Positions 1-64,000 of a DNA stretch of 64,000 nt are shown here, piece after piece. Origin of the DNA: Cellulophaga baltica (GTDB taxonomy: Bacteria > Bacteroidota > Bacteroidia > Flavobacteriales > Flavobacteriaceae). A program made the position numbers and the translations under genes. Position 1 is the stretch's first letter; each line of letters opens with the position of its first letter. The stretch spans positions 317,023-381,022 of the forward strand of contig NZ_JAHKQN010000015.1 of assembly GCF_018861125.1 (NCBI RefSeq), given 5' to 3'. The notes under the pieces are model-generated. The model was not told the origin of the DNA. It did no database searches and saw only the letters and a program-made list of their open reading frames with translations.

Positions 1-19
1 TACTACTACTACTACTACT
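1..19. repeat. TAC trinucleotide microsatellite
   Basis: Six perfect tandem TAC units open the window. The feature is cut by the window edge, so its full length and whether it lies in a coding region upstream cannot be seen. All three forward frames close with a stop codon within about 90 bases, so at most the very end of a gene is present here. Confidence 0.7.
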
Positions 20-121
20 GTTAGACTTTGCGACGATAGTATGGTTATACACTTTTAAAATAATAGTCAGATGATGATGGAAATCAAGATTCTGATATTG
101 TATATTAAATAGATCAATAAT

Positions 122-150
122 AAAAAAGGTAACTTTATAAAGTTGCCTTT
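122..150. terminator. Rho-independent terminator, probably bidirectional
   Basis: A 12+12 inverted repeat (arms 126-137 and 138-149, one mismatch) is flanked by an A run on the left and a T run on the right. On the minus strand it follows the stop of the alginate lyase gene and ends in a U tract. On the plus strand it could also close a gene lying before the window. Confidence 0.7.
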
Positions 151-171
151 TTGCGTTAAAAGTAGTTGTAT

Positions 172-966
172 TTAGTAAGATATTTTAAATTTCTTATATT
201 TTACTCTAGCTTCTTCATCATTACCCTCAGTATAAACACCTGCTTTTAAATAATAAAAATCTTTGACATTACTTACGTTCCAAGCTTCCGGGGCTTCAAA
301 AGTGGTATTGATAACCCATTCACTATTTTGTCTAATTTTTAAATAAACTAAGCCGTTATCTTTCTTTAAAATAATTCGTATGCTATCACCTTCATCATAA
401 ATAAAATCAGGTATTGAATTTGTATCAGTTGTAGAGGTTCCGTTAGGTAAGTCTCGTAATACGGTTTTTAAAGTTCCGTCAGCTTCTAATTCTAATCTAA
501 ATAAAGGTTTTCCTCCTCCATCACCTCTGTTATGCACTTGTGCAATGGTAACGCCATTTTCAGGAATACTAAAATATACAGCTGTAAAATCAATTTTTCT
601 ATACTGAGTTAATGGACCTTCTTCTCCACTTGGTTCTTTAAACTCTGCTCTACGGCCATCTTCGGCTTTACATTTTAAATTTAGTTGGTCACCATCTGAA
701 TTTTCATAAAAATATGCTTCATCAACGGTATTAGAAAGGTCTATGGTGTGTGAAGTTGTACTGTATGTACCATTACTATTTACCGCAGCATTCCAGCTTT
801 CTTCAATTTCTAAATTACCAAAATAGAAATTACTTAAAGAGCTTGAAGTTAATGCTGTACTGTCTAATTCTTCATTAATGTCAGCAATTGATTGATCAGC
901 AGAACAACCAACTAAAATAATAGATAATAAAAGAAGTAAAGTTTTTAGAGTAGATTTAATAGACAT
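172..966 (-). CDS. PL7-type alginate lyase lipoprotein
   Basis: Predicted surface or periplasmic lipoprotein that would cleave alginate by beta-elimination. The N-terminus is a lipoprotein signal ending in VGC (Cys21). The three hallmark regions of the alginate_lyase2/PL7 fold appear in order: GRRAEFKE (the R-x-E-x-R region) near residue 105, AQVH (the Q-I/V-H motif) near 142, and YYLKAGVY (YFKAGVY motif) near 240. The length of 264 residues fits a single catalytic domain with no binding module. It is monocistronic, with a terminator directly after the stop. The third Arg of the first motif is replaced by Lys. PL7 enzymes differ in mannuronate or guluronate preference; QVH rather than QIH may hint at specificity, but this is not decidable here. 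Confidence 0.85.
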   Translation of the reverse strand: MSIKSTLKTLLLLLSIILVGCSADQSIADINEELDSTALTSSSLSNFYFGNLEIEESWNAAVNSNGTYSTTSHTIDLSNTVDEAYFYENSDGDQLNLKCKAEDGRRAEFKEPSGEEGPLTQYRKIDFTAVYFSIPENGVTIAQVHNRGDGGGKPLFRLELEADGTLKTVLRDLPNGTSTTDTNSIPDFIYDEGDSIRIILKKDNGLVYLKIRQNSEWVINTTFEAPEAWNVSNVKDFYYLKAGVYTEGNDEEARVKYKKFKISY

Positions 967-1189
967 TAAGTATTCGTTTTATGTAAAAGTCTACTACGTA
1001 AATTTTTGTGTAGACACTCAAACTTATTTATTATATATAAGTATTCCTAATATAACAGCAGGTAATTAGGTGAATATTTATAATTAAGTGTTATAAAATA
1101 CATTTTCTCTATTTTTTTAAGTAAATCACTGTATATTAAAATTTAACCAACATAATTTTTCATATAAGTTCCCCTGATGAAAGAGTGTT

Positions 1190-1197
1190 TATCTTTG
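1190..1197 (+). promoter_or_regulatory. Bacteroidota -7 box for the helicase operon
   Basis: TATCTTTG matches the Bacteroidota -7 consensus TAnnTTTG and lies 15 bp before the first helicase ATG. The mRNA leader would therefore be very short, about 10 nt. No clear -33 TTG is visible at the expected distance. Confidence 0.5.
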
Positions 1198-1212
1198 CAC
1201 AAAAAATAAACA

Positions 1213-2544
1213 ATGTCAAAACCCTTTTCAGATTTAGGTATTCACAAACAATTACAACAAGGTTTAGCAGCTTTGCAAATTTCTGAACCAACGGATATTC
1301 AAAAAAAGAGTGTTCCTATTGTTTTAAATCAGAAAGAAGATCTTGTGGTTTTAGCAAAAACAGGAACAGGAAAAACTGCTGCTTTTGGTTTGCCTTTATT
1401 ACAAATGGTAAAGGTTGATACTACTAAAATACAAACTTTAATATTAGCACCAACAAGAGAACTAGGGCAACAGATTTATGCAAACTTAGTTTCTTATGCA
1501 TCTTTTTGTCCTGAAATTGAAATAGTATCACTTTGTGGTGGCATACCGATAAAACCACAAATTGAACGTTTAAAAAGTACAACCCATATAGCAGTAGCAA
1601 CCCCGGGCCGTTTGGTTGATTTAATGAAACGCGAAGCCATCAGTCTTAAAAATTTAAAATATTTAGTTTTAGATGAAGCTGATGAAATGGTTAGTGCTTT
1701 AAAAAAAGATTTAGATCTTATCATTAAAGATATTCCTAAAACTAGAAGGACTTTTTTGTTTACAGCTACAATGCCAGGAACTATAAAACAGTTGGTTCAG
1801 AACTACATGTCTAAGCACGTAGTACATATTGAGGCTGATATGGCAACAATGGGGCATAAAGGTATTGACCACCAATATATTGTTGTTGAGCCAATTGAAA
1901 AGCTAGAAGTATTGCTTCATTTTTTAAATTCTAAAGAAGGACAACGCGGTATTATATTTTGTAAAACAAAAGCTGCCGTTAATAAATTGGCAAAAAACTT
2001 AGCCATTAATAAATTCTCTTCAGGAGCCATACACGGTAGCTTAACGCAAGCCATACGTGACCGTATTATGGGGCAATTTAGAGAAGGTCATATTGATATT
2101 CTTGTTGCAACAGATTTAGCAGCTCGTGGTATTGATGTGAAAGATATTGCTTATGTAGTTAATTATCATTTACCTGATACGTATGATGCTTACGTGCATA
2201 GAAGTGGACGAACGGCTAGGGCAGGAGCGAAAGGACTTTCAATAACTATTATTCAAAAAGAAGAAGAAGAAGAAATTCCTGAATTTGAACAAGAATTAGG
2301 ACTTAAGTTTCATAAATTTAAAAAGGCAAATGCTCAGAGTATTGAAGAAAATAATGCTTTGTTATGGGCTAAAAAGATATTTAAAACGAAACCAAACCGC
2401 GAAGTATCTGCTGAGTTTAAAGAAAAAATAAACACTGTATTTCATCATTTAACAAAAGAAGAATTGGTTGAGAAAGTATTGGCCAATTACTTAGCTCAAA
2501 ATAGTACTGCTACAACAAAGCCTCAGGCTTCTAAAAAGAAATAA
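1213..2544 (+). CDS. DEAD-box ATP-dependent RNA helicase
   Basis: ATP-dependent RNA helicase that remodels RNA duplexes, probably in ribosome assembly, RNA decay or cold adaptation. All superfamily-2 motifs are visible: Q motif with PTDIQ near residue 26, Walker A AKTGTGKT (48-55), PTREL, GG, TPGR, DEAD near 154-157, TAT in place of SAT, then ATDLAARGIDV and HRSGRTARAG in the second RecA domain. The C-terminal extension of roughly 80 residues is short and Lys-rich, which resembles RhlE-type enzymes, but a subfamily is not assigned. The ATG is preceded by a good -7 box. The next helicase gene starts 3 bp after the stop, so the two are cotranscribed. Confidence 0.93.
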   Translation: MSKPFSDLGIHKQLQQGLAALQISEPTDIQKKSVPIVLNQKEDLVVLAKTGTGKTAAFGLPLLQMVKVDTTKIQTLILAPTRELGQQIYANLVSYASFCPEIEIVSLCGGIPIKPQIERLKSTTHIAVATPGRLVDLMKREAISLKNLKYLVLDEADEMVSALKKDLDLIIKDIPKTRRTFLFTATMPGTIKQLVQNYMSKHVVHIEADMATMGHKGIDHQYIVVEPIEKLEVLLHFLNSKEGQRGIIFCKTKAAVNKLAKNLAINKFSSGAIHGSLTQAIRDRIMGQFREGHIDILVATDLAARGIDVKDIAYVVNYHLPDTYDAYVHRSGRTARAGAKGLSITIIQKEEEEEIPEFEQELGLKFHKFKKANAQSIEENNALLWAKKIFKTKPNREVSAEFKEKINTVFHHLTKEELVEKVLANYLAQNSTATTKPQASKKK

Positions 2545-2547
2545 GTC

Positions 2548-3861
2548 ATGGCAAATACAATTAAAGATCAAGCAACTATTTTAGCAAAACTTAATATCAC
2601 ACAGCTAAATCCAATGCAAAAAGAAGCTGTTTCAGTTATTGAAACAGCTACAAATTCAATTATTCTATCACCTACAGGAACAGGAAAAACCTTAGCTTTT
2701 TCTTTACCATTATTAAACTTTCTTAACCCGGAATTAGAAGAAGTTCAAGCATTAGTAATTGTACCATCAAGAGAGTTGGCTATTCAAATTGAACAGGTTA
2801 TTAGGTCTATGGGCTCTGGTTATAAAGTAAACGCAGTATATGGTGGCAGACCAATGTCTAAAGATAAAATAGAATTAAAACATAATCCAACAATTTTAAT
2901 TGGTACTCCGGGGCGTATTTTAGACCATTTTAGTAATGATCGTTTTGCAACTAAATACATAAAAACGCTTGTTTTAGACGAGTTTGACAAGTCATTAGAA
3001 AATGGTTTTGAAGATGAAATGAAAGCTATATTAGAATATCTACCTAGCATCAATAAGCGAATTTTAACTTCAGCAACACAAGGCGTTAAGGTTCCTGGCT
3101 TTGTTCGGTTAGATAAACCAGAAATTGTTAATTATCTAAAAGAAAAAAGAACCTCACAATTAGCTATAAAAACTGTAGTTTCTCCTGATAAAAATAAATC
3201 GAAAACTTTATTAGAGCTACTTTTACATATTGGTAACAAACAAGGAATAGTTTTCTGTAATTTAAGAGAAAGTATAGATCAAGTTAGTTCATTTTTACAA
3301 CGAAATAAGATTAGCCATACTTGTTTTTCTGGTGGAATGGAGCAGAAAGAAAGAGAGCGAGCGTTAATTAAATTTAGAAATGGAACTAGTCAAGTTTTAA
3401 TAGCTACGGATTTAGCTGCTAGAGGTATTGATATTCCCGAAATGAATTATATTATTCATTATGAATTGCCAAGGTTTGAGGAAGAATTTATTCATAGAAA
3501 CGGCCGTACTGCAAGGGTAAACTCTAAAGGAACTGCTTATATTTTAAAATGGCAAGATGAAAAATTACCGCCATTTATTAAAGACGTAAAAGGAGTAGGG
3601 GTTTCTAAAAAAGCAGCTCACAAGCCTCAGTATTGGGAAACTTTATTTATATCTGGAGGTAGAAAAGATAAGATTTCAAAAGGTGATATTGCAGGTTTAT
3701 TTTTTAAACAAGGTGGTTTAACTAAAGAACAATTGGGTACAATTGAGCTAAAACAAGATTGTGCTTTTGTGGCAGTACCATTGAGTAGTGCAAGCTCATT
3801 AGTAAACAGGCTAAATAACAGTCGTTTAAAAAAGAAGAAAGTTAGAATTACGGTCTTGTAA
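2548..3861 (+). CDS. DEAD-box-like RNA helicase with DbpA-type RNA-binding domain
   Basis: Second SF2 helicase of the operon. Motifs: SPTGTGKT (Walker A), PSREL, TPGR, DEFD at about residues 144-147 in place of DEAD, TSAT, ATDLAARGIDIP and HRNGRTAR. The last 70 residues, including SKGDIAGLF, the AFVAVP stretch and KKKKVRITVL, match the pattern of the DbpA RNA-recognition-like domain that in E. coli DbpA binds 23S rRNA helix 92. A role in large-subunit assembly is inferred from that. The change of Ala to Phe in motif II is unusual but leaves the catalytic Asp-Glu intact. It is a paralogue rather than a copy of the upstream helicase. Confidence 0.9.
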   Translation: MANTIKDQATILAKLNITQLNPMQKEAVSVIETATNSIILSPTGTGKTLAFSLPLLNFLNPELEEVQALVIVPSRELAIQIEQVIRSMGSGYKVNAVYGGRPMSKDKIELKHNPTILIGTPGRILDHFSNDRFATKYIKTLVLDEFDKSLENGFEDEMKAILEYLPSINKRILTSATQGVKVPGFVRLDKPEIVNYLKEKRTSQLAIKTVVSPDKNKSKTLLELLLHIGNKQGIVFCNLRESIDQVSSFLQRNKISHTCFSGGMEQKERERALIKFRNGTSQVLIATDLAARGIDIPEMNYIIHYELPRFEEEFIHRNGRTARVNSKGTAYILKWQDEKLPPFIKDVKGVGVSKKAAHKPQYWETLFISGGRKDKISKGDIAGLFFKQGGLTKEQLGTIELKQDCAFVAVPLSSASSLVNRLNNSRLKKKKVRITVL

Positions 3862-3880
3862 AAACTTGATTATTAAATAC

Positions 3881-4771
3881 TTACTTAATCAATTTAACTT
3901 GATAATTTTCATTATTAAAAACAGTTTTGTTTAAAAATATAAATGCATCTTCAAAATCTTGATGGAGTAAATTGCTCATGTCATGGCCTTCGTTTTTATA
4001 GCTATACATCATAAAACTCATATCAAGATTTTCAAGTTTGTCAGATATCATTTTAGAACCATCCATTTTGATATAGCCAGGTTCTTCTTTTGAGCAATAG
4101 TAATGAGAACCAGTATAATAAGGGACAATTTTATCGTTAACACCATGATAAAATACACTAGGTATAGCATTATTTTTATTGATAATATTACTATCTAATA
4201 ATGCACCAGAAATTGAAATTAAAGCAGTTATATTAATATTTTTATACTTAGCCGAAGTAGGAAAATTATAAGCAATATTTAATACGGTCTCAGCACCGGC
4301 ACTAGAACCAAATAGAATAATTTTAGAAGTATCAATTTTAAAATCACTTTTATAATTGGTTAAAAATAAAAGAGCATCAAGTACATCATGTTTAGCATTT
4401 GAATATACTTTTAAAGCTTTTTTAGAAGAGAAATCACAATTAATACTTTCTTTATTACCTAAAAGTCTATAATCAATTGATGCGACTACAAAGCCTTTTT
4501 TAGTTATTTTAGAAGCTAATGAAACCAATGATTTGTCATTTCTTGCTCCACTATTAAAACCACCAGCATGTACAATTATAAATAAAGGTCTTTTACTTAA
4601 AGTATCATTCACAGGTTGGTATATATCTAGTTTTAAACTATCTGTTTTTCTAATGGCATATGTGTATGTTTTACTTTCAGTATTTTCAAAATAATAATCA
4701 ATATATCTTTTTTGAGCGTTAACAGATAAAATTGTAAATAAGAAAAAGATTAATAGCGCTTTGTAGTGCAT
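3881..4771 (-). CDS. Exported alpha/beta-hydrolase (esterase-like)
   Basis: Probable periplasmic carboxylesterase. The N-terminus is a signal peptide cleaved after VNA (about residue 19). The fold is indicated by the oxyanion-hole motif HAGG (68-71, a variant of HGGG), the nucleophile elbow GSSAG with Ser157, and a C-terminal GHD with candidate catalytic His263. HGGG-type esterases hydrolyse acyl, aryl or acetyl esters; deacetylation of glycans is one option but no substrate can be read from the sequence. It converges on the helicase operon with only 19 bp between the stops and stands alone on its strand. Confidence 0.78.
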   Translation of the reverse strand: MHYKALLIFFLFTILSVNAQKRYIDYYFENTESKTYTYAIRKTDSLKLDIYQPVNDTLSKRPLFIIVHAGGFNSGARNDKSLVSLASKITKKGFVVASIDYRLLGNKESINCDFSSKKALKVYSNAKHDVLDALLFLTNYKSDFKIDTSKIILFGSSAGAETVLNIAYNFPTSAKYKNINITALISISGALLDSNIINKNNAIPSVFYHGVNDKIVPYYTGSHYYCSKEEPGYIKMDGSKMISDKLENLDMSFMMYSYKNEGHDMSNLLHQDFEDAFIFLNKTVFNNENYQVKLIK

Positions 4772-4882
4772 TGTAAAAGATTAAGTATTAAGCAAAAGTA
4801 ATTTTTTAATCTTCAATTAGTGATTAATCTTAATTTATAAACAGTAAATTAATAAAGCTACATATTTATATTTTATATTTTA

Positions 4883-4897
4883 GCGTAAAATACACGC
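4883..4897. promoter_or_regulatory. Candidate NrtR operator before the regulator gene
   Basis: The sequence GCGT-N7-ACGC lies 6 bp before the ATG of the Nudix regulator. The same half-sites with the same 7-bp centre occur in the strong palindrome before nadV, suggesting that the regulator controls its own gene. Confidence 0.55.
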
Positions 4898-4902
4898 ATA
4901 GT

Positions 4903-5577
4903 ATGCAACAATCAATTCAACTTTCTGTAGATGCTGTAGTTTTTGGCTACGAATCAGGGGTTATCTCCGTACTACTCATTAAAAGAAAATATGATCCTTT
5001 TAAAGGGAAATGGGCTATTCCTGGCGGTTTTGTTTTAAATAATGAGTCATTAGAAGAGGCTGTAGCAAGAGAACTACGAGAAGAAACAGGTATTGAAATT
5101 AATTATTTAGAACAGCTTTACACTTTTGGAGAACCCAAAAGGGACCCTAGGAGTAGGGTAGTGTCAGTTGCATATTTCGGATTAATTAAACCAAGTGCTT
5201 TCAAAATTTTTGCTTCTACAGATGCCGAAGAAGTGCAATGGTTTAATATAGAGACACTTCCAGAACTTTCTTTTGATCATTCTGAAATTTTAAGAATAGC
5301 TATTGCTCGGTTACAAGCAAAGATTACTTATGAACCTATAGGTTTCGAGCTTTTAGACGTTAAGTTTCCTTTCTCTGATTTAGAAAAACTATATACAACT
5401 TTATTAGGTAGGCCTATTGATAGACGCAATTTTAGAAAAAAAATATTAAGTCTTAACGTATTAGATGAGTTAGATGAAAAATTCTCTAAAGGGTCAGGCC
5501 GACCAGCTAACCTATTTAAATTCAATAACAAACGTTACTTTAAATTGAAAGAAGAAGGTATCATATTCGATATTTAA
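4903..5577 (+). CDS. nrtR: NrtR-type Nudix transcriptional regulator of NAD metabolism
   Basis: NrtR proteins combine an N-terminal Nudix domain, which senses ADP-ribose or related NAD metabolites, with a C-terminal winged helix that represses NAD biosynthesis genes. Here the Nudix box is complete and canonical, from Gly42 through Glu48 to REL-REETGI at 56-64, so hydrolase activity may be retained. From about residue 145 a wHTH-like region with FRKKILSLNVLDEL and GSGRPANLFKF follows, as in NrtR. The genes immediately downstream encode nicotinamide salvage enzymes and carry matching palindromes in their promoter region, which is the classical NrtR context. The family assignment is strong; the exact ligand is unknown. 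Confidence 0.88.
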   Translation: MQQSIQLSVDAVVFGYESGVISVLLIKRKYDPFKGKWAIPGGFVLNNESLEEAVARELREETGIEINYLEQLYTFGEPKRDPRSRVVSVAYFGLIKPSAFKIFASTDAEEVQWFNIETLPELSFDHSEILRIAIARLQAKITYEPIGFELLDVKFPFSDLEKLYTTLLGRPIDRRNFRKKILSLNVLDELDEKFSKGSGRPANLFKFNNKRYFKLKEEGIIFDI

Positions 5578-5593
5578 TTATTTAAAATCCATT

Positions 5594-5614
5594 TTTGTGT
5601 AAAATAAACACAAA
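5594..5614. promoter_or_regulatory. Upstream NrtR-type operator (weaker site)
   Basis: Perfect 7-bp arms TTTGTGT and ACACAAA flank a 7-bp centre. The overall pattern, including the 15-bp core length, is the same as in the site at 5646-5668, with GTGT in place of GCGT. It ends 6 bp before the -33 box of the nadV promoter. Confidence 0.55.
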
Positions 5615-5620
5615 TTACAT

Positions 5621-5668
5621 TTTGTATTCTAGAAAATTGTTTTACATTTGCGTAATAATTACGCAAAT
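5621..5668 (+). promoter_or_regulatory. nadV promoter overlapped by a 23-bp NrtR-type palindrome
   Basis: TTTG at 5621-5624, an 18-bp spacer and TACATTTG at 5643-5650 form a textbook Bacteroidota promoter. A perfect palindrome with a single central base spans 5646-5668 (arms ATTTGCGTAAT and ATTACGCAAAT). It therefore covers half of the -7 box and the likely transcription start, a geometry expected for repression. Confidence 0.75.
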
Positions 5669-5802
5669 TAATTTTTTTACTTGTATAATTAGGTTACCAA
5701 TAAAAAAAAGTAATCAACGTTATAGTTTTCAAGTTTAAAAGAGAAGTAATTATCAACCAAAACCGAATAAGGTTTTTAAATAAAACATCAAATAAAATAA
5801 TT

Positions 5803-7257
5803 ATGAACGGATTATTATTAACAGACGGTTACAAAACAGGACATCACCAACAATACCCAAAAGGAACAGAAGAAGTTTATTCTAACTGGACACCGAGAAG
5901 CAATAAATATGCACCTAAGGGCTGTGATAAAGTAGTTTCATTTGGTCAACAATATGTTTTTAAGTGGTTGCATGATTTTTTTGATGATAATTTTTTCTCT
6001 AAACCAAAAGTATCTATCTGTAATGAGTTAAAAGAAGAATTATCTATGTATTTGGGTACAGATTATGATGTTACACATTATGAGGAATTACATGATTTAC
6101 AGTATTTGCCAATTAAGGTAAAATCATTACCAGAAGGGGTAGAAGTACCTATTAGAGTGCCCATGGTAACTGTTGTTAATACTGATAAAAAATTCTATTG
6201 GATTACAAATTTTTTAGAAACCATTTTGTCAACTATGTTGTGGCAACCTATGACATCGGCTTCAATAGCGTTGTGTTATAAAAGAATTTTCAAAAAATGG
6301 ACTTTACTAACGGATAAAGATAATCTTGCGTTTATTGATTTTCAAGGTCACGATTTTTCTATGAGAGGTATGGGCGGTTTGCAAAGTGCAATATCATCAG
6401 GTATGGGACATGGAGCCGTATTTTTAGGGTCAGACACCTTACCAATAATTAGCAGTTTTCGCCAGTATTACAACGCAAAAGGTTTTGTGGTAGGTTCAGT
6501 AAATGCTACAGAACATTCTGTAATGTGTGCAGGTACAAAAGATGATGAATTGGGAACTTTTAGAGCTCTAATGACAACTTACCCAACTGGAATTTTATCT
6601 GTTGTTAGTGATACTTGGGATTTATGGAAGGTATTAACCGTTTATTTACCAGAATTAAAAGAAGAAGTTTTATCTCGTGATGGTAAACTAGTAATTCGAC
6701 CAGATTCTGGAGATCCTGTTGATATTATTTGTGGTGAAGACCAATCATTAGGAGGGGAAACACCTAAAGATAAAGGTGTAGTTGAATTACTTTGGGATAT
6801 TTTTGGAGGTACAGTAAACGAACAAGGTTTTAAAGTTTTAGATGGCCATATTGGTGCCATTTATGGAGATAGTATTACTACGGAAAGAGCAGAAAATATT
6901 TGTAAACGATTACATGATAAAGGTTTTGCAACAACTAACGTAGTTTTAGGTATTGGCTCTTTCACTTATCAATTTAATACTAGAGATACTTTTGGTTTTG
7001 CCATGAAAGCTACTTCTGTGGTTGTAAATGGAGAACGTAGAGAGATTTTTAAAGATCCAATTACAGATGATGGTGTTAAAAAGTCTGCTAAAGGCCTAAT
7101 AAAAGTTAATTTGATTGATGATGAATATGTGTTAGTTGATCAAGTTAGTCCTGAAGAAGAAAACAAGGGTGAGTTACAAGTAATTTATGAAAACGGAAAG
7201 TTTTTAAATCAGGTTACCATTCAAGAAATTAGAGAGTCAATTAATAAAAATCTTTAA
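5803..7257 (+). CDS. nadV: Nicotinamide phosphoribosyltransferase (NadV/NAMPT family)
   Basis: NAMPT-family enzyme that joins nicotinamide to PRPP to give NMN, the first step of NAD salvage. Length 484 residues is typical. Recognisable motifs are DGYKTGHHQQYPKGTEEVYSN at the start, FQGHDFSMRGMGG near residue 178, VVSDTWDLWKVL near 265, RPDSGDP near 300 and YGDSITTE near 355. The gene is preceded by the NrtR-controlled promoter and followed after 10 bp by a PRPP-synthetase-like gene that would supply its co-substrate. Members of the same family can act with ADP-ribose pyrophosphate in phage NAD-reconstitution pathways, so the sugar donor should be treated as inferred. Confidence 0.92.
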   Translation: MNGLLLTDGYKTGHHQQYPKGTEEVYSNWTPRSNKYAPKGCDKVVSFGQQYVFKWLHDFFDDNFFSKPKVSICNELKEELSMYLGTDYDVTHYEELHDLQYLPIKVKSLPEGVEVPIRVPMVTVVNTDKKFYWITNFLETILSTMLWQPMTSASIALCYKRIFKKWTLLTDKDNLAFIDFQGHDFSMRGMGGLQSAISSGMGHGAVFLGSDTLPIISSFRQYYNAKGFVVGSVNATEHSVMCAGTKDDELGTFRALMTTYPTGILSVVSDTWDLWKVLTVYLPELKEEVLSRDGKLVIRPDSGDPVDIICGEDQSLGGETPKDKGVVELLWDIFGGTVNEQGFKVLDGHIGAIYGDSITTERAENICKRLHDKGFATTNVVLGIGSFTYQFNTRDTFGFAMKATSVVVNGERREIFKDPITDDGVKKSAKGLIKVNLIDDEYVLVDQVSPEEENKGELQVIYENGKFLNQVTIQEIRESINKNL

Positions 7258-7267
7258 ATATTTAGTT

Positions 7268-8032
7268 ATGAAATACGAAATAAAGAAATTTAAAGATGGA
7301 CAAGTAACTGCTAAAGTTATAGAAAATGGAAATTTAGATATTAAAATCCGTGGAAATAGTTACGAAGATTTATTTAGAGTTGCTACCATAAAAGAAGCTT
7401 GGGATGCAGAGAATTCTGAAAATAAAACAGCAATAGCAAAACTTACCATTTTTTGTTTAATTGGTCAGCGATCTGATAGACGTTTTAACAAAGGCGAATC
7501 ATTTGATTTAAAGATTATAGCTAATTTTATTAATTCAATGCAATTTGATAAAGTTTCTATTTTACACCCTCATAGCCCAATTTCATTAGCATTAATAGAT
7601 AAATCAGAAAAATCATCTCATTTCTCATTTGTAGAAAAAGCATTTAATGCAATAGGAAATCCAGTATTGGTAAGTCCTGATGCTGGTGCTTATAAATCAA
7701 CACATGAAATTGCAGAAAAGTTAAATGCAGATTTAATACCATCAAACAAAGTAAGAGTAAACGGAGCACCTATCATTAGTATTCAAGGTGATGTAAAAGG
7801 TAAAGAATGCTTAATAGTTGATGATTTAGCTGATGGAGGAAGAACATTCAAGTTTTTAGCAGAAGCCTTAAAAAACCAAGGAGCATCAAAAGTATATTTG
7901 TATGTTACACACGCACAATTTAATTACGGCTTTGATGAGTTAAAGGAGACTATTGATCATGTATATTGTACAAATAGTTATAAAGTTATAGATGATAATT
8001 TTGTGACACAATTTGAAGTTCATAAATTATGA
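7268..8032 (+). CDS. PRPP-synthetase / phosphoribosyltransferase-like enzyme
   Basis: Short (254-residue) member of the ribose-phosphate pyrophosphokinase/type I phosphoribosyltransferase fold. The PRPP-binding loop is clear: CLIVDDLADGGRTF near residues 179-192, preceded by GDVKGKE. HPHSP near 98 and VSPDAG near 137 correspond to PrsA-type substrate loops. It is about 55 residues shorter than housekeeping PrsA (about 310), so it is probably a dedicated partner of the adjacent NadV rather than the cell's main PRPP synthase. It shares the NrtR-controlled transcript. In phages, proteins annotated like this make ADP-ribose pyrophosphate instead of PRPP. Confidence 0.8.
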   Translation: MKYEIKKFKDGQVTAKVIENGNLDIKIRGNSYEDLFRVATIKEAWDAENSENKTAIAKLTIFCLIGQRSDRRFNKGESFDLKIIANFINSMQFDKVSILHPHSPISLALIDKSEKSSHFSFVEKAFNAIGNPVLVSPDAGAYKSTHEIAEKLNADLIPSNKVRVNGAPIISIQGDVKGKECLIVDDLADGGRTFKFLAEALKNQGASKVYLYVTHAQFNYGFDELKETIDHVYCTNSYKVIDDNFVTQFEVHKL

Positions 8033-8134
8033 CTTATTCAATCTCATTAATTCAGATTGTTTTGAAGCTGTTACCTTAAAAGTAATAATCTCTAAAATAG
8101 AACGTTATTTAATTTAGTTAAGTAGGTTTTTTCT

Positions 8135-8142
8135 TACTTTTG
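8135..8142 (+). promoter_or_regulatory. -7 box for GAF histidine kinase gene
   Basis: TACTTTTG fits TAnnTTTG exactly and lies 18 bp upstream of the kinase ATG. No good -33 TTG is visible at the right distance. Confidence 0.4.
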
Positions 8143-8160
8143 TTTTAAATATTTGAATAA

Positions 8161-9375
8161 ATGGTTAGTCCTGAAATTCCAGAAAATGAAGTTGAGCGTA
8201 TAAAAGCGTTGCGTAGTTACAATATTCTAGATACGTTAGAGGAAAAAGAGTATGATGCTATTACCCGTATAGCAGCTGTTATATGTGATGCTCCTATGGC
8301 ATTGGTTTCATTAGTTGATGATGAAAGGCAATGGTTTAAATCTCATTACGGAATTGATGCTACTGAAACACCTCGGGAAGTAGCTTTTTGCGCACACGCA
8401 ATTAATTATCCTGAAGATTTATTTATTGTAAAAGATTCTAAAAAAGATACTAGGTTTTTTGATAACCCTTTAGTTACTGGTGGACCTAAAGTTCAATTTT
8501 ATGCGGGAGCACCTTTAAATACAAATGATGGGCATACGTTAGGTACGTTATGTGTAATCGATACCAAACCCCGAAAAGAATTTACCGAGCAACAGAAAAC
8601 TAGTTTAAGAGATTTAGCAAGCCAAGTAGTTGCACAATTAGAAATTAGAAAGCAAAATATTAATTACGAGGTAATTAATAAAAGGTTAGAAAATAAAAAT
8701 GATCAACTAAAGCAATTAACTTATCGTTTAGCTCATGATTTAAAAACACCTTTATTAGGCATAAGTTCTGTTGTGGGGTTTATAAAAGAAGATTACACAA
8801 ATCTTTTTAAAGATACTGATGTGACTGAATATTTAGATATTATCCAAGAACGAGCTAGCTATATGGAGTCATCTATAAACGGACTCATTAATTATAACAA
8901 TGTAATTAATACTGAAGTTCACATGAAATCTTTTAATATAAATGATGAGATTTCTAAAATAATTGAAGACACTTCACAGTTCAAAAATATTAAATTTGAC
9001 TCTGAAAATTGTGATGTTTTTATTGAACATTCATTAAATAGTTTTATTCAAATAATCCAAGAGTTTTTAACTAATTCAGTTAAGTTTTCTATTAAAAAAG
9101 AAGTTGAAGTAAAGTTAACCTTTGAAGATAGTAATCGTTACTATAATTTTACTTTTGAAGATAATAGTTCTGGTATTTCAAAAAAGTACTGGAATAAAGT
9201 CTTTGTAATGTTTGAGACAATTGACATTGAGAATAATAGTAATATAGGTCTTGGCTTAGCTAGAGTGAAATCAATCATCGAAAAATTAGATGGTGAAATT
9301 TCTATTGGTTTAAAACCAGATAATACCTCAGGAGTTTTTTATAGTTTTAAATTAGCTAAAGATGTAATCTTATAA
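8161..9375 (+). CDS. GAF-domain sensor histidine kinase
   Basis: Soluble sensor kinase without membrane segments. An N-terminal GAF domain covers about residues 25-165, including LVSLVDDERQWFKSHYG and GTLCVID, a pattern common in redox- or light-responsive GAF kinases. The HisKA H-box is YRLAHDLKTPLLG with the phosphoacceptor His near residue 196. The HATPase domain shows the N-box EFLTNSVKFS, the G1 motif DNSSGIS and the G2 motif GLGLARVKSI. No response regulator is adjacent, so the partner is unknown. Confidence 0.85.
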   Translation: MVSPEIPENEVERIKALRSYNILDTLEEKEYDAITRIAAVICDAPMALVSLVDDERQWFKSHYGIDATETPREVAFCAHAINYPEDLFIVKDSKKDTRFFDNPLVTGGPKVQFYAGAPLNTNDGHTLGTLCVIDTKPRKEFTEQQKTSLRDLASQVVAQLEIRKQNINYEVINKRLENKNDQLKQLTYRLAHDLKTPLLGISSVVGFIKEDYTNLFKDTDVTEYLDIIQERASYMESSINGLINYNNVINTEVHMKSFNINDEISKIIEDTSQFKNIKFDSENCDVFIEHSLNSFIQIIQEFLTNSVKFSIKKEVEVKLTFEDSNRYYNFTFEDNSSGISKKYWNKVFVMFETIDIENNSNIGLGLARVKSIIEKLDGEISIGLKPDNTSGVFYSFKLAKDVIL

Positions 9376-9556
9376 TTAGTAAACTAAGATAAATACATCA
9401 ACTTACAACTCAAATTTGGTTTTTTATATTTTAATCAGAGTTTTTAAATACAGGTGTAATTCTATATTTACCAATAACTAAACCATATTCGCTGAAAGTC
9501 TCAAATTTGATATTATTTATTGTATAGGTTTATAATTAATAGTTTAAATATATACA

Positions 9557-10360
9557 ATGAAAATACCTGTGGTAAACATCCGATTTTCAGTCTTTATTAC
9601 TTCAATTTTATGTTTTATAAATATAAATGCACAAGAAATAAACCTACCAATACAAGATAATATTACATACAGTTCATTTACTGATTCTGATAATATATAT
9701 GTACAGCTCAGTACTATTGATCAACCTACAATGTTATCAATGTTACATCGAGGTTTTAATGTTTATTTTGATGTTAAAGGGAAGAAAAAGAAGAAAATTT
9801 CTGTACAATATCCATCAGAAGTAACGCTACCACAAAGACCTGAAAGACGTAACGAAGACAGTAATTTTAACAGTGTTAAAAGTGAAGGTGCTGAAAATGA
9901 AATGCAAGATCCAGAGATTGCTGAATTAATCTTGCGTATGCCTAAAATGGCTAATTACAACCATGATAATTATGAAGAGGAATTTCATTTAGACCTAAAT
10001 AATTTGGGCATTACGATTACTTACAGTTTTGATGAGCAAACAAACACATTGTTGTATAAACTTATAATGCCTTTAAAAAATATATCCTTAAATACTAAAA
10101 CTTTATCTAAACTCTCAATTGGTATTGTAACTACTGAAATGGACGATGATAATGACTCAATAGATTCAAATTCTAACTTTAGCATTGGCGGAGGCGGTCA
10201 AGACGGAGGTTCTGGTGGAGGCCAAGGTGGTGGACCTGGAGGCGGAGGCGGACTAGGAAGACAAAGTGGCGGAGGCCAAGGTGGCGTTAGACCCGATCAT
10301 GATGATAAACCGGAAGATATATCAATTGATTTTTGGTTTAAAGCAAATTTAATGGAATAA
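9557..10360 (+). CDS. Exported protein of unknown function with Gly-rich tail
   Basis: I do not recognise a family. A signal peptide ends around ININAQ (residue 25). The body contains a basic patch GKKKKKK near 80 and strands typical of a small beta domain. A low-complexity Gly/Gln stretch at about residues 213-247 with GGG and GGQ repeats is followed by a short conserved-looking tail ending IDFWFKANLME. The Gly-rich segment is probably a flexible linker or surface region. The gene is alone on its strand and convergent with the MscS gene, 11 bp between the stops. Confidence 0.6.
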   Translation: MKIPVVNIRFSVFITSILCFININAQEINLPIQDNITYSSFTDSDNIYVQLSTIDQPTMLSMLHRGFNVYFDVKGKKKKKISVQYPSEVTLPQRPERRNEDSNFNSVKSEGAENEMQDPEIAELILRMPKMANYNHDNYEEEFHLDLNNLGITITYSFDEQTNTLLYKLIMPLKNISLNTKTLSKLSIGIVTTEMDDDNDSIDSNSNFSIGGGGQDGGSGGGQGGGPGGGGGLGRQSGGGQGGVRPDHDDKPEDISIDFWFKANLME

Positions 10361-10371
10361 CGTTTTAAATG

Positions 10372-11610
10372 TTAGTGTGTTTCAATCTTAGTTGGTAATT
10401 CAAAAATCTCTAAATTAAAATACGGAACAGCAGCAATTACATGGTCAAAAATATCGGCCATAATATACTCGTAATTTTTCCAGCGTTTATCACTACTAAA
10501 AGCATAAATTTCTATAGGAATACCTTGTGTAGTTGGTGCTAATTGTCGCACCATAATGGTCATATCTTTGTTAATTCCTGAGTGGTGTTCAATATATGTT
10601 TCAACATACTTTCTAAAAACTCCAATATTAGTCAAATTTCTACCGTTTAAAAGTAATTCTTTATCTATATTATTTTTAGAATTATACGTTTCAATATCAG
10701 ACTCTTTAGTAGTTAAATAAGACGATATTAATGCTATTTTTTTTAGTTTTTCTAACTCTATAGCCTCCAAGTAATGAACGCTATTTAATCTAATATTTAA
10801 AGCTCTTTTAATTCGTCTTCCGTCAGAACTTTCCATTCCTCGCCAGTTTTTAAACGAATCTGAAATTAAAGCGTATGTTGGTATTGTAGTAATTGTTTTG
10901 TCAAAATTCTGGACTTTTACTGTTGATAAATTGATTTCAATAACAGCACCATCAGCACCATATTTTTCAAAAGTTATCCAATCACTAATTCGCACCATAT
11001 CGTTTATGGCTACTTGAATACTTGCAACGAACCCCAAAATGGTATCTTTAAATATTAGAATTACAACAGCTGAAGCGGCACCTAGAGTTGTAATAAATTT
11101 TATAAACTCTATACCGGTGATAATCGCAATTGCAGAGAGTATACCAATAGTCCAAGCAAAAATCATAAATACTTGAATATAGCTATCTATAGGTTTATCT
11201 TTTAAACTTGGTAAGGTTTTAAAGTAGTTTTTTAAAGTATGTAAAATGCTTCTAACAATCCATAGGGTTAGTATAATAGCAAAAACTTGAAACCCTTTTT
11301 CAACCATATTTTCAAAATATGGAAAATCAGTAAAAACATAGGGGATAAGCTCTAAAGCAATTATAAGTGGAATTATATGTGCAATATAATCAGGAGCTTT
11401 ATTTTTAATAAGTAAATTATCAAAATTGTTTTTTGTTTTAACCGCAAATTGTATAAAAAAGCGAACAAGAATTTTACGAACTAAAAAGTCGATTAAAAAA
11501 ACTATCATAATTAACATAACCAGTAAAGCAATCATATTAATATACTTAGCCATGGTTTCTGTTATACCACTTTCAACTAAATAATCATATAAGTAATGTT
11601 CGTAAGTCAT
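10372..11610 (-). CDS. MscS-family mechanosensitive channel (YbdG/MscM-like)
   Basis: Inner-membrane channel that would open under membrane tension during osmotic downshock. About five transmembrane segments occupy residues 20-195. The pore-lining TM3 region and beta domain are recognisable from TTLGAASAVVILIFKDTILGF near residue 178, NDMVRISDWITF and the FDKTITTIPTYALISDSFKNWRGM stretch that resembles E. coli YbdG/YnaI. Length 412 fits that subfamily. Divergently transcribed from the purine permease gene. Confidence 0.85.
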   Translation of the reverse strand: MTYEHYLYDYLVESGITETMAKYINMIALLVMLIMIVFLIDFLVRKILVRFFIQFAVKTKNNFDNLLIKNKAPDYIAHIIPLIIALELIPYVFTDFPYFENMVEKGFQVFAIILTLWIVRSILHTLKNYFKTLPSLKDKPIDSYIQVFMIFAWTIGILSAIAIITGIEFIKFITTLGAASAVVILIFKDTILGFVASIQVAINDMVRISDWITFEKYGADGAVIEINLSTVKVQNFDKTITTIPTYALISDSFKNWRGMESSDGRRIKRALNIRLNSVHYLEAIELEKLKKIALISSYLTTKESDIETYNSKNNIDKELLLNGRNLTNIGVFRKYVETYIEHHSGINKDMTIMVRQLAPTTQGIPIEIYAFSSDKRWKNYEYIMADIFDHVIAAVPYFNLEIFELPTKIETH

Positions 11611-11877
11611 AATTCTGTTATTAATTACAAGTTTTGATTCAAAATAAGTTGATTGTTAAATAAGGGTTACAAAAGTAAGTATCCTAATAAAATTTATAAG
11701 TTTTAATTCGCTTAATATCTATATAAACTATAAGTGTTTTTTAAGTACTATGAGTTTTTCAAAATTTATTTTTTAAATAAAATACTTGTATTTTATATCT
11801 ATTTACTAAAATACATTCTTTTCATTGTCTATTTAATAATTAAACAAGATTTAGAAGCTAAAAGTGTGTAAAAGCAA

Positions 11878-13206
11878 ATGATTCTTGTTATTTTAATTTT
11901 CTTGAAAACATCTCATAAATTTATCCGGACAGAAATTTTAGCAGGAATAAGTTCATTTCTGGCTACTTTTTACATCATAATAGTTAACCCTGCAATACTT
12001 TCAAAAGCAGGTATGCCATTTTCGGCAGTAGTTACCTCAACAGTTTTAGTATGTTCATTTGGTAGCATAGCTATGGGGTTGTATGCAAAAAATCCTTTTG
12101 TAATAGCTCCGGGAATGGGAATAAATGCTTTTTTTACATATACGGCAGTTTTGGGTTTAGGACTTAGTTATGAAGCTGCGCTTGGTGCTGTTTTTTGGTC
12201 AGGAGTATTTTTTTTAATACTTAGTGTTTTAAAAGTTAGAGATAAAATTGTGTGTGCAATACCTAATGCATTGCGTTATGCAATAGCCTCAGGAATAGGA
12301 CTTTTTATTTGTTTTATTGGTTTTCAAAATGCAGGTTTTGTAATTAGTGATCCTGTTACACTGGTTCATATAGGTTCTTTAAAAGACCCAATAATACTTA
12401 CTTTTTTACTTGGCTTAATCACTACAGCTATTTTAATTGCTAGAAAAGTGACTGGAGCAATGGTTATTGGTATTTTATTTACAACACTTATAGCGTGGCC
12501 AATTGGTCGTTGGTGGGGTGATGCTTCTTCAGTTAACTTTGGAACATCAACAATTGTAAATTACAAAGGTGTTTTTGCTATGCCCGATTTTAGTTTGTTT
12601 TTAAAAGCGAATTTGATTGATTCAATTCAATATGCATTTTTACCCATTATTTTTGTATTTGCTTTTACTGATTTGTTTGATAGTATTTCAACATTTGTGG
12701 GTTTAGCAGAAGCCTCAGGTTATAAAGACAAAGAAGGAAACCCGAGAAATTTAAAAAAATCTCTATTAGTTGATGCAATAACCACACTCTTTTCTGGGCT
12801 TGTAGGCACAAGTTCAGGAACCGTTTATATTGAATCTGCAGTTGGTATACGCGAGGGAGGAAAAACAGGATTAACAGCAATTACAGCAGGACTTTTATTT
12901 TTGCCCTTTCTGTTCTTTTCTCCATTATTATCAATAGTACCAACTATAGCTAGTTCTATTGCCTTAGTTTTGGTGGGGTCTTTTATGATGAAACCGCTAA
13001 CAAAAATTAATTGGAGCTTACCCGACGAAGCCATTCCTGTATTTTTCACCATGGTTCTTATGCCATTAACGTATAGTATTACTACAGGTATTATATTTGG
13101 TTTTTTAAGTTGGACACTACTTAAATTTTTCACTGGTAAAAAAGATGAAATTAACTTAGTATTACTTATAATAAATCTTTTATCACTAATATTCATATGG
13201 CTTTGA
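11878..13206 (+). CDS. NCS2-family purine permease (AzgA-like)
   Basis: Multi-pass inner-membrane nucleobase/proton symporter of 442 residues, about 13 transmembrane segments. The family pattern is visible in RTEILAGISSFLATFYIIIVNP near residue 20, FVIAPGMGINAFFTY near 75, FTDLFDSISTFVG near 265 and SSGTVYIESAVGIREGGKTGLTA near 315, the last being typical of the guanine/hypoxanthine/adenine (AzgA) branch. The coding region overlaps the start of the following nucleosidase gene by 10 bp, indicating translational coupling. The substrate, adenine or another purine, is inferred from that partner. Confidence 0.85.
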   Translation: MILVILIFLKTSHKFIRTEILAGISSFLATFYIIIVNPAILSKAGMPFSAVVTSTVLVCSFGSIAMGLYAKNPFVIAPGMGINAFFTYTAVLGLGLSYEAALGAVFWSGVFFLILSVLKVRDKIVCAIPNALRYAIASGIGLFICFIGFQNAGFVISDPVTLVHIGSLKDPIILTFLLGLITTAILIARKVTGAMVIGILFTTLIAWPIGRWWGDASSVNFGTSTIVNYKGVFAMPDFSLFLKANLIDSIQYAFLPIIFVFAFTDLFDSISTFVGLAEASGYKDKEGNPRNLKKSLLVDAITTLFSGLVGTSSGTVYIESAVGIREGGKTGLTAITAGLLFLPFLFFSPLLSIVPTIASSIALVLVGSFMMKPLTKINWSLPDEAIPVFFTMVLMPLTYSITTGIIFGFLSWTLLKFFTGKKDEINLVLLIINLLSLIFIWL

Positions 13207-14000
13207 AAAAATCACTATTTCTAATTGTATTTTTTATAGTTTGCTCATTACAAGCACAACGAATAGCAATAATGGGTGCTATGGATGAAGAAATTGAATT
13301 ATTAAAAGAAGCACTAAAAAATAAGAAAGAAGTAAATAAAAACGGAGTTACTTTTTATATAGGAAAGCTTAAGAAGAAAAAAGTAGTACTATTAAAATCT
13401 GGAATTGGTAAAGTAAACGCAGCGTATAGTACAGCAATACTAATGGCTAATTTTAAAATTGAAGCACTTGTTTTTACAGGAGTTGCTGGTGGTTTACATC
13501 CTGATATTTTACCAGGTGATATTGTTATTGCAGATAAAATGGTGCAATATGATTTTGGACAGTTACAAGACGGTACCTTTAATACATGGCCCACACGAAA
13601 TTTAGTTAAAAACAATGAAAAAAATACATTATACTTAAATGTGGATGCTGACCTATTAGAAGCAAGTAAAATGTTGTCAAACTCAATAAACTTAAAACCA
13701 GTAAATGGTAATTCTCCAAAATTTTATATAGGAACTATTGCTACAGGTGACACTTTTGTAAGTGATGCAATAAAAGCGAAAGAACTGTACACAAATTTTA
13801 ATGCCCTTGCAACAGAAATGGAAGGTGCCGCAGTTGCACAATTATGTAGCATGCAACAAATACCTTATGTTATTATACGAAGTTGTAGTGATAATGCTAA
13901 TACAAATGCCCATACCGATTATTTCAAATTTGTAAAAATAGCTGCTGTTAATTCTGCTAAAATGGTTTTAGGGATATTAGAGAATTATGAACTGAAATAG
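13197..14000 (+). CDS. 5'-methylthioadenosine/S-adenosylhomocysteine nucleosidase with signal peptide
   Basis: MTAN-type enzyme that removes adenine from MTA, SAH or 5'-deoxyadenosine. Hallmarks: RIAIMGAMDEEIELL with catalytic Glu near 31-32, GIGKVNAA, FTGVAGGL, TGDTF, the ribose-binding ATEMEGAAVAQLC and SCSDNA with catalytic Asp232. Length 267 exceeds the usual 230 because the fold is preceded by a clear Sec signal (hydrophobic core 7-17, cleavage after SLQA), and the first beta strand begins right after it. The enzyme is thus predicted to be periplasmic, which is unusual for MTAN. It is translationally coupled to the upstream purine permease. Confidence 0.87.
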   Translation: MALKKSLFLIVFFIVCSLQAQRIAIMGAMDEEIELLKEALKNKKEVNKNGVTFYIGKLKKKKVVLLKSGIGKVNAAYSTAILMANFKIEALVFTGVAGGLHPDILPGDIVIADKMVQYDFGQLQDGTFNTWPTRNLVKNNEKNTLYLNVDADLLEASKMLSNSINLKPVNGNSPKFYIGTIATGDTFVSDAIKAKELYTNFNALATEMEGAAVAQLCSMQQIPYVIIRSCSDNANTNAHTDYFKFVKIAAVNSAKMVLGILENYELK

Positions 14001-14023
14001 TAGTAATGTATTTAAGAAAAATG

Positions 14024-14055
14024 AAGCTTATAAATTATACTATAAGCTTTTTTTT
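14024..14055 (+). terminator. Rho-independent terminator after nucleosidase gene
   Basis: Arms AAGCTTATA (14024-14032) and TATAAGCTT (14041-14049) enclose an 8-nt loop and run into a T tract, 24 bp after the nucleosidase stop. The rest of the 315-bp gap up to SusC holds the SusC promoter and a leader without other recognisable features. Confidence 0.75.
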
Positions 14056-14130
14056 ATGCCTTATATTTTAAGTTGTAATACTTCGAATGTCATCAAAGTT
14101 TAATTTAAAGGTATTTTCTTACGTACTTTT

Positions 14131-14158
14131 TTGAAAATTAAACACTTAAATATATTTG
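14131..14158 (+). promoter_or_regulatory. Promoter for the susC/susD operon
   Basis: TTG at 14131-14133, a 17-bp spacer and TATATTTG at 14151-14158 fit the Bacteroidota promoter consensus. The predicted leader of about 150 nt is long, leaving room for post-transcriptional control. Confidence 0.5.
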
Positions 14159-14315
14159 TAAATATAAGCTTGTAGGTGTTAACATTTCAATGATAAATTT
14201 CATTGATTAAAACTACTTTTTAATAGATAGGAAAGCTTCATTCACTTATTGTATTAAGATAACATTAATAAAATACTAAGATTTGTTGTTGACTAATTAA
14301 TTAAAAACTATTTAA

Positions 14316-17300
14316 ATGAATTTAAAATTGAAGGCGATGTTAACACCTATATTGGTGTTACTAATGAGTTTTTCTTTTGGACAAGAAAAAACGATTACGG
14401 GTAATGTAGTAGATCAGTCAGGTCTACCTTTACCAGGAGTTTCTGTAGTAGTTGTAGGCACTACTAACGGAACACAAACAGATTTTGATGGTAATTACAC
14501 AATAAGTGTAAACACAGGTCAAGTATTAAGGTTTAGTTATGTAGGACAAAAAACTGTTGAAAAAACAGTTAGTGAGTCTACAGTAATTAATGTAGTATTA
14601 TTAGAAGATGCTGAATCCTTAGAAGAGGTTATTGTAACAGGGTATACCTCTCAAAAAAGATCAGATATTACAGGTTCTGTTGTTAAAGTTGATTCAAAAA
14701 AACTAGGTCAAATTACTTCCGCTTCAGTAGATCAAGCATTACAAGGTAATGTTTCTGGTTTAGCAATTTCAACAACTTCTGGTACTCCAGGGTCAATAAG
14801 CGATATTCGAATTAGAGGTATTAGCTCAATTACAGCAGGTAGTTCTCCTTTATATGTAGTTGATGGTGTTCCTGTAAATAGCGGTAGTGTTACTAGTGAT
14901 GATGCTTATGGTTCATTATCAGCATTATCAGGTTTAGATAATAATAATATTGAATCTATTACTGTACTAAAAGATGCGGCTTCTACTGCACAATATGGAG
15001 CCAGAGGATCTAACGGTGTTGTTTTGATAACAACAAAAAGTGGTAAAGCAGGGGAAACAAAATTTCAAATAAATTCTATTTACGGTTTTCAAAATAATGC
15101 GGTAAAAGATGTTGAAATGTTAACTGCAGCTAATAGGTTTGAATTACAAGCGGAAGCATACTATAATGACGGTTATTTTAGTTCAGAACAAGAAGCTCAA
15201 GATTACCTTTTAAGTACTGACGATTGGGCTGAATGGGATGCAAATGGTAGACCAGAAGGTAATTGGGGAGATGTTACTTACAATAAAGATGCTCCAATTC
15301 AACAGCATAGTATTTCTGCATCTGGTGGAAGTGAAGGGCATACATTTTTTGGTTCTTTAGGATACTTAAACCAAGAAGGAACAACTATTGGTACTGGTTA
15401 CGAAAGATTGTCAGCTTCACTTAATTTTACTAAAGATTTAACACCACGGTTAAAATTTAGTTCTAATAACTCAGGAACTTATTCTACACAAGAAGCCTTT
15501 TTAGAAGGTAGTGCTTATTTTTCTAGCCCAAGAACAGCTCGTTTTTTTATGTCTCCTTTGGAATTGCCATATAACGATGACGGTTCAATAAATGAATTTT
15601 CAGGTTCATTACCAAACCCTCTTTATTTGGTTGAAAACGATATTACTGAAAATAGATTTACAAGAATTGTTACTAATAACTCTTTGAACTATAAAATTAC
15701 AGATCATCTTTCTTATGGAACTGTTTTAAATGTAGATTTTCAATTGTATAATTTCAGAAATTATTCAAATACAGAATATGGCTATGGTGCTGCCACTTCA
15801 GGTGATGCTACACAGTATGATAGAACTAATGCATATTATGTAATTCAAAATTACATTGATTATAATTTAGAGCTTTCAGAAGATCATGTTTTTGATTTTA
15901 AAATATTACAAGAATACCAAGCGAATAGATATTATTTTTTAGGTGGTTCTGGTGAAAGTTTTGCAGATTCTGGATTGTATAATTTAATAAGTGTTGGTAC
16001 ACCCACTTCAATTACTTCTAGTACATCTGATTGGTACGTTGGTGCATATTTAGCTATGGCTAAATATAGTGCTTTTGGTGGCAAATACATTTTAGATTTA
16101 TCGTATAGAAGAGAGGGTAGTTCTCTTTTTCAAGAAGATAACAGATGGGGTGATTTTTGGTCTGTTGGTAGTGCATGGAATATTTCAAAAGAAGATTTTA
16201 TGGATAATGTTACAGTGGTCAATAATCTTAAGTTGCGAGCTTCTTATGGTGTTACAGGTAATTCTGATATTGATGAAAATCAATACCAATCGCTTATTGG
16301 TTATACTTCAAATTATAGTGGATCAGGAGTTGCACAATGGTCTAATTATGGTAATGACGAACTTTCATGGGAGATATCTAAAACATTAGATATAGCTGTT
16401 GAATTTGGGTTGTTTCAAAATATAGTATCTGGTAGTTTTGGTTATTTTAATCGTAAGTCAAGTGATTTATTATATGATGTGCCATTATCATTTACAACAG
16501 GTTTTAGCAGTCAGACACAAAACTTAGGAGCTTTAACCAATAAGGGCTTCGAGGTTGATTTGAATTTCAATATTATCAATACTGAAGACGTTCAATTTAG
16601 TATGGGAGGTAATTTATCTACTGTAAAAAATAGGGTAACTGAACTACCTACAGATACAAATGGAGCTGAAAGAACACTTACTACAACTAGAACAAGAATA
16701 GAAACTGGTCATACAGTCACAGAGTGGTATATGCCAACTTGGGCTGGAGTTAATTCTGATACAGGTAATGAAGAGTGGTACATTAATGGTGTTGATGGTG
16801 AAACTACTACAGATTATAATTCAGCGGCTTCAGTGTTTCAAGGAGAAAATGGAGTGCCAACAATTACTGCTGGCCTTAACTTAAATTTTCGCTATAAAGG
16901 TGTTTACTTAAATGCAAGCGGTTATTATTCTGGTGGTAATAAGGTTTATGAAGGATGGCATTTGTATTTAAATGAGACAAATGCTTACTCAACATTTGCA
17001 TATAATGGTTACGCATCATTAATGGATAGATGGCAAGAAGTTGGTGATGAAGCAAGAAATGGTAAAGTAACATCTTCTTATAGCTCATGGCAATCTCATT
17101 CTAAATATTTACATGAAGGCGATTTCTTTAGGTTAAGATCATTAACCTTTGGGTATGATTTACCATTAGTAGCTGTAGAGAAAATTGGAATGAAAAAAAT
17201 AGACATATTTGTTAGAGGTAACAACTTATATACTTGGGTAAAAGATGATTATTTAGAACAAGATCCTGAGGTTGATTTAGATGGCGTATTAGGTTTGGAA

Positions 17301-17348
17301 ACTCCGCCTACAAGAACAATATCATTAGGTGTTAACTTAAATTTTTAA
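14316..17348 (+). CDS. SusC-family TonB-dependent outer-membrane receptor
   Basis: Outer-membrane importer of oligosaccharides or peptides, energised by TonB. It has a signal peptide (cleavage after SFG, about residue 22), a carboxypeptidase-D-regulatory-like domain (24-110, beginning ITGNVVDQSGLPLPGVSV), a TonB box region around EEVIVTGY, a plug domain with SDIRIRGISSITAGSSPLYVVDGVPV, and a large 22-strand barrel ending in the aromatic C-terminal strand SLGVNLNF. The length of 1010 residues is normal. The SusD partner starts 11 bp downstream. A GH5 enzyme on the opposite strand just beyond SusD hints at a beta-glucan or mannan substrate, but no other PUL genes are present. Confidence 0.93.
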   Translation: MNLKLKAMLTPILVLLMSFSFGQEKTITGNVVDQSGLPLPGVSVVVVGTTNGTQTDFDGNYTISVNTGQVLRFSYVGQKTVEKTVSESTVINVVLLEDAESLEEVIVTGYTSQKRSDITGSVVKVDSKKLGQITSASVDQALQGNVSGLAISTTSGTPGSISDIRIRGISSITAGSSPLYVVDGVPVNSGSVTSDDAYGSLSALSGLDNNNIESITVLKDAASTAQYGARGSNGVVLITTKSGKAGETKFQINSIYGFQNNAVKDVEMLTAANRFELQAEAYYNDGYFSSEQEAQDYLLSTDDWAEWDANGRPEGNWGDVTYNKDAPIQQHSISASGGSEGHTFFGSLGYLNQEGTTIGTGYERLSASLNFTKDLTPRLKFSSNNSGTYSTQEAFLEGSAYFSSPRTARFFMSPLELPYNDDGSINEFSGSLPNPLYLVENDITENRFTRIVTNNSLNYKITDHLSYGTVLNVDFQLYNFRNYSNTEYGYGAATSGDATQYDRTNAYYVIQNYIDYNLELSEDHVFDFKILQEYQANRYYFLGGSGESFADSGLYNLISVGTPTSITSSTSDWYVGAYLAMAKYSAFGGKYILDLSYRREGSSLFQEDNRWGDFWSVGSAWNISKEDFMDNVTVVNNLKLRASYGVTGNSDIDENQYQSLIGYTSNYSGSGVAQWSNYGNDELSWEISKTLDIAVEFGLFQNIVSGSFGYFNRKSSDLLYDVPLSFTTGFSSQTQNLGALTNKGFEVDLNFNIINTEDVQFSMGGNLSTVKNRVTELPTDTNGAERTLTTTRTRIETGHTVTEWYMPTWAGVNSDTGNEEWYINGVDGETTTDYNSAASVFQGENGVPTITAGLNLNFRYKGVYLNASGYYSGGNKVYEGWHLYLNETNAYSTFAYNGYASLMDRWQEVGDEARNGKVTSSYSSWQSHSKYLHEGDFFRLRSLTFGYDLPLVAVEKIGMKKIDIFVRGNNLYTWVKDDYLEQDPEVDLDGVLGLETPPTRTISLGVNLNF

Positions 17349-17358
17349 TATAAATTAA

Positions 17359-18732
17359 ATGATGAAAAATATAAAATATATAATTGGCGCAGTGATATTG
17401 TTTATTACAGCCTGTACAACAGAAGATTTAGATCCAACCTTATCTGAAAATAAAGAGACTGATGAAGCAATTACTTCGGTAGATAACTTATATAGTTTAG
17501 CAAGTGGATTATATGATATTTTAACCGAATCAGAATATTATGGTCGTGATTTAATTGCTGTAAACGAAGTTCGTTCTGATAATTGCTTTTCTAATGGTAA
17601 TTCAGGAAGGTTTACTACGCAATCTTCTTTTCTTTATAGTTCTTCAAATGATTTTATTTGGGATAATGCATACAATTTAATAGCTAATTGTAATATTGTA
17701 ATAAATCAAGATTTATCAACTTTAGAAGGTGATTCAGATTATGGAAGTTATTTACAAGGGCAAGCCTTGATAATTAGAGCACTTGCACACTACGATTTAC
17801 TAAAAACTTATGGACAGCAACATGCAGATGGTGATTTAGGAGTGCCAATAATGACTGAATATGATGGTGATAATTTAGATCCTTCAAGAAATACGATTGA
17901 GGAAACAAAAGCACAAATTTATTCTGATGTAGAAACAGCTTTTGATATGATGGATTCTTCATATGACGATTCTAATGTATTTGTAGGTAAATATGTAGCT
18001 AAAGCATTAGAATCAAGAGTTGCCATATATTTTGAAGACTGGGACAGAGCATTGGCCGCAGCAGAAGAAGTTATAAATTCAGGTTTATATTCTGTAATTG
18101 ATGCTGATAGTTATGTCTCTAGTTGGTCTAGTGATGGAGGGAGTAATGTACTGTTTGAGTTAGCCTTTAGTGCTACAGATAACCTTTCATCAAGTTCATT
18201 AGCATATATTTATCGTTATGCTTCAGATGATGACGATGATGGTTATGGTGATGTTCAAGCTATGTCAGACGTATTTGATTTGTATGATGAAGATGATGTT
18301 CGTTTAGGAATTTTAGGATATCAACTAGATGGTACTGTATTAAGAAACATGAACAAATTTCCAGACACATCTACAGGTACAGATAATATTCCTTTATTTA
18401 GATATGAGGAAGTTATTTTGAATTATGCGGAAGCATTATTAGAAACAGGTGCTGATGCTGTAAGTACTTTAAATATGATCGCATTAAATAGAGGCGAAGA
18501 GGCTTATACTTCTGTGACTAAAGATGATATTTTATTAGAAAGAAGAAAAGAGTTAATATTTGAAGGGTTCAGATTTGATGATATGATGAGAACAGAATCA
18601 GATGTTGATTATTATAATTCTACCGAAACGTTGTCAGGTACATTAACGTATCCAAATAATTTATTTGCATACCCAATAACTGATGATGAGATTGATGCCA
18701 ACTCTAATATGGTTCAAAATGATGGGTATTAG
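17359..18732 (+). CDS. SusD/RagB-family substrate-binding lipoprotein
   Basis: Surface lipoprotein that caps the SusC barrel. A lipobox ITAC places the lipidated Cys at residue 19. The TPR-like helical core is suggested by QGQALIIRALAHYDLLKTYGQ near 133-153 and the conserved C-terminal region FRYEEVILNYAEALLETG, ERRKELIFEGFRFDDMMR and PNNLFAYPITDDEIDANSNM. At 457 residues it is slightly shorter than many SusD proteins. It forms a two-gene operon with SusC closed by a strong terminator. Confidence 0.92.
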   Translation: MMKNIKYIIGAVILFITACTTEDLDPTLSENKETDEAITSVDNLYSLASGLYDILTESEYYGRDLIAVNEVRSDNCFSNGNSGRFTTQSSFLYSSSNDFIWDNAYNLIANCNIVINQDLSTLEGDSDYGSYLQGQALIIRALAHYDLLKTYGQQHADGDLGVPIMTEYDGDNLDPSRNTIEETKAQIYSDVETAFDMMDSSYDDSNVFVGKYVAKALESRVAIYFEDWDRALAAAEEVINSGLYSVIDADSYVSSWSSDGGSNVLFELAFSATDNLSSSSLAYIYRYASDDDDDGYGDVQAMSDVFDLYDEDDVRLGILGYQLDGTVLRNMNKFPDTSTGTDNIPLFRYEEVILNYAEALLETGADAVSTLNMIALNRGEEAYTSVTKDDILLERRKELIFEGFRFDDMMRTESDVDYYNSTETLSGTLTYPNNLFAYPITDDEIDANSNMVQNDGY

Positions 18733-18756
18733 TATAACTTCATAATTGTTAAAAGT

Positions 18757-18788
18757 AAAACCGCGATGTTTAGCATCGCGGTTTTTTT
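18757..18788. terminator. Strong bidirectional terminator between susD and GH5 genes
   Basis: GC-rich arms CCGCGATG (18761-18768) and CATCGCGG (18774-18781) with a 5-nt loop are flanked by AAAA on the left and eight T on the right. It terminates susCD and, read on the minus strand, also the convergent cellulase gene. Confidence 0.9.
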
Positions 18789-18815
18789 TATAAAATAATT
18801 GAGGAGTTTTATATT

Positions 18816-20756
18816 CTATTTCTTAATATAAAAACTTTTTGTTTTAGATTTTAGACCAGAAAATTTTAAAAAGAAAACACCACTTTTAAAATTACCTATT
18901 GAAATATTAGACGTGTTATTTAATAAGTTTTGAGAATGTACAAGCCTTCCTTGAATATTAAATATCAATAATTTAGAGTAGTCACTTACATTTTCCACGT
19001 TTATAGTCAAAACCGTGGTAGATTCTTGGTATACTTCTATAGTGTCTACTAATTCAATAGAATCTTCTGCAATACTAGCTTTGCTTGTAATACTAGTTAA
19101 AGTAGTAGTATCACAACTACCCAATAATGTCCACAAATCCCAAGAATTAACTGAGTTTTCAACAGGGTCTTGATTTACTGTGTACCATTTATTTTCATAA
19201 ATATTATTATCATAAACAACGCGAGTACCTGCTTCAGAATATACAGCAGTAGAAGACCATGTAGCTATATCGTTACAGTTCAATGTCTCGTTATTTTCTT
19301 CTTCTTCCTCTTCCTCTTCAATTTCTTCTTCAGAGTCAATATCGTCCGAAAATTCTAACCAATTGATATTCCAACCTGTTCCAGTAGCCAATATTTTTAT
19401 AGATTGTTCTCCTTCAGGTAATGATACTGTTGTAGAAACAGTTTCCCATGTTTGCCAACCTCCGGTTGCATTACTACTAATACTACTAATTAATGTGTTT
19501 TCAGAATAAATATCAAAACTACTACCATTTGTACTAGATGCTAATCTAAAATTAATAGCATATTCGCCGGCAGTAGTTACGTTTACGTTATAAGTTAAAA
19601 AATCATCTGTATCAATATATCCAACATTTTCACCACCATCAGTATCACTAGAAATTTCCGTTTGAATACCTGAGGCACTTACATAATCTTCAGCTTCAAT
19701 TTTTGCGGGTATTGTTACGTATTCAATTGGAGTTTCTTCAATAGGTTCTCCATCACAGTACTGCGCCCAAGACGCTATAATACTTTTTACTTTTAGTCCT
19801 GATGCTGTCAAATCAGAATCTGACCAACCACCATATTGCGAAGCACCAGAATTTAAGATTGAAGCTCCTTCGCTTTTATCATTAACAGACCAATTTAAAT
19901 GGCTAATGTGGTTTTCTGATAAAAAATCCATCCATTCATCAGTAGCTGTACTATTAACACTACCATCACCACTTGCATCAACAGTACCCCATTCCGTAAC
20001 CATTAATGCAACACCATTATCTAATGCTGTTTGTGCTTTAGCTCTATAACTAGCCCCATGTGTGCCAGCATAAAAGTGTAACGTATAGGCAATGTTTGTA
20101 CTAGTTGTAATAGGGTCTGCAGAAGCTACGTCTACATCTTGTGACCATGTAGGTGTACCTACTATAATTAAATTATCTGAGTCAATTGCTCTAATTTCAG
20201 AAATTACAGCTTCTGCATAAGGTTTAATATCATTAGACCAAGAAGAATAAATAGGTTCATTGTAAATTTCATAAATTACATTGGGGTAGTCTCCATATTT
20301 TATAGCCATTTCTTTAAAAAAGTCAATAGCATCTTGTTGGTAGCTTTCTGCATTGTGTGAATGCCAGTCTATAATTACATATAAGCCTTCGCTAATTGCA
20401 GCATCAACAACAGTTGTTACTCTATCCTTATTTGTAGTATCAGATAAGTAACCACCATAATCTTCAACCCCCATTGCAGCCCTTACAATAGTGGTGTTCC
20501 AGTCATTTTTTAAAGTGGAGACAACATCTGAATTATAAAACTTTTCACCACCCCAAGTGGTGTTTGACCAAAATAAACTATTACCAGCAAAACTAACTGC
20601 AGTATTATTTTGATCTACAATTCTATTTCCAGAGACACTTAAGTTGCCATGAATATCAACTGGATTTGAATCACAATACGATTGTGATTGTACATAATGA
20701 ATTTTCATCATTATTAAAAATAAAACGGAAATACTAAATTTTAATTGAGTTCTCAT
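18816..20756 (-). CDS. Secreted GH5 endoglucanase with CBM6, CBM5/12-like module and T9SS tail
   Basis: Multidomain extracellular glycanase. Order: signal peptide (1-25), GH5 catalytic domain (about 30-335) with acid/base Glu167 in YEIYNEP and nucleophile Glu255 in MVTEWG, a CBM6 module (about 348-470, starting IPAKIEAEDY), an acidic poly-Glu linker near 475-490, a small CBM5/12-like module (about 495-545, AVYSEAGTRVVYDNNIYENKWYT with WDLWTLLGSC), and a type IX secretion C-terminal domain ending SKTKSFYIKK. The catalytic sequence resembles the cellulase (GH5_2) branch, so beta-1,4-glucan is the most likely substrate. It faces the SusC/SusD operon. Confidence 0.9.
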   Translation of the reverse strand: MRTQLKFSISVLFLIMMKIHYVQSQSYCDSNPVDIHGNLSVSGNRIVDQNNTAVSFAGNSLFWSNTTWGGEKFYNSDVVSTLKNDWNTTIVRAAMGVEDYGGYLSDTTNKDRVTTVVDAAISEGLYVIIDWHSHNAESYQQDAIDFFKEMAIKYGDYPNVIYEIYNEPIYSSWSNDIKPYAEAVISEIRAIDSDNLIIVGTPTWSQDVDVASADPITTSTNIAYTLHFYAGTHGASYRAKAQTALDNGVALMVTEWGTVDASGDGSVNSTATDEWMDFLSENHISHLNWSVNDKSEGASILNSGASQYGGWSDSDLTASGLKVKSIIASWAQYCDGEPIEETPIEYVTIPAKIEAEDYVSASGIQTEISSDTDGGENVGYIDTDDFLTYNVNVTTAGEYAINFRLASSTNGSSFDIYSENTLISSISSNATGGWQTWETVSTTVSLPEGEQSIKILATGTGWNINWLEFSDDIDSEEEIEEEEEEEENNETLNCNDIATWSSTAVYSEAGTRVVYDNNIYENKWYTVNQDPVENSVNSWDLWTLLGSCDTTTLTSITSKASIAEDSIELVDTIEVYQESTTVLTINVENVSDYSKLLIFNIQGRLVHSQNLLNNTSNISIGNFKSGVFFLKFSGLKSKTKSFYIKK

Positions 20757-20922
20757 ATGTGTAGGTTTTTCTCCTACAACGTGGCTATTAAAATTTTATT
20801 AGAGAAATTCGATGAACGGAAAATAATTGTAATGTGAATAAAAAACAATACTTATTTTTACGAAATTGGCTTTTTATAAAAAAAATAAATACTATAATTT
20901 TGTCGGTTTTGTAAAGCTTAGT

Positions 20923-22965
20923 CTAAGCAACACTATTCATTTTTTTAGGCACTGTAAAGTAGATGCTAGTACCTTCTGTCACAATACTTTTTGCCCATAT
21001 TTTACCGCCATTACTTTCTACCATTTCTTTACATATTGATAGGCCTAATCCTGTACCTTTTTCATTATTAGTACCATATGTAGATTTCATGTGTTTTCTT
21101 TCAAAGAGGTTTACAAGTGTTTCTTCATCCATTCCAATACCATTATCTGAAATTTGTATTTGAATAGAATCCTCATTTTCTATGGAATTAATTTTAATTT
21201 CACCTTCTATATTCGTAAACTTTATAGCATTACTAATTAGGTTTCTAATTATAATATTTAAATGATTTCTGTCACTAAAACTGATTGTGTTTTTTTGTAT
21301 TTTGTTTATAATATTAATTTCTTTCTTTTTGGCAATAGGCTCTAGTAATGAAATTGTTTTAGTAGCATTTTTATAGATATCAATATTAACCTGTTTAAGT
21401 GTTATTCCTTCCATTTGAGAGTTTGCCCAAACTAATAGGTTATTTAGCATATCTGAAATACCTTGTATATCATGAATTGCTTTGGGGAAAAGTGCTTTAA
21501 ATTCATCAATACTAATCGTTTCATCCAAAGACATTTTCATTAATAAAAGAAAAGAGTTTATAGGTCCTTTTAAATCATGTGCAATAATAGAAAACAACTT
21601 ATTTTTCGTATTGTTTGATTCACTTAGTTCAGCTTCATGCTGTAATAAAACTTTTTGTTTTTGTTGAAGTTCTTTGGTATGTTTTGCTTGTAGTTTACTG
21701 GTTCTGTATAACAAAGCTAATATTAGGCAAACGATTAAAAAAGCTACTATAGCCAAATACACGTAATTTTTTTGCTTTGCAATTGCTTTATTTTGGTCTT
21801 TAATTAGTTGCGCCTTTTCATTTTCATATTTCATTTTACTACGTAAAATACCTAAGCCTTTTTTAAATTTCTCCTTAGATGCTTCTTCATAAAGCTTCTG
21901 ATATTTGGCTTGGTATTCATATGCTAATTTATCGTTACCTTTTTCGTGGTATGTTTTAGAAAGAATTAAGTTAGCTTCTTTAATAACTGAGGAAATATTT
22001 AATTCAGTAGAAATAGCTAAACATTTTAAAGCATATTCTTCAGCTAATTTCAAATTATCAAGTTCTAAATAGCATAAGGATAAATTATTATATACAGATG
22101 TGTAACCAAATTTAAAGTCGATTTCGTCGCACAATTTTTCTGATTTTTTTAGTAATACTAATGCTTCTTTATATTTTTCTTGTTTAATAAGCACGGAGCT
22201 TTTAAATTCATAGGCATGTGACAACCAATCAATACTTTTTTCTTTTTCAAAAAAATCAATACTTTTATCTACCAAACTCAACGCCTCTTCATTGTTACCA
22301 ATTTGTGAGTAAACCGAAGCCATATTTAAAACTGCATATGCGAAAATTTCATCTTTGTTATGCTCCTTATTTAACTTTTTGGCAATTTCTAAAAAAGTTA
22401 ATGATGTTTCAAAATCTCCATTAGTGCTGTATAAGTTTGCTATATTAACATTAAGGCCAACCATCATATCAATATCTTCAATTTCTTTTGCAACAGTTAG
22501 CGCTTCTAAGAACTTTGTTAAAGCTTTTGCTTCTTCACCTTGTAAAGTATAATCAAGAGCCATATTATTTAAAGCAGTAAGTTTTTCTTTACCCAAATTA
22601 TATTGTGTAGCAATCTTTAAAGCATTCATATTATGTTCATATGCTTTTTCTACTTCTCCATTTTCAAAATAATAATAACCGTAGGTTGATAAAGCTCTAC
22701 TTTCTCCAGCATTGTATTTCGTTTTAATACTTAGATCATAAGCTTTCTTTAATAGAATAGAGGTGCTATCAGGATTAGTACGAATTAGATTTTTAGCATG
22801 TGTTAAAAGAGAATCAATATATTCAGGACTTTGAGAATTAAAATTAGAGTTTAATTTTAATTCTCCATTGCTGTTTTCTGTTTGGGAATATACATTTGAA
22901 AAGTTTACAAATAGGATAATAAAAGAAACAAGTAATCCCTTATTTATAAAATAAACACTTTTCAT
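20923..22965 (-). CDS. TPR-domain sensor histidine kinase
   Basis: Membrane histidine kinase with an exported tetratricopeptide sensor. I place the start at the ATG at 22965, 30 bp inside the longest frame (which begins with GTG), because MKSVYFINKGLL leads straight into a good signal peptide ending NVYSQ. About six TPR units fill residues 50-370, followed by a TM helix (NYVYLAIVAFLIVCLILALLY), a coiled coil, the H-box FSIIAHDLKGPINSF and an HATPase domain with NLISNAIKFT, DNGIGM and GTGLGLSICKEM. It has the same architecture as the kinase at 27529-29541. No response regulator is adjacent. Confidence 0.87.
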   Translation of the reverse strand: MKSVYFINKGLLVSFIILFVNFSNVYSQTENSNGELKLNSNFNSQSPEYIDSLLTHAKNLIRTNPDSTSILLKKAYDLSIKTKYNAGESRALSTYGYYYFENGEVEKAYEHNMNALKIATQYNLGKEKLTALNNMALDYTLQGEEAKALTKFLEALTVAKEIEDIDMMVGLNVNIANLYSTNGDFETSLTFLEIAKKLNKEHNKDEIFAYAVLNMASVYSQIGNNEEALSLVDKSIDFFEKEKSIDWLSHAYEFKSSVLIKQEKYKEALVLLKKSEKLCDEIDFKFGYTSVYNNLSLCYLELDNLKLAEEYALKCLAISTELNISSVIKEANLILSKTYHEKGNDKLAYEYQAKYQKLYEEASKEKFKKGLGILRSKMKYENEKAQLIKDQNKAIAKQKNYVYLAIVAFLIVCLILALLYRTSKLQAKHTKELQQKQKVLLQHEAELSESNNTKNKLFSIIAHDLKGPINSFLLLMKMSLDETISIDEFKALFPKAIHDIQGISDMLNNLLVWANSQMEGITLKQVNIDIYKNATKTISLLEPIAKKKEINIINKIQKNTISFSDRNHLNIIIRNLISNAIKFTNIEGEIKINSIENEDSIQIQISDNGIGMDEETLVNLFERKHMKSTYGTNNEKGTGLGLSICKEMVESNGGKIWAKSIVTEGTSIYFTVPKKMNSVA

Positions 22966-23136
22966 TAATTTAATTTTTGCGGAATATATAAACACCTTTT
23001 AAAGGTAAATAATTTTTGTTGTGAAAACAGTTAAAACGTATGTATTTTCTTACTGCAATGCTTTTATGAGTTTGTAGTTGCAAAAAAATATTTTACATTT
23101 TTTTGATTTACAGTTTGTGAATAAATTTTAGAGCAC

Positions 23137-23170
23137 AAAAAAACGCCATAAAACAATTTGTTTTATGGCG
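23137..23170 (-). terminator. Terminator of the beta-barrel protein gene
   Basis: Perfect 11-bp arms (23144-23154 and 23160-23170, CGCCATAAAAC and complement) with a 5-nt loop are followed on the minus strand by seven U. It lies 26 bp beyond the stop of the outer-membrane protein gene. Confidence 0.85.
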
Positions 23171-23195
23171 CTTAATTTTTTAAAGTTTAGGTAAC

Positions 23196-24068
23196 TTAAG
23201 ATTTTTGTTTTTTCTCTGATTTTTTGAATACATATGTTATACCAAAATTAAGACCAAACGAAGAGTAAGGAACTTTTTGAGATAATTCTTTTGATGAATC
23301 TGTTTCAGAATTTGATAAAGTGTCTACATAGGTTGTTTCTTTATTAAAACCATCAGGTAGATTATCAAGTGTATAGAAACTTTCTACTGCAACAGTTCCA
23401 TCAGGTAAAAATATATCAGTATTAAATTCTGATAGTTTTGAGTTTTTACGTTTTAAACTTATTCCGTAATATTCAGCCTCAACAAATAGTTTTAATTTAG
23501 GATTAATGTCATACTTATAACCAATAGCAGCTACTAAGCCCAGAGGAAAGTGACCATGAAAATTTTCTTTATAATTTGTTTCAGAATAAGAACCAGAAGG
23601 TAAACCTAATGCAGTAGCTTCAGCATCAGAAAAAACAGATTTACTAAATACTACGGCTTCTGTTTTACCACCTATTTTTACTAAAGCACCCAAACGACCA
23701 AAAACATTATTTGTAAATTTATAAACTAATGATGCAGAACCACCAAATGCACGAGCTCTAGCAATAGCATTAACTTCTTCATCTTCAGTATCTATTATTG
23801 ATACATCTTGATCGGCACCATTCAAATATCCTAAACCTATATCAGCACCAAATGATGAGTCTTTAAAAAAGTATGTTCCTCTTATTTGAAAATTAACACC
23901 TTCACCGTAACTACCATAAGAATTTTCAGTTTCAGTTTCAGTTACTCTTTCTCCTAATTTCATTCCTGCACTTCCAACAGCATAACCAGAACTAACAGAC
24001 ACTTGAAACTGTCCGTAAGATATTGCACTGATAAATAAAGCAGCGCTAACTATAATTAAATTTTTCAT
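23196..24068 (-). CDS. Outer-membrane beta-barrel protein
   Basis: Probable small outer-membrane barrel of unknown role. The signal peptide MKNLIIVSAALFISAISYGQ is cleaved near residue 19. The remainder alternates amphipathic beta strands such as GYAVGSAGMKLGE, FGADIGLGYLNG, ASLVYKFTNNVFGRLGALVKI, AIGYKYDINPKLKLFVEAEYYG and a final SFGLNFGITYVF, the layout of OmpA/OmpW-like porin-family barrels. A charged KKSEKKQKS tail follows the last strand, unusual because barrels normally end in an aromatic residue. Monocistronic. Confidence 0.7.
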   Translation of the reverse strand: MKNLIIVSAALFISAISYGQFQVSVSSGYAVGSAGMKLGERVTETETENSYGSYGEGVNFQIRGTYFFKDSSFGADIGLGYLNGADQDVSIIDTEDEEVNAIARARAFGGSASLVYKFTNNVFGRLGALVKIGGKTEAVVFSKSVFSDAEATALGLPSGSYSETNYKENFHGHFPLGLVAAIGYKYDINPKLKLFVEAEYYGISLKRKNSKLSEFNTDIFLPDGTVAVESFYTLDNLPDGFNKETTYVDTLSNSETDSSKELSQKVPYSSFGLNFGITYVFKKSEKKQKS

Positions 24069-24488
24069 AATTGAAATGTTAAATTGATAATTTTGAAATA
24101 TTACGTAACAAATATACTTTTTTATTAAAATTAACTTCTAAAATTTATAGAATAATTAAATAGTTAAGTTTTAAAACTTATTATGCAAATTATTTTAGTT
24201 TTTTTAAGTATTTATATGCTATTAAATTTAACATAAAGTCATTAGTTATTTGTTAAACCAATACTATTTATATCATTTGAAGTTTCATACTTCAAACGTA
24301 TACTTTCAGTACAATCTATACGAATATGTAGATCAAAAGCTATTTATTATCTTTAGCTAATTGATCTACCTTTAAGACTTCACTTTTATTAGCTATTTAT
24401 AATGATAGTTGGTAATTTACTAAAGGTTTTTCTTACTTTCTAGTTTTTTTTGTTGATATTTATTGTATTATATATCAATTGGTTAAAA
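24069..24488. other. Long divergent intergenic region with two strong hairpins
   Basis: This 420-bp gap separates divergent genes. It contains two inverted repeats in tandem: TTTGAAGT-5 nt-ACTTCAAA at 24276-24296, and a longer one at 24328-24369 with outer arms GTAGATCAA / TTGATCTAC and inner arms AGCTA / TAGCT. Neither is followed by a T tract. They may be operators, leader structure for the downstream kinase, or part of a small RNA. The rest is AT-rich without recognisable features. Confidence 0.45.
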
Positions 24489-25775
24489 ATGAGTCGGAAT
24501 TTAAAACAAATTGAAAAAAATAAAATCATTGAAAAACATTTACGCTTTCAAGATTTATTAATAAGTATTTCAACTAAATATATTAATTCAGATTTATCAG
24601 ATATTGATGCAATAATTCAATCATCATTAAAACAGATTGGGGAGTTTGTAGAAGCAGATAGAAGTTATATTTTTTCATATGATTTTGAGAACAAAACTTC
24701 TACTAATACATACGAATGGTGTGCAGCAGGTATTGATGCTGAAATAGATAATTTACAAGAAGTACCCTTAGAATATTTGATGCAGTGGGTTGAAGCTCAT
24801 GAAAAAGGAGAACCTTTATACATTGATGATGTTAGTTTGTTACCTGATGAAGGTGAACGTTGTTTACGTGGTCTTTTAGAACCTCAAGGTATTAAAAGTT
24901 TAATTGCCATTCCTAAAATTAAAAATGATAAACTGATAGGTTTTATTGGTTTTGATTCAGTAAAAAAACTTAAAAAATATTCAGATAATGAGAAAAATAT
25001 TCTTTTTGTTTACTCTAATATGATAGTAAATATTTTGCAACGTAAAGAACAAGAAGAAATTATAATAGAACAAGAGAAAAATAAAGAAGAACTATTACAG
25101 AGTTTATCATTGCAAAACCAAGAATTAAATGACTATGCACATATTGTTTCTCACGATTTAAGAGCACCGCTAATAAATATAAATGCTTTAATTGAATTGT
25201 TTATAAAAGGGAATAAAGGTGTTTTAAGTGAAACAGATTTAATACCATTAAATCATATTGTTTTCACTGTCAAAAAAATGGATTCTTTAATAAAAGGAAT
25301 TCTAGATTACTCTAAAGTAGATAAAATAGAATCAGACGAATCACTTATTGATTTTAATGTAATGTTGGGGGAAATAGCACAAACAGTTCTAATACCAGAA
25401 AATATTGTTTTTTCTATTCAAGGTAATTTACCAAGTATATTTGGTAATGAATTACGGTTTAAACAAGTTTTTCAGAATTTAATTCAGAATGCTATTAAGT
25501 TTTCCGATAAAGAAAAAGGGCTGATAGAAGTTGGTTTTACAGAAAAAGAAGACCACTATGAGTTTTTTGTAAAAGATAATGGTAAAGGTATAAATGCCAG
25601 CCATTTTGATAGTATTTTTCAAAAATTCACCAAACTTGATAGTAAAACGTCTTCTTCAGGCATAGGACTCTCAATTGTGAAGAGAATAATTGACTACTAT
25701 AAGGGTTCTATTTGGGTGACTAGTGAAGTAGGTGTAGGTAGTACATTTTATTTTACATTTTTTAAAAATAGTTAA
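24489..25775 (+). CDS. GAF-domain sensor histidine kinase
   Basis: Soluble sensor kinase. I place the start at the ATG at 24489 (MSRNLKQIEKNK), because the longer frame opens with TTG and adds a sequence with no match to the family start. A GAF domain spans about residues 25-185 (ADRSYIFSYDFENKTSTNTYEWC, IPKIKNDKLIGFIGFDS), followed by a coiled coil, the H-box DYAHIVSHDLRAPLINI and an HATPase domain with NLIQNAIKFS, DNGKGI and SSGIGLSIVKRII. This GAF-HisKA arrangement is common in Flavobacteria. It converges on the transporter gene with only 7 bp between stops and has no adjacent response regulator. Confidence 0.85.
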   Translation: MSRNLKQIEKNKIIEKHLRFQDLLISISTKYINSDLSDIDAIIQSSLKQIGEFVEADRSYIFSYDFENKTSTNTYEWCAAGIDAEIDNLQEVPLEYLMQWVEAHEKGEPLYIDDVSLLPDEGERCLRGLLEPQGIKSLIAIPKIKNDKLIGFIGFDSVKKLKKYSDNEKNILFVYSNMIVNILQRKEQEEIIIEQEKNKEELLQSLSLQNQELNDYAHIVSHDLRAPLININALIELFIKGNKGVLSETDLIPLNHIVFTVKKMDSLIKGILDYSKVDKIESDESLIDFNVMLGEIAQTVLIPENIVFSIQGNLPSIFGNELRFKQVFQNLIQNAIKFSDKEKGLIEVGFTEKEDHYEFFVKDNGKGINASHFDSIFQKFTKLDSKTSSSGIGLSIVKRIIDYYKGSIWVTSEVGVGSTFYFTFFKNS

Positions 25776-25782
25776 ATTTTTG

Positions 25783-27084
25783 TTACTTATTTTTAAATGG
25801 TTTAAAACCAATAAATAGTAATGTACAAATAAGTAATAGAAGTAAATACCAAGTATTGAATACTAAGTCAGTATAATTGATTTGTTCTTTAGAGAAACTT
25901 AAAATCATTAATACTTGAGCTCCGTAAGGTAATAAGCCTTGAAAAACACAGGCAAAAATATCTAATATAGAAGCTGTTTTTTTGTTGTCAAGCTCATATT
26001 CATCATTAATGCTTTTAGCAATCGGACCTGCAATAATAATTGAAACTGTATTATTGGCAATCGCCATATTTATAGTACTTACTAATGTGGCAATACCATA
26101 TTGAGCAGTTTTTTTATTCTTAATAAGCTTTTTAATATTGATCAATATAAAATCAATACCACCATTTTTCTCAACCAAAGCAGCTAAACCACCAGTTAAT
26201 AATGATAGTAAAAATATTTCGGTCATATTTGTGAAACCAGTGTAGGCTATTCTGCTAGATTCAATTAAGGTAAAATCACCGTAAGCAAGTCCTAAACCTA
26301 CAGCTGCTATAGCACCTAAAAGTAATGTTACAAATACATTTATACCTACAATTGAAAGTACAATTACTAATACATAAGGTACAATTTTTACAATAGAATA
26401 GGTGTATTCAACAGTGGTTGCGTCTGAAGATTTTAAACCAAAACCTTGAAAAATTAGTATTGCAATAGTTAGTAATGCGGCAGGAACTGCAATTTTTATA
26501 TTCTGCTTAAACTTATCACTCATTTTACAGCCTAACGTTTGCGTTGCGGCTATTGTTGTATCTGAAATTACCGATAAGTTATCACCAAACATGCTACCAC
26601 CCAATAAAGCACCACATAAAATGGCTAAATCGGCACTACTTTTATCAGCAAAACTAACAACGATAGGAGCAAGAGCTACAATAGCTCCAACAGATGTACC
26701 TGTTGATAATGATAAAAAACCTGCAATAATAAAAATACCTACATATATGTATTGAATAGCAATGTAATCTAAGCCCAAATTTACAATAGCATCGACACTA
26801 CCAGTTTCTTTGGTTATAGCGGCAAATGCCCCAGCCAGTAAATAGATGAGACACATGGTTAATATTTTATCATCACCACACCCTTTTAATAATGTTGCTA
26901 TTTTAGAATTTATAGATTGTTTAAACATTAAAAATGCTACGGTAATACCTATAATTACAGCAATTGGTGCAGGTAAAGCATAAAAATCATTTTGATAGAT
27001 TCCGACACCCAAAAAAGTAAATACAAAAACAAAAAAGGGAATTAATGCAGAAAATTTAGGGGTGATTTTAAGTGTACTAGCCAT
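25783..27084 (-). CDS. NhaC-family transporter, probable methionine carrier (MetT-like)
   Basis: Inner-membrane transporter of the Na+/H+ antiporter NhaC family, 433 residues with about 11-12 membrane segments. Family signatures are LSTGTSVGAIVALAP near 128 and CGALLGGSMFGDNLSVISDTTIAATQTLGC near 155, and IANNTVSIIIAGPIAKSI in the second half. The family contains genuine sodium antiporters and also MetT, a predicted methionine transporter controlled by SAM riboswitches in other bacteria. The leader on this strand contains a compact SAM-I/IV-like aptamer (27141-27231), which makes methionine import the better inference here than sodium export. Substrate remains unproven. Confidence 0.82.
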   Translation of the reverse strand: MASTLKITPKFSALIPFFVFVFTFLGVGIYQNDFYALPAPIAVIIGITVAFLMFKQSINSKIATLLKGCGDDKILTMCLIYLLAGAFAAITKETGSVDAIVNLGLDYIAIQYIYVGIFIIAGFLSLSTGTSVGAIVALAPIVVSFADKSSADLAILCGALLGGSMFGDNLSVISDTTIAATQTLGCKMSDKFKQNIKIAVPAALLTIAILIFQGFGLKSSDATTVEYTYSIVKIVPYVLVIVLSIVGINVFVTLLLGAIAAVGLGLAYGDFTLIESSRIAYTGFTNMTEIFLLSLLTGGLAALVEKNGGIDFILINIKKLIKNKKTAQYGIATLVSTINMAIANNTVSIIIAGPIAKSINDEYELDNKKTASILDIFACVFQGLLPYGAQVLMILSFSKEQINYTDLVFNTWYLLLLLICTLLFIGFKPFKNK

Positions 27085-27140
27085 TTTAATTTATTCAGTT
27101 TTAAAAAGAGCATAGTAAAGTAAATATGTAGAAGTATGCG

Positions 27141-27231
27141 TTAACATTTGTTCCAAATACTTGGCTTATCTATTTAGCACCTTACTCGTTAATGTAGGTT
27201 GCTATCTCTTTTTTGTGAGATTCTTGATAAT
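27141..27231 (-). ncRNA. SAM-I/IV-like riboswitch before the NhaC/MetT gene
   Basis: Read on the minus strand, the leader contains the core of the SAM-I clan in order. P1 is TTATC (27226-27230) pairing with GATAA (27166-27170). After AAGA comes a short P2 (ATCTC / GAGAT). Then AGCAACC, P3 CCTAC / GTAAGG with the bulged A typical of SAM-I, and GGTGCTAAAT just before P1 closes. SAM-I's P4 is absent. After P1 comes a hairpin CCAA-GTAT-TTGG, and then GTTAA (27141-27145), which can pair with the TTAAC of the P3 loop, the pseudoknot topology of SAM-IV and SAM-I/IV RNAs. The aptamer ends about 57 nt before the ATG. Confidence 0.72.
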
Positions 27232-27528
27232 TATTTAAGGCGGCAAAAGTACTATATAAAACTGCTTGGACTACCTTTACAGACGTTAATTTCGATATAA
27301 AGTTTATTTAAATAGCTCATTTGGTTTTCAATAAAGCTATTTTTTAGATTAAAATGAATAACTTAATAGCTAAGTAAACTCTTTTTACTTTTTCTAAATT
27401 TTATAATATTTATTTTTTGTAGGAAAATAAAACAAAATTTATTCTGTTTTATAGTAGTTATATAATATTCAGAACTTTTTCATTTTAAATAAATGAGCAT
27501 AAATTTTATTAATGTAGTAGTAAAAATA
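27232..27528. other. Divergent intergenic region upstream of the TPR kinase
   Basis: AT-rich spacer between the riboswitch on the minus strand and the TPR kinase on the plus strand. I see no clear promoter consensus, repeat or small ORF. The 5' end of the transporter transcript must lie in its left part. Confidence 0.4.
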
Positions 27529-29541
27529 ATGTGTAAAATACTTTTAATTAGTATTTTATGTGTGTGTTCTTTACAATCAGTTCAAGCTCAACAAACTGTT
27601 ATTGATAGTTTGTCAAACAAATTATCTAGTTTAAGAAATACTGCTAATTTCTTTGAAACTGATACGGTGTATATTAACACCTTAATAAAATATGGGTCTA
27701 AACATCGTCATATTAATAAAGACACTCTTATGTCTGTTGCAAAAAAAGTTTTAGAACTGAGTGAAAAAAGTAATTATGATTTTGGAGTTATTAGTTCATA
27801 CGAACTTCAGGGTCATTTTTATTCGCAACAAGATAAAGACAGTAAAGGCATTTTCTATTATGACAAAGCTTTAGAAGTTTACGAGCAGACTTCAAATAAA
27901 GTTCCGAAACAAAAATTATATATACTAAACGCTAAAGCTCAAGAATATGAATACTTGGGCGAATATGCAGAATCATTAAATAGTTTACTGCAAGGTATTG
28001 ATTTAGCAACCAAACATAATTACAATTATGACCTTACATTATTAAACCAAAATATTGCATACTTATATATTTCTCAAAAATATTATGAACAAGGTTTAGA
28101 GTATTATGAAAATTCAATTCTTATAAACGAAAACCTCGGAGATGAACTTTTTAAAGCGGAAACTTTTAGTTGTGTGGCAGATATCTATTTTAAAATGGAT
28201 AGGTTAGAAGAAGCTATGATTAATGTGGAGAGAAGTATTCCTGTTTTTCGAAAATATCAAAGTTTAAAATGGTTAGCTTATTCGTATGATGTTAAAGGAA
28301 AAATTTATTTAAAACAAGAAAAATTTAATACAGCTTTAGAATGGTTTTTTAAAAGTATGTTGCTTCATAATAAAATTGATGATGGAACGGCTAAAATTGA
28401 TGTTATTAACGGAATAGCACAAGCTTATTTATTATTAAAAAAGGATAGTTTAGCAATTGAAAATGCTTTAAATGCTTATTCAACTTCTAAAAATATAAAT
28501 TATATTAAAGGAGAAATAACTAGTACAAATATACTATATAAACTTTTTCAGTTAAATAATAATTTTGAGCAAGCCCTTTGGTACCGAGACTTAAATATTA
28601 AACTTTCAGATTCTCTATATAGAAATGCAAATAAAAATGGATTAGAGCTTTTAAAAGTTAATCTAGATTACAAAAATGAAAAGGCTTTATTTTTGCGAGA
28701 AAATGAAAAAGCACTGGCAAAAAAGAGTTTAGTTATATATATAATATTAACCCTACTTATAATACTTGGTTGTATACTTTTTGTTATCAAAAGAAATAAA
28801 AATAAGTACAAACGTTTAAATAAAGTATTAAAACAAAATAGGGAAGAGCTGACCGAGATAAATAATACGAAGAATAAACTTTTTTCAATTGTAGGGCATG
28901 ACCTAAGAGGGCCTATAGGGTCATTGAAAAGTTTGCTCAATCTGTATTCTGAAAAAATGTTAAGCAAGAGTGAGTTAGATGATTTTATTCCAAAAATAGA
29001 AAATAATGTAGATTCTATTTATTTTACCTTAAATAACTTACTCGATTGGGGTAATTCTCAAATGAATGGTTCTTATATAGAGCCTACAAATGTAACGGTA
29101 ACCAACCTAGTAGAAAGTTCAATAAAATTGTTAACCCCGGCTATAGAAAAAAAAGTAATTAAGGTTAATAATAATATTTCTGAAGATGTTGTTGTTTGGG
29201 CAGATAATGATCAAACTGAAGTCGTTATAAGAAACTTACTAAGCAATGCTACAAAATTTACCCCCGAAAAGGGTGAAATATCATTTAATGCAATTGATGA
29301 TGGTAATTTTTATAAAATTGAAATAAAAGATTCAGGTGTAGGTATGACGAAAGAAATACAAGAAAAAATATTTTTAATGACTTCAAATATTACCACATAC
29401 GGCACCAATAATGAAAAAGGTACTGGCTTAGGCTTAACCTTGTGTAAAGAGATGATTGAAAAAAACTCAGGTACAATAGGAGTCAAAAGTGTAGTAGGAG
29501 AAGGAACAACATTTTATTTTATGCTACCTAAACCAGCCTAA
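27529..29541 (+). CDS. TPR-domain sensor histidine kinase
   Basis: Paralogue in architecture of the kinase at 20923-22965. The start at 27529 is preferred over the in-frame ATG 36 bp upstream (27493) because MCKILLISILCVCSLQSVQAQQ is then a clean signal peptide. About six TPR units follow, then a TM helix (SLVIYIILTLLIILGCILFVI), a coiled coil, the H-box FSIVGHDLRGPIGSLKSL, and an HATPase domain with NLLSNATKFT, DSGVGM and GTGLGLTLCKEM. Such kinases typically sense a periplasmic or membrane-associated partner through the TPRs. It has its own terminator and no neighbouring response regulator. Confidence 0.87.
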   Translation: MCKILLISILCVCSLQSVQAQQTVIDSLSNKLSSLRNTANFFETDTVYINTLIKYGSKHRHINKDTLMSVAKKVLELSEKSNYDFGVISSYELQGHFYSQQDKDSKGIFYYDKALEVYEQTSNKVPKQKLYILNAKAQEYEYLGEYAESLNSLLQGIDLATKHNYNYDLTLLNQNIAYLYISQKYYEQGLEYYENSILINENLGDELFKAETFSCVADIYFKMDRLEEAMINVERSIPVFRKYQSLKWLAYSYDVKGKIYLKQEKFNTALEWFFKSMLLHNKIDDGTAKIDVINGIAQAYLLLKKDSLAIENALNAYSTSKNINYIKGEITSTNILYKLFQLNNNFEQALWYRDLNIKLSDSLYRNANKNGLELLKVNLDYKNEKALFLRENEKALAKKSLVIYIILTLLIILGCILFVIKRNKNKYKRLNKVLKQNREELTEINNTKNKLFSIVGHDLRGPIGSLKSLLNLYSEKMLSKSELDDFIPKIENNVDSIYFTLNNLLDWGNSQMNGSYIEPTNVTVTNLVESSIKLLTPAIEKKVIKVNNNISEDVVVWADNDQTEVVIRNLLSNATKFTPEKGEISFNAIDDGNFYKIEIKDSGVGMTKEIQEKIFLMTSNITTYGTNNEKGTGLGLTLCKEMIEKNSGTIGVKSVVGEGTTFYFMLPKPA

Positions 29542-29546
29542 AAAGT

Positions 29547-29585
29547 AAAAGCTTTAATCTTAATTGGGATTAAAGCTTTTTTTGT
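29547..29585. terminator. Bidirectional terminator between kinase and pyruvate oxidase genes
   Basis: Perfect 13-bp arms (29547-29559 and 29568-29580, AAAAGCTTTAATC and complement) with an 8-nt loop lie between two convergent genes and run into T tracts on both strands. Confidence 0.88.
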
Positions 29586-29606
29586 ATATTTTATGTGATA
29601 CTTCAA

Positions 29607-31352
29607 TTAATCAAAGTAAGACTGAAGTTCTTTTTTCATGTTTTCCCACTGCGATTTATCACCAGTAATCACTTGACCAACCTCTTTTAATTTAGAGCTC
29701 CCAAAACTGAAAGCTTCTTTAATACCTATATGTGGTGGTAATGATAATTCGCCACTATTTACAACGGCATCAATTATAAATGGTTTTGTGCTGTTTTTAG
29801 CTTGTTTTATTGCCGCTCCAATATCTTTTGCATGCTCAACTCTAATGCCATCACCACCGCAAAGTTTTGCATATGCAGCAAAATCAACATTTGTTTCATG
29901 TAAAGCATCAAGGCTAGCAGCCAAACCAGCTTCTTCCATTTCTAATTTTACAAAACTTAGCTCGCTGTTATTAAAGATTAGAATTTTAACAGGAAGCTCA
30001 TACCTAACTGCCGTTATAAAATCTTGCATTGCCATATTAAAAGCACCATCACCACTTAAACACCAAATTTCTTTATCAGGGTTCGCAAATTGAGCACCAA
30101 TGGCAGAAGGCAAGCCAACAGCCATTGATCCGTGATTAAAAGAACCAATCAAACGTCTTTGTTTGTTAAATGAAATATGATGCGCTGCCCAAATAGCAGA
30201 AGTTCCTGTTTCAACAGTAAAAATTGCATCATCTGCAGCATATTGATCCACAAAATCTGTAAATATTTGTGGGTGTAAAGGTTCATTTTCGCGAGTAGGA
30301 GAGGCCTGCTCTTTCATATTTTTTCTCCAACCTTTAAAGTTACCTCTAAGCTTATCTAAAAATTGAGTATCCTCTTTTTGTTCTATTTTAGGATTTAGCA
30401 TTGCTAAAAATGATGAAATGTCACTCCAAACTCCTAAATCTACAGAGGTTCTATTCCCAATATTTTCTTGTCTTATATCAACTTGTATTGTTTTGGTATC
30501 GTGTGGTAAAAATTGAATGTATGGAAAATCAGTTCCTAGCATTAATAATAAATCACATTTCATAACCGCATTATAACCTGACGGATTCCCGATTAATCCA
30601 GTAAGCCCAACTACATTGTCCGTATCATGATCAAATATATCACTTGCGCGTAAGCTGTGCGTAATTGGGGCATTTAGTTTTTTAGCCAATGTTAGTACAG
30701 CTTCTCTACTTTCACGACACCCATCTCCAGCTAGAATACCTACTGTTTTTGCATTGTTCAATAGAGAAGAAGCTTCTTGCACTGTAGTTTCGTCAGGAAC
30801 TAAGAGTGAATTATATTTCTTAATAGGATGAATAAATTCTTGGCTGTCCGCTTTCATTTCAGCAACGTTTGCAGGTAATTCAATTCTACATACCGCGTTA
30901 TTGGCTAAAGCAATTTTAATAGCACGTTGTATTACCATAGGTGCCTGCTCAGGAGTTTCAATTACTGCTTGATAGTCACAAACATCATCAAATACTTTTT
31001 TTAAATCTACTTCTTGAAAATAGGAAGTACCTTGTTGTTTTTGATTTATTTGCCCTGTAATAGCAATAAGTGGTGTTCGTTCTTTTTTAGAATTGTATAA
31101 GCCATTGATTAAATGCAATGCACCCGGACCAACGGTACCTGCACAAACACCTAATTTACCTGAAGTTTGACTTTGACCAAAGGCAGCAAAAGATGCATTT
31201 CCCTCGTGTTTCATTCCTATCCAACTAACATCATCACGTTCTTCAATTGCTTTAACAAAAAAGTTTAAAGCATCACCAGTAACACCATACACACGTTCTA
31301 CACCAACATTCACTAGAATATCTAATAGCTGTTCAGATACATTTTGAGACAT
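29607..31352 (-). CDS. poxB: Thiamine-diphosphate-dependent pyruvate oxidase / dehydrogenase (PoxB-like)
   Basis: ThDP enzyme of the acetolactate synthase/pyruvate oxidase superfamily, 581 residues. The activating Glu50 lies in MKHEGNASFAA, the FAD/nucleotide domain occupies about 190-330 (NAKTVGILAGDG, LMLGTDFPY), and the ThDP-Mg motif GDGAFNMAMQDF followed by ILIFNNSELSF lies near 430-465. The order and the C-terminal region (KPFIIDAVVNSGELSLPP) resemble E. coli PoxB, which oxidises pyruvate to acetate and CO2 and passes electrons to quinone. The last 20-odd residues, which in PoxB form the lipid-activated membrane helix, are present but not obviously conserved. Monocistronic. Confidence 0.85.
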   Translation of the reverse strand: MSQNVSEQLLDILVNVGVERVYGVTGDALNFFVKAIEERDDVSWIGMKHEGNASFAAFGQSQTSGKLGVCAGTVGPGALHLINGLYNSKKERTPLIAITGQINQKQQGTSYFQEVDLKKVFDDVCDYQAVIETPEQAPMVIQRAIKIALANNAVCRIELPANVAEMKADSQEFIHPIKKYNSLLVPDETTVQEASSLLNNAKTVGILAGDGCRESREAVLTLAKKLNAPITHSLRASDIFDHDTDNVVGLTGLIGNPSGYNAVMKCDLLLMLGTDFPYIQFLPHDTKTIQVDIRQENIGNRTSVDLGVWSDISSFLAMLNPKIEQKEDTQFLDKLRGNFKGWRKNMKEQASPTRENEPLHPQIFTDFVDQYAADDAIFTVETGTSAIWAAHHISFNKQRRLIGSFNHGSMAVGLPSAIGAQFANPDKEIWCLSGDGAFNMAMQDFITAVRYELPVKILIFNNSELSFVKLEMEEAGLAASLDALHETNVDFAAYAKLCGGDGIRVEHAKDIGAAIKQAKNSTKPFIIDAVVNSGELSLPPHIGIKEAFSFGSSKLKEVGQVITGDKSQWENMKKELQSYFD

Positions 31353-31623
31353 AATATTTATTTTAAATGATTTATATATGCATTACCAAATTTTAAAAAT
31401 TTGATATTAGCTTAATACTTACTTGGTATAGGTTGCGTTATGCTATAAAAGGGGCTGTATATTATTAATATATACTTATTGCATTGCAAGCTATCACTAT
31501 TTAATAATGACAATTACCTCATTTAAATTGAATATTATCTTAGATGTAATATTTCAGATAAAATTATCTTAGTATTGATTTATTTACTCGATTATATCTA
31601 AACATAATTTAACTTAACTAACA

Positions 31624-33393
31624 ATGGCTTTTCAATCTGATGATTCATACGTTTTAAATCTCTCTAATCAATCATTAAGAGAAGTTCCAAGAAGTATATT
31701 AAACAATTTACATTTACGAGAACTTGATTTAAGTAAAAACGAATTAACAGAACTGCCAAGCTTTATTACAGAATTAAAGTTTTTACAGGTTCTAAACTTA
31801 AAGAATAATAGCTTTAAGATTGCTCCAGAATTAATTGCGGAATTTAGGTATTTGAAAACTTTAATTGTTTCTAAAAATGAGATTGAACTTCTACCAAAAT
31901 CATATAGCAACTTAACCAATATAGAGACACTAAAAATTAGTAGTAATCCTTTAATAGAATTGCCACAATGGTTAGACAAATTACCTGCTTTGAAAACCCT
32001 TAATATTAATAATTTAGATTTAAAACATTTTCCAGAAGTTGTATTGCGTATACCGTATTTAGAAGCACTTTCCTTAGACTCTAATTATTTAACACAACTA
32101 CCAGAAAACATTGAGAAATTAAAATATTTAAGAAAATTAAACATTGAGGCCAATGAACTAAAAGATAATTTTGGAAATATTTGCAAGCTCAATAAATTAG
32201 AAGAAATCAATCTTAGTTATAATGATTTAACGCAATTTCCAGAATGTTTAGCCAAATTTGAAAACCTCATTCACCTTGATATTAGTTCAAATTACATAAA
32301 TACTTTACCCGATTCTATTGAGCAATTAAATAAGCTTAGTGTACTTAAAATAGATGATAATGAACTTACAGTTCTTCCAGATTCATTTTATAAAATAGCA
32401 AGTTCAATATCTAAAGTAAAATTATTAGATAATCCTTTTACTGATGAGACAAAGGTTTTGATTAAAAAAGAATTTCCAAAAATTACTGAAGCTGATTTAG
32501 AGTGTGAAAATTTTATTAATCATATGCCAAACACAGAGTTAAAGCCTGCAATAGAAAATGAAGATTCAACCACCGAAAATAAAATTTATAAAGGATGGGT
32601 ATCAGCAAACCCATTACTTACATTGTTTATTATTTGTATTGGGATAATTGTTTTTCTTATTTTGGTTTTACCCTCTAGAAGAGACCCTGAAACTAAAGCA
32701 TATAATTTAAACGTAGAAGAATATAACAAAGTAGTTAAACTGTATAATGAGAACAAAAATAAAGTGCTAGATAATAATAGCTTTATATATGTTTATACAA
32801 ATGATACTACACTTTTAAAAGCTAGTGTTTCAGCAGCTATTAACGTAGATGATTATAAAAATCCTTGGGTACCTCCTTCTTCTAATTTGGCGTCTGAAAC
32901 TAACGAACTTTCTAACTTTTTAAATGATAAAAGTATTGGTTATCATACTGTAATTGATAATGGAAGAGTAGAACTACTTCAAGGAAAATTATTTGACTCC
33001 ATATTTCCAAGAGCAACTATAAAAAAATATAGTCTTTTAGTTGATTATAAAATGAATGAAAAAGAGAAGGAATATAAAAAAGAGAATATAAAAAAGAATC
33101 CATACTTTGAAGGTATTACAAAGGATACAGTATACAATACACAAAAAATAGTTTTAACTGCAGAGGAACTAGCTAATAAAGAGTTAGATTCGGGGCTTAA
33201 TGTTATTTTTTCTCCAAATATTGATTTAGATAATATAGATTATCATTATTATTTTTCTCCGTATGATAATAATTACTCTAAAAAAGAATTTGAAAAAGCA
33301 ATTGAACATTTTAAATTAATGTACTTAAAAAATCATAGAAACAAAGATTTGGGCAAAATAATTAAATTGGAATTTCAAAATAATAGAGAATAA
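31624..33393 (+). CDS. Leucine-rich-repeat membrane protein with large C-terminal extracytoplasmic domain
   Basis: Unknown function. There is no signal peptide. Residues 10-285 hold about eleven LRRs of the type L-x2-L-x-L-x2-N-x-L-x2-LP, a protein-interaction solenoid. One TM helix follows (about 330-350, PLLTLFIICIGIIVFLILVLP), then a 240-residue domain I do not recognise. The topology suggests cytoplasmic LRRs and an outside domain, an inverted layout compared with most LRR receptors. Degenerate pieces of a related LRR-TM gene occur at 59200-59671. Monocistronic, long AT-rich leader. Confidence 0.72.
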   Translation: MAFQSDDSYVLNLSNQSLREVPRSILNNLHLRELDLSKNELTELPSFITELKFLQVLNLKNNSFKIAPELIAEFRYLKTLIVSKNEIELLPKSYSNLTNIETLKISSNPLIELPQWLDKLPALKTLNINNLDLKHFPEVVLRIPYLEALSLDSNYLTQLPENIEKLKYLRKLNIEANELKDNFGNICKLNKLEEINLSYNDLTQFPECLAKFENLIHLDISSNYINTLPDSIEQLNKLSVLKIDDNELTVLPDSFYKIASSISKVKLLDNPFTDETKVLIKKEFPKITEADLECENFINHMPNTELKPAIENEDSTTENKIYKGWVSANPLLTLFIICIGIIVFLILVLPSRRDPETKAYNLNVEEYNKVVKLYNENKNKVLDNNSFIYVYTNDTTLLKASVSAAINVDDYKNPWVPPSSNLASETNELSNFLNDKSIGYHTVIDNGRVELLQGKLFDSIFPRATIKKYSLLVDYKMNEKEKEYKKENIKKNPYFEGITKDTVYNTQKIVLTAEELANKELDSGLNVIFSPNIDLDNIDYHYYFSPYDNNYSKKEFEKAIEHFKLMYLKNHRNKDLGKIIKLEFQNNRE

Positions 33394-33459
33394 TATTTCT
33401 TTGGTGGTTTTACTGATAGTTATTTAGTTTGATCAACTGAATAAGAATGGCAAATATTC

Positions 33460-33501
33460 TAATGCAACTTAGTTGCATTATGGGTAAAAAGGTAATATAT
33501 T
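33460..33501 (+). promoter_or_regulatory. Promoter with 21-bp palindromic operator for the receptor operon
   Basis: A perfect palindrome with one central base spans 33460-33480 (arms TAATGCAACT and AGTTGCATTA). It contains the TTG (33473-33475) that lies 18 bp before TATATTCG (33494-33501), a near match to TAnnTTTG. The operator therefore covers the -33 element, as expected for a repressor such as a Fur/Zur-type metalloregulator. The regulator's identity is inferred only from the metal-uptake-like genes downstream. Confidence 0.6.
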
Positions 33502-33547
33502 CGCAAAATATTTTTGAAGGAATTTACCTAACATCGTTTTCGTTAAA

Positions 33548-33853
33548 ATGAATAGTAGTCATTTAAGAAGAAATAGTAGTTATTTATTTCTTGTTCTTTT
33601 TCTAATCATGAAATTGACAAGTCTACATGCGCTTTCCCATATTGAAGGAGAGGAACGTGATGCTTGTGGTATTTGTGATTATGCGTTGGTTTTAAACTCA
33701 ATTCCAGCAGTTTCTACGCATTCAGGTGATTTTCAAATAGAAAATATTGAATTTGTTATTCAAACTGAGGTAACCAATAACTACAATTTTATTGTTTCTA
33801 AAACAATTTTTGACAGAGAACTGCTCTCTAGACCTCCTCCTTCAATAGTATAA
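33548..33853 (+). CDS. Small exported protein with C-x-I-C motif and RPPP tail (copy 1)
   Basis: Uncharacterised 101-residue protein. A signal/TM segment (about 10-28, SYLFLVLFLIMKLTSLHALSH) is followed by acidic residues, CGICDYALVLNSIP near 41-54, and a C-terminus LLSRPPPSIV. The same layout (LHA-x-x-H, C-x-I-C, RPPP near the end) is found in the protein at 44975-45286, so the two define a small family. The Cys and His residues could bind a metal. The layout recalls small DUF2946 proteins found beside TonB receptors, but membership is not established. It heads the operon and precedes a TonB receptor. Confidence 0.65.
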   Translation: MNSSHLRRNSSYLFLVLFLIMKLTSLHALSHIEGEERDACGICDYALVLNSIPAVSTHSGDFQIENIEFVIQTEVTNNYNFIVSKTIFDRELLSRPPPSIV

Positions 33854-34007
33854 AATCCTTATACATTTAACTTGTAAAAAAATAGGTTGTTATAAACGTC
33901 AATTACATAAAACTAAATGTACTTGTAGTAAAACTGTTGTAACAATTAATGTGTAGGTATTCTAAAAAATCTTTTCAAAGATTACTAACTCATTCATAGT
34001 ACAATTC

Positions 34008-36383
34008 ATGTCTCATAAAATACTGAGTATATGGCTAATTTTTGGCCTATGCTCAACAGTGCTTGCTCAAAATTCTTTTCAAATAAAAGGCGTTGTAAAA
34101 CATGCAAATGATTTAACACCTGCAGTAGGTGCAACAATTGTTGGTGAAAACCTGTATACCTTTTCATCAGATACTGGTGCTTTTACCATAAACAATCTAT
34201 CTAAAGCCAAATACACTTTTACCATATCTCATATTGGTTGTGAACCTAAAACTATTTCGGTTGCTGTAGGACCAAATATGAAAGAATTGAATGTTTACTT
34301 GAGTGAAGACGCTACTGTTCTTGAAGAAGTAAAAGTTAATGCAAAAACAAGCGAAAGGGAGGTAATGGAAACTCCAATAGTCACACAAACCGTCTCTAAA
34401 GAATTTCTAGACCAAAATAGGGAAAATACGCTAATGCAAACATTAAGTAAGGTTGCGGGAGTAAGTACAATAAATATTGGTTCAGGGCAATCTAAACCTG
34501 TAATTCGCGGCTTAGGTTTTAACAGGGTTGCCGTAGTACAAAATGGAATAAAGCATGAAGCACAACAGTGGGGTAATGACCACGGACTAGAAATTGACCA
34601 GCACGGTATTGAAAACATACAAATTATTAAAGGTCCAGCTTCTTTATTATACGGGTCTGATGCCATTGCAGGTGTGGTAGATATACAACCAAATAAAATT
34701 CCACAACCTAATTCTTTTGCAGGAGAAGTAAATATTATAGGAGAAAGTAACAATGATTTATTGGGTGTTTCCGCAGGTGTGACCACAAGAAAAGATAAAT
34801 GGTTTTATCGTGGACGATTAACGTACAGAGATTACGGGGATTATAAAGTACCAACAGATCAAATCAATTATGAAAATTATGTATTTGAATTACATGAAAA
34901 TAACTTGAGAAATACAGCAGGAAACGAAGCAGATGCAAGTTTGGGTATTGGTTTTATTTCTGATGGTATAAAAACTGAAACAGTATTTAGTAATGTAAAT
35001 GCCAAAAACGGATTCTTTGCAAATGCTCATGGTTTAGAGGTAAGATCATCTAGTATAGATTATGATAGTTCTAATAGAGATATAGATCTTCCTTATCACA
35101 AGGTAAACCATTTTAAAATTACGAACAATACGGCAATAAAAATTGGAGATCATAACCTGCAAATTGACCTAGGTTACCAGAATAATAATAGAGAAGAACA
35201 TTCAGAGCCTGTTCCTCATGGGTATATGCCGACACCTTCAAATACCAAAGAAAGATCATTTATAAAAAACACTTATTCGTTAAACTTTCGTGACGCTTTT
35301 AAACCCACAGATCAGCATGATATTGTGGTTGGTTTAAATACGGAATACCAGAATAACAATATTGGCGGATGGGGGTTTTTAATTCCGGAATACAACCGTT
35401 TTACCGTTGGTGTTTTTGCGTATGATCAGTTTGAAGTTAATTCTAACTTCCATGTATTGGCGGGTTTTCGATATGATGTAGGTAGCGTAGCTACCAAGGC
35501 ATATTTTGACTGGTATCAGTCCACAGTAAATAACGATGATGGTTCAACATCATACATATACCTGCAAAGGTCTCAAGACAAAACTCTTAATTTCGGAAGC
35601 CTTAGTACTTCTTTAGGGCTTAGTTACATTAAAAATAAAACAAGTTACAAAGTTAATATAGGTAGAAGTTTTAGAATGCCTTTAGCAAACGAACTGGCAT
35701 CAGATGGTGTCAATTATCATATGTATCGGTACGAACAAGGAAATATCGATTTAGATCCAGAAATATCGTATCAGCTTGATTTAGCTGTAGACCACACTAA
35801 AAAATCATTTAGTATAGGTGTGAGTCCGTTTATAAATATTTTTCAAAATTATATTTACTTAAATCCGACATCAAATTATTACGAAACCATACAAATTTAT
35901 GAATATACACAAGCTAAGGTTTTTAGGATAGGTGGTGAGTTTAATACAAGTACCACAATTTTAAAAAAATTTCAGATAGATGCTTCAGTTGAATATGTGT
36001 ATTCAAGACAAACTAGTGGAGCAAAAGAAGGATTTACGCTACCGTTTTCTCCACCCTTATCTAGTTTGCTATCTGCAAAATATCAATTTAATAAACTGCT
36101 ATTTTTTAATAATCCTCAATTTATTGCAGATTATAGAATTACGGCAGCTCAAGAAGAGATTGTGCCACCAGAAGAAAAAACAGATGGCTATCAGGTATTA
36201 AATATGTCTTTTTTAACAGAAATAGATGTGTTCACAAATAATTTACCGCTAGAAATGCGTATAAAACTTAATAACGTATTTGACACTAAATATTTTAATC
36301 ATACTAGTTTTTATAGGCTAATAGATGTACCAGAAGCTGGTAGAAATATATCATTATCAATAACAATTCCTTTTAAAAAATAA
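34008..36383 (+). CDS. TonB-dependent receptor, probably for metal uptake
   Basis: Outer-membrane TonB receptor of 791 residues with signal peptide (cleavage after VLA, residue 20), a CarboxypepD_reg-like domain (24-105), a plug with VAGVSTINIGSGQSKPVIRGLGFNRVAVVQNGIKHEAQQWGNDHGLEID and IIKGPASLLYGSDAIAGVVDI, and a barrel ending ISLSITIPFKK. The His-containing plug loop and the overall sequence resemble ZnuD/copper-type receptors rather than SusC. Neighbouring His-rich lipoproteins and the upstream palindromic operator support a role in uptake of zinc or another transition metal. Substrate is inferred. Confidence 0.85.
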   Translation: MSHKILSIWLIFGLCSTVLAQNSFQIKGVVKHANDLTPAVGATIVGENLYTFSSDTGAFTINNLSKAKYTFTISHIGCEPKTISVAVGPNMKELNVYLSEDATVLEEVKVNAKTSEREVMETPIVTQTVSKEFLDQNRENTLMQTLSKVAGVSTINIGSGQSKPVIRGLGFNRVAVVQNGIKHEAQQWGNDHGLEIDQHGIENIQIIKGPASLLYGSDAIAGVVDIQPNKIPQPNSFAGEVNIIGESNNDLLGVSAGVTTRKDKWFYRGRLTYRDYGDYKVPTDQINYENYVFELHENNLRNTAGNEADASLGIGFISDGIKTETVFSNVNAKNGFFANAHGLEVRSSSIDYDSSNRDIDLPYHKVNHFKITNNTAIKIGDHNLQIDLGYQNNNREEHSEPVPHGYMPTPSNTKERSFIKNTYSLNFRDAFKPTDQHDIVVGLNTEYQNNNIGGWGFLIPEYNRFTVGVFAYDQFEVNSNFHVLAGFRYDVGSVATKAYFDWYQSTVNNDDGSTSYIYLQRSQDKTLNFGSLSTSLGLSYIKNKTSYKVNIGRSFRMPLANELASDGVNYHMYRYEQGNIDLDPEISYQLDLAVDHTKKSFSIGVSPFINIFQNYIYLNPTSNYYETIQIYEYTQAKVFRIGGEFNTSTTILKKFQIDASVEYVYSRQTSGAKEGFTLPFSPPLSSLLSAKYQFNKLLFFNNPQFIADYRITAAQEEIVPPEEKTDGYQVLNMSFLTEIDVFTNNLPLEMRIKLNNVFDTKYFNHTSFYRLIDVPEAGRNISLSITIPFKK

Positions 36384-36409
36384 CTAATAATTAATTAAAT
36401 TTTAATCAA

Positions 36410-37201
36410 ATGAAAACAACAATTATGAAATCAACTTTTAATTTTTTTGCAATCATTGCATCTGCATCACTCTTTTTACAATCGTGTAGTAGTGATGATG
36501 ATGATTCTGACAGCCTAATTGCACCTGTTATTTCTAGCTTTGAATATGGAGAAGGAAGTACACATTCAACAGAACAAGTAGCTTATAAAGGCTCAGATAT
36601 TCATTTAGAAGCAGAAATTACTGCTGAAGCTACCGTAAGTAGCATTACGCTTTCTATTCATTCACATGATTTAACACCTGCAGATGATGAAGTAGAATGG
36701 GAATTTGAACAAGTATTTACAGATGCTGATTACTTAGTAATTAATCCAACTTTTCATGAGCATATTGACGTGCCAACTGATATTCCTTCAGGGGAATACC
36801 ACATAGAGTTATTGGTTACTGACGAATTAGGGAATAGTACAGAATTTGAAGGATACCTTCAAATTTTAGATGTAATTACATTAAGTGATATTTCTATTGA
36901 TGAAACCGTAATTAGAGGTAATGATTTTCATACTGAATTTATGATAACTGCTGTTAATGGTATTCATAGTATTACTGTTGATATTCATGCTCACGACCTT
37001 ACTGTTGCAGAAGGAGAAGAAGAGTGGGATTATGAAGAAGAGTTTTTAGATGGTTACCATGAAGAAACTGAAGTAGAATTCCACGAACATATTGATGTTC
37101 CTACTACTACACCTGCTGGCGAGTATCATATAGTTTTTACTGTTGAAGATGAAGATGGTAATACTGAAGAATATGAGACGTATATTGATGTTACTGCTTA
37201 A
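36410..37201 (+). CDS. His-rich lipoprotein with two DUF4625 repeats
   Basis: Surface or periplasmic lipoprotein with lipobox QSCSSDDDD. The mature part consists of two tandem DUF4625-like units (about 35-150 and 155-263). Each has a strand with IHSHDLTPAD or IHAHDLTVAE, an HEHIDVP motif, then GEYHI and a terminal TDELGN or EDEDGN. The regularly spaced H-x-H and acidic residues look suited to metal binding. The protein follows the TonB receptor by 26 bp, suggesting a surface metal-capture partner. DUF4625 has no established function that I know of. Confidence 0.78.
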   Translation: MKTTIMKSTFNFFAIIASASLFLQSCSSDDDDSDSLIAPVISSFEYGEGSTHSTEQVAYKGSDIHLEAEITAEATVSSITLSIHSHDLTPADDEVEWEFEQVFTDADYLVINPTFHEHIDVPTDIPSGEYHIELLVTDELGNSTEFEGYLQILDVITLSDISIDETVIRGNDFHTEFMITAVNGIHSITVDIHAHDLTVAEGEEEWDYEEEFLDGYHEETEVEFHEHIDVPTTTPAGEYHIVFTVEDEDGNTEEYETYIDVTA

Positions 37202-37212
37202 ATTATTATAAC

Positions 37213-37247
37213 ACCGCACAGTATTTTTTAAGTATTGTGCGGTTTTA
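37213..37247 (+). terminator. Hairpin between DUF4625 genes (attenuator or partial terminator)
   Basis: Arms ACCGCACA (37213-37220) and TGTGCGGT (37236-37243) with an AT-rich loop are followed by only four T. It lies just before the next lipoprotein gene, so it may reduce rather than stop read-through, or protect the 3' end of the upstream mRNA. Confidence 0.5.
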
Positions 37248-37259
37248 AAACAAGATTGT

Positions 37260-37733
37260 ATGAAAATTAAACTAAGATATTTCTATTTTTTGTTATTAAC
37301 ACTAATAGTTGCGTGTTCTAGTGATGATGTAGGTATAGATGAAGAAAAACCAACCATTAGTATTGATTATGCAGACGGATTTCCGCAAGGTTGCTCTGAA
37401 TTAACAAGAGGCGAAACGTATAGTTTTAGAGCACAGACAACAGACAATTTATCGCTAGCTTCTTACAGTATTGATATTCATCATAATTTTGATCACCACA
37501 CACACGATGATCAGGTTGGTGATTGCTCTCTAGAGGATATAAAAACCGCTGTAAATCCATTAATATTTATAGAAAACTACACTATTGATGAGGGTGGAAC
37601 TACTTATGAAATAAATGTAAGCATTACAATTCCAGATGATGTTGATACAGGTGATTATCACTGTGCATATTCTGTTACAGATGCTACAGGTTGGCAATCT
37701 AGAACATCAATAGATATAAAAATTATTGAGTAA
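37260..37733 (+). CDS. DUF4625-type lipoprotein, single domain
   Basis: Lipoprotein of 157 residues, lipobox IVACSSDD. One DUF4625-like domain: SYSIDIHHNFDHHTHDDQVGDC near 78-98 is exceptionally His/Asp-rich with a Cys, followed by NVSITIPDDVDTGDYHCAYSVTDATGW. The His cluster and two Cys could bind metal. It lies in the receptor operon. The region coding for its last 40-odd residues is recognisable as a fragment inside the pseudogene at 59074-59205. Confidence 0.72.
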   Translation: MKIKLRYFYFLLLTLIVACSSDDVGIDEEKPTISIDYADGFPQGCSELTRGETYSFRAQTTDNLSLASYSIDIHHNFDHHTHDDQVGDCSLEDIKTAVNPLIFIENYTIDEGGTTYEINVSITIPDDVDTGDYHCAYSVTDATGWQSRTSIDIKIIE

Positions 37734-37777
37734 AAAAACAGCTAATTTCTTTTAAAAAAACACACTAATTATTTAAA

Positions 37778-38749
37778 ATGAATTTTAAAATAAACTTTTA
37801 TAATAGGTTGCATTTTATAGTAATGCCTACATTTTTATTAATGCTATTATTTACATCATGTTCTAGTGATGAAGAAGGTGATGAAACCATTTTAATGGCA
37901 CCCACCATTTCTGAAGTTGAAGTTGGTCTTTATGATAATGAACTAGGTGTTGTTGGAGAAGATTTTCACTTTAATGCAGAATTTTTAGCGGGTGATTTAT
38001 TAGATATGGTTACGATAAACATTGAGCAAAGAGCTGGAGAAACGTATTCATCAGATTGGTCTTTTGAAATGGTTTGGGATAAATATCAAGGTTTAAAAAA
38101 TGCTACTATGCATCAGCATTTTGATATACCAGCAGAAGCTCCAAAAGGGGTTTATGATTTTGTAATAACTGTTACAGACCAAAACGGAACATTTCTAGAA
38201 GAAGTAAGAAACATTGAGTTAATTGATGCTGAAGATTACCCTGAAGTAAATCCACATCTAAGTGTTTTTGGTGTAGATAAAATAAACGATGAAGGTGTAG
38301 GTGGATTTAATAATTTTTACAATAATGGTGAATATCAAAATCCAGAGGGATCATATTTTGCTGTAAATGAGTCTATTTGGTCTGCAATACAAATAGGGAG
38401 TATTAAAGGTGATGGTATTATGTATGGCTTATTAATTAAAAAGAGTTTCAATCATAAACCTGAAAGTATTGAGGAAATTGATTTTTCTAAAGCTATTGTA
38501 ACTGAAGTTGTTTCTCATTATGACGAAGAAGAACTTATAACTTTAAAAAATAATAGAGATACAGGTCATTGGAATTATGGTGTTGCTTTAACTATTGGTG
38601 CTGAAGAAGATAATTTAACAACTCCAAATCCAATAACTGATGCAAAAGCTTGGGAAAGTGGTACATATTATTACGGAGTTGTTTACACTAATATCTCATA
38701 TAGTAGAAGCGTATTTTACTATATAGAATTTGATATTATAATGGAATAG
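37778..38749 (+). CDS. DUF4625-like lipoprotein with extra C-terminal domain
   Basis: Lipoprotein of 323 residues; the lipobox is FTSCSSDEE, with Cys near residue 28. An N-terminal DUF4625-like unit (about 40-150) retains HQHFDIPAEAPKGVYDFVITVTDQNG. The C-terminal half (about 155-323), with PHLSVFGVDKINDEGVGGFNNFYNNGEY and AWESGTYYYGVVYTNISYSR, is not recognised. It is the last gene of the plus-strand operon and ends at a bidirectional terminator. Confidence 0.68.
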   Translation: MNFKINFYNRLHFIVMPTFLLMLLFTSCSSDEEGDETILMAPTISEVEVGLYDNELGVVGEDFHFNAEFLAGDLLDMVTINIEQRAGETYSSDWSFEMVWDKYQGLKNATMHQHFDIPAEAPKGVYDFVITVTDQNGTFLEEVRNIELIDAEDYPEVNPHLSVFGVDKINDEGVGGFNNFYNNGEYQNPEGSYFAVNESIWSAIQIGSIKGDGIMYGLLIKKSFNHKPESIEEIDFSKAIVTEVVSHYDEEELITLKNNRDTGHWNYGVALTIGAEEDNLTTPNPITDAKAWESGTYYYGVVYTNISYSRSVFYYIEFDIIME

Positions 38750-38767
38750 CTTACTAATATTTAAAAT

Positions 38768-38800
38768 AAGGGCTAGATAATCATCTAGCCCTTGTTTTTT
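38768..38800. terminator. Bidirectional terminator at the meeting point of the two receptor operons
   Basis: Perfect 11-bp arms (38768-38778 and 38783-38793, AAGGGCTAGAT and complement) with a 4-nt loop, followed by G and six T. It serves the plus-strand DUF4625 operon and the minus-strand permease operon. Confidence 0.88.
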
Positions 38801-38802
38801 AT

Positions 38803-40143
38803 CTATAACTTTCTCAAATTAACTAATGAGAAAATAGCAATCAATACTGTAAAAAGTAATATTGGTAGTATTAAACGTAACCAATCAATATGCAGTTCTG
38901 ATTCGTAAAACTTAGCTTCATAATTTTCTAAACCTACACTATCAGAGGATTTGTTATCAAATATTGAATTATAAAAACCTTCACGTAAATTTTTATGAAA
39001 TTCAGTTAGGGCTTTTAAAAAACCTAAATGACTTACCATATCCGTACTTGCAAGTGTATTAAAGCTTAATTGTACATGCATGGTCGGTACAAATAGTGCT
39101 ATTTTTTCACTAACGGTATTTCTCAACATAATTTTCTCAGTCATTTCTGCACTGGTATCTTTTGCTTCAAAATCTCCCATAAATTGCATTCCGTAATACC
39201 AAATCCAACTGAACTGATCTTCAGCAACTTCATAATTTTTATATTGCGGATAAGTTTTAAAAAAATCGGTCATGGTTGCATCTTTTTCTAAATCCCATTT
39301 TTCATGATATCCATCTCTTTGCTCTACCATTGCATCTAAAGCTTCAGGTATTTGGTAGGTATTAATTACATAATTATTTACCAAAGCAGGTAATAAAATA
39401 GTCAATACAACCCAAATAGAGATTAATGCTAATGCATTGAAACTAGAGTTTTTTTGTAAAGAGACCATCCAAAAACTAAGGGCACTCCAAAACAAAAGAT
39501 ACAGTACACTTTGTATGAATATTCCCCCAAAATTTTGATTCAGTGGTATTTGTAAAATTGCACTTGCAAAAAATAGCAAGAACAACAATACTCCAAATAC
39601 AAAGAAAAATCTAACCACTAATTTTTTAAATAAAAATTGTGCTTTAGATGAGGTTTGCGCAGCGAGTATGCGCCATGTTCCTAATTCCTTTTCTTCAGAA
39701 TATAAATTAAAAGTCATGGCAATTAATACTAGTGGAAATAGGTAAATAATTACAAACCCTAAATCTAAATTACCAGACATTAACAGTGATGGATTCTCAA
39801 AATCATTGTCGTATTTTTGTGCTTCTAACGCACGAATGGTTACTGACTGTAATAACGGATTTATATCACTCTGACCTATAGATATTGCACTAATATTTTC
39901 AGGTTTTTTAATTAATGTAAATCGTAAATAATACAAAAGTAGGCCTAAATCTTCACTATGATACTCTAGGTTCTTGTTGATGCTTTCTTCTTGAAATACC
40001 TGAGCAGCTGCAATTGTTTTTTCTTGCTTTATCAAATACTGCTTGCCAATAAATATGCTTATAATTCCAACAGTTAGCAATAAAATAAGACTAACCATAA
40101 AAATTTTTGTTCTAAAAAATGATTTAAATAATAAACTATACAT
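38803..40143 (-). CDS. ABC-2-type permease, DUF3526-like (second subunit)
   Basis: Inner-membrane permease of 446 residues with a TM at 15-35, a large extracytoplasmic region, and further TMs from about 130 to 250 and one at the C-terminus (LILPILLFTVLIAIFSLVNLRKL). The stretch FNLYSEEKELGTWRILAAQTSSKAQFLFKKLVVR is the coupling-helix region characteristic of ABC-2/NosY-like permeases. Its ATG abuts the stop of the preceding permease with no gap, and both belong with the ATPase at 44075-44764. It probably exports or assembles something across the inner membrane; the substrate is unknown. Confidence 0.75.
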   Translation of the reverse strand: MYSLLFKSFFRTKIFMVSLILLLTVGIISIFIGKQYLIKQEKTIAAAQVFQEESINKNLEYHSEDLGLLLYYLRFTLIKKPENISAISIGQSDINPLLQSVTIRALEAQKYDNDFENPSLLMSGNLDLGFVIIYLFPLVLIAMTFNLYSEEKELGTWRILAAQTSSKAQFLFKKLVVRFFFVFGVLLFLLFFASAILQIPLNQNFGGIFIQSVLYLLFWSALSFWMVSLQKNSSFNALALISIWVVLTILLPALVNNYVINTYQIPEALDAMVEQRDGYHEKWDLEKDATMTDFFKTYPQYKNYEVAEDQFSWIWYYGMQFMGDFEAKDTSAEMTEKIMLRNTVSEKIALFVPTMHVQLSFNTLASTDMVSHLGFLKALTEFHKNLREGFYNSIFDNKSSDSVGLENYEAKFYESELHIDWLRLILPILLFTVLIAIFSLVNLRKL

Positions 40144-41583
40144 CTATATGGCTTTTAGGTTAGTTGATAATCGTAAGAGCCCGAAAACAGCTAATATGCT
40201 CCATAATAGCAATGCAATTAATGAGATCAGCTCATTTTTAAACACATCAGAAATACTTAAAAAATGGTATTCAAAGGGCGGAAATTGTTTCCAGTAATCA
40301 TTTGAAATTTTGTCAGGACCAGCTTTGCCTTTATTTGGGATTAACTCCATCTGTAATCTATTCATTTCTTGCGCTAAGTTGAATCGATAGGCTTCTGCTT
40401 TATCTTTAAAATGAAGGAAAGACTGAAAATCTGTACCTGAGAATGCCATAGATAAATTCTTTATAGCACTATACGGATTAACAAAGGCAGAATAACGTTC
40501 TAAATTATTCTGCTTTTCATATACATTATAAAGCTTGGTTTGATGCTTTAAATACACAGCAGCACTTAAAGCTTCTCCTTTAGACATTACGAAACCTCCA
40601 TAATTAAAAGGTAAATCAGCAACATCTTTGACGTTATTACTAAGTAATACAGAATCTTGCAATGCTTTAAAATGTGGATCATCGGGGTTGTGGCTATCAC
40701 CTAATTGCATTAAATCATGCTCTACCGCTGTTTCCATTTCTATTTTTGAAGGTGTAGGATATAAGTAAAATCCCATTGCTTGCAATGATTTTGGTACAAT
40801 TATCACAAATAACAACCAAATACCTAATAGTTTTATCAAAGCACTTTTAGCAGTTATGCTAAAGGCAGAAACTAAAATGGTAATTGCACTCAAAACTCCA
40901 AAAAATAATAGGTATGAAATTAGTAAAACAAGATATCTAAATAAGCTATCAAAATACATGCTATTGTGAGATTCTAGAAATACAAAAAATAATAGAACTA
41001 GAAAAATAGCCACTAAAAAAATTAAAGACAGACCCCATAATCCTAACCATTTTCCAAAAACAATTTCTTTTCGACTAACTCCTTGTCCTATTAAAAGTTT
41101 TAAAGTGCCATTCTCCCTTTCTTGCGCTATGGTTGCAAATCCTAAATAGAATAGGAGTAGTGGTACAATTACTTTTAATAACATAGCCAAACTCACTTCT
41201 CCAAATCGTAATAAACCTGTAGACATACTTGCTTCAGAAAAATTAACGGTATTTTGTTTGTGTGCTTCTAAAAAAACAGCATTACCAACAAAGTTTTCCA
41301 TTCCTAAATCAAAAACACTTAATACGTGTTTTAATCGCAAAGCAAAAGATCCATAATGTGCCATTCGGTGTGGGTGCTTATCGGGGTTATTCTCCCAACT
41401 GTCTTGCACTTCATCTTGAATTTCATCTCGGGTTAAATTCTGGTCATGGTAATTTTCCCAACCACTATAAGCAGAAAAAATCAATAAAAAAAGAATTAAT
41501 ATTGATGCAATTAACATCACTTTAGATCTAAAAGCATCTTGCCATAACTGCCTTGCTAATAAATTAATTACGTTTTTTCTCAT
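40144..41583 (-). CDS. ABC-2-type permease, DUF3526-like (first subunit)
   Basis: Permease of 479 residues paired with the next gene. TM1 lies at about 20-40, a long extracytoplasmic loop rich in His and Asp follows (YHDQNLTRDEIQDEVQDSWENNPDKHPHRMAHYGSF shows several His), then the coupling region FATIAQERENGTLKLLIGQGVSRKEIVFGKWLG near 150, five TMs, a second long outside loop (about 280-440) and a last TM. This layout of two outside loops is typical of DUF3526 permeases. It starts 2 bp after the TonB receptor stop. Confidence 0.75.
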   Translation of the reverse strand: MRKNVINLLARQLWQDAFRSKVMLIASILILFLLIFSAYSGWENYHDQNLTRDEIQDEVQDSWENNPDKHPHRMAHYGSFALRLKHVLSVFDLGMENFVGNAVFLEAHKQNTVNFSEASMSTGLLRFGEVSLAMLLKVIVPLLLFYLGFATIAQERENGTLKLLIGQGVSRKEIVFGKWLGLWGLSLIFLVAIFLVLLFFVFLESHNSMYFDSLFRYLVLLISYLLFFGVLSAITILVSAFSITAKSALIKLLGIWLLFVIIVPKSLQAMGFYLYPTPSKIEMETAVEHDLMQLGDSHNPDDPHFKALQDSVLLSNNVKDVADLPFNYGGFVMSKGEALSAAVYLKHQTKLYNVYEKQNNLERYSAFVNPYSAIKNLSMAFSGTDFQSFLHFKDKAEAYRFNLAQEMNRLQMELIPNKGKAGPDKISNDYWKQFPPFEYHFLSISDVFKNELISLIALLLWSILAVFGLLRLSTNLKAI

Positions 41584-41585
41584 AA

Positions 41586-44072
41586 TTAAAATTTATAGGT
41601 TGCATTTAATAATACATTTCTTGGTGTTCCAGGAGCCAATCTATATGCATTTAAAGCACCTAACCAATAGGTTTTATCAAATAAGTTATTCACTTTTAAA
41701 GTCAATTGAATATTAGCACTTGCAGGTTTGTAATAAATAGCACCATCAAAAACAGTATATTCTGGTAGTAACAAACGATCAGCATACCAAGAATATTTAT
41801 CTCCGCTATATTGAACACCTAAACCAACACCTATACCTTTTAGTGTTGTGCTTGTAAAGTCATATTTACCCCAAAGATTAGCACTATGCTTAGGAGTACC
41901 TCCAATACGTTCGCCAATTAAGGTTTCATCTTCATCTTCAATAATTTCAGCATCGGTAAAGCCGTATGAAGCTACTATTTGAAAATTTGGTGTTACATAT
42001 CCTGAAAAATCAGTTTCAAAACCTCTACTACGTTGCTCTCCTCTGGTTGTTAAATTTTCTAAGTCATAAGTGTCACCAATTAATAAATTCTTTTGAGTGA
42101 TATCAAAAATGGCTAAATTCATAACTACTTTACCGTTTAAAAATTCACCTTTCGCACCTATTTCTTTTAAGCTACTTTCTAAAGGGTCAAAAGAACCTGG
42201 TGATGCAGCCCAGAAGAATCCTTCTGTAGCGGGCGATAATGATACCGTATTTGTTTGCGGTTGAAAACCTTCTAAATACGTGGCATAAGCACTAATATTA
42301 TCGGTAACCTCATAAGTTAAACCTAACCTAGGTATAAAGGCTGTATTCTTAAATTCTTCCTCGTCACCGGTGTAATCAAAAATATCAGAAAACCACTCAT
42401 ATCTTAAATTAAGTAACGCTGAAAACTTTCCAATTTTAACTTGATCTTGGATATAAATACCGCCTGAAGTAGATAGGTTTGCAGGTATTTCAAATTCTGA
42501 AATGGTATAATCTTTAGTAACTCGAATTCCATTACTTGGATCTTCTAAATCAAAATGGGCAACGTTAGGTACTGGCATCGTAACACCATCAATTTCCATA
42601 GTTTGGAACTCATCTGCTTCATCAACACTAAAGCTTGAAACACTACCATCTAATTTTAAATAACGTCTTGCAGAATTTTGTCCGCCACCAATGGTACGTT
42701 CCCAACGCGTAGCATCATAACCAACTAAAATTTTATTTGTAATTTCTTCTCCTTCTATATCAAAGTTGAAAAAAGCACTAAAGTTATCTGTATCCCAAAA
42801 TTGCTCACGCTCTACATATCGCATAGCCGCTAAAGTTGGTATTTCATTTCCATCAATATCAACTGCAGCAGTATTTTCGGTTCTATGTTCAGCTAAATCT
42901 TCTTGCCAAGTTTGCTTCATGTATGTAGCATTAAAACCAAAATTATCAGTGAATTTTTTTGTGAAGTTGGTCATCATCACTAATTCTTTTGATTCAAAAT
43001 AATCATTAGAAGCACCAACGTTTAATGAAATTGGAGTGCTATTTAAATCAAATTCACCATTAATACTACCAAAAATAGGTTGTCCTCTATCTAAGTTTCC
43101 AACCCCGTTACTGTATATCATTTCTACATTAAGAGCAGTAGTTTCGTTGGGTACATAAGTGAATGATGGTGTTATCAAAAAGGCATTATTTTTTACTAAA
43201 TCACGAAAAGAATTTGCTTCTTGAAAAGCGGCATTAAAACGGTATAATAATGTTTTAGATTCGTTTAATGGACCTGTAAAATCTGCAGTAGCTCGTAATG
43301 TACCAAAACTACCTGTTGAAGCAGAAACTTCACTTCTTTTTTCTGTTAAAGGCTTTTTGGTCACCATATTTACAGTTCCTCCCGGGTCGGCACTAGAAAA
43401 AGTTACTGATGAAGGCCCTTTTATTACCTCTACACGCTCTATATGTGAAGTAATTGGTTGTAAAAAATAATATTGACGAGTACGCATTCCATTTAATATT
43501 TGCCCATCATCGGCTTGCGTTATCCCACGAATATTGTAATGATTGTATAAGCCTGTTACGGTAACATTACTTACTGTTTTAACTGCGTCAGCCAATTGAA
43601 AAGCTTGACGATCAGCAATAAGTTCTTTCGTAACTGTAGTAATTGCCTGTGGTAGCTCTTTGTTTTTTATAGCTATTTTAGTTGCAGAAAATGAATAATC
43701 ACTATTATAATCTGTTCGGGCTCTTCCAATTACTTCTACAGATTGTAGGTATTCAACATTTTCTTCCAAAATTAATTCGCCTAAATTATATGCTTGAACT
43801 TGATCAAAAGTTTTTTTAAAATTTATGACCTTCATTCCTACGTGTTTTACGCTAATTAAATAATTACCTGTTTCAGGTAGGTCTATTGTAAAATTCCCAT
43901 TTTCATCGGCAACAGTACCCTTATTACTTTTTACACTGTTATTTGTATAGGTTACAGTAGCGCCTAAAATAGGCTGTTTATCTATGTCAACTACTTTACC
44001 TGTAACCGAAATTTGGGCAAGTGAAGTATGAACCGATAATACTAATACTATGATAATAATATAATTTTTCAT
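41586..44072 (-). CDS. TonB-dependent siderophore-type receptor
   Basis: Outer-membrane receptor of 828 residues: signal peptide (to LAQ, 19), CarboxypepD_reg-like domain (22-110), plug with NKELPQAITTVTKELIADRQAFQLADAVKTVSNVTV and VEVIKGPSSVTFSSADPGGTVNMVTKKPL, which is the siderophore-receptor (FhuE/FpvA-like) signature, and a barrel ending RNVLLNATYKF. It is encoded between the ATPase and the two permeases of an ABC-2 system with 2-bp gaps on each side, so the receptor and transporter are certainly co-expressed. A metal complex is the likely ligand; which one is not shown. Confidence 0.88.
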   Translation of the reverse strand: MKNYIIIIVLVLSVHTSLAQISVTGKVVDIDKQPILGATVTYTNNSVKSNKGTVADENGNFTIDLPETGNYLISVKHVGMKVINFKKTFDQVQAYNLGELILEENVEYLQSVEVIGRARTDYNSDYSFSATKIAIKNKELPQAITTVTKELIADRQAFQLADAVKTVSNVTVTGLYNHYNIRGITQADDGQILNGMRTRQYYFLQPITSHIERVEVIKGPSSVTFSSADPGGTVNMVTKKPLTEKRSEVSASTGSFGTLRATADFTGPLNESKTLLYRFNAAFQEANSFRDLVKNNAFLITPSFTYVPNETTALNVEMIYSNGVGNLDRGQPIFGSINGEFDLNSTPISLNVGASNDYFESKELVMMTNFTKKFTDNFGFNATYMKQTWQEDLAEHRTENTAAVDIDGNEIPTLAAMRYVEREQFWDTDNFSAFFNFDIEGEEITNKILVGYDATRWERTIGGGQNSARRYLKLDGSVSSFSVDEADEFQTMEIDGVTMPVPNVAHFDLEDPSNGIRVTKDYTISEFEIPANLSTSGGIYIQDQVKIGKFSALLNLRYEWFSDIFDYTGDEEEFKNTAFIPRLGLTYEVTDNISAYATYLEGFQPQTNTVSLSPATEGFFWAASPGSFDPLESSLKEIGAKGEFLNGKVVMNLAIFDITQKNLLIGDTYDLENLTTRGEQRSRGFETDFSGYVTPNFQIVASYGFTDAEIIEDEDETLIGERIGGTPKHSANLWGKYDFTSTTLKGIGVGLGVQYSGDKYSWYADRLLLPEYTVFDGAIYYKPASANIQLTLKVNNLFDKTYWLGALNAYRLAPGTPRNVLLNATYKF

Positions 44073-44074
44073 TT

Positions 44075-44764
44075 TTAAATTGTTTCTAGGTAAAGTTGAT
44101 TTAATTGTCCTGCATCAATATCACTGGCTTTTAGTTGTTGTACTAAAACACCGTCATTCATAATTCCTATAGTAGTTGCTAATTCTACTGCGTTAAAAAT
44201 ATCATGCGTAGCCATAAAAATTATTTTCCCCATAGCAGCTAGTTCTTTACAGATAGTAGTGAATTCAGCTGTTGCTTTAGGGTCTAAACCTGAAGTAGGT
44301 TCATCCATAAAAATTACTTCCGCATTTTTAGCCAATGCTATTGCAATACCTACTTTTTGTCGCATTCCTTTGGAATATGATGATAGTCTTTTGTGCTGTG
44401 CATCTGTTTGTAGTCCTGTTTTTGTTAATATAGTTTCTAACTCAGCTGTAGTGCATTTAAAGCCAGCAAGACGACTAAAAAAATCTAAATTTTCTACACC
44501 ACTAAGGTTACCATATAACTGAACAGTTTCAGGTATATAAGCGGTTAGTTTATTGATATTGTGTTTGTCAATTTCTTTATCACCAACAAAAGCTTGACCG
44601 CTATCCATTTTTATGAAACCTAAAAAGATATTTATAGTTGTTGTTTTTCCTGCTCCATTTTGTCCTAATAGGCAAAAAATTTCTCCTTTTGAAACATCAA
44701 AAGAAACACTCTTCAAGGCTGTTTTTCCCTGGTAAGATTTACTTATGTTTATTGCTTTTAGCAT
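44075..44764 (-). CDS. ABC transporter ATP-binding protein
   Basis: ATPase of 229 residues that would drive the two DUF3526-like permeases downstream. Walker A GQNGAGKT (34-41), signature YSKGMRQK near 131, Walker B VIFMDEPTSGLDP near 148-160 and the switch His in MATHD near 189 are intact. The short ABC-2/NosF/CcmA-like form with MRQK in the signature indicates an exporter or membrane-assembly type ATPase, not an importer with a binding protein. First gene of the tight four-gene block (2-bp spacing to the receptor). Confidence 0.9.
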   Translation of the reverse strand: MLKAINISKSYQGKTALKSVSFDVSKGEIFCLLGQNGAGKTTTINIFLGFIKMDSGQAFVGDKEIDKHNINKLTAYIPETVQLYGNLSGVENLDFFSRLAGFKCTTAELETILTKTGLQTDAQHKRLSSYSKGMRQKVGIAIALAKNAEVIFMDEPTSGLDPKATAEFTTICKELAAMGKIIFMATHDIFNAVELATTIGIMNDGVLVQQLKASDIDAGQLNQLYLETI

Positions 44765-44974
44765 AAGATTAGTATATTAAATTTTATTTTTATGTACTTA
44801 TGCTGCTAACTATTGTGTACCAATAATTAGCAGTTAAATTTTATGAAGATATAACCCGTATAGAATCAATCTATTGGTTTGTAGTTACTTACAAAATCAT
44901 TTTAAAACCTTGTAAACAGCGTAATATACCTATCCCTTAAAAATAGAGCAGGTAGTATCTTTATACAAAATGGG

Positions 44975-45286
44975 TTATGAAAATAGAGGTGGAGGTCTAG
45001 TATAGAGGTAACTAGATAAATGTTTTGGATTAAAAACAATAAAGTACTCTAAAGTATTTTTTTCAGAGTCCGTTTTACAAAAATCTCTTTGAGGTATTGC
45101 AGGTGTTTCTGTTTTTAATATAGGAGTAAAACTAACTGCAGTCGTAAGATGACAAATTTCACAGTGTTGTAGATCTGTATCATCATTATCATTTAAGTGT
45201 ATAAATGCATGTAAGCCAGCAACCTTGAATATTAAAATCAAGATTACATAAAATAAAGCTATATTTTGCTTAAAGTTTTTAAACAC
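44975..45286 (-). CDS. Small exported protein with C-x-I-C motif and RPPP tail (copy 2)
   Basis: Uncharacterised protein of 103 residues, related in layout to the one at 33548-33853. A hydrophobic segment (ALFYVILILIFKVAGLHAFIH) is followed by an acidic stretch, CEICHLTTAVSFTP near 42-55, and the C-terminus YTRPPPLFS. The shared pattern is LHA-x-x-H, C-x-I-C, about eight residues to a hydrophobic-Pro, then RPPP. It lies 210 bp upstream of the ABC/receptor block on the same strand, mirroring the position of copy 1 before its receptor. Metal handling is inferred from residues and context only. Confidence 0.62.
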   Translation of the reverse strand: MFKNFKQNIALFYVILILIFKVAGLHAFIHLNDNDDTDLQHCEICHLTTAVSFTPILKTETPAIPQRDFCKTDSEKNTLEYFIVFNPKHLSSYLYTRPPPLFS

Positions 45287-45618
45287 GAGCGTAAATATAT
45301 AATAACATTTATTTTTTAAAAGGTATTTATATTTTTTTTAAAAGTGTTTTCCAAAACTACTTTTAATTTTATTACCTACATTATTTTGACCAAATCCCCA
45401 AAATTGCTATTTACTTATCTGGATTATGGTTCTGGAAATCACTATATACAAACCATATTTATACATTTTTTATTGATTTAAGTTGGCTAATATTAAGAAC
45501 AATAGCTTTATTAACTGGTTTTTTTAAGCGGTTAGTAAGTCTTAAAGAACAAAGAAAACTACCCAATTTATAAAATAGTAAATAGAGGTTGAGTAACTAA
45601 ATACAATTAAAAAAAGCA
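45287..45618. other. Intergenic region with no identified gene
   Basis: No promoter, repeat or terminator stands out. A plus-strand open frame at 45367-45573 encodes a hydrophobic, protein-like sequence (including LSGLWFWKSLY and FFKRLVSLKEQRKLPNL) but has no ATG or other convincing start, so it is either chance or a gene remnant. Confidence 0.4.
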
Positions 45619-45966
45619 TTAATTTTTAATCAAAGAATTTTTTTCTTTAGTTACAAATATGCCCCAATTAGCAATAGATTGTATTACAGGAATTAATGTA
45701 TTACCAAATTCTGTTAATGAGTATTCTACTTTTAACGGAGGTTTAGTAGTGTATACTTTTCTTTTAATTAATCCATCTTCCTCCAAACTTTTAAGTTGTA
45801 AACTTAAGGTGCGTTCTGTAACTGTTGGCATTTCCTTACGTAATTCATTATACCTCAATTTTTTTTCAATCAAATGAAATAATATAACTGTTTTCCATTT
45901 TCCTCCAATAAGTCCCATAGTTAAACTAGCACAACAAGGATATTCTTTTCCGTTATAGGTATACAT
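45619..45966 (-). CDS. HxlR-family transcriptional regulator
   Basis: Winged-helix DNA-binding protein of 115 residues. The HxlR pattern is complete: CCASLTMGLIGGKWKTVILFHL near residues 11-33 with the characteristic Cys, LRYNELRKEMPTVTERTLSLQLKSLEEDGLI and the wing KPPLKVEYSLTEFGNTL. HxlR proteins often respond to electrophiles, oxidants or quinones through the N-terminal Cys; here two adjacent Cys (11, 12) are present. It is divergent from the nitroreductase gene, and two identical palindromes lie in the shared promoter region, so it probably represses both. Confidence 0.9.
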   Translation of the reverse strand: MYTYNGKEYPCCASLTMGLIGGKWKTVILFHLIEKKLRYNELRKEMPTVTERTLSLQLKSLEEDGLIKRKVYTTKPPLKVEYSLTEFGNTLIPVIQSIANWGIFVTKEKNSLIKN

Positions 45967-45985
45967 AACTAATATAGTTTTATTG

Positions 45986-46033
45986 CAAAATTAAATAACT
46001 ATACTAAATTACACAACTATACTTTTTATAGTT
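45986..46033 (-). promoter_or_regulatory. hxlR promoter with palindromic operator
   Basis: On the minus strand TAATTTTG (45986-45993) is a perfect -7 box, and TTG (46014-46016) lies 20 bp upstream. A palindrome with 7-bp arms AACTATA and TATAGTT around CTTTT spans 46015-46033 and overlaps that -33 element, indicating autoregulation. Confidence 0.7.
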
Positions 46034-46120
46034 AATTTAACATTTGAGCTTAAATACTGATTTTATTGACTTTTTTGAATTTTATCCACTTAAAATTTAT
46101 ACTATCCTTTTTGACCGTTA

Positions 46121-46170
46121 TTGTAAGATTTATTTACTATAAGTACTTTTGTGACTATACTTTTTATAGT
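46121..46170 (+). promoter_or_regulatory. Nitroreductase promoter with second HxlR-type operator
   Basis: TTG at 46121-46123, 20 bp, then TACTTTTG at 46144-46151 form the promoter. The 17-bp palindrome ACTATACTTTTTATAGT at 46154-46170 begins 3 bp after the -7 box and covers the probable start point. It is identical to 46016-46032, exactly 138 bp away. Confidence 0.75.
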
Positions 46171-46202
46171 ATTATATTAATCAACTTATTAAAACATGTA
46201 AA

Positions 46203-46862
46203 ATGGACTTAAAAGAAATATTAAACTGGAGATACACAACTAAAGAATTTGATCCAACAAAAAAAATATCTAAAGCAGATATGGCAGAAGTCAAAAACTT
46301 ATTAAGAATGAGCCCTTCAAGTGTAAATCTTCAACCTTGGCATTTTATAATTGCAGAAACTACCGAAGGTAAAGCACGTATGGCAAAAGGAACTCAAGGT
46401 TTCTTTCATTTTAATGAGCCTAAAGTTATCAATGCTTCAGCAGTCGTATTATTCTGCTCAAAAATTGATGCGGATGATACCTATTACCAACATATAGCAG
46501 ATACTGAAGATAAAAATGGAAGATTTCCTAATGAAGACATAAAAAACGGGTTTTTAGGAGCTGTTAAAGCGTTTGCAGGTATTCATAAATACGATTTAAA
46601 AGACCAGCAACACTGGATGGAAAAACAAGTATACTTAAATATAGGAAACTTTTTATTAGGCGTTGCTAGTTTAGGTATTGATGCTACTCCAATGGAAGGT
46701 ATAGATGTAAAAGCATTAGATGAAGAATTTGGTTTAAGAGAAAAAGGTTTCACAACTTTAGTTGCTGTTTCTATAGGTTACAGAGCAGAATCTGACTTTA
46801 ATTCAACAGATAAAACACCAAAATCTAGATTGCCAGAAAGTGAATTATTCACTGAAATATAA
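46203..46862 (+). CDS. nfsB: NfsB-like oxygen-insensitive NAD(P)H nitroreductase
   Basis: FMN-dependent reductase of 219 residues acting on nitroaromatics, quinones or flavins. Family motifs: WRYTTKEFDPTKKIS near 9, LLRMSPSSVNLQPWHFIIAE near 33-52 (FMN binding), DQQHWMEKQVYLNIGNFLLGVASLGIDATPMEG near 137-168 and a GYR segment near 198. Length and order match the NfsB/dihydropteridine reductase branch. It is driven by a promoter with an HxlR-type operator and precedes a cupin gene by 27 bp. HxlR-nitroreductase pairs are a common electrophile-response arrangement. Confidence 0.9.
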   Translation: MDLKEILNWRYTTKEFDPTKKISKADMAEVKNLLRMSPSSVNLQPWHFIIAETTEGKARMAKGTQGFFHFNEPKVINASAVVLFCSKIDADDTYYQHIADTEDKNGRFPNEDIKNGFLGAVKAFAGIHKYDLKDQQHWMEKQVYLNIGNFLLGVASLGIDATPMEGIDVKALDEEFGLREKGFTTLVAVSIGYRAESDFNSTDKTPKSRLPESELFTEI

Positions 46863-46888
46863 TTAGTATTTCTATTCTAATTAAAGTC

Positions 46889-47728
46889 ATGAAAAAAAAT
46901 ATTTTATTAGCATTTGCACTAGTTGCAGGTATTTTTGCAAAGGCGCAAACACCAACAACAGACAATATTAAGTCTGTAAACGAAGTAGTAACGGCAACTA
47001 ATGTAGAATGGGGTTGGTTAAATCCGTTACGAGGCGACAAAAGTCCAGCTGCAGGAAAACTTTGGGGAGACAGAACCAAAAACGAACCAGCAGGTTTTTT
47101 AGTGAAATTTAATAAAGGGTTTTCTTCGCCACCACATATTCACAATATTACGTATCGTGGTGTGGTGATTAAAGGTTTGTTGCATAATGATGATGAAAAT
47201 GCTGAGAAACAATGGCTACCAGCAGGATCTTATTGGCAACAACCAGCAGGAGAAGCACATATTACTGCAGCAGATGATGAAGAAAATATGGCTTTTTTAG
47301 ATATACAAGAAGGACCATATTTAGTACAACCAACAGACGAAGCTTTTGATAATGGTGAACGACCAATTAATGTAGATAAAAGCAATTTAGTATGGTTAAA
47401 CGCTAATGATATTGAATGGATTTCAGAAAAAAGTAATGTAGAAACTGCTTTTTTATGGGGAAGCCATGAGAAAAATCAATTACGTGCTTCTTTAATAAAA
47501 TTACCAGCTGGTTTTAAAGGAAAAATTAAAAATTTAAGTCCAAATTTTAGAGCTGTAGTTATTTCTGGTGGTATTTCACATCAGTTTTCTAAAAAAGAAG
47601 CTAAAAAGGAATTAAACGCACCGTCTTATTTTGGAGCAGAAGAAAATGCTACTTCAATCATTTCAGCAGAAAAGCAAACAGTGATTTATATTAGAAGTAA
47701 CGGAAAATATAAAGTGACTTTTAAATAG
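46889..47728 (+). CDS. Exported DUF4437-type cupin protein
   Basis: Periplasmic protein of 279 residues with a signal peptide ending IFAKAQ (residue 20). It contains two cupin-like halves. The first has SSPPHIHNITYRGVVIKGLLHND with candidate metal-binding His residues and QPAGEAHIT; the second (about 160-279) lacks an obvious metal-binding set. This matches DUF4437 proteins. Some cupins of this sort are oxygenases or binding proteins, but no reaction can be named. Cotranscribed with the nitroreductase and closed by a terminator. Confidence 0.7.
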   Translation: MKKNILLAFALVAGIFAKAQTPTTDNIKSVNEVVTATNVEWGWLNPLRGDKSPAAGKLWGDRTKNEPAGFLVKFNKGFSSPPHIHNITYRGVVIKGLLHNDDENAEKQWLPAGSYWQQPAGEAHITAADDEENMAFLDIQEGPYLVQPTDEAFDNGERPINVDKSNLVWLNANDIEWISEKSNVETAFLWGSHEKNQLRASLIKLPAGFKGKIKNLSPNFRAVVISGGISHQFSKKEAKKELNAPSYFGAEENATSIISAEKQTVIYIRSNGKYKVTFK

Positions 47729-47766
47729 GTTAATGTTTTAATCTCTAATTATTGATTAATAGTAAA

Positions 47767-47796
47767 AAAGAAGCCACTGATTATTGTGGCTTTTTT
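47767..47796 (+). terminator. Terminator after the nitroreductase-cupin operon
   Basis: Arms AAGCCAC (47771-47777) and GTGGCTT (47786-47792) enclose an 8-nt loop and run into six T, 38 bp after the cupin stop and before the AraC gene. Confidence 0.8.
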
Positions 47797-47832
47797 AGTT
47801 TTTAATATTTACTAACTTTAAAAAAGCTTTGA

Positions 47833-48696
47833 ATGCCAAGAACTATCATAGAAAATATTGTAATTAAACAATATAAAGACCAAACATTTTTTGAGTTCTG
47901 TAAATATACTACTATTCGTTTTTTCGAAATTCTTTATTTTGAAAAGGGTACAGGAACCATAAAAATTAATGGCAAAACGGTAAATTACACACCAAATAGT
48001 GTGTTTGTTTTTATTCCAGATGATATTTATATCGTTAATGCAGAATCGGCTACAACTACAGTAGCTATAAAGTTTTTAAAGAGTTTTTTTAGAAAAACAA
48101 ATTCGCAAAATTCGAATCTTCCAGTAAACGATTGGTTTCGTAAAATTGAGGAAATTCTAAATAGTGAAAGTCACGAACTACGTGAAATGCAATTTGAAAC
48201 CGAAGCAGACAAATCGCATTTAGTATCCTTAATTAATATGGTGGCTACCGAATATTTAAACAAACAATCTTTCGATATTTTTATTATTGAAAATTCATTA
48301 TCGGTAATCCTTCATTTAATAGCTAGAAATATTCAGTTTATAAATACTTCCGATTCGGTAAAGGAAGTAAAGTCTTCAAAAATTCAACAAATCATCAATT
48401 ATATTCATTCTAATATTTATAATTCAGACGTATTATCTACTAAAAGTTTAGCTGAAGAATTTCATATGGCAGATAATTACATCAGTGAATATTTTAAAAA
48501 ACATACCGATGTGTCGTTAAAAAAATACATCATCCATTATAAATTAAAATTAGTAGAAACAAGGTTGAAGTATACCGATTTACAATATTCTGAAATTGCT
48601 GCAGAACTCGGTTTTACAGATTCTAGTCATTTAAACAAAACCTTTCAAGCATATAAAGGCACTAGTTTAAGTGCTTTTAAAGCGAGTTTAGCTTAG
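47833..48696 (+). CDS. AraC-family transcriptional regulator
   Basis: Regulator of 287 residues with an N-terminal cupin-like effector domain (about 20-90, EILYFEKGTGTIKINGKTVNYTPNSVFVFIPDD) and a C-terminal double HTH of the AraC type (about 190-285, IQQIINYIHSNIYNSDVLSTKSLAEEFHMADNYISEYFKKHT and the signature YSEIAAELGFTDSSHLNKTFQAYKGTSLSAFK). It is the only AraC protein in the window. The two promoters at 48720-48780 and 50788-50848, both downstream, share a 33-bp element positioned like an AraC activator site, so these are its probable targets. Confidence 0.88.
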   Translation: MPRTIIENIVIKQYKDQTFFEFCKYTTIRFFEILYFEKGTGTIKINGKTVNYTPNSVFVFIPDDIYIVNAESATTTVAIKFLKSFFRKTNSQNSNLPVNDWFRKIEEILNSESHELREMQFETEADKSHLVSLINMVATEYLNKQSFDIFIIENSLSVILHLIARNIQFINTSDSVKEVKSSKIQQIINYIHSNIYNSDVLSTKSLAEEFHMADNYISEYFKKHTDVSLKKYIIHYKLKLVETRLKYTDLQYSEIAAELGFTDSSHLNKTFQAYKGTSLSAFKASLA

Positions 48697-48719
48697 TTTT
48701 TTATAAGAAAGAAACCTCT

Positions 48720-48780
48720 TTTTTTACTAATACCACTTTGTTTTCTACCAAATAAAGGCTTGGTGTCTATTTTAAATTTG
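48720..48780 (+). promoter_or_regulatory. Crotonase-operon promoter with candidate AraC site
   Basis: A 33-bp element (48720-48752; starts TTTTTTACTAA, ends CTACCAAA) is followed after exactly 20 bp by TAAATTTG (48773-48780), a perfect -7 box. The same element with the same 20-bp distance recurs at 50788-50848. The two conserved ends, about two helical turns apart, look like the paired half-sites of an AraC-family activator. Confidence 0.65.
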
Positions 48781-48822
48781 CAGTGTAATTAATAAACACA
48801 CAATAATTTAAAACATGACACC

Positions 48823-49668
48823 ATGAACTACAAGAACTTTCAAACATTTACCGCAACTCAAAAAGGAGCAATATTAACCGTTGACATTAACTTCGGACCA
48901 GTAAACGTACAGGGACAAGAAATGCTAGCAGATTTAAGCAGTCTTTGCTTACGATTGGAACGCGATAGAAGTGTAAAAGTTGTAGTTTTTGAATCGTCTA
49001 ATCCAGGATATTGGGTTTGCCATTATGATACCGATTTATTAAAAGATTTATCTACAGAAGCTGTTCCAAGAAATGAAATTCAGCTATTAGACTTACAAGC
49101 TGTTTTAGAAAGATTAAGCAATGTACCACAAGCAACCATAGCAAAAATTGAAGGTTTTGCTCGTGGTGGCGGGCACGAAATGGCATTGGCTTTAGATATG
49201 CGTTTTGCAGCCAGAGGAAAAGTCAAATTCATGCAAATGGAAGTAGGTATGGGCATTTTACCTTGTGGTGGTAGCGCATCACGTATGGCTAGACAAACAG
49301 GTTTAGGAAAAGCATTAGAAATTATTTTAGGCGCTAGAGATTGGAATGCAGACGAAGCTGAAAAATTCGGAACCATAAACAAAGCTTTAAATGCAGATGA
49401 AATTGGTCCTTATGTAGATGCTTTGGCAGAACGTATTTCAAAATTTCCTGCAGACTCTATTACAGCATCAAAGCGCGCTGTATATGCGTCTATAGACTTA
49501 CCAATAAAAGAAGCTCTAAAAGAAGAGGCATATCAATTGTTTCAAGCAACCAGTAAAACACCAGCAGTAAAACGTTTTCAATATGCAGATGATAATGGTG
49601 CTCAATTTGACCATAACAATCAAAAGAATTGGGAGCAAATGGTAATGGATATTCAAGCTGTAAATTAA
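48823..49668 (+). CDS. Enoyl-CoA hydratase/isomerase (crotonase) family protein
   Basis: Crotonase-fold protein of 281 residues. The oxyanion-hole region IAKIEGFARGGGHEMALALDMRFAARG (about 105-131) and MEVGMGILPCGGSASRMARQTGLGKALEIILGARDWNADEAEKFGTINKAL (about 139-189) fit the family, with Cys in the LPCGG turn where many members have PGxGG. The substrate is unknown; the surrounding dehydrogenases and oxygenase suggest a small-molecule detoxification or catabolic route rather than fatty-acid beta-oxidation. First gene of an AraC-controlled unit, 39 bp before an MDR dehydrogenase gene. Confidence 0.85.
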   Translation: MNYKNFQTFTATQKGAILTVDINFGPVNVQGQEMLADLSSLCLRLERDRSVKVVVFESSNPGYWVCHYDTDLLKDLSTEAVPRNEIQLLDLQAVLERLSNVPQATIAKIEGFARGGGHEMALALDMRFAARGKVKFMQMEVGMGILPCGGSASRMARQTGLGKALEIILGARDWNADEAEKFGTINKALNADEIGPYVDALAERISKFPADSITASKRAVYASIDLPIKEALKEEAYQLFQATSKTPAVKRFQYADDNGAQFDHNNQKNWEQMVMDIQAVN

Positions 49669-49707
49669 TAAAAAACAATAATTATAAATTAAAAAAAGAA
49701 GATAGAA

Positions 49708-50691
49708 ATGAAAGCAATGTTAATTAAAGAATACGGAGAAAACGGAAATTTCGAAGTTTCAGAAATAGCAAAACCAGAATTAAAAGCTAATCACGTATTA
49801 ATAAAAATAGCAGCATCAAGCGTTAATACTATTGATACCATGATTAAAAATATGGGATCAGATTTACCATTATCACCAGCTACTCCAGCATTATTGGGTA
49901 TGGATTTTTCAGGAACTGTTGAAGCAGTTGGAGAAGGTGTAACAGGTTATGCTGTTGGAGATGAAGTTTATGGTTGTGCTGGCGGACTTGCAGATTTACC
50001 AGGAACTTTAACCGAATATATTGTTGCAGATAGTAATTTAATTGCGCATAAGCCAAAAGATTTAACCATGCGAGAAACTGCAGCTTTACCATTAGTAGCA
50101 ATTACTGCTTACGAAGGTTTAACTAGAGCAGGCGTAAAAGCAGGACAAAAAATATTGGTACATGGCGGTTCTGGAGGTGTTGGACACTTAGCTGTACAAT
50201 TGGCTAAATATTTTGGTGCTGAAGTTTTTGCTACAGGAACGGGCGATAACCAGAAAGCTATTGTGGAAAAATTAGGAGCAACCTTTATCGATTTTAAAAC
50301 GGAAAAAGTAGCAGATTATACCGCAAAATATACCAATGGTGGTTTTGATGTAGTTTTTGATACGGTTGGTGGGGCAAACCTTACCAATTCTATTGAAGCA
50401 GTTGCTTTAAATGGACATATTTCTACTACGGTTTCATTATGTGAGTTAGACTTAACGCCATTACATTTTAAAGGGGCATCATTACACGTAGTATTTATGT
50501 TAATCCCAATGTTGCATAATTTTAATAGAAATAAACACGGAAACATTTTGGAAACATTAGCTAAAATTTCAAATGAAGGACATTTAACACCAATTGTAGA
50601 TGAAAATAAATTCTCTCTGGAGCAAGTTGGTGATGCATATGCACATTTAGCAAGCGGAAAAGCTATTGGGAAAATAGTGGTAGAGCATTAA
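49708..50691 (+). CDS. Medium-chain dehydrogenase/reductase, quinone-oxidoreductase type
   Basis: NADPH-dependent oxidoreductase of 327 residues. N-terminal GroES-like domain (1-120, MKAMLIKEYGENGNFEVSEIAKPELKANHVLIKIAASSVNTID), GDEVYG near 89 and the Rossmann motif HGGSGGVGHLAVQLAKYFGAEVFATG near 152-177. The Cys/His set for structural and catalytic zinc is missing, as in quinone oxidoreductases (zeta-crystallin type), which reduce quinones or alpha,beta-unsaturated carbonyls. Cotranscribed with the crotonase and followed by a terminator. Confidence 0.87.
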   Translation: MKAMLIKEYGENGNFEVSEIAKPELKANHVLIKIAASSVNTIDTMIKNMGSDLPLSPATPALLGMDFSGTVEAVGEGVTGYAVGDEVYGCAGGLADLPGTLTEYIVADSNLIAHKPKDLTMRETAALPLVAITAYEGLTRAGVKAGQKILVHGGSGGVGHLAVQLAKYFGAEVFATGTGDNQKAIVEKLGATFIDFKTEKVADYTAKYTNGGFDVVFDTVGGANLTNSIEAVALNGHISTTVSLCELDLTPLHFKGASLHVVFMLIPMLHNFNRNKHGNILETLAKISNEGHLTPIVDENKFSLEQVGDAYAHLASGKAIGKIVVEH

Positions 50692-50696
50692 AAATA

Positions 50697-50720
50697 AAAG
50701 GATTTTTTATAAATCCTTTT
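50697..50720. terminator. Terminator after the crotonase-MDR operon
   Basis: Perfect 10-bp arms AAAAGGATTT (50697-50706) and AAATCCTTTT (50711-50720) with a short loop lie 5 bp after the MDR stop. Confidence 0.75.
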
Positions 50721-50787
50721 AAGTTGATTAGTAGTTAAAATGCCTCTTCTTTTAGGGGTATTTTTCATTTAAATACAGCAAACCTTG

Positions 50788-50848
50788 TTTTTTACTAAAA
50801 CTACCATTTTTACTACCAAACACCACCTATCGTTTACCCTTAATTTTG
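50788..50848 (+). promoter_or_regulatory. 2OG-oxygenase promoter with second candidate AraC site
   Basis: The 33-bp element (50788-50820) begins TTTTTTACTAA and ends CTACCAAA, like 48720-48752. Exactly 20 bp later TAATTTTG (50841-50848) gives a perfect -7 box. Position and spacing are the same as in the crotonase promoter. Confidence 0.65.
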
Positions 50849-50896
50849 CTTAAAACAATTACAATAACAGTAGTTATTAATTAAAATATATAAATC

Positions 50897-51856
50897 ATGA
50901 AAACAATAACAAATACAAATGCACTAGAGCAAGCACGTGCACTTACGCAACCAACTCGCGAAGCTTCATTAAATAGAGAACCTTCTGTATCACAGTTTTG
51001 GAATAGCAACAGAAAATTACTTGAAGAAGCGTGGGCAACATGGGAAATGGAAAACAAAGATAATTTACTAATTCCTGATGAAACACTTCTTGATCCAAAA
51101 TTACGAAAAGCTATAAACGAGGCATGGGAAAACCCAGAAAAAGAAAATGCTGTTGCCGATTTATGGGAAGAAATTATTCCTGGCGTTTATGTTGCACAGT
51201 TTTTTGATGTGGAACGCTTAGCAGAATTCCGTAAGTATTTAGAAGATGTTGTAAATTCCGAAATACCAAAACGTGCACCTTATGGCATACAATTAAATCG
51301 TTATGGACTGATGTTAGATGAACGCTCTGAAGGTCATTTAGCTACACCAAGTTTCCAAGCCTTTTATAACGACATGATGGATCGCTATATGCGTCCGATT
51401 GCACGTTTATTACTTGGTACTTATGGCTATGATAACCAAACCTTTGGTTTTTCTATTCAGTATAATCCAGATAAAGATAAAGATTTGCATGCTCATACAG
51501 ATGCTTCCGCGGCTACTTTGAATATAAATATTAATTTACCAAATGAAGAATTTACAGGTTCAGAAGTTGATTTTCATGATAGAACTACAGGAAAAGTTGT
51601 ACAGACTATTTTTGAGCCAGGTAAGGCAATAATTCACAGAGGAAATGTGCCACATGCTACACATCCAATTACCAGTGGTCAACGTAGTAATTTAGTAGTT
51701 TGGTTATATGGAGATCGCATGCAAATTCCTCGAGGTAGTACAAGTAGTTATGGTAGTGTTAGTAACTCTGCATCTAATGTTGTAACATTAGAAATAACTG
51801 CTCGTCAGCGTTGGAGTGTTCCTAATGAGCCAAAAGATACTTTTGCTCCGTTTTAA
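50897..51856 (+). CDS. 2-oxoglutarate/Fe(II)-dependent oxygenase family protein
   Basis: Probable non-haem iron hydroxylase of 319 residues. The facial triad is visible: H200-T-D202 in DLHAHTDASAATLNI, and a distal His, H253 or H256, in HRGNVPHATHPI, with Arg in GQRSNLVVWLYG to hold 2-oxoglutarate. The GSEVDFHDR segment between them is typical of the P4Hc-like double-stranded beta-helix. The N-terminal 130 residues have no family I recognise. No signal peptide, hence cytoplasmic. The substrate is unknown. It has its own AraC-type promoter and precedes the SDR gene by 68 bp. Confidence 0.83.
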   Translation: MKTITNTNALEQARALTQPTREASLNREPSVSQFWNSNRKLLEEAWATWEMENKDNLLIPDETLLDPKLRKAINEAWENPEKENAVADLWEEIIPGVYVAQFFDVERLAEFRKYLEDVVNSEIPKRAPYGIQLNRYGLMLDERSEGHLATPSFQAFYNDMMDRYMRPIARLLLGTYGYDNQTFGFSIQYNPDKDKDLHAHTDASAATLNININLPNEEFTGSEVDFHDRTTGKVVQTIFEPGKAIIHRGNVPHATHPITSGQRSNLVVWLYGDRMQIPRGSTSSYGSVSNSASNVVTLEITARQRWSVPNEPKDTFAPF

Positions 51857-51924
51857 TACAGACGAAAGTTTAAATCAAAATACTAAAAATTGTAATATTA
51901 AATTTACATAAAAATTAAAAGGAA

Positions 51925-52731
51925 ATGCAAAAAGCAATATTAATAACAGGTAGTACAGATGGTATTGGAAAATTAACAGCCTTACAACTTGCAAAAAAAG
52001 GGCATATCATTTACATACATGGTAGAAGTGAAGCTAAGGTGAAAAGTTGTATTGCCGAAATTAAAGATGCTTCACAAAATAAAAATATACATGGATTTGT
52101 TGCAGATTTTTCAGAATTAAATGCTGTAAAACATCTTTCAGAGCAAATTAAAAATAAAGTACCAAAATTAGATATTCTTATTAATAATGCAGGAATATTT
52201 AAATCGCCTAATAGCAAGACTATATCTGGTTTAGATGTTAGGATGGCTGTTAACTATTTTTCATCTTATATTTTAACTGAAAGCATTGTATCTGTTTTAG
52301 AAAAAGGTTTTAATCCGCGAATTATAAATTTAAGTTCGGCTGCACAATCTACAGTTCAAAAAGAGGTTTTAAAAGGTAAAGTTACTGTGAGTGAGAGTGA
52401 AAGTTATGCACAAAGTAAATTAGCGTTAACCATGTGGAGTTTCAATTTTGCAAAGCAACATCCAAATATTACAACTATTGCTGTTAATCCTGGTTCTTTA
52501 TTAAATACTAAAATGGCAAAAGAGGCTTATGGGCAACATTGGTCACCAGCTGAAAAGGGTGTTGATATTCTATATTCTTTAGCATTAGATACAGCGCATG
52601 ATAATGAGTCTGGTTCTTATTTTGATAATGATAAAGGTGGTTATACCAATGCACACCCTGATGCATATAATACCAGTAAAATAGATTTTTTAGCAAGCAT
52701 AACAAAAGAGATATGCTTAACTATTCAATAA
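51925..52731 (+). CDS. Short-chain dehydrogenase/reductase
   Basis: NAD(P)-dependent oxidoreductase of 268 residues. Cofactor motif TGSTDGIGK (8-16), NNAG near 87-90, catalytic Ser in INLSSAAQS near 131-139 and catalytic Tyr/Lys in YAQSK near 156-160. HGRSEAKVKS suggests NADP(H) preference through the Arg after beta-2. Sequence style resembles the retinol dehydrogenase/WWOX-like SDR subgroup. No separate promoter is evident, so it is probably cotranscribed with the 2OG oxygenase, and a strong terminator follows. Confidence 0.87.
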   Translation: MQKAILITGSTDGIGKLTALQLAKKGHIIYIHGRSEAKVKSCIAEIKDASQNKNIHGFVADFSELNAVKHLSEQIKNKVPKLDILINNAGIFKSPNSKTISGLDVRMAVNYFSSYILTESIVSVLEKGFNPRIINLSSAAQSTVQKEVLKGKVTVSESESYAQSKLALTMWSFNFAKQHPNITTIAVNPGSLLNTKMAKEAYGQHWSPAEKGVDILYSLALDTAHDNESGSYFDNDKGGYTNAHPDAYNTSKIDFLASITKEICLTIQ

Positions 52732-52738
52732 TTTAAAG

Positions 52739-52764
52739 GCCCCATATTAATGGGGCTTTTTTTT
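52739..52764. terminator. Terminator between the SDR and haloperoxidase genes
   Basis: Arms GCCCCAT (52739-52745) and ATGGGGC (52750-52756) with a 4-nt loop and eight T. The T run overlaps the stop region of the convergent haloperoxidase gene, so both transcripts may end here. Confidence 0.88.
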
Positions 52765-54196
52765 AATTAAAATTATTATTGCCTTGTAAGTTTAAGCTAT
52801 TTATAGCATCTGCAACTTCGTACCCCAAACGTAAACCTTCAATAGCATCTTGCTCAATATGTACACCAAGTGGAACACGAGAATAGGCATTTTCTGTAGC
52901 CATTTCAGAAAAAGAATTAAAACTTCTTGCAGTTCCGTTAAAGGTTAAACCTGTAGCATTAGTATACGTATCATCAGTAAAAGATATGTTGTCAGTTTCA
53001 AAAAAATCTATAAATACTCCAGCGGCTGCTCCTGCAAAAGTTGCATGTCCAGATGGGTAACTTGGAAAAGCAGGGTTTACACCATCAATAAATCTAGATA
53101 AGTTGGTGGTAAAATCAGCATCAATCACTTGTCGAATATAAGTACTTGGTCGTTGTATGTTGTACGTATACTTATCATCCCAAGCGGATACTGCTGCATC
53201 GTTAACGGCAAAACCTAATTTTAATAACAGTTCTAGGGCTCCTTCATATTCCAAATCGTTTTGTGCAATTAATTGGTTAGCTATAGAAAAATGTCTCCCT
53301 GGAGGACTAATCATTAAGCCTTCAACATCATCAGCCCAAAATTCCGCAATCCATAAATCTTCATCATTAGTATTCGCTGCGTTTACAGTTGCTTCGTACA
53401 CATCATTCATTTGACTGTAATAATCACTATTTTGATTCGTACTGTATTCTAAAACAGATTCAAAATCTATACTACTAGATTGTTCTGGAGAAATAGCAAA
53501 AGTCCTAACTTCTCTCCAGTAAGGAAACCATGCATTTTCGTTATCACCAGCTGCCCAAAGTCCTGTTCCTACTGGAGCATCATAATCGTTAGGTGTTTGG
53601 TTTACAATTTGTTCTTCACCATCATTATCTGTTTCACTATAATCAATAACACGTTGTGCTACATGGCGCCCCCAACGCTCAGAGTTTTCTATAACATCAT
53701 CAGATAGTCCTTCTGATAATTCTTCTTCAAGTTCATCTTGTAGTTCAGAAATAGTTTGTCGGTAACCAGCTTCTAAATTAATCATAAAATGGTCTACAAC
53801 TAATGCATAAGCCGTATTTAATGCTAATTCTAAATTTACATTGTTTTCATAAACATTGTCATTAATATTAAAATTATTAAATCTGTTTGTGTTTGATGTA
53901 TAATTATCCATAAAAGGTATAGCTGTTTCGTAACCTGTTAAGTGTATATAAGCTAAAGATCTAGTAATGGTATTTGGCCTCATATTTACAGTGTATTGGT
54001 CTAAGTAAACCCATAAACTACTCCAAGCCAAAATTAGACTTGTAGTTTCATCTGAAACTTCATCTTCAGCAATACTATCAGCTATAGTTGTAGTATCATT
54101 ATCTAATTCTTCAATTAAATCATCAACGCTACAAGCGTTTAATAGTAGAGAAATAATTGCTAAATAAAATATACTTTTTAATGTTGTGTTTTTCAT
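52763..54196 (-). CDS. Vanadium-dependent haloperoxidase (PAP2 superfamily) lipoprotein
   Basis: Lipoprotein (lipobox LNACS, Cys22) with the complete vanadate/phosphate pocket of the PAP2/haloperoxidase superfamily: K-x6-RP (K342 to R349), PSGH (381-384) and SR-x5-H (S439, R440, H446). Length 477 and the acidic N-terminal region fit bacterial vanadium haloperoxidases, which oxidise halides with peroxide; an acid phosphatase activity is the alternative for this fold. It lies beyond the STN-type receptor and has its own promoter containing the same bipartite motif as fecR, linking it to the ECF sigma factor. Confidence 0.87.
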   Translation of the reverse strand: MKNTTLKSIFYLAIISLLLNACSVDDLIEELDNDTTTIADSIAEDEVSDETTSLILAWSSLWVYLDQYTVNMRPNTITRSLAYIHLTGYETAIPFMDNYTSNTNRFNNFNINDNVYENNVNLELALNTAYALVVDHFMINLEAGYRQTISELQDELEEELSEGLSDDVIENSERWGRHVAQRVIDYSETDNDGEEQIVNQTPNDYDAPVGTGLWAAGDNENAWFPYWREVRTFAISPEQSSSIDFESVLEYSTNQNSDYYSQMNDVYEATVNAANTNDEDLWIAEFWADDVEGLMISPPGRHFSIANQLIAQNDLEYEGALELLLKLGFAVNDAAVSAWDDKYTYNIQRPSTYIRQVIDADFTTNLSRFIDGVNPAFPSYPSGHATFAGAAAGVFIDFFETDNISFTDDTYTNATGLTFNGTARSFNSFSEMATENAYSRVPLGVHIEQDAIEGLRLGYEVADAINSLNLQGNNNFN

Positions 54197-54307
54197 AATT
54201 CTGTTTTGTTAAGAGATAAGATTGTTTTAAATAATCTTGGAGTTAAACCATTAAGTAAGTCCTACTTGAGTAAAAAAACTCGATGTAGTATTCTTTTTTT
54301 AATGTAT

Positions 54308-54337
54308 TACGAAGAGGAGATTGTTTTACCCAACCCT
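54308..54337 (-). promoter_or_regulatory. Candidate ECF-sigma promoter before the haloperoxidase gene
   Basis: Minus strand: AGGGTTGGGTAAAA (54324-54337), an 11-nt spacer, then TCGTA (54308-54312). The fecR copy at 57830-57859 has the identical 14-nt box, the same 11-nt spacer and the same TCGTA. The spacer and flanks differ, so these are conserved elements, not a recent duplication. The ATG is about 110 nt further down. Confidence 0.72.
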
Positions 54338-54417
54338 TAATTATGAAAAAAAACAGTAATTAGTTAAAATAAATTTTAATTAGCTTATTACTAGGTTTTT
54401 ATAAACTTGTTTTTTTA

Positions 54418-56877
54418 CTAGAAAAATAAGTTAACCTGAAGATTTGGTGAAAACTTAGTAGCGTTTCTAAAAGTACTATCAGAAGTATTTTGAAAAATAT
54501 TTATGGTATTGTCGGCATTATATACATTGAGGATAGATAAGCCAATTATAGATTTAAAGCTTTTTGAAGAATTGAAAAAAGTATAGCTAGCTGAAAAATC
54601 GAGCTGATGCAAAGCATCAAAACGGTCAGATAAATTAAGGTTACTAGTGTCGCTATCAGTTTCATCAGAAAAAATAATAGGCATTCCAGTAAAATGGCTC
54701 CATGTTAAAGCAAATTTCCACCTATTTAAATTAATTAAAGTGGTAATATCTAATAAGTGTGTTTGATCAAAAAAAGCGGTTGCAGTTGTACCGTTAAAAT
54801 CTGTAGTAGTTTCACTTAAAGCATAGCTTAACCAAGCCTCAAAAGCATGCCATTTTTTCTTTACAAAAAGGTTAGCACCTTTACTATAAATACTCCCAGG
54901 TACATTATCTGTTTTATTGGTAATGTCGTTTGTAGTTTTACGATAAAACTCAAGATCAATTAACCAATTCTTAAACTCAGTTACAGAACCAACCATAAAT
55001 TGAGACCCTTTTAATGCTGAAATTTGATCATTTGGTAAATACCAAAGCTGATTTGTAATATTAAAATCGTCAAAATCGTTCGTGAATTTTTTTTGAATAA
55101 ATTGATTGGAAGTTCCGTAAGACGACTTTAAATACCAATTATTATTTAGTGTAAAACTTGCAGTAATCCTTGGGTTTACATAAAATGTTTTTGAAGGTGC
55201 ATAGTAGTTATTATGAACGCCAAGGTTAAGCAACAATTTGTCATTCCAATTTTTTTGTAATACGAGGTATGATGAATGTACCACGGCACGTTCGTCCCTT
55301 TTTTGGTCAAGATCGTTTTCTTCTTCTAGCTCATTACTAATTATAGCGTGTTCGGTTAATGTGTAACCAGTTTCAAAAGTTAATTCTGTATTATACGTGT
55401 AAACAACTTCCGTTATTAACCGTGTGTCTAAAATAGTGTTATCGTACTTTTGTAGGCTAGATTGTTCTTCTAGAGTAAACCCCTGACTAACACTTTTAAG
55501 GTTCATTCTAGAACGGCTAATTCTAAACTCTGTTTCCCATTTTTTAGAAAATTTAGCTTCCCACTTTGCGGTAATTCCCCAATTGTTAAGCTCAAGGTCT
55601 CTAAAATCTGTTTCATCACTATTCTCGTTATCATTTACTTCAGCTGATAAGTTGTTTTGAATATTAATAAAGCTTAATGTAGCTAAGTGCTTATCGTTAA
55701 TTTTATAATTAAGTTTCGCATTCATATCAGTAAAACCAAAATCAAAATCATCGGATGTATTAATATCATCAGCAACAGACTCTAGTTTACTACCTTGAAA
55801 AATAAGCTCAGAAATAGCTACTAATTTGGGTAAATTAAAACCTGGATAGCTAGACCTAAATGCGGCTAAAAATGATAGTTTATTTTCAATAAGCTTAGCT
55901 TTTACAGTTGCTCCCGCAAATAATGTATTTACAGCAACTTCATAATTGGTACTATCCGGAATTTTATCACTAGTAGTCATATCAATTAAACCACCAACGC
56001 GACCGCCCCATTTTGCAGGAAGCATAGTTCTTTGCACTTCAATATTTGAAATAACAGAAGCATTGTATGGAGAAATAGCTCCTAAAAAATGACCTGAATG
56101 ATAAATAGGAATATCGTCTATTTGCACCAAGTTTTGGTCGTATGTGTTCCCTCTAAAATTTAAATTTCCAGATTTTCCGCTAGGGGAGTGTATACCAGGT
56201 ATATTGTTTAGAACATTAAAAACATCGCCAGCAGTTTCACCAGCCAACAAGCCAAGCGTTTGTGTATTAATCTGTAAACTAAAATCGCTTACTTTGGCAT
56301 CTACACCTTGGGTTAAATAGCCATTTAATACAATTTCATCTAAGTGAACCTGCTTTTTAAAAAAGTCTAAATGTTTGGTATTTAGTAAGTCATACGCACT
56401 TATTTGAACATCATTATAAACCTCTGAAAAAAAGTAAATAGAATCTAATGGAAATATTTTTTGTAAAGTAAACACGCCATTTTGCGCTTGAATATTTTGT
56501 TTATTGCCTTTATTTATTTGAAATTCTAGGGCTGTTATAAGCTCATTATTATCATGATTAATAACTGAAAACTTGAGAGTTTCTCGTTGTGGAGTAAGCA
56601 TGTAATAATCTGGACCATCTGCATTAAAATTAACAGGTAGCATTTGTTTTATTTTTGCTAAGCAATCTGAAATCTCGTCACAATTAAAATCGTTTTCTAG
56701 ATAAATGTCATCAAAAAAAGTGTGGTTATATGAAAAGCTTATGCTAAATTTTTGTTCTAATTCATCTAACTTATCAGAAAGCTTAATCGTCGTTTTATTT
56801 TGAGCAATAGCAAAGTTTAGGCTAGTACAATAAATACTAAACACTATAAATTTGAACAAATACAACTTTAACTTCAT
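54418..56877 (-). CDS. FecA-like TonB-dependent transducer with STN domain
   Basis: Outer-membrane receptor of 819 residues that both imports a ligand and signals to FecR. Order: signal peptide (to AIAQ), STN/secretin-like signalling domain (about 30-115, LDELEQKFSISFSYNHTFFDD, ISDCLAKIKQMLPVNFNADGPDYYML), a variable beta domain, a plug with GETAGDVFNVLNNIPGIHSPSGKSGNLNFRGNTYDQNLVQIDDIPIYHSG, and a barrel ending in a Phe (LQVNLFF). Its start is 3 bp after the fecR stop. The STN domain and operon make cell-surface signalling firm; the ligand is not known. Confidence 0.9.
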   Translation of the reverse strand: MKLKLYLFKFIVFSIYCTSLNFAIAQNKTTIKLSDKLDELEQKFSISFSYNHTFFDDIYLENDFNCDEISDCLAKIKQMLPVNFNADGPDYYMLTPQRETLKFSVINHDNNELITALEFQINKGNKQNIQAQNGVFTLQKIFPLDSIYFFSEVYNDVQISAYDLLNTKHLDFFKKQVHLDEIVLNGYLTQGVDAKVSDFSLQINTQTLGLLAGETAGDVFNVLNNIPGIHSPSGKSGNLNFRGNTYDQNLVQIDDIPIYHSGHFLGAISPYNASVISNIEVQRTMLPAKWGGRVGGLIDMTTSDKIPDSTNYEVAVNTLFAGATVKAKLIENKLSFLAAFRSSYPGFNLPKLVAISELIFQGSKLESVADDINTSDDFDFGFTDMNAKLNYKINDKHLATLSFINIQNNLSAEVNDNENSDETDFRDLELNNWGITAKWEAKFSKKWETEFRISRSRMNLKSVSQGFTLEEQSSLQKYDNTILDTRLITEVVYTYNTELTFETGYTLTEHAIISNELEEENDLDQKRDERAVVHSSYLVLQKNWNDKLLLNLGVHNNYYAPSKTFYVNPRITASFTLNNNWYLKSSYGTSNQFIQKKFTNDFDDFNITNQLWYLPNDQISALKGSQFMVGSVTEFKNWLIDLEFYRKTTNDITNKTDNVPGSIYSKGANLFVKKKWHAFEAWLSYALSETTTDFNGTTATAFFDQTHLLDITTLINLNRWKFALTWSHFTGMPIIFSDETDSDTSNLNLSDRFDALHQLDFSASYTFFNSSKSFKSIIGLSILNVYNADNTINIFQNTSDSTFRNATKFSPNLQVNLFF

Positions 56878-56880
56878 ATT

Positions 56881-57804
56881 TTACTGAAAAGTTACATTAC
56901 TAGTATCATCTACTATATATTCAATTTCCATAGAAGTTGATAGTGTTTGTAATGCTTTATTTAAATTTTTATGTGTTATAGTACCTGTAAACTCTAAATT
57001 ATGGTACTTTTTAGGTAATGTAATAGTGGTGTTGTAATATTTTTGTAAATCATTAATTACAACCATAAGTTTACTCTTGTTGTATTTACTAAAACCATTC
57101 ATCCAATTTGGTTTATTGGTATTAATAATACTTTTAAGTAGTGTATTTTGTGTAGCAACAGCCGCTTGTCCTTTTGATAGAATTTCAGAATCTTTACTAT
57201 AACTTACTTTAACTTTGCCTTCAAAACATTTAACTTCAAATGTATTATTGGTCGCATTTACATTAAACTGTGTACCTAAAACTTCAATAGAACCTGTAGC
57301 AGTAGTCACTTTAAACGTATTACCTTTAGTAACCACAAAAAAAGCTTGCCCGGTTAAAGCTATATTTCTATTAGCATTCCAATCTTTTTCTTGATATGAT
57401 ATACTAGATAAGGCATCTAACTTAATTATTGATCCATCAGGCAGTGTTACATTTTTATTTTCAGCAATCGTAGTTTCAATAACTGTATCAGTATTTAAAA
57501 AGTAATTTACTGCAAAAAATGCAACGGAAATAAAAATAACAATACCAGCAGCAATACTTAGCCAATTGGTTACCAACTTGGGTTTGGGTGTAGTAGGGGA
57601 GATTACCCTTTTTTTTCGTTCTTTAAGATTCTCTAAACCTTTTTCTACATCAAACTGTTCAACTTGCCAAGTATCGATATCATCAATAACCACTTTTAAA
57701 TCGTCTAATTCGCCCGATTTTTGTAAGGCTTCTTTTTCGTCATCTGTTAAACGATTATCTAGCCAACGAGCTATTAAATTGTCTTTACTAAATTTACTTT
57801 CCAC
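56881..57804 (-). CDS. FecR-family anti-sigma factor
   Basis: Membrane-spanning anti-sigma/regulatory protein of 307 residues. The N-terminal cytoplasmic part (1-80) would hold the ECF sigma factor. One TM helix lies at about 84-105 (WLSIAAGIVIFISVAFFAVNYFL). The periplasmic FecR domain shows NVTLPDGSIIKLDALSSISY, GQAFFVVTKGNTFKVTTATGSIEVLGTQFNV and FEGKVKVS, and a C-terminal STN-like DUF4974 region reaches the end. It receives the signal from the STN domain of the receptor encoded directly downstream. Confidence 0.92.
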   Translation of the reverse strand: MESKFSKDNLIARWLDNRLTDDEKEALQKSGELDDLKVVIDDIDTWQVEQFDVEKGLENLKERKKRVISPTTPKPKLVTNWLSIAAGIVIFISVAFFAVNYFLNTDTVIETTIAENKNVTLPDGSIIKLDALSSISYQEKDWNANRNIALTGQAFFVVTKGNTFKVTTATGSIEVLGTQFNVNATNNTFEVKCFEGKVKVSYSKDSEILSKGQAAVATQNTLLKSIINTNKPNWMNGFSKYNKSKLMVVINDLQKYYNTTITLPKKYHNLEFTGTITHKNLNKALQTLSTSMEIEYIVDDTSNVTFQ

Positions 57805-57829
57805 GGTTACTTGGTTTTTTTAAATTCTA

Positions 57830-57859
57830 TACGATTTTAGAACTTTTTTACCCAACCCT
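57830..57859 (-). promoter_or_regulatory. Candidate ECF-sigma promoter before fecR
   Basis: Minus strand: AGGGTTGGGTAAAA (57846-57859) starts inside the TAG stop codon of the sigma gene; after 11 nt comes TCGTA (57830-57834), and the fecR ATG follows after 25 nt. This would let the sigma factor boost fecR and the receptor gene without boosting itself. Confidence 0.72.
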
Positions 57860-58379
57860 AAAACTTACGTTTTTGCAATTCGGTAATTTCTTTAAGTTTA
57901 ATTAAGGCCTTAGCAATTCTATTTTCAACAGCAGTTTGACTAATTTCAAGTTTATTGGCTATTTCTTTAAAGGTAAGTTTTTCTATTCTATTTAATAAAA
58001 AAGCTTCACGTTGTTTTTCTGGTAAACCAGCAATAGTACTTTCAATTTTTTCTTGAAACTCTTTAGTTCTTAAATGAAAATAAGGATCTTCATTATCTTG
58101 AGTTTCGGTATAACTTTTTTTAAACTTTAAGACTACTTTATTTTTCCTAATACTATCAATAAACATGTTTTTTGATGCCGTGTATAGAAAACCAACAGCG
58201 TTATCGTAAATAATGCTATTACATTTTCTCCATAATTTAATGAAAGACTCTTGTACAACATCTTCAGCTTGTTTTAAATTACCAAACTTAAAATACAAAT
58301 GGTTTCTTAGGCTTTCAGCGTGTGTTTTATAAAGGTTGTTATATACATCTTCATCGCAAACAGAAAGATTATTGGGCAT
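57858..58379 (-). CDS. ECF RNA polymerase sigma factor, FecI type
   Basis: Sigma-70 family factor of 173 residues with only regions 2 and 4. Region 2: SLRNHLYFKFGNLKQAEDVVQESFIKLWRKCN (about 24-55) and GFLYTASKNMFIDSIRKNK. Region 4: LPEKQREAFLLNRIEKLTFKEIANKLEISQTAVENRIAKALIKLKE (about 118-163). The order sigma, anti-sigma, STN receptor is the classical Bacteroidota cell-surface-signalling operon. A pair of conserved bipartite motifs before fecR and the haloperoxidase gene are its likely targets. Confidence 0.93.
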   Translation of the reverse strand: MPNNLSVCDEDVYNNLYKTHAESLRNHLYFKFGNLKQAEDVVQESFIKLWRKCNSIIYDNAVGFLYTASKNMFIDSIRKNKVVLKFKKSYTETQDNEDPYFHLRTKEFQEKIESTIAGLPEKQREAFLLNRIEKLTFKEIANKLEISQTAVENRIAKALIKLKEITELQKRKF

Positions 58380-58858
58380 TAGCTAATAGTTTTGGTAAAT
58401 ATATAAATTATTAAAATAGTGCTAGTTAGTTGGCAATAATTCTCTGCGAAATGTAACTTGAACTTTGGTGAAACAAAATATTTTGTACAAGCACTTTCTT
58501 CATTTTTTTTAAAATTTCTTGAAAAATGTAAACGAATATGCTTTGCCTGAAGGGAAGTAGTAATGCATATAGAATAGAATGGAATGAAAAACTATATTAG
58601 AGTTATCAATAGTGAAAGAAGCTAAAATTCTTTAAAAATATCACCTAATAGTAGATTTTTTTTAAAAAGCATTTTTGCATCACAAAAAATTCAACACCTT
58701 AAATTGGAGCGTATTAAAATTCATACAATGCTGTTAATACTATCGTAAATATTGAATTGAACACTAGAGTTTTAGTTGTTTAAAGCAACAATATAAACAT
58801 TTGTTAACCGCAGTTCGTTTTACTACTAGATTGTTTTAAGATAAAATTTAAAAATATA
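58380..58858. repeat. Upstream part of a degenerate segmental duplication
   Basis: From about 58528 this gene-free stretch matches 62298-62640, the leader of the intact peroxiredoxin-like gene. Shared blocks include GAAGTAGTAATGCATA, ATATTAGAGTTA, AAGCTAAAATTCTT and CAACACCTTAAATT, in the same order with small indels. It continues into the coding copy at 58859-59080. The part before 58528 is the leader of the sigma factor gene, without other features. Confidence 0.75.
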
Positions 58859-59090
58859 GACCATAATAAAGCCCAAAATAAACACCCGAATTAGCAATTA
58901 AATTAGTGAATGATGCCACGTGGAAATTGAGTGAACAATCACCTGAAAATTTTACCATGATATTGTTTTATAGAGGTAAACATTGCCTTGTTTGCAAAGC
59001 GCAGTTAGATGAACTACAGAAGAAGTTAAATAAGTTTATACAACGTGGTGTCTCATTAATAGCCATCAGTACAGCTATTAATGAGTGTTG
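58859..59090 (+). pseudogene. Truncated copy of the peroxiredoxin-like gene
   Basis: Matches the first 75 or so codons of the intact gene at 62641-63147. The original ATG has become ATA, and a net 2-bp loss near codon 8 shifts the frame. The conserved C-P-V-C is C-L-V-C, and the homology stops at about 59073 within IAIST. The open frame then reads into a fragment of a DUF4625 gene and meets a stop (TGA) at 59087. It cannot make a functional protein. Confidence 0.85.
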
Positions 59091-59205
59091 AACTAGTTCT
59101 AAAATAAATGTAAGCATTATAATTACTGATGATGTTGATAAAGTTGATTGTCACTGTGCATATTCTGTTACTGATGCTATAATATGTCATTCTAAATTGC
59201 TACTA
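59074..59205 (+). pseudogene. Fragment of a DUF4625 lipoprotein gene
   Basis: Collinear without gaps with about 37580-37707, the C-terminal coding region of the 157-residue DUF4625 lipoprotein. In the same frame it would read INVSIIITDDVDKVDCHCAY, compared with INVSITIPDDVDTGDYHCAY in the intact gene. One Gly codon became the TGA that ends the preceding frame. The fragment is fused to the broken peroxiredoxin copy at about 59073. Confidence 0.8.
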
Positions 59206-59492
59206 CAGTAACAAAAGTAAAACTATTAGATAACTCTTTTACAGATTAGACTAAAGCTGTAATTAAAAAAGAATTTCCAAAAATTACCGATGCTGATTTG
59301 GAACATGAAAGCATTGAGAGTTTGACCGAAAATAAAGAAGTTACAATTGATAAAAACTCAAATGCAATTTCATCAGACGAAATAAATGAGGAAGAAGAAA
59401 GAAGAGGATGTCTTTTCTTTGGACCAATAGTAACTTTAGTAATATTAGGTATTCTATTTATATTTCTTCTTTTTATGGTATTACATTCTTAA
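59200..59492 (+). pseudogene. Remnant of an LRR-transmembrane protein gene
   Basis: Reads KVKLLDNSFTD-stop-TKAVIKKEFPKITDADLE, closely matching KVKLLDNPFTDETKVLIKKEFPKITEADLE of the LRR membrane protein (near 32415-32505). An in-frame TAG replaces a Glu codon. It then continues through an acidic linker into a TM helix (CLFFGPIVTLVILGILFIFLLFMVLHS) and stops at 59490, so the parent was a paralogue lacking the large C-terminal domain. The longest open frame in it starts with TTG and is not a credible gene. Confidence 0.75.
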
Positions 59493-59584
59493 ATGCTTAC
59501 CTGTTCATATATAGTCTTTTCTGTTAAATGGCATTACACTATTAGCTTATAACATCATTTCAAAAGATGCTATCAAAGATTTTT

Positions 59585-59673
59585 TTTGGTAAACTAAGTA
59601 AACTTAAAAATATTAGATTAAGTACTAATTATATTGAAGCTTTACCAAATTCTTTTTGTGAACTAAGTTCTTA
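59585..59673 (+). pseudogene. Isolated LRR repeat remnant
   Basis: One frame reads GKLSKLKNIRLSTNYIEALP followed by NSFCELSS and a stop, which is a canonical LRR unit. It lies after, not before, the LRR-TM fragment, so the pieces are rearranged or come from another repeat gene. Confidence 0.65.
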
Positions 59674-60118
59674 GGGTGTATATAATTTCAGTAAGTATAA
59701 TAATGCTCATTAAGGCTAATAAGTGTTCGTATTTAATTTTTTTAAACGGAGTAAAAAGTAGCACACAAGTTGCCATACTTGACCATAATATAATACTCGT
59801 TAATAAACCTGCTACATTACCTAAAAAACTAGTTAATAATATAGTTGAGATTACAAAATATACCAAAGCGATAAAAAAGGAAATTTTAGGATATCTAGAA
59901 AGTAAAAGCGTAATGTCTTTTTTAGTGAATTTTACTTTTTTTGATAGAGAAAACAGACACCAAACCGAGCAAAATGATAATATTATGGCAATATTAAATA
60001 CGATACAGAGTAATGCCTGTTCATTTTTTAAAATACATTTGTCAAAATTAGGAGGTTGATTCACCAATGCTGAAAAGTTGATAAAAAATGAAGAAAATAT
60101 ACAGTAAAATTTATGCAT
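59663..60118 (-). CDS. Small hypothetical membrane protein
   Basis: Open frame of 151 residues with four predicted TM helices (about 34-56, 78-100, 102-122 and 130-148) and Lys-rich loops. No family is recognised. The overlapping plus-strand frame at 59676-60059 is less protein-like (no regular hydrophobic segments), so the minus-strand reading is preferred. Its 3' end overlaps the LRR remnant, and it sits in a degenerate region, so it may also be decaying. Confidence 0.42.
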   Translation of the reverse strand: MHKFYCIFSSFFINFSALVNQPPNFDKCILKNEQALLCIVFNIAIILSFCSVWCLFSLSKKVKFTKKDITLLLSRYPKISFFIALVYFVISTILLTSFLGNVAGLLTSIILWSSMATCVLLFTPFKKIKYEHLLALMSIIILTEIIYTLRT

Positions 60119-60131
60119 TTATTATTTAGAA

Positions 60132-60356
60132 TTATTTTAAATAAAGGGCTAATGTATCATAATCACTGGTTTTAGTACCAACGCGATAGGGATTAAAAAC
60201 AACGCAATCTGGAGTAAACGATCAGAAGTTTAAATACATTTTATAGCGTTGAAAATTATGATAGTCGTAATAGGTTAGGGTGTAGGTTGTTGTGATTTTA
60301 TCAATTAAAAAATTTAATATCAGGTCGGTGTTTAAATAATTAATAAAATATTTTTC
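60132..60356 (-). pseudogene. Interrupted coding remnant downstream of flavodoxin
   Basis: On the minus strand, directly after the flavodoxin stop, a 75-codon frame reads with protein-like composition (TTTYTLTYYDYHNFQRYKMY, then TPDCVVFNPYRVGTKTSDYD and TLALYLK before TAA). It is broken by one in-frame TGA (60222-60224) and has no start codon before that stop. It looks like the 3' end of a lost gene. I do not recognise the family. Confidence 0.45.
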
Positions 60357-60363
60357 TTAACCT

Positions 60364-60876
60364 TTAAAACTCTTTTTTTATCTGTTCAATCCAAGTTTTT
60401 AAACGCTCATCGGTAAGTTGTGATTCGTTGTCGTGATCAATAGCAAGGCCGTAGAATAATTCCGTATTTTCTTCCATTATAGCAACAGAGTCAGTATGCC
60501 TGTAACCTTTATTTGGCCAATTCCCGATAACCTTTCCGCCATTTTCAATTATTACTTTGGCTAATATGCCAATACCATCAACAAAATATTCTCCGTACCC
60601 AATTTGATCGCCTAAACCATAAATGGCTACTGTTTTATTGGTAAAATCAATGGTACTAAACTCATCAAAAAAATCTTCCCAATCACTTTGTAAAATACCA
60701 TCATACCAAGTAGGTAAGCCTAAAATAAGTTTATCGTAGTTTTTAAAATCTTCAACAGAAGCACTGCCTATTAGCATAACATTAATGTTATCGTCTCCCC
60801 AAAAATTTACAAAGTCTTTAGTAACGTCATCGGTAACACCTGTATCAGACCCATAAAACAAACCTATTTCTTCCAT
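60364..60876 (-). CDS. fldA: Flavodoxin (long-chain)
   Basis: FMN-binding electron carrier of 170 residues. Phosphate loop GSDTGVT (9-15), the first FMN-stacking loop PTWYDG near 55-60 and the second loop GLGDQIGYGEYF near 87-98 are all intact, and the insertion after about residue 120 marks the long-chain class. Flavodoxins replace ferredoxin under iron limitation and feed radical-SAM and other reductive enzymes. The upstream gap shared with the next gene contains TCTAAATAA, which recalls a Fur half-site, but no full palindrome. Confidence 0.93.
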   Translation of the reverse strand: MEEIGLFYGSDTGVTDDVTKDFVNFWGDDNINVMLIGSASVEDFKNYDKLILGLPTWYDGILQSDWEDFFDEFSTIDFTNKTVAIYGLGDQIGYGEYFVDGIGILAKVIIENGGKVIGNWPNKGYRHTDSVAIMEENTELFYGLAIDHDNESQLTDERLKTWIEQIKKEF

Positions 60877-60967
60877 TTTTAAAATATTTTTTAATCTAGA
60901 AACAAAATTAACTATTTTTAATTAATCTAAATAAGAATAGTTTAATATATTTGAAAAAAAAGAACAC

Positions 60968-61330
60968 ATGCATTTTTACGACCCTATTTATAGCAATACC
61001 ATTGGTACTACTTCTTTAATTAAAGAAAATGAACATGAGGTAACAGGTTCAGAAAAAATACAGTTGTTATTGGGCGATGCTGCTATAATACTTGAAAGTA
61101 AAGATTTAAAAAGCGTTTTAAATACAGTAATCACGTCACAACAAGGTTGTGATTGTGAAAAGTGTCAAAACAGTCAACAACCAAAATTTATTAAGTTTGA
61201 TACCGTGTATACCACATTACTTTTTAAATCGTCAGAAACTAATATTTTTGCTTTAGAAGATCTTTTACGAGGAACAATTTTTGAATTAGAATTTAGTGCT
61301 ATATTAGACTCCAACAACATTCCCACTTGA
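60968..61330 (+). CDS. Small conserved-looking cytoplasmic protein with C-x-C-x2-C motif
   Basis: Protein of 120 residues with no signal peptide or TM helix. The middle contains QQGCDCEKCQNSQQPKF (Cys at about 61, 63 and 66), a possible metal or Fe-S ligand set; the rest is mixed alpha/beta. No family is recognised. It is divergently transcribed from flavodoxin with a 91-bp gap, which suggests a shared regulatory region and perhaps a role in iron or redox balance. Confidence 0.6.
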   Translation: MHFYDPIYSNTIGTTSLIKENEHEVTGSEKIQLLLGDAAIILESKDLKSVLNTVITSQQGCDCEKCQNSQQPKFIKFDTVYTTLLFKSSETNIFALEDLLRGTIFELEFSAILDSNNIPT

Positions 61331-61617
61331 ATACGTAAACTGAAAAAGCGTTTGTATAAGTACTATAGCTATCTAATAAATGCGCGTTAAATATGCAATA
61401 ATGAATTTGTGTTATCTTAAATTTAAAAGATAGGTTCAACTCTTTTCAATTTTATTAACTCCGTACAATTCTCAAGATTAAATGCTTATCATCATAAAAG
61501 GCATTGTCGTTTCTGTTTTTAGATACGTTTAGTAAAATTATTTGTTTTTATTTCTGTTTTTCGAATTGAACCACGATATTCGAAGTACAAGACCATTAAT
61601 ATAAAAAACAGCCATTT

Positions 61618-62268
61618 ATGAAGTACTTCTTTTTGTTTATTTTAATTTATACAACTTCTTTACTACAAGCTCAAACTCCAAAGGCAAATGAATTAACTAA
61701 ACTGCATGAAGTGACCACTGCAGAAATGAATAGTATTGACAGCCCTGAAGCTGGATCTTTAATTTTTAATACTACAGAAAACAAATTATACTATTATAAC
61801 GGAACAGAATGGGTAAATACAAAATCTGATAAAACTGTTTATGCAGGTCATTTTATAATTAGCGGTACAGGTTTGCAAACAATAACGGGTTTACCTTTTG
61901 AGCCAAGTTCTATTGTGTTTTCTGCACACGCTAATATTGAAACCACAACTATAAATGCAGATAATGCGGTGGGTAATAATTCGAATACACTTGCCAATGC
62001 TTTTGGAACCATGAGTGGCTATGCAAGAAATGATAACGGTAGTATTAACCAGCAAGTAATTTATGTTGGTGGTAACGGTAATTCTATTAATGATATATCT
62101 AGGTATGCAAACCCAACGCAATGTATTGGTATTCGGTATGCAAATCAAAACGGAGATAACTTAGGGCTTACCACTGCAAGTTTAACAACGGTTACTAATG
62201 GTGGTTTTACAATTAATGTAAGCAATCATTCTGATGATTTAGTGGTGCTATTTACTGCTTATGAATAG
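61618..62268 (+). CDS. Exported hypothetical protein
   Basis: Protein of 216 residues with a signal peptide ending LLQAQ (about 19). Residues 48-68 (SLIFNTTENKLYYYNGTEWVN) form a motif often seen in surface or tail-fibre-like proteins of Flavobacteria. The remainder is Asn/Thr/Gly-rich beta structure ending LVVLFTAYE. Likely secreted; function unknown. Monocistronic, preceded by a 288-bp gap in which I see no clear features. Confidence 0.62.
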   Translation: MKYFFLFILIYTTSLLQAQTPKANELTKLHEVTTAEMNSIDSPEAGSLIFNTTENKLYYYNGTEWVNTKSDKTVYAGHFIISGTGLQTITGLPFEPSSIVFSAHANIETTTINADNAVGNNSNTLANAFGTMSGYARNDNGSINQQVIYVGGNGNSINDISRYANPTQCIGIRYANQNGDNLGLTTASLTTVTNGGFTINVSNHSDDLVVLFTAYE

Positions 62269-62297
62269 TTGAAAAGGCTGAAAAAATTAATTTTAAG

Positions 62298-62640
62298 GTA
62301 AAAGAAAACGCTTTGTCTGAAACTACAAAAGGTGCGAAGTAGTAATGCATACGGAATAGAAATCCATATTAGAGTTAGCAATAGTAAAATAAGCTAAAAT
62401 TCTTCAAAATAATTACTTAATAGTAGGTAACGTATTTTTTAAAAGCATTTTTCATTACAAAAATTTCAACACCTTAAATTTGAGCGTATTAAAACAAGTA
62501 TATTACCATTAATACTATCATGAATAATGAATTGAACACTATGGTTTTAGTTGTTTGAAGCAATAATATAAACATTTGTGTCAACCACAGCTCGTTTTTA
62601 CGACTAAATTGTTTTAAGATAAAATTTAAAAATATAAAAC
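62298..62640. repeat. Intact copy of the duplicated leader before the peroxiredoxin-like gene
   Basis: About 340 bp of gene-free sequence matching 58528-58858 in order. The duplication continues into the coding region until about 62853, giving roughly 555 bp per copy. No promoter consensus is obvious inside it. Confidence 0.72.
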
Positions 62641-63147
62641 ATGATAAAGCCGAGACAAAAAGCACCCGAGTTAGCAATTAAATTAGTGAATGATACTACA
62701 TGGGAATTGAGTGATCAATCTCCTGAAAATTTTACCATGATATTATTTTACAGAGGTAAACATTGCCCTGTATGTAAATCGCAGTTAGAAGAACTACAGA
62801 AAAAGTTAAGTAAGTTTATAGAACGTGGCGTTTCTGTAATAGCCATTAGTACAGACACAGAAGAAGTTGCCAAAGCCACGTATGACGAATGGGAAATATC
62901 AGATATTCCATTGGGTTATGGTTTACCTATAGAAGAAGCCAGAAAATGGGGCTTATTCATCTCAGAAGGTATTAATAAAGAACCTGAACATTTTACTGAG
63001 CCTGGATTGTTTTTATTAACTCCAGAACAAACGGTGTATTGGGAATCTATACAGTCTATGCCATTTGGTAGACCTAGTTTTAACGATGTTTTAGGTGGTA
63101 TTGACTATATCTTAAAAGCAGATTATCCTGCTAGAGGAGAAGCATAG
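62641..63147 (+). CDS. Peroxiredoxin-like (AhpC/TSA, thioredoxin-fold) protein
   Basis: Thioredoxin-fold protein of 168 residues, cytoplasmic. The active-site region is FYRGKHCPVCKSQLEELQKKL with Cys42 and Cys45 (C-P-V-C), followed by GVSVIAISTDTEEVAKATYDEW, which is the redoxin-family beta-alpha-beta unit, and PGLFLLTPEQTVYW. The C-x-x-C at the peroxidatic position fits the peroxiredoxin-like AhpC/TSA proteins that act as peroxidases or disulfide reductases. A truncated, inactivated copy lies 3.8 kb upstream. Followed by a strong terminator. Confidence 0.85.
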   Translation: MIKPRQKAPELAIKLVNDTTWELSDQSPENFTMILFYRGKHCPVCKSQLEELQKKLSKFIERGVSVIAISTDTEEVAKATYDEWEISDIPLGYGLPIEEARKWGLFISEGINKEPEHFTEPGLFLLTPEQTVYWESIQSMPFGRPSFNDVLGGIDYILKADYPARGEA

Positions 63148-63166
63148 TTTTCTTAAATATATAACA

Positions 63167-63212
63167 AAACTAAAAAGTTGATGGAACTCCGGTTTTATCA
63201 ACTTTTTAGTTT
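63167..63212 (+). terminator. Terminator after the peroxiredoxin-like gene
   Basis: Perfect 16-bp arms (63167-63182 and 63197-63212, AAACTAAAAAGTTGAT and complement) with a 14-nt loop, 20 bp after the stop. Confidence 0.82.
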
Positions 63213-63331
63213 AGTATAATTAACTATTTAAAATAATGAGTAGTTTTTTAATTGAACCTACGATTATTTACAATTAAAAAGATAAAAACTAGGTTACCAA
63301 ATTCTGTAAATAGTTACCTGTTAAAATTTTG

Positions 63332-63339
63332 TACCTTCG
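63332..63339 (+). promoter_or_regulatory. Probable -7 box of the last gene
   Basis: TACCTTCG is a near match to TAnnTTTG and lies about 80 bp before the next ATG. Confidence 0.35.
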
Positions 63340-63419
63340 AAAGATTAATAAAGTATATTTAAAAGCCTTTTATTTATGGGGTTTTATTAAATAGTTAAAA
63401 CATTCTTTCTAATTATATT

Positions 63420-64000
63420 ATGGTAAAAGTACAGGGTTATTTACAACCTGATATTAAAAATTATTTTACTTTCTCAAAAAATTATAGCACTAAGCCAGCA
63501 TATTTTATGATGCTTTTTTTATGTGTTGTAACCTACGGCTACAGTCAGCAAAAATTTGATGTTGTTAATAATGAATATGACGTTTTACAAGAAAGAATAA
63601 AAAAGAAAGACACCTTAATACATTATATCACAAAACATTATGAGTGTTCTCAAGTATTATCAGGAAGAATTGACTATTACTATGAGGCAGACAAGCTTAT
63701 ATTAATTAATCATTTATATAAACAAGGACTTGCAAATCTTTGGACTTCAGAAGATTATTTTATCATAGATGATACACTAAAAATAAAAACTTTAACTACG
63801 GAAGAAACAATTCACCTTAATACGGAGTATAAAGAAGATGAAAGAGGAACGTCATCTATAAGTGTAGAAAAGGTCATTGAAGTTGTAGAACAAAGAATGT
63901 TTTTTGACAGTAATTCTACTAGCATATGTTTTGCACGAAAGCATGCAAAAAATGGACTTGATTGGGATGTTGCTTATTTTAATTCTTTAGCATTAAAAGA
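63420..64000 (+). CDS. Partial hypothetical exported protein, cut by the window edge
   Basis: An uninterrupted frame of 193 codons runs from ATG 63420 off the end of the window. A second ATG at 63507 starts MMLFLCVVTYGYSQQ, a good signal peptide, so the true start may be there. The visible mature part is charged, mixed alpha/beta (DVVNNEYDVLQERIKKKDTL, HYECSQVLSGRIDYYYEADK) and has no recognised domain. The remainder lies outside the window. Confidence 0.65.
   Translation, partial: MVKVQGYLQPDIKNYFTFSKNYSTKPAYFMMLFLCVVTYGYSQQKFDVVNNEYDVLQERIKKKDTLIHYITKHYECSQVLSGRIDYYYEADKLILINHLYKQGLANLWTSEDYFIIDDTLKIKTLTTEETIHLNTEYKEDERGTSSISVEKVIEVVEQRMFFDSNSTSICFARKHAKNGLDWDVAYFNSLALK

Follow-up and report, generated by a model that had tools for sequence, protein, structure and literature searches.

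Translational riboswitches are usually explained by the hiding of a Shine-Dalgarno (SD) sequence. SAM-I/IV variant RNAs, which were distinguished in 2010 by a P2 without an internal loop (Weinberg 2010, PMC2864571), form the Rfam family RF01725, for which a structure is available (4L81), and the crystallised member possesses a P4 (PMC6890682). Genes for MetT-type transporters are under SAM-linked control in several bacteria: metT of Vibrio cholerae and Shewanella is repressed by MetJ (PMC3228920), and metT of Clostridium perfringens sits behind an S-box (PMC2940859). Bacteroidota are described as not using SD pairing, with structure at the start codon lowering initiation (PMC6847099; PMC9976891), and structure near the start codon was found to reduce initiation in SD-less Flavobacterium (PMC6847099).

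We analyzed a window of 64 kb, which is the whole stretch of Cellulophaga baltica DNA under study, and compared one of its leader RNAs with these systems. A cmscan of the whole window yielded a sole gathering-level Rfam match, RF01725 at 27137–27235 on the minus strand, which covered the covariance model at full length (1–99 of 99) with 58.7 bits (gathering threshold 41.1, E = 4.2e-7). The SAM-I model RF00162 reached 26.0 bits at the same locus, below its gathering threshold of 44.4. The SAM-I/IV-like riboswitch that had been proposed by an earlier sequence-only reading was therefore borne out, as the covariance-model check came back significant for RF01725 and below the cut-off for RF00162. 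That reading had located the RNA correctly, although the extent it gave (27141–27231) was a few bases shorter than the model match. The RNA at 27137–27235 is confirmed as an ordinary SAM-I/IV aptamer of a known family, for which SAM binding is predicted.

P1, P2, AGCAACC, P3, the core, the following hairpin and the complementarity of GTTAA to the P3 loop were each found where the sequence-only reading had placed them, all on the minus strand. In the covariance-model alignment, P1 is formed by the 5' strand TTATC (27226–27230) and the 3' strand GATAA (27166–27170), and P2 by ATCTC (AUCUC, 27217–27221) and GAGAT (GAGAU, 27204–27208). P2 is a single 5-bp hairpin with an A-rich loop and without an internal loop. 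The SAM core reads GCAACC...GGTGCTAA, with the AGCAACC motif present on the minus strand and the core element GGTGCTAAAT at 27172–27181. The P3 hairpin (27180–27198) pairs CCTAC (27194–27198) with GTA-A-AGG (27180–27185) and has a bulged A at 27183. Its loop carries the pseudoknot strand TTAAC (UUAAC, 27188–27192), to which the 3' strand GTTAA (GUUAA, 27141–27145) is complementary. The alignment also placed a hairpin 3' of P1, CCAAGTATTTGG (CCAAGUAUUUGG, 27153–27164), which is named P5 here after the SAM-IV structure (PMC6890682). The RNA had previously been read as a compact, minimal variant, and this view was rejected because a short P2 and an absent P4 are the consensus of RF01725 itself; the missing P4 is thus a departure from the crystallised member and not from the family.

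The aptamer was strongly conserved among orthologous leaders. In 55 aligned leaders, the aptamer pairs including the pseudoknot formed in 99.1% of alignment cells, compared to 16–44% in slid registers. P1 was paired in 98% of cells, the hairpin 3' of P1 in 98.6%, and the 4-bp core of the pseudoknot, which was almost invariant, in 99.5%. Little covariation was seen in the aptamer because its conservation is very high; P3 of the window has a compensatory change of its own, with A-U here and G-C in relatives. RF01725 was present in 14 of 40 related genomes, which were exactly the genomes with a close transporter orthologue (58–100% identity), and in none of the 26 other relatives, which contained only distant paralogues (best 38%) or no homologue. 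The aptamer was also found on almost every Flavobacteriaceae orthologue leader fetched from named genomes (Zobellia, Maribacter, Lacinutrix, Olleya, Formosa, Winogradskyella, Arenibacter, and others), so the conservation of the core in orthologous leaders, on which the sequence-only reading had made its proposal depend, was observed. No SAM riboswitch was detected at gathering level before the distant homologues of Bacteroidales, Desulfovibrio, Elusimicrobiales, and others (L105–L124), nor before those of Vibrio, Aeromonas, Fusobacterium, Enterococcus, and Aureibacter.

The gene downstream of the aptamer (25783–27084, minus strand) encodes a MetT-like NhaC-superfamily transporter of 433 aa. 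Its match to PF03553 (E = 7.9e-24, 84.9 bits against a cut-off of 23) upheld the earlier family assignment at the superfamily level. The cut-off of the NhaC Na+/H+ antiporter equivalog TIGR00931 was not reached (80.4 against 370 bits), and neither was that of the NCBIfam ArcD equivalog. A sequence search of solved structures found no solved relative of the transporter. Vibrio homologues shared 43–44% identity with the transporter and had tandem metboxes upstream (AGACGTCTAGACGTTG for L145 and GGACGTCTAGACTGTT for L146), by which the L145 gene is putatively metT. The L145 protein found the window gene as its best match in the source genome (46% identity, E = 1.2e-98; next match 1e-13), and the two proteins are reciprocal best matches. 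Since its reciprocal best match in Vibrio has tandem MetJ boxes, the transporter is likely to be a methionine importer (MetT). The MetT-like function suggested in the sequence-only reading is supported by this match together with the published regulation of MetT.

It is improbable that the substrate is instead another sulfur compound or a SAM-related metabolite, or that the protein is a Na+/H+ antiporter under SAM control. Substrates vary among members of the NhaC superfamily, and as neither equivalog cut-off was reached, the family name by itself reveals little. However, the reciprocal best match is to a metbox-controlled homologue, with the next paralogue at 1e-13, and the transporter group is found behind three kinds of SAM-linked regulator (this study; PMC3228920, PMC2940859).

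A TAnnTTTG motif (TACTTTTG, 27244–27251, minus strand), which we take to be the Bacteroidota -7 promoter element, is located 13 nt upstream of P1, and the open reading frame starts 146 nt past the start of P1. Among 68 orthologous leaders, 63 had the motif within 45 nt 5' of P1, while ~2.5 were expected from the local background, and its spacing to P1 was mostly fixed. The position of the motif just upstream of P1 indicates that the leader probably starts just before the aptamer. The transporter gene is flanked by sensor histidine kinase genes at 20923–22995 (minus), 24450–25775 (plus), and 27493–29541 (plus), the last of which is divergent from the riboswitch leader.

A likely switching segment between the aptamer and the AUG was overlooked in the sequence-only reading, which went no further than the aptamer. 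This pyrimidine-rich segment (ACUAUGCUCUUUUUAA, 27101–27116, minus strand), ~16 nt upstream of the AUG, is complementary to both 27202–27213 and 27076–27089 and is a putative anti-aptamer and start-codon sequestor. Its aptamer partner AAAAAGAGAUAG (27202–27213, minus strand) runs from the P2 loop through the P2 3' strand into the first nucleotides of J2/3. The typical segment across leaders is GCUAUUUCCUUUUU, whose complement AAAAAGGAGAUAGC likewise spans the A-rich loop and the 3' strand of P2 together with the beginning of J2/3.

In an RNAduplex comparison with 200 dinucleotide shuffles per leader, 49 of 68 leaders had a pairing between segment and aptamer that outdid 95% or more of the shuffles (median z = -3.1 across leaders). 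The resulting alternative helix had up to 17 pairs and usually ended 13–20 nt 5' of the AUG in the 68 leaders. It was paired in 85.2% of alignment cells, compared to 51–73% when slid by 1–3 columns. Two-sided changes were present in 16 cells, while shuffled alignments had 5.1 (0 of 500 as high), and there were 17 further pair types. One P2-loop position, which is unpaired in the aptamer, was occupied by G opposite a downstream C in 37 leaders and by A opposite U in seven. Leaders paired better with their own partners than with swapped ones (z = -7.2), also with 17 cluster representatives (z = -3.3, 5 of 5000). Transcripts ending 7 nt short of the AUG, which mimic a state in which the start codon is yet unmade, had on average 9.4 alternative pairs compared to 2.15 with shuffled segments across the 68 leaders, with folding energies computed without the pseudoknot or SAM, and 60 of the 68 had at least five. 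The window RNA cut at this point had 5.7 alternative pairs, compared to 0.4 with shuffled segments (7 of 400). For the window alone, 96 of 2000 shuffles paired as well with the aptamer, which is marginal, as window-only support for either pairing of the segment is at p of about 0.02–0.05. Taken across 55–68 leaders, these comparisons strongly support a conserved pairing between segment and aptamer.

The other predicted partner of the segment is the translation-initiation region including the AUG (27076–27089, minus strand). Start regions (e.g., GAAAUGGC) resemble the aptamer strand GAGAUAGC. When the aptamer pairs were imposed on the fold, the accessibility of positions -15 to +15 fell in 45 of 68 leaders and rose in four. 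The probability that the AUG is paired in the local fold had a mean of 0.74, which dropped to 0.57 when the segment was shuffled, and the top 5% was reached by 21 of the 68 leaders; AUG pairing in single leaders had a median z of -0.9 and was mostly not significant. For the window alone, 84 of 2000 shuffles paired as well with the start region, which is again marginal, and pyrimidine-rich segments easily pair with A-rich start regions. Swapping start regions among leaders gave z = -4.7. Because this value falls to -1.9 (149 of 5000) when leaders are collapsed to cluster representatives, we regard the predicted pairing of the segment with the start codon as moderately supported.

Both pairing arms were best in the Maribacter/Lacinutrix/Olleya/C. 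baltica-type leaders, and the platform was weaker or different in the Winogradskyella-, C. fucicola-, and Arenibacter-type leaders. In the most diverged leader, L014, the shuffle test identified no significant platform. In the Cellulophaga fucicola/Winogradskyella-type leaders, the spacing from promoter to P1 was apparently ~9 nt and not 13–15 nt (L001, L010, L011, L013, L076–L082, L088), and in some leaders of this type the long segment apparently gives way to a small hairpin immediately 5' of the AUG. These leaders may represent a second platform type, as their sequences suggest.

We propose that the SAM-I/IV riboswitch probably lowers translation of the MetT-type importer at high SAM through an exchange of the segment between P2 and the AUG. 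Without SAM, the segment would be transcribed ahead of the start codon and would capture the P2 strand of the aptamer, so that P2 is broken, the AUG is left open, and the gene is on. With SAM, P1, P2, P3, and the pseudoknot would lock and set the segment free, and the freed segment would cover the AUG region and turn the gene off. The start codon itself, and not an SD site, would be hidden, since Bacteroidota initiate without SD pairing. This OFF logic is expected for a methionine importer and is supported by the same transporter family being repressed via MetJ elsewhere and lying behind an S-box in C. perfringens. For the SAM-I/IV RNAs of Flavobacteriaceae in general, we lean somewhat towards an SD-free three-way exchange, in which the segment would pair either with the aptamer, at the joining core and the 3' strand of P2, or with the AUG, and in which the switching helix would be P2 and not P1 or the pseudoknot.

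A different OFF switch could act via P1 or via the P3-loop pseudoknot, with the complementary segment being incidental or having another role. SAM-I RNAs usually switch through the P1 strand, Trausch 2014 reportedly assigned the SAM-I/IV pseudoknot a part in regulation, and the pseudoknot strand was almost invariant in our leaders. However, the segment shows covariation with the P2 strand, its distance to the AUG is near-constant in most leaders, and the pseudoknot strand of the window is more than 50 nt from the AUG, which together make a P1- or pseudoknot-based switch unlikely. Premature termination, in which the alternative helix and a U-rich tail would form an intrinsic terminator without SAM and thus an ON switch, is less likely still and was rejected: a U-rich stretch ends the alternative helix in many leaders including that of the window, but no terminator-like site was found within 26900–27500, the helix would enclose a loop of ~85 nt, the U-run has its partner in the A-rich loop of P2 and several leaders do not keep it as a run of U, and ON logic opposes the known repression of metT (PMC3228920, PMC2940859).

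Another SAM riboswitch, of the SAM-I family, was found elsewhere in the source genome (L125:5780–5899; G000:C26:226279–226398). As it precedes a gene whose start matches a PLP enzyme family of Cys/Met metabolism, this genome probably employs two families of SAM riboswitch for the same metabolism. Other Flavobacteriaceae RNAs scoring with RF01725 were also identified (L132:1248–1353, L132:3074–3192, L133:2549–2649, L023, L044, L027, L039, L138). In most of them a core pair was flipped (CCAACC...GGTGG), and in one case two copies were 1.8 kb apart. The genes behind them are not methionine genes but small ones that are unknown or possibly belong to mobile elements, and Pfam gave no convincing name for them. 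The RF01725 loci inspected elsewhere in the family are uninformative on ON or OFF logic, because they stand before the same transporter or before these unrelated small or possibly mobile-element genes.

The aptamer and the idea of a sequestor and anti-sequestor are already known, and what seems to be new is this variant of the platform. No description of a P2-directed, start-codon-covering SAM-I/IV platform was found in the literature searched, Trausch 2014 being outside that search. A conserved start-codon-hiding platform with compensatory changes in multiple species would be a concrete model for a phylum without SD pairing. MetT-type transporters would gain one more kind of SAM sensor, which strengthens their assignment as methionine importers.

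Compared to MetT of Vibrio, Shewanella, and Firmicutes, the window protein has in common the NhaC superfamily, SAM-linked regulation, and, for Vibrio, the reciprocal best match, whereas those transporters are under MetJ or S-boxes and the transport role of the window protein is predicted. The RNA shares the ligand-binding core and the clan with SAM-I (RF00162), but it has a pseudoknot and is without the P2 internal loop, kink-turn, and P4. With SAM-IV (RF00634) it shares the P5 hairpin and the pseudoknot between P3 loop and 3' tail (PK-2), but not P2b and PK-1, which were described for SAM-IV (PMC6890682). The closest likeness is to SAM-I/IV, with which it shares P1, P2 without an internal loop, P3 with its bulged A, the SAM core, the P5-like hairpin, and the pseudoknot between P3 loop and tail. 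Within that family the window RNA is very A/U-rich, and it differs from the crystallised member in being without P4, as is the Rfam consensus.

Follow-up and report, generated by a model that had tools for sequence, protein, structure and literature searches.

Gene Content of the Cassette

The window (the whole 64 kb stretch of DNA that was analyzed) carries genes on its minus strand for a FecI-type ECF sigma factor, a FecR-type regulator, a TonB-dependent receptor, and a vanadium-dependent haloperoxidase (VHPO), as the first-pass annotation had called them (Table 1). The sigma factor matches the Pfam domains of regions 2 and 4 (Sigma70_r2 and r4_2) above their cut-offs, and TIGR02985 below its cut-off. 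The adjoining FecR likewise exceeds the cut-offs of both of its Pfam domains (FecR, PF04773, 7.8e-20; FecR_C, PF16344, 2.5e-09), and the receptor gene starts 3 bp past fecR. Upstream of the sigma gene, a stretch of approximately 1.2 kb (58404-59660) has no open reading frame of at least 100 aa.

Table 1. Features of the sigma factor, FecR, receptor, and VHPO locus, in window coordinates.
Feature	Position	Strand	Basis or remark
FecI-type ECF sigma factor, 173 aa	57858..58379	-	Pfam Sigma70_r2, r4_2
FecR anti-sigma/sigma regulator, one transmembrane segment, GTG start	56881..57804	-	Pfam FecR, FecR_C
TonB-dependent receptor/transducer, 819 aa	54418..56877	-	Pfam Plug
Receptor N-terminal signaling (STN-like) domain, approximately residues 30-97	56587..56790	-	AlphaFold2 model and Foldseek
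VHPO, 477 aa, lipoprotein signal LLLNAC-SVDD	52763..54196	-	PDB match 4cit
Putative ECF promoter 1 (fecR-receptor)	57830..57859	-	AGGGTTGGGTAAAA-N11-TCGTA exact; starts inside sigma stop codon
Putative ECF promoter 2 (VHPO)	54308..54337	-	AGGGTTGGGTAAAA-N11-TCGTA exact
Candidate housekeeping sigma-A -7 element of the sigma gene, TATATTTA, TAnnTTTG-like	58396..58403	-	

Searches of the receptor N-terminus against Pfam and the PDB sequences, including a profile search, returned no match, and a structural route was therefore taken. In an AlphaFold2 model (mean pLDDT 67.5, moderate confidence), the receptor N-terminus matched the FecA signaling domain (1zzv) by Foldseek with a probability of 1.00 and a TM(target) of 0.69 (rmsd 2.1 A over 68 columns). 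Support for a FecA-like signaling domain in this modeled region is thus good but not conclusive because the E-value of the match is weak (0.08).

The VHPO gene follows the receptor gene in the same direction after 221 bp. Its best PDB match is the Zobellia vanadium haloperoxidase 4cit (phmmer, E 7.8e-30), with which the motifs WDDKY, RPS, PSGH, and SR-x4-GVH align. All of the residues that bind vanadate in chloroperoxidase (Lys, Arg, Ser, Gly, His, Arg, and His) are present, and the key ones are invariant across seven orthologs. A flavobacterial lipoprotein signal in which the cysteine is followed by acidic residues suggests surface exposure, and the VHPO is therefore predicted to be a surface lipoprotein.

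A Bipartite Motif before fecR and the VHPO Gene

The first-pass annotation had described one bipartite element before both fecR and the VHPO gene, and both copies were recovered as exact 30-base occurrences of AGGGTTGGGTAAAA-N11-TCGTA on the minus strand, identical in the 14-mer, the spacer length, and TCGTA, and unlike in spacer sequence. The overlap with the sigma gene also holds, as the fecR copy begins with the A of the sigma stop codon TAG (57860-57858). No other match with up to three mismatches occurs in the window, for which shuffled sequences give an expectation of 0.01 per 64 kb, and no shuffle reached two. Across the whole genome (3.92 Mb), the two exact copies are accompanied by one three-mismatch match, which lies within a peptidase-like coding gene. 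The motif is absent from the genome's four further FecR cassettes, an absence that argues for a private channel.

Conservation in Related Genomes

Relatives of the sigma factor were sought in approximately 85,000 genomes. Six close orthologs were found in Flavobacteriaceae (Cellulophaga, three Tamlana, Polaribacter, and Winogradskyella), and one further match was distantly related. All six relatives have the sigma factor, FecR, receptor, and VHPO genes in identical order, with identities to the window orthologs of 77-96% for the sigma factor, 64-93% for the receptor, and 73-95% for the VHPO. The seven genomes amount to about four lineages, as the window and Cellulophaga are close to each other and so are the three Tamlana. 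The flanks of the cassette are mostly unlike between genomes, except for two Tamlana with a common neighbor gene. In Tamlana sedimentorum, a gene for an arylsulfotransferase-family lipoprotein adjoins the VHPO gene (L102:14094-15353). Among 299 genomes of the family, the strict motif occurs in only one besides that of the window, namely G173, apparently the same T. sedimentorum contig as the ortholog locus L102. The sole other sampled genome of the genus of the window has no VHPO match, which suggests that the cassette is patchily distributed and probably moves horizontally.

Comparison of the seven loci refined the core of the motif to GGTTGGGTAAAA-N12-CGT(A), with the T preceding CGTA dispensable at other members. 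Each cassette has exactly two copies, none of the 14 departs from the 12-mer by more than one mismatch, and all lie exactly 12 bases before CGT, compared with zero to three matches at other spacings. With three mismatches allowed for real and shuffled sequences alike, 20 shuffled locus sets gave approximately one match on average (0-5), and the seven loci gave a fifteenth match, with three mismatches, inside the Winogradskyella VHPO gene.

One copy precedes the VHPO gene in all seven cassettes. In the alignment of the receptor-VHPO intergenic regions, the putative promoter forms the conserved block, with no change at GGTTGGGTAAAA, TCGTA, or TACA in any of the seven, and the surrounding DNA has diverged. 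A conserved 5'-leader hairpin before the VHPO gene was also considered and rejected, as folding z-scores ranged from +0.9 to -2.3 and no common structure emerged. Related VHPO genes outside the cassette have no such motif in their upstream regions.

The second copy is found before fecR in three cassettes (window, Cellulophaga, and Polaribacter), and before a gene for a di-heme cytochrome c peroxidase (CCP) in the other four (three Tamlana and Winogradskyella), where the CCP gene lies directly upstream of the sigma gene (L100, L101, L102, and L104, near 6650-8600). The CCP of these relatives matches CCP_MauG (PF03150, 5.7e-51) and has two CxxCH heme sites, CASCH and CFDCH; a tblastn search upstream of the sigma gene of the window found no CCP remnant. 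In the four genomes with CCP, the copy in the sigma-fecR gap is degenerate or lost, which suggests that the fecR copy is replaceable. By these positions, every cassette has retained a copy for the cassette operon itself and another for the VHPO gene. The arrangement may also place the sigma gene inside an autoregulated transcript where CCP is present and outside of it where CCP is absent.

A second conserved element lies before the sigma gene itself, where TATnTTTAC is kept approximately 16-30 bp before the start codon in all seven loci, including those in which this region is the CCP-sigma gap. The element resembles TAnnTTTG, the consensus -7 box of flavobacterial housekeeping promoters (PMC9723704), and basal expression of the sigma gene could start from there.

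A strict scan of the seven whole genomes returned 19 sites: the 14 cassette copies, a coding-gene site for each Tamlana (three in total), and two more. The reversed-pattern control gave two sites. No further clear promoter-positioned site was found in the genome of the window or in the six relatives. The first-pass annotation had looked to a genome scan for the regulon of this sigma factor; the scan did recover the sites, but as 14 of the 19 are at cassettes, the regulon appears to be local and small, and a wider, genome-wide regulon is not supported in these seven genomes.

Relationship to Promoter-Like Motifs of Other FecI Cassettes

Of 18 FecI-FecR-receptor cassettes of the family that are more distantly related, 14 have a variant of the motif, GT[A/T]GGG-N16-TGT, in the FecI/FecR gap. 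The same loci contain 34 such sites, whereas altered spacings gave approximately three and the reversed pattern gave none, and further copies often precede a nearby cargo gene, such as that of a 7TM-transglutaminase protein or a GDSL lipase-like lipoprotein. The recurrence of the variant in the same gap and before cargo genes points to the motif as the ECF promoter of the cassette. The proposal that the bipartite element is the promoter of the adjacent FecI-type factor is thus strengthened, as the element also has fixed spacing and each of the seven genomes has two copies of it at its cassette. The focal cassettes resemble the GTAGGG-N16-TGT cassettes of other Flavobacteriaceae in gene order, in the position of the putative promoter in the FecI/FecR gap, and in the copies before cargo genes, but differ in having a -35-like GTTGGG instead of GTAGGG, CGT instead of TGT at -10, a spacing longer by one base, and peroxidases as cargo. 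In the genome of the window, the canonical GTAGGG-N16-TGT pattern is not above control. One of the canonical-type loci has three GTAGGG-type motifs in series before a small thioredoxin-like gene beside a FecI cassette (L044:11935-12499).

The sigma factors associated with the focal motif form a single clade (support 100/100), distinguished by D75, which is N in 14 canonical sigma factors, and by T149, which is K in all 14. D75 falls in region 2 and T149, by the known fold, within the region 4 recognition helix. The co-occurrence of these residues with the motif variant is as expected of promoter-sigma co-evolution, although phylogeny alone could give the same pattern. For many orphan FecI systems of Flavobacteriaceae, cargo genes could be predicted from the GTAGGG-N16-TGT / GTTGGG-N17-CGT family.

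Proposed Mechanism and Alternatives

Taken together, the locus most probably represents a cell-surface signaling cassette in which the sigma factor recognizes two sites and thereby drives both the fecR-receptor genes and the VHPO gene, a reading to which we assign a probability of roughly 0.87. A ligand from outside the cell would be bound by the TonB-dependent receptor, whose FecA-like N-terminal domain would signal to the inner-membrane protein FecR. FecR would in turn free or activate the FecI-type sigma factor, and RNA polymerase carrying this factor would then read GGTTGGGTAAAA-N12-CGTA at just two places, one leading to fecR and the receptor gene (or to the peroxidase operon in the CCP genomes) and the other to the lipoprotein VHPO, while a basal level of the sigma factor would probably be supplied by a housekeeping promoter. 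We infer transcription from both sites, and its dependence on the cassette sigma factor, from the position and conservation of the elements in the seven genomes. The dual output proposed in the first-pass annotation is largely supported on these grounds, with the amendment that in four relatives the gene of a second peroxidase has taken over the promoter that fecR has elsewhere.

The same conservation would fit an operator as well as a promoter, and the element could be the binding site of a separate transcription factor, for example one responsive to oxidative stress or halides, with the sigma factor acting elsewhere. We consider this improbable since two blocks at fixed spacing with a CGT -10 core are typical of ECF sites, the variant occupies most FecI/FecR gaps, the focal form tracks one sigma clade, and no other regulator gene is common to all seven cassettes. 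The VHPO gene might alternatively be transcribed mainly by read-through from fecR and the receptor gene or from a housekeeping sigma promoter, leaving the second motif as a minor site or a relic of duplication. Its co-directional placement only 221 bp past the receptor gene, across a gap in which no strong terminator was apparent by eye, would allow for this, but conservation is highest at the VHPO copy (in seven of seven, with TCGTA and TACA invariant) amid diverged intergenic DNA, and the unlike spacers indicate that this copy is no recent duplication. This alternative is likewise improbable, slightly more so than an operator. With just two genome copies, the repeat might be taken for a functionless sequence of chance or mobile origin, yet against an expectation of 0.01 per window, several genera keep both its places and its spacing; this conservation refutes the idea, to which we attach next to no weight.

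Under the two-site promoter reading, a switch sequence common to the receptor genes and the VHPO gene, and kept in six relatives, suggests that an outside signal probably induces the VHPO. Several host names suggest brown algae, and the Zobellia vanadium iodoperoxidase vIPO3 is induced on the brown alga Ascophyllum (PMC9296495); a role at the algal surface is therefore plausible, in which the VHPO may oxidize halides with peroxide released by brown-algal hosts. A more speculative extension, which we hold only tentatively and would sooner doubt than accept, is a peroxidase-dedicated regulon in which the receptor senses a molecule linked to the algal host or to halides and induces the surface VHPO, together with CCP in some genomes, and in which a change of place of the self-regulating promoter, from fecR to a peroxidase gene or the reverse, decides whether the sigma gene sits within its own feedback loop.

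Comparison with Known Systems

FecI-type surface signaling is mostly known for iron and glycan uptake. A search of an open-access library found no report of a FecI-haloperoxidase circuit, and cell-surface signaling with peroxidases as the output appears to be new. The vanadium iodoperoxidase of Zobellia galactanivorans (4cit) belongs to the same superfamily as the VHPO, which has the full active site but is distant in sequence, and no FecI cassette has been reported for the Zobellia enzyme in the literature searched. In Flavobacterium psychrophilum, the SM6 class of ECF promoters transcribes type IX secretion genes (PMC9723704), an output that differs from that predicted for the focal promoter.

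The FecI-FecR-FecA system of Escherichia coli is alike in its ECF sigma factor, FecR-type regulator, and TonB receptor with an N-terminal signaling domain. In E. coli, the FecI-dependent promoter lies before fecA, and fecIR is controlled by Fur and is not autoregulated (PMC9249621). In the cassette described here, the putative promoter lies instead between the sigma gene and fecR, or before the CCP and sigma genes, and the output would be a haloperoxidase rather than an iron transporter. With a halide-oxidizing enzyme as its sole conserved predicted target besides itself, the cassette may offer a genetic handle on the timing of reactive halogen production in marine bacteria.
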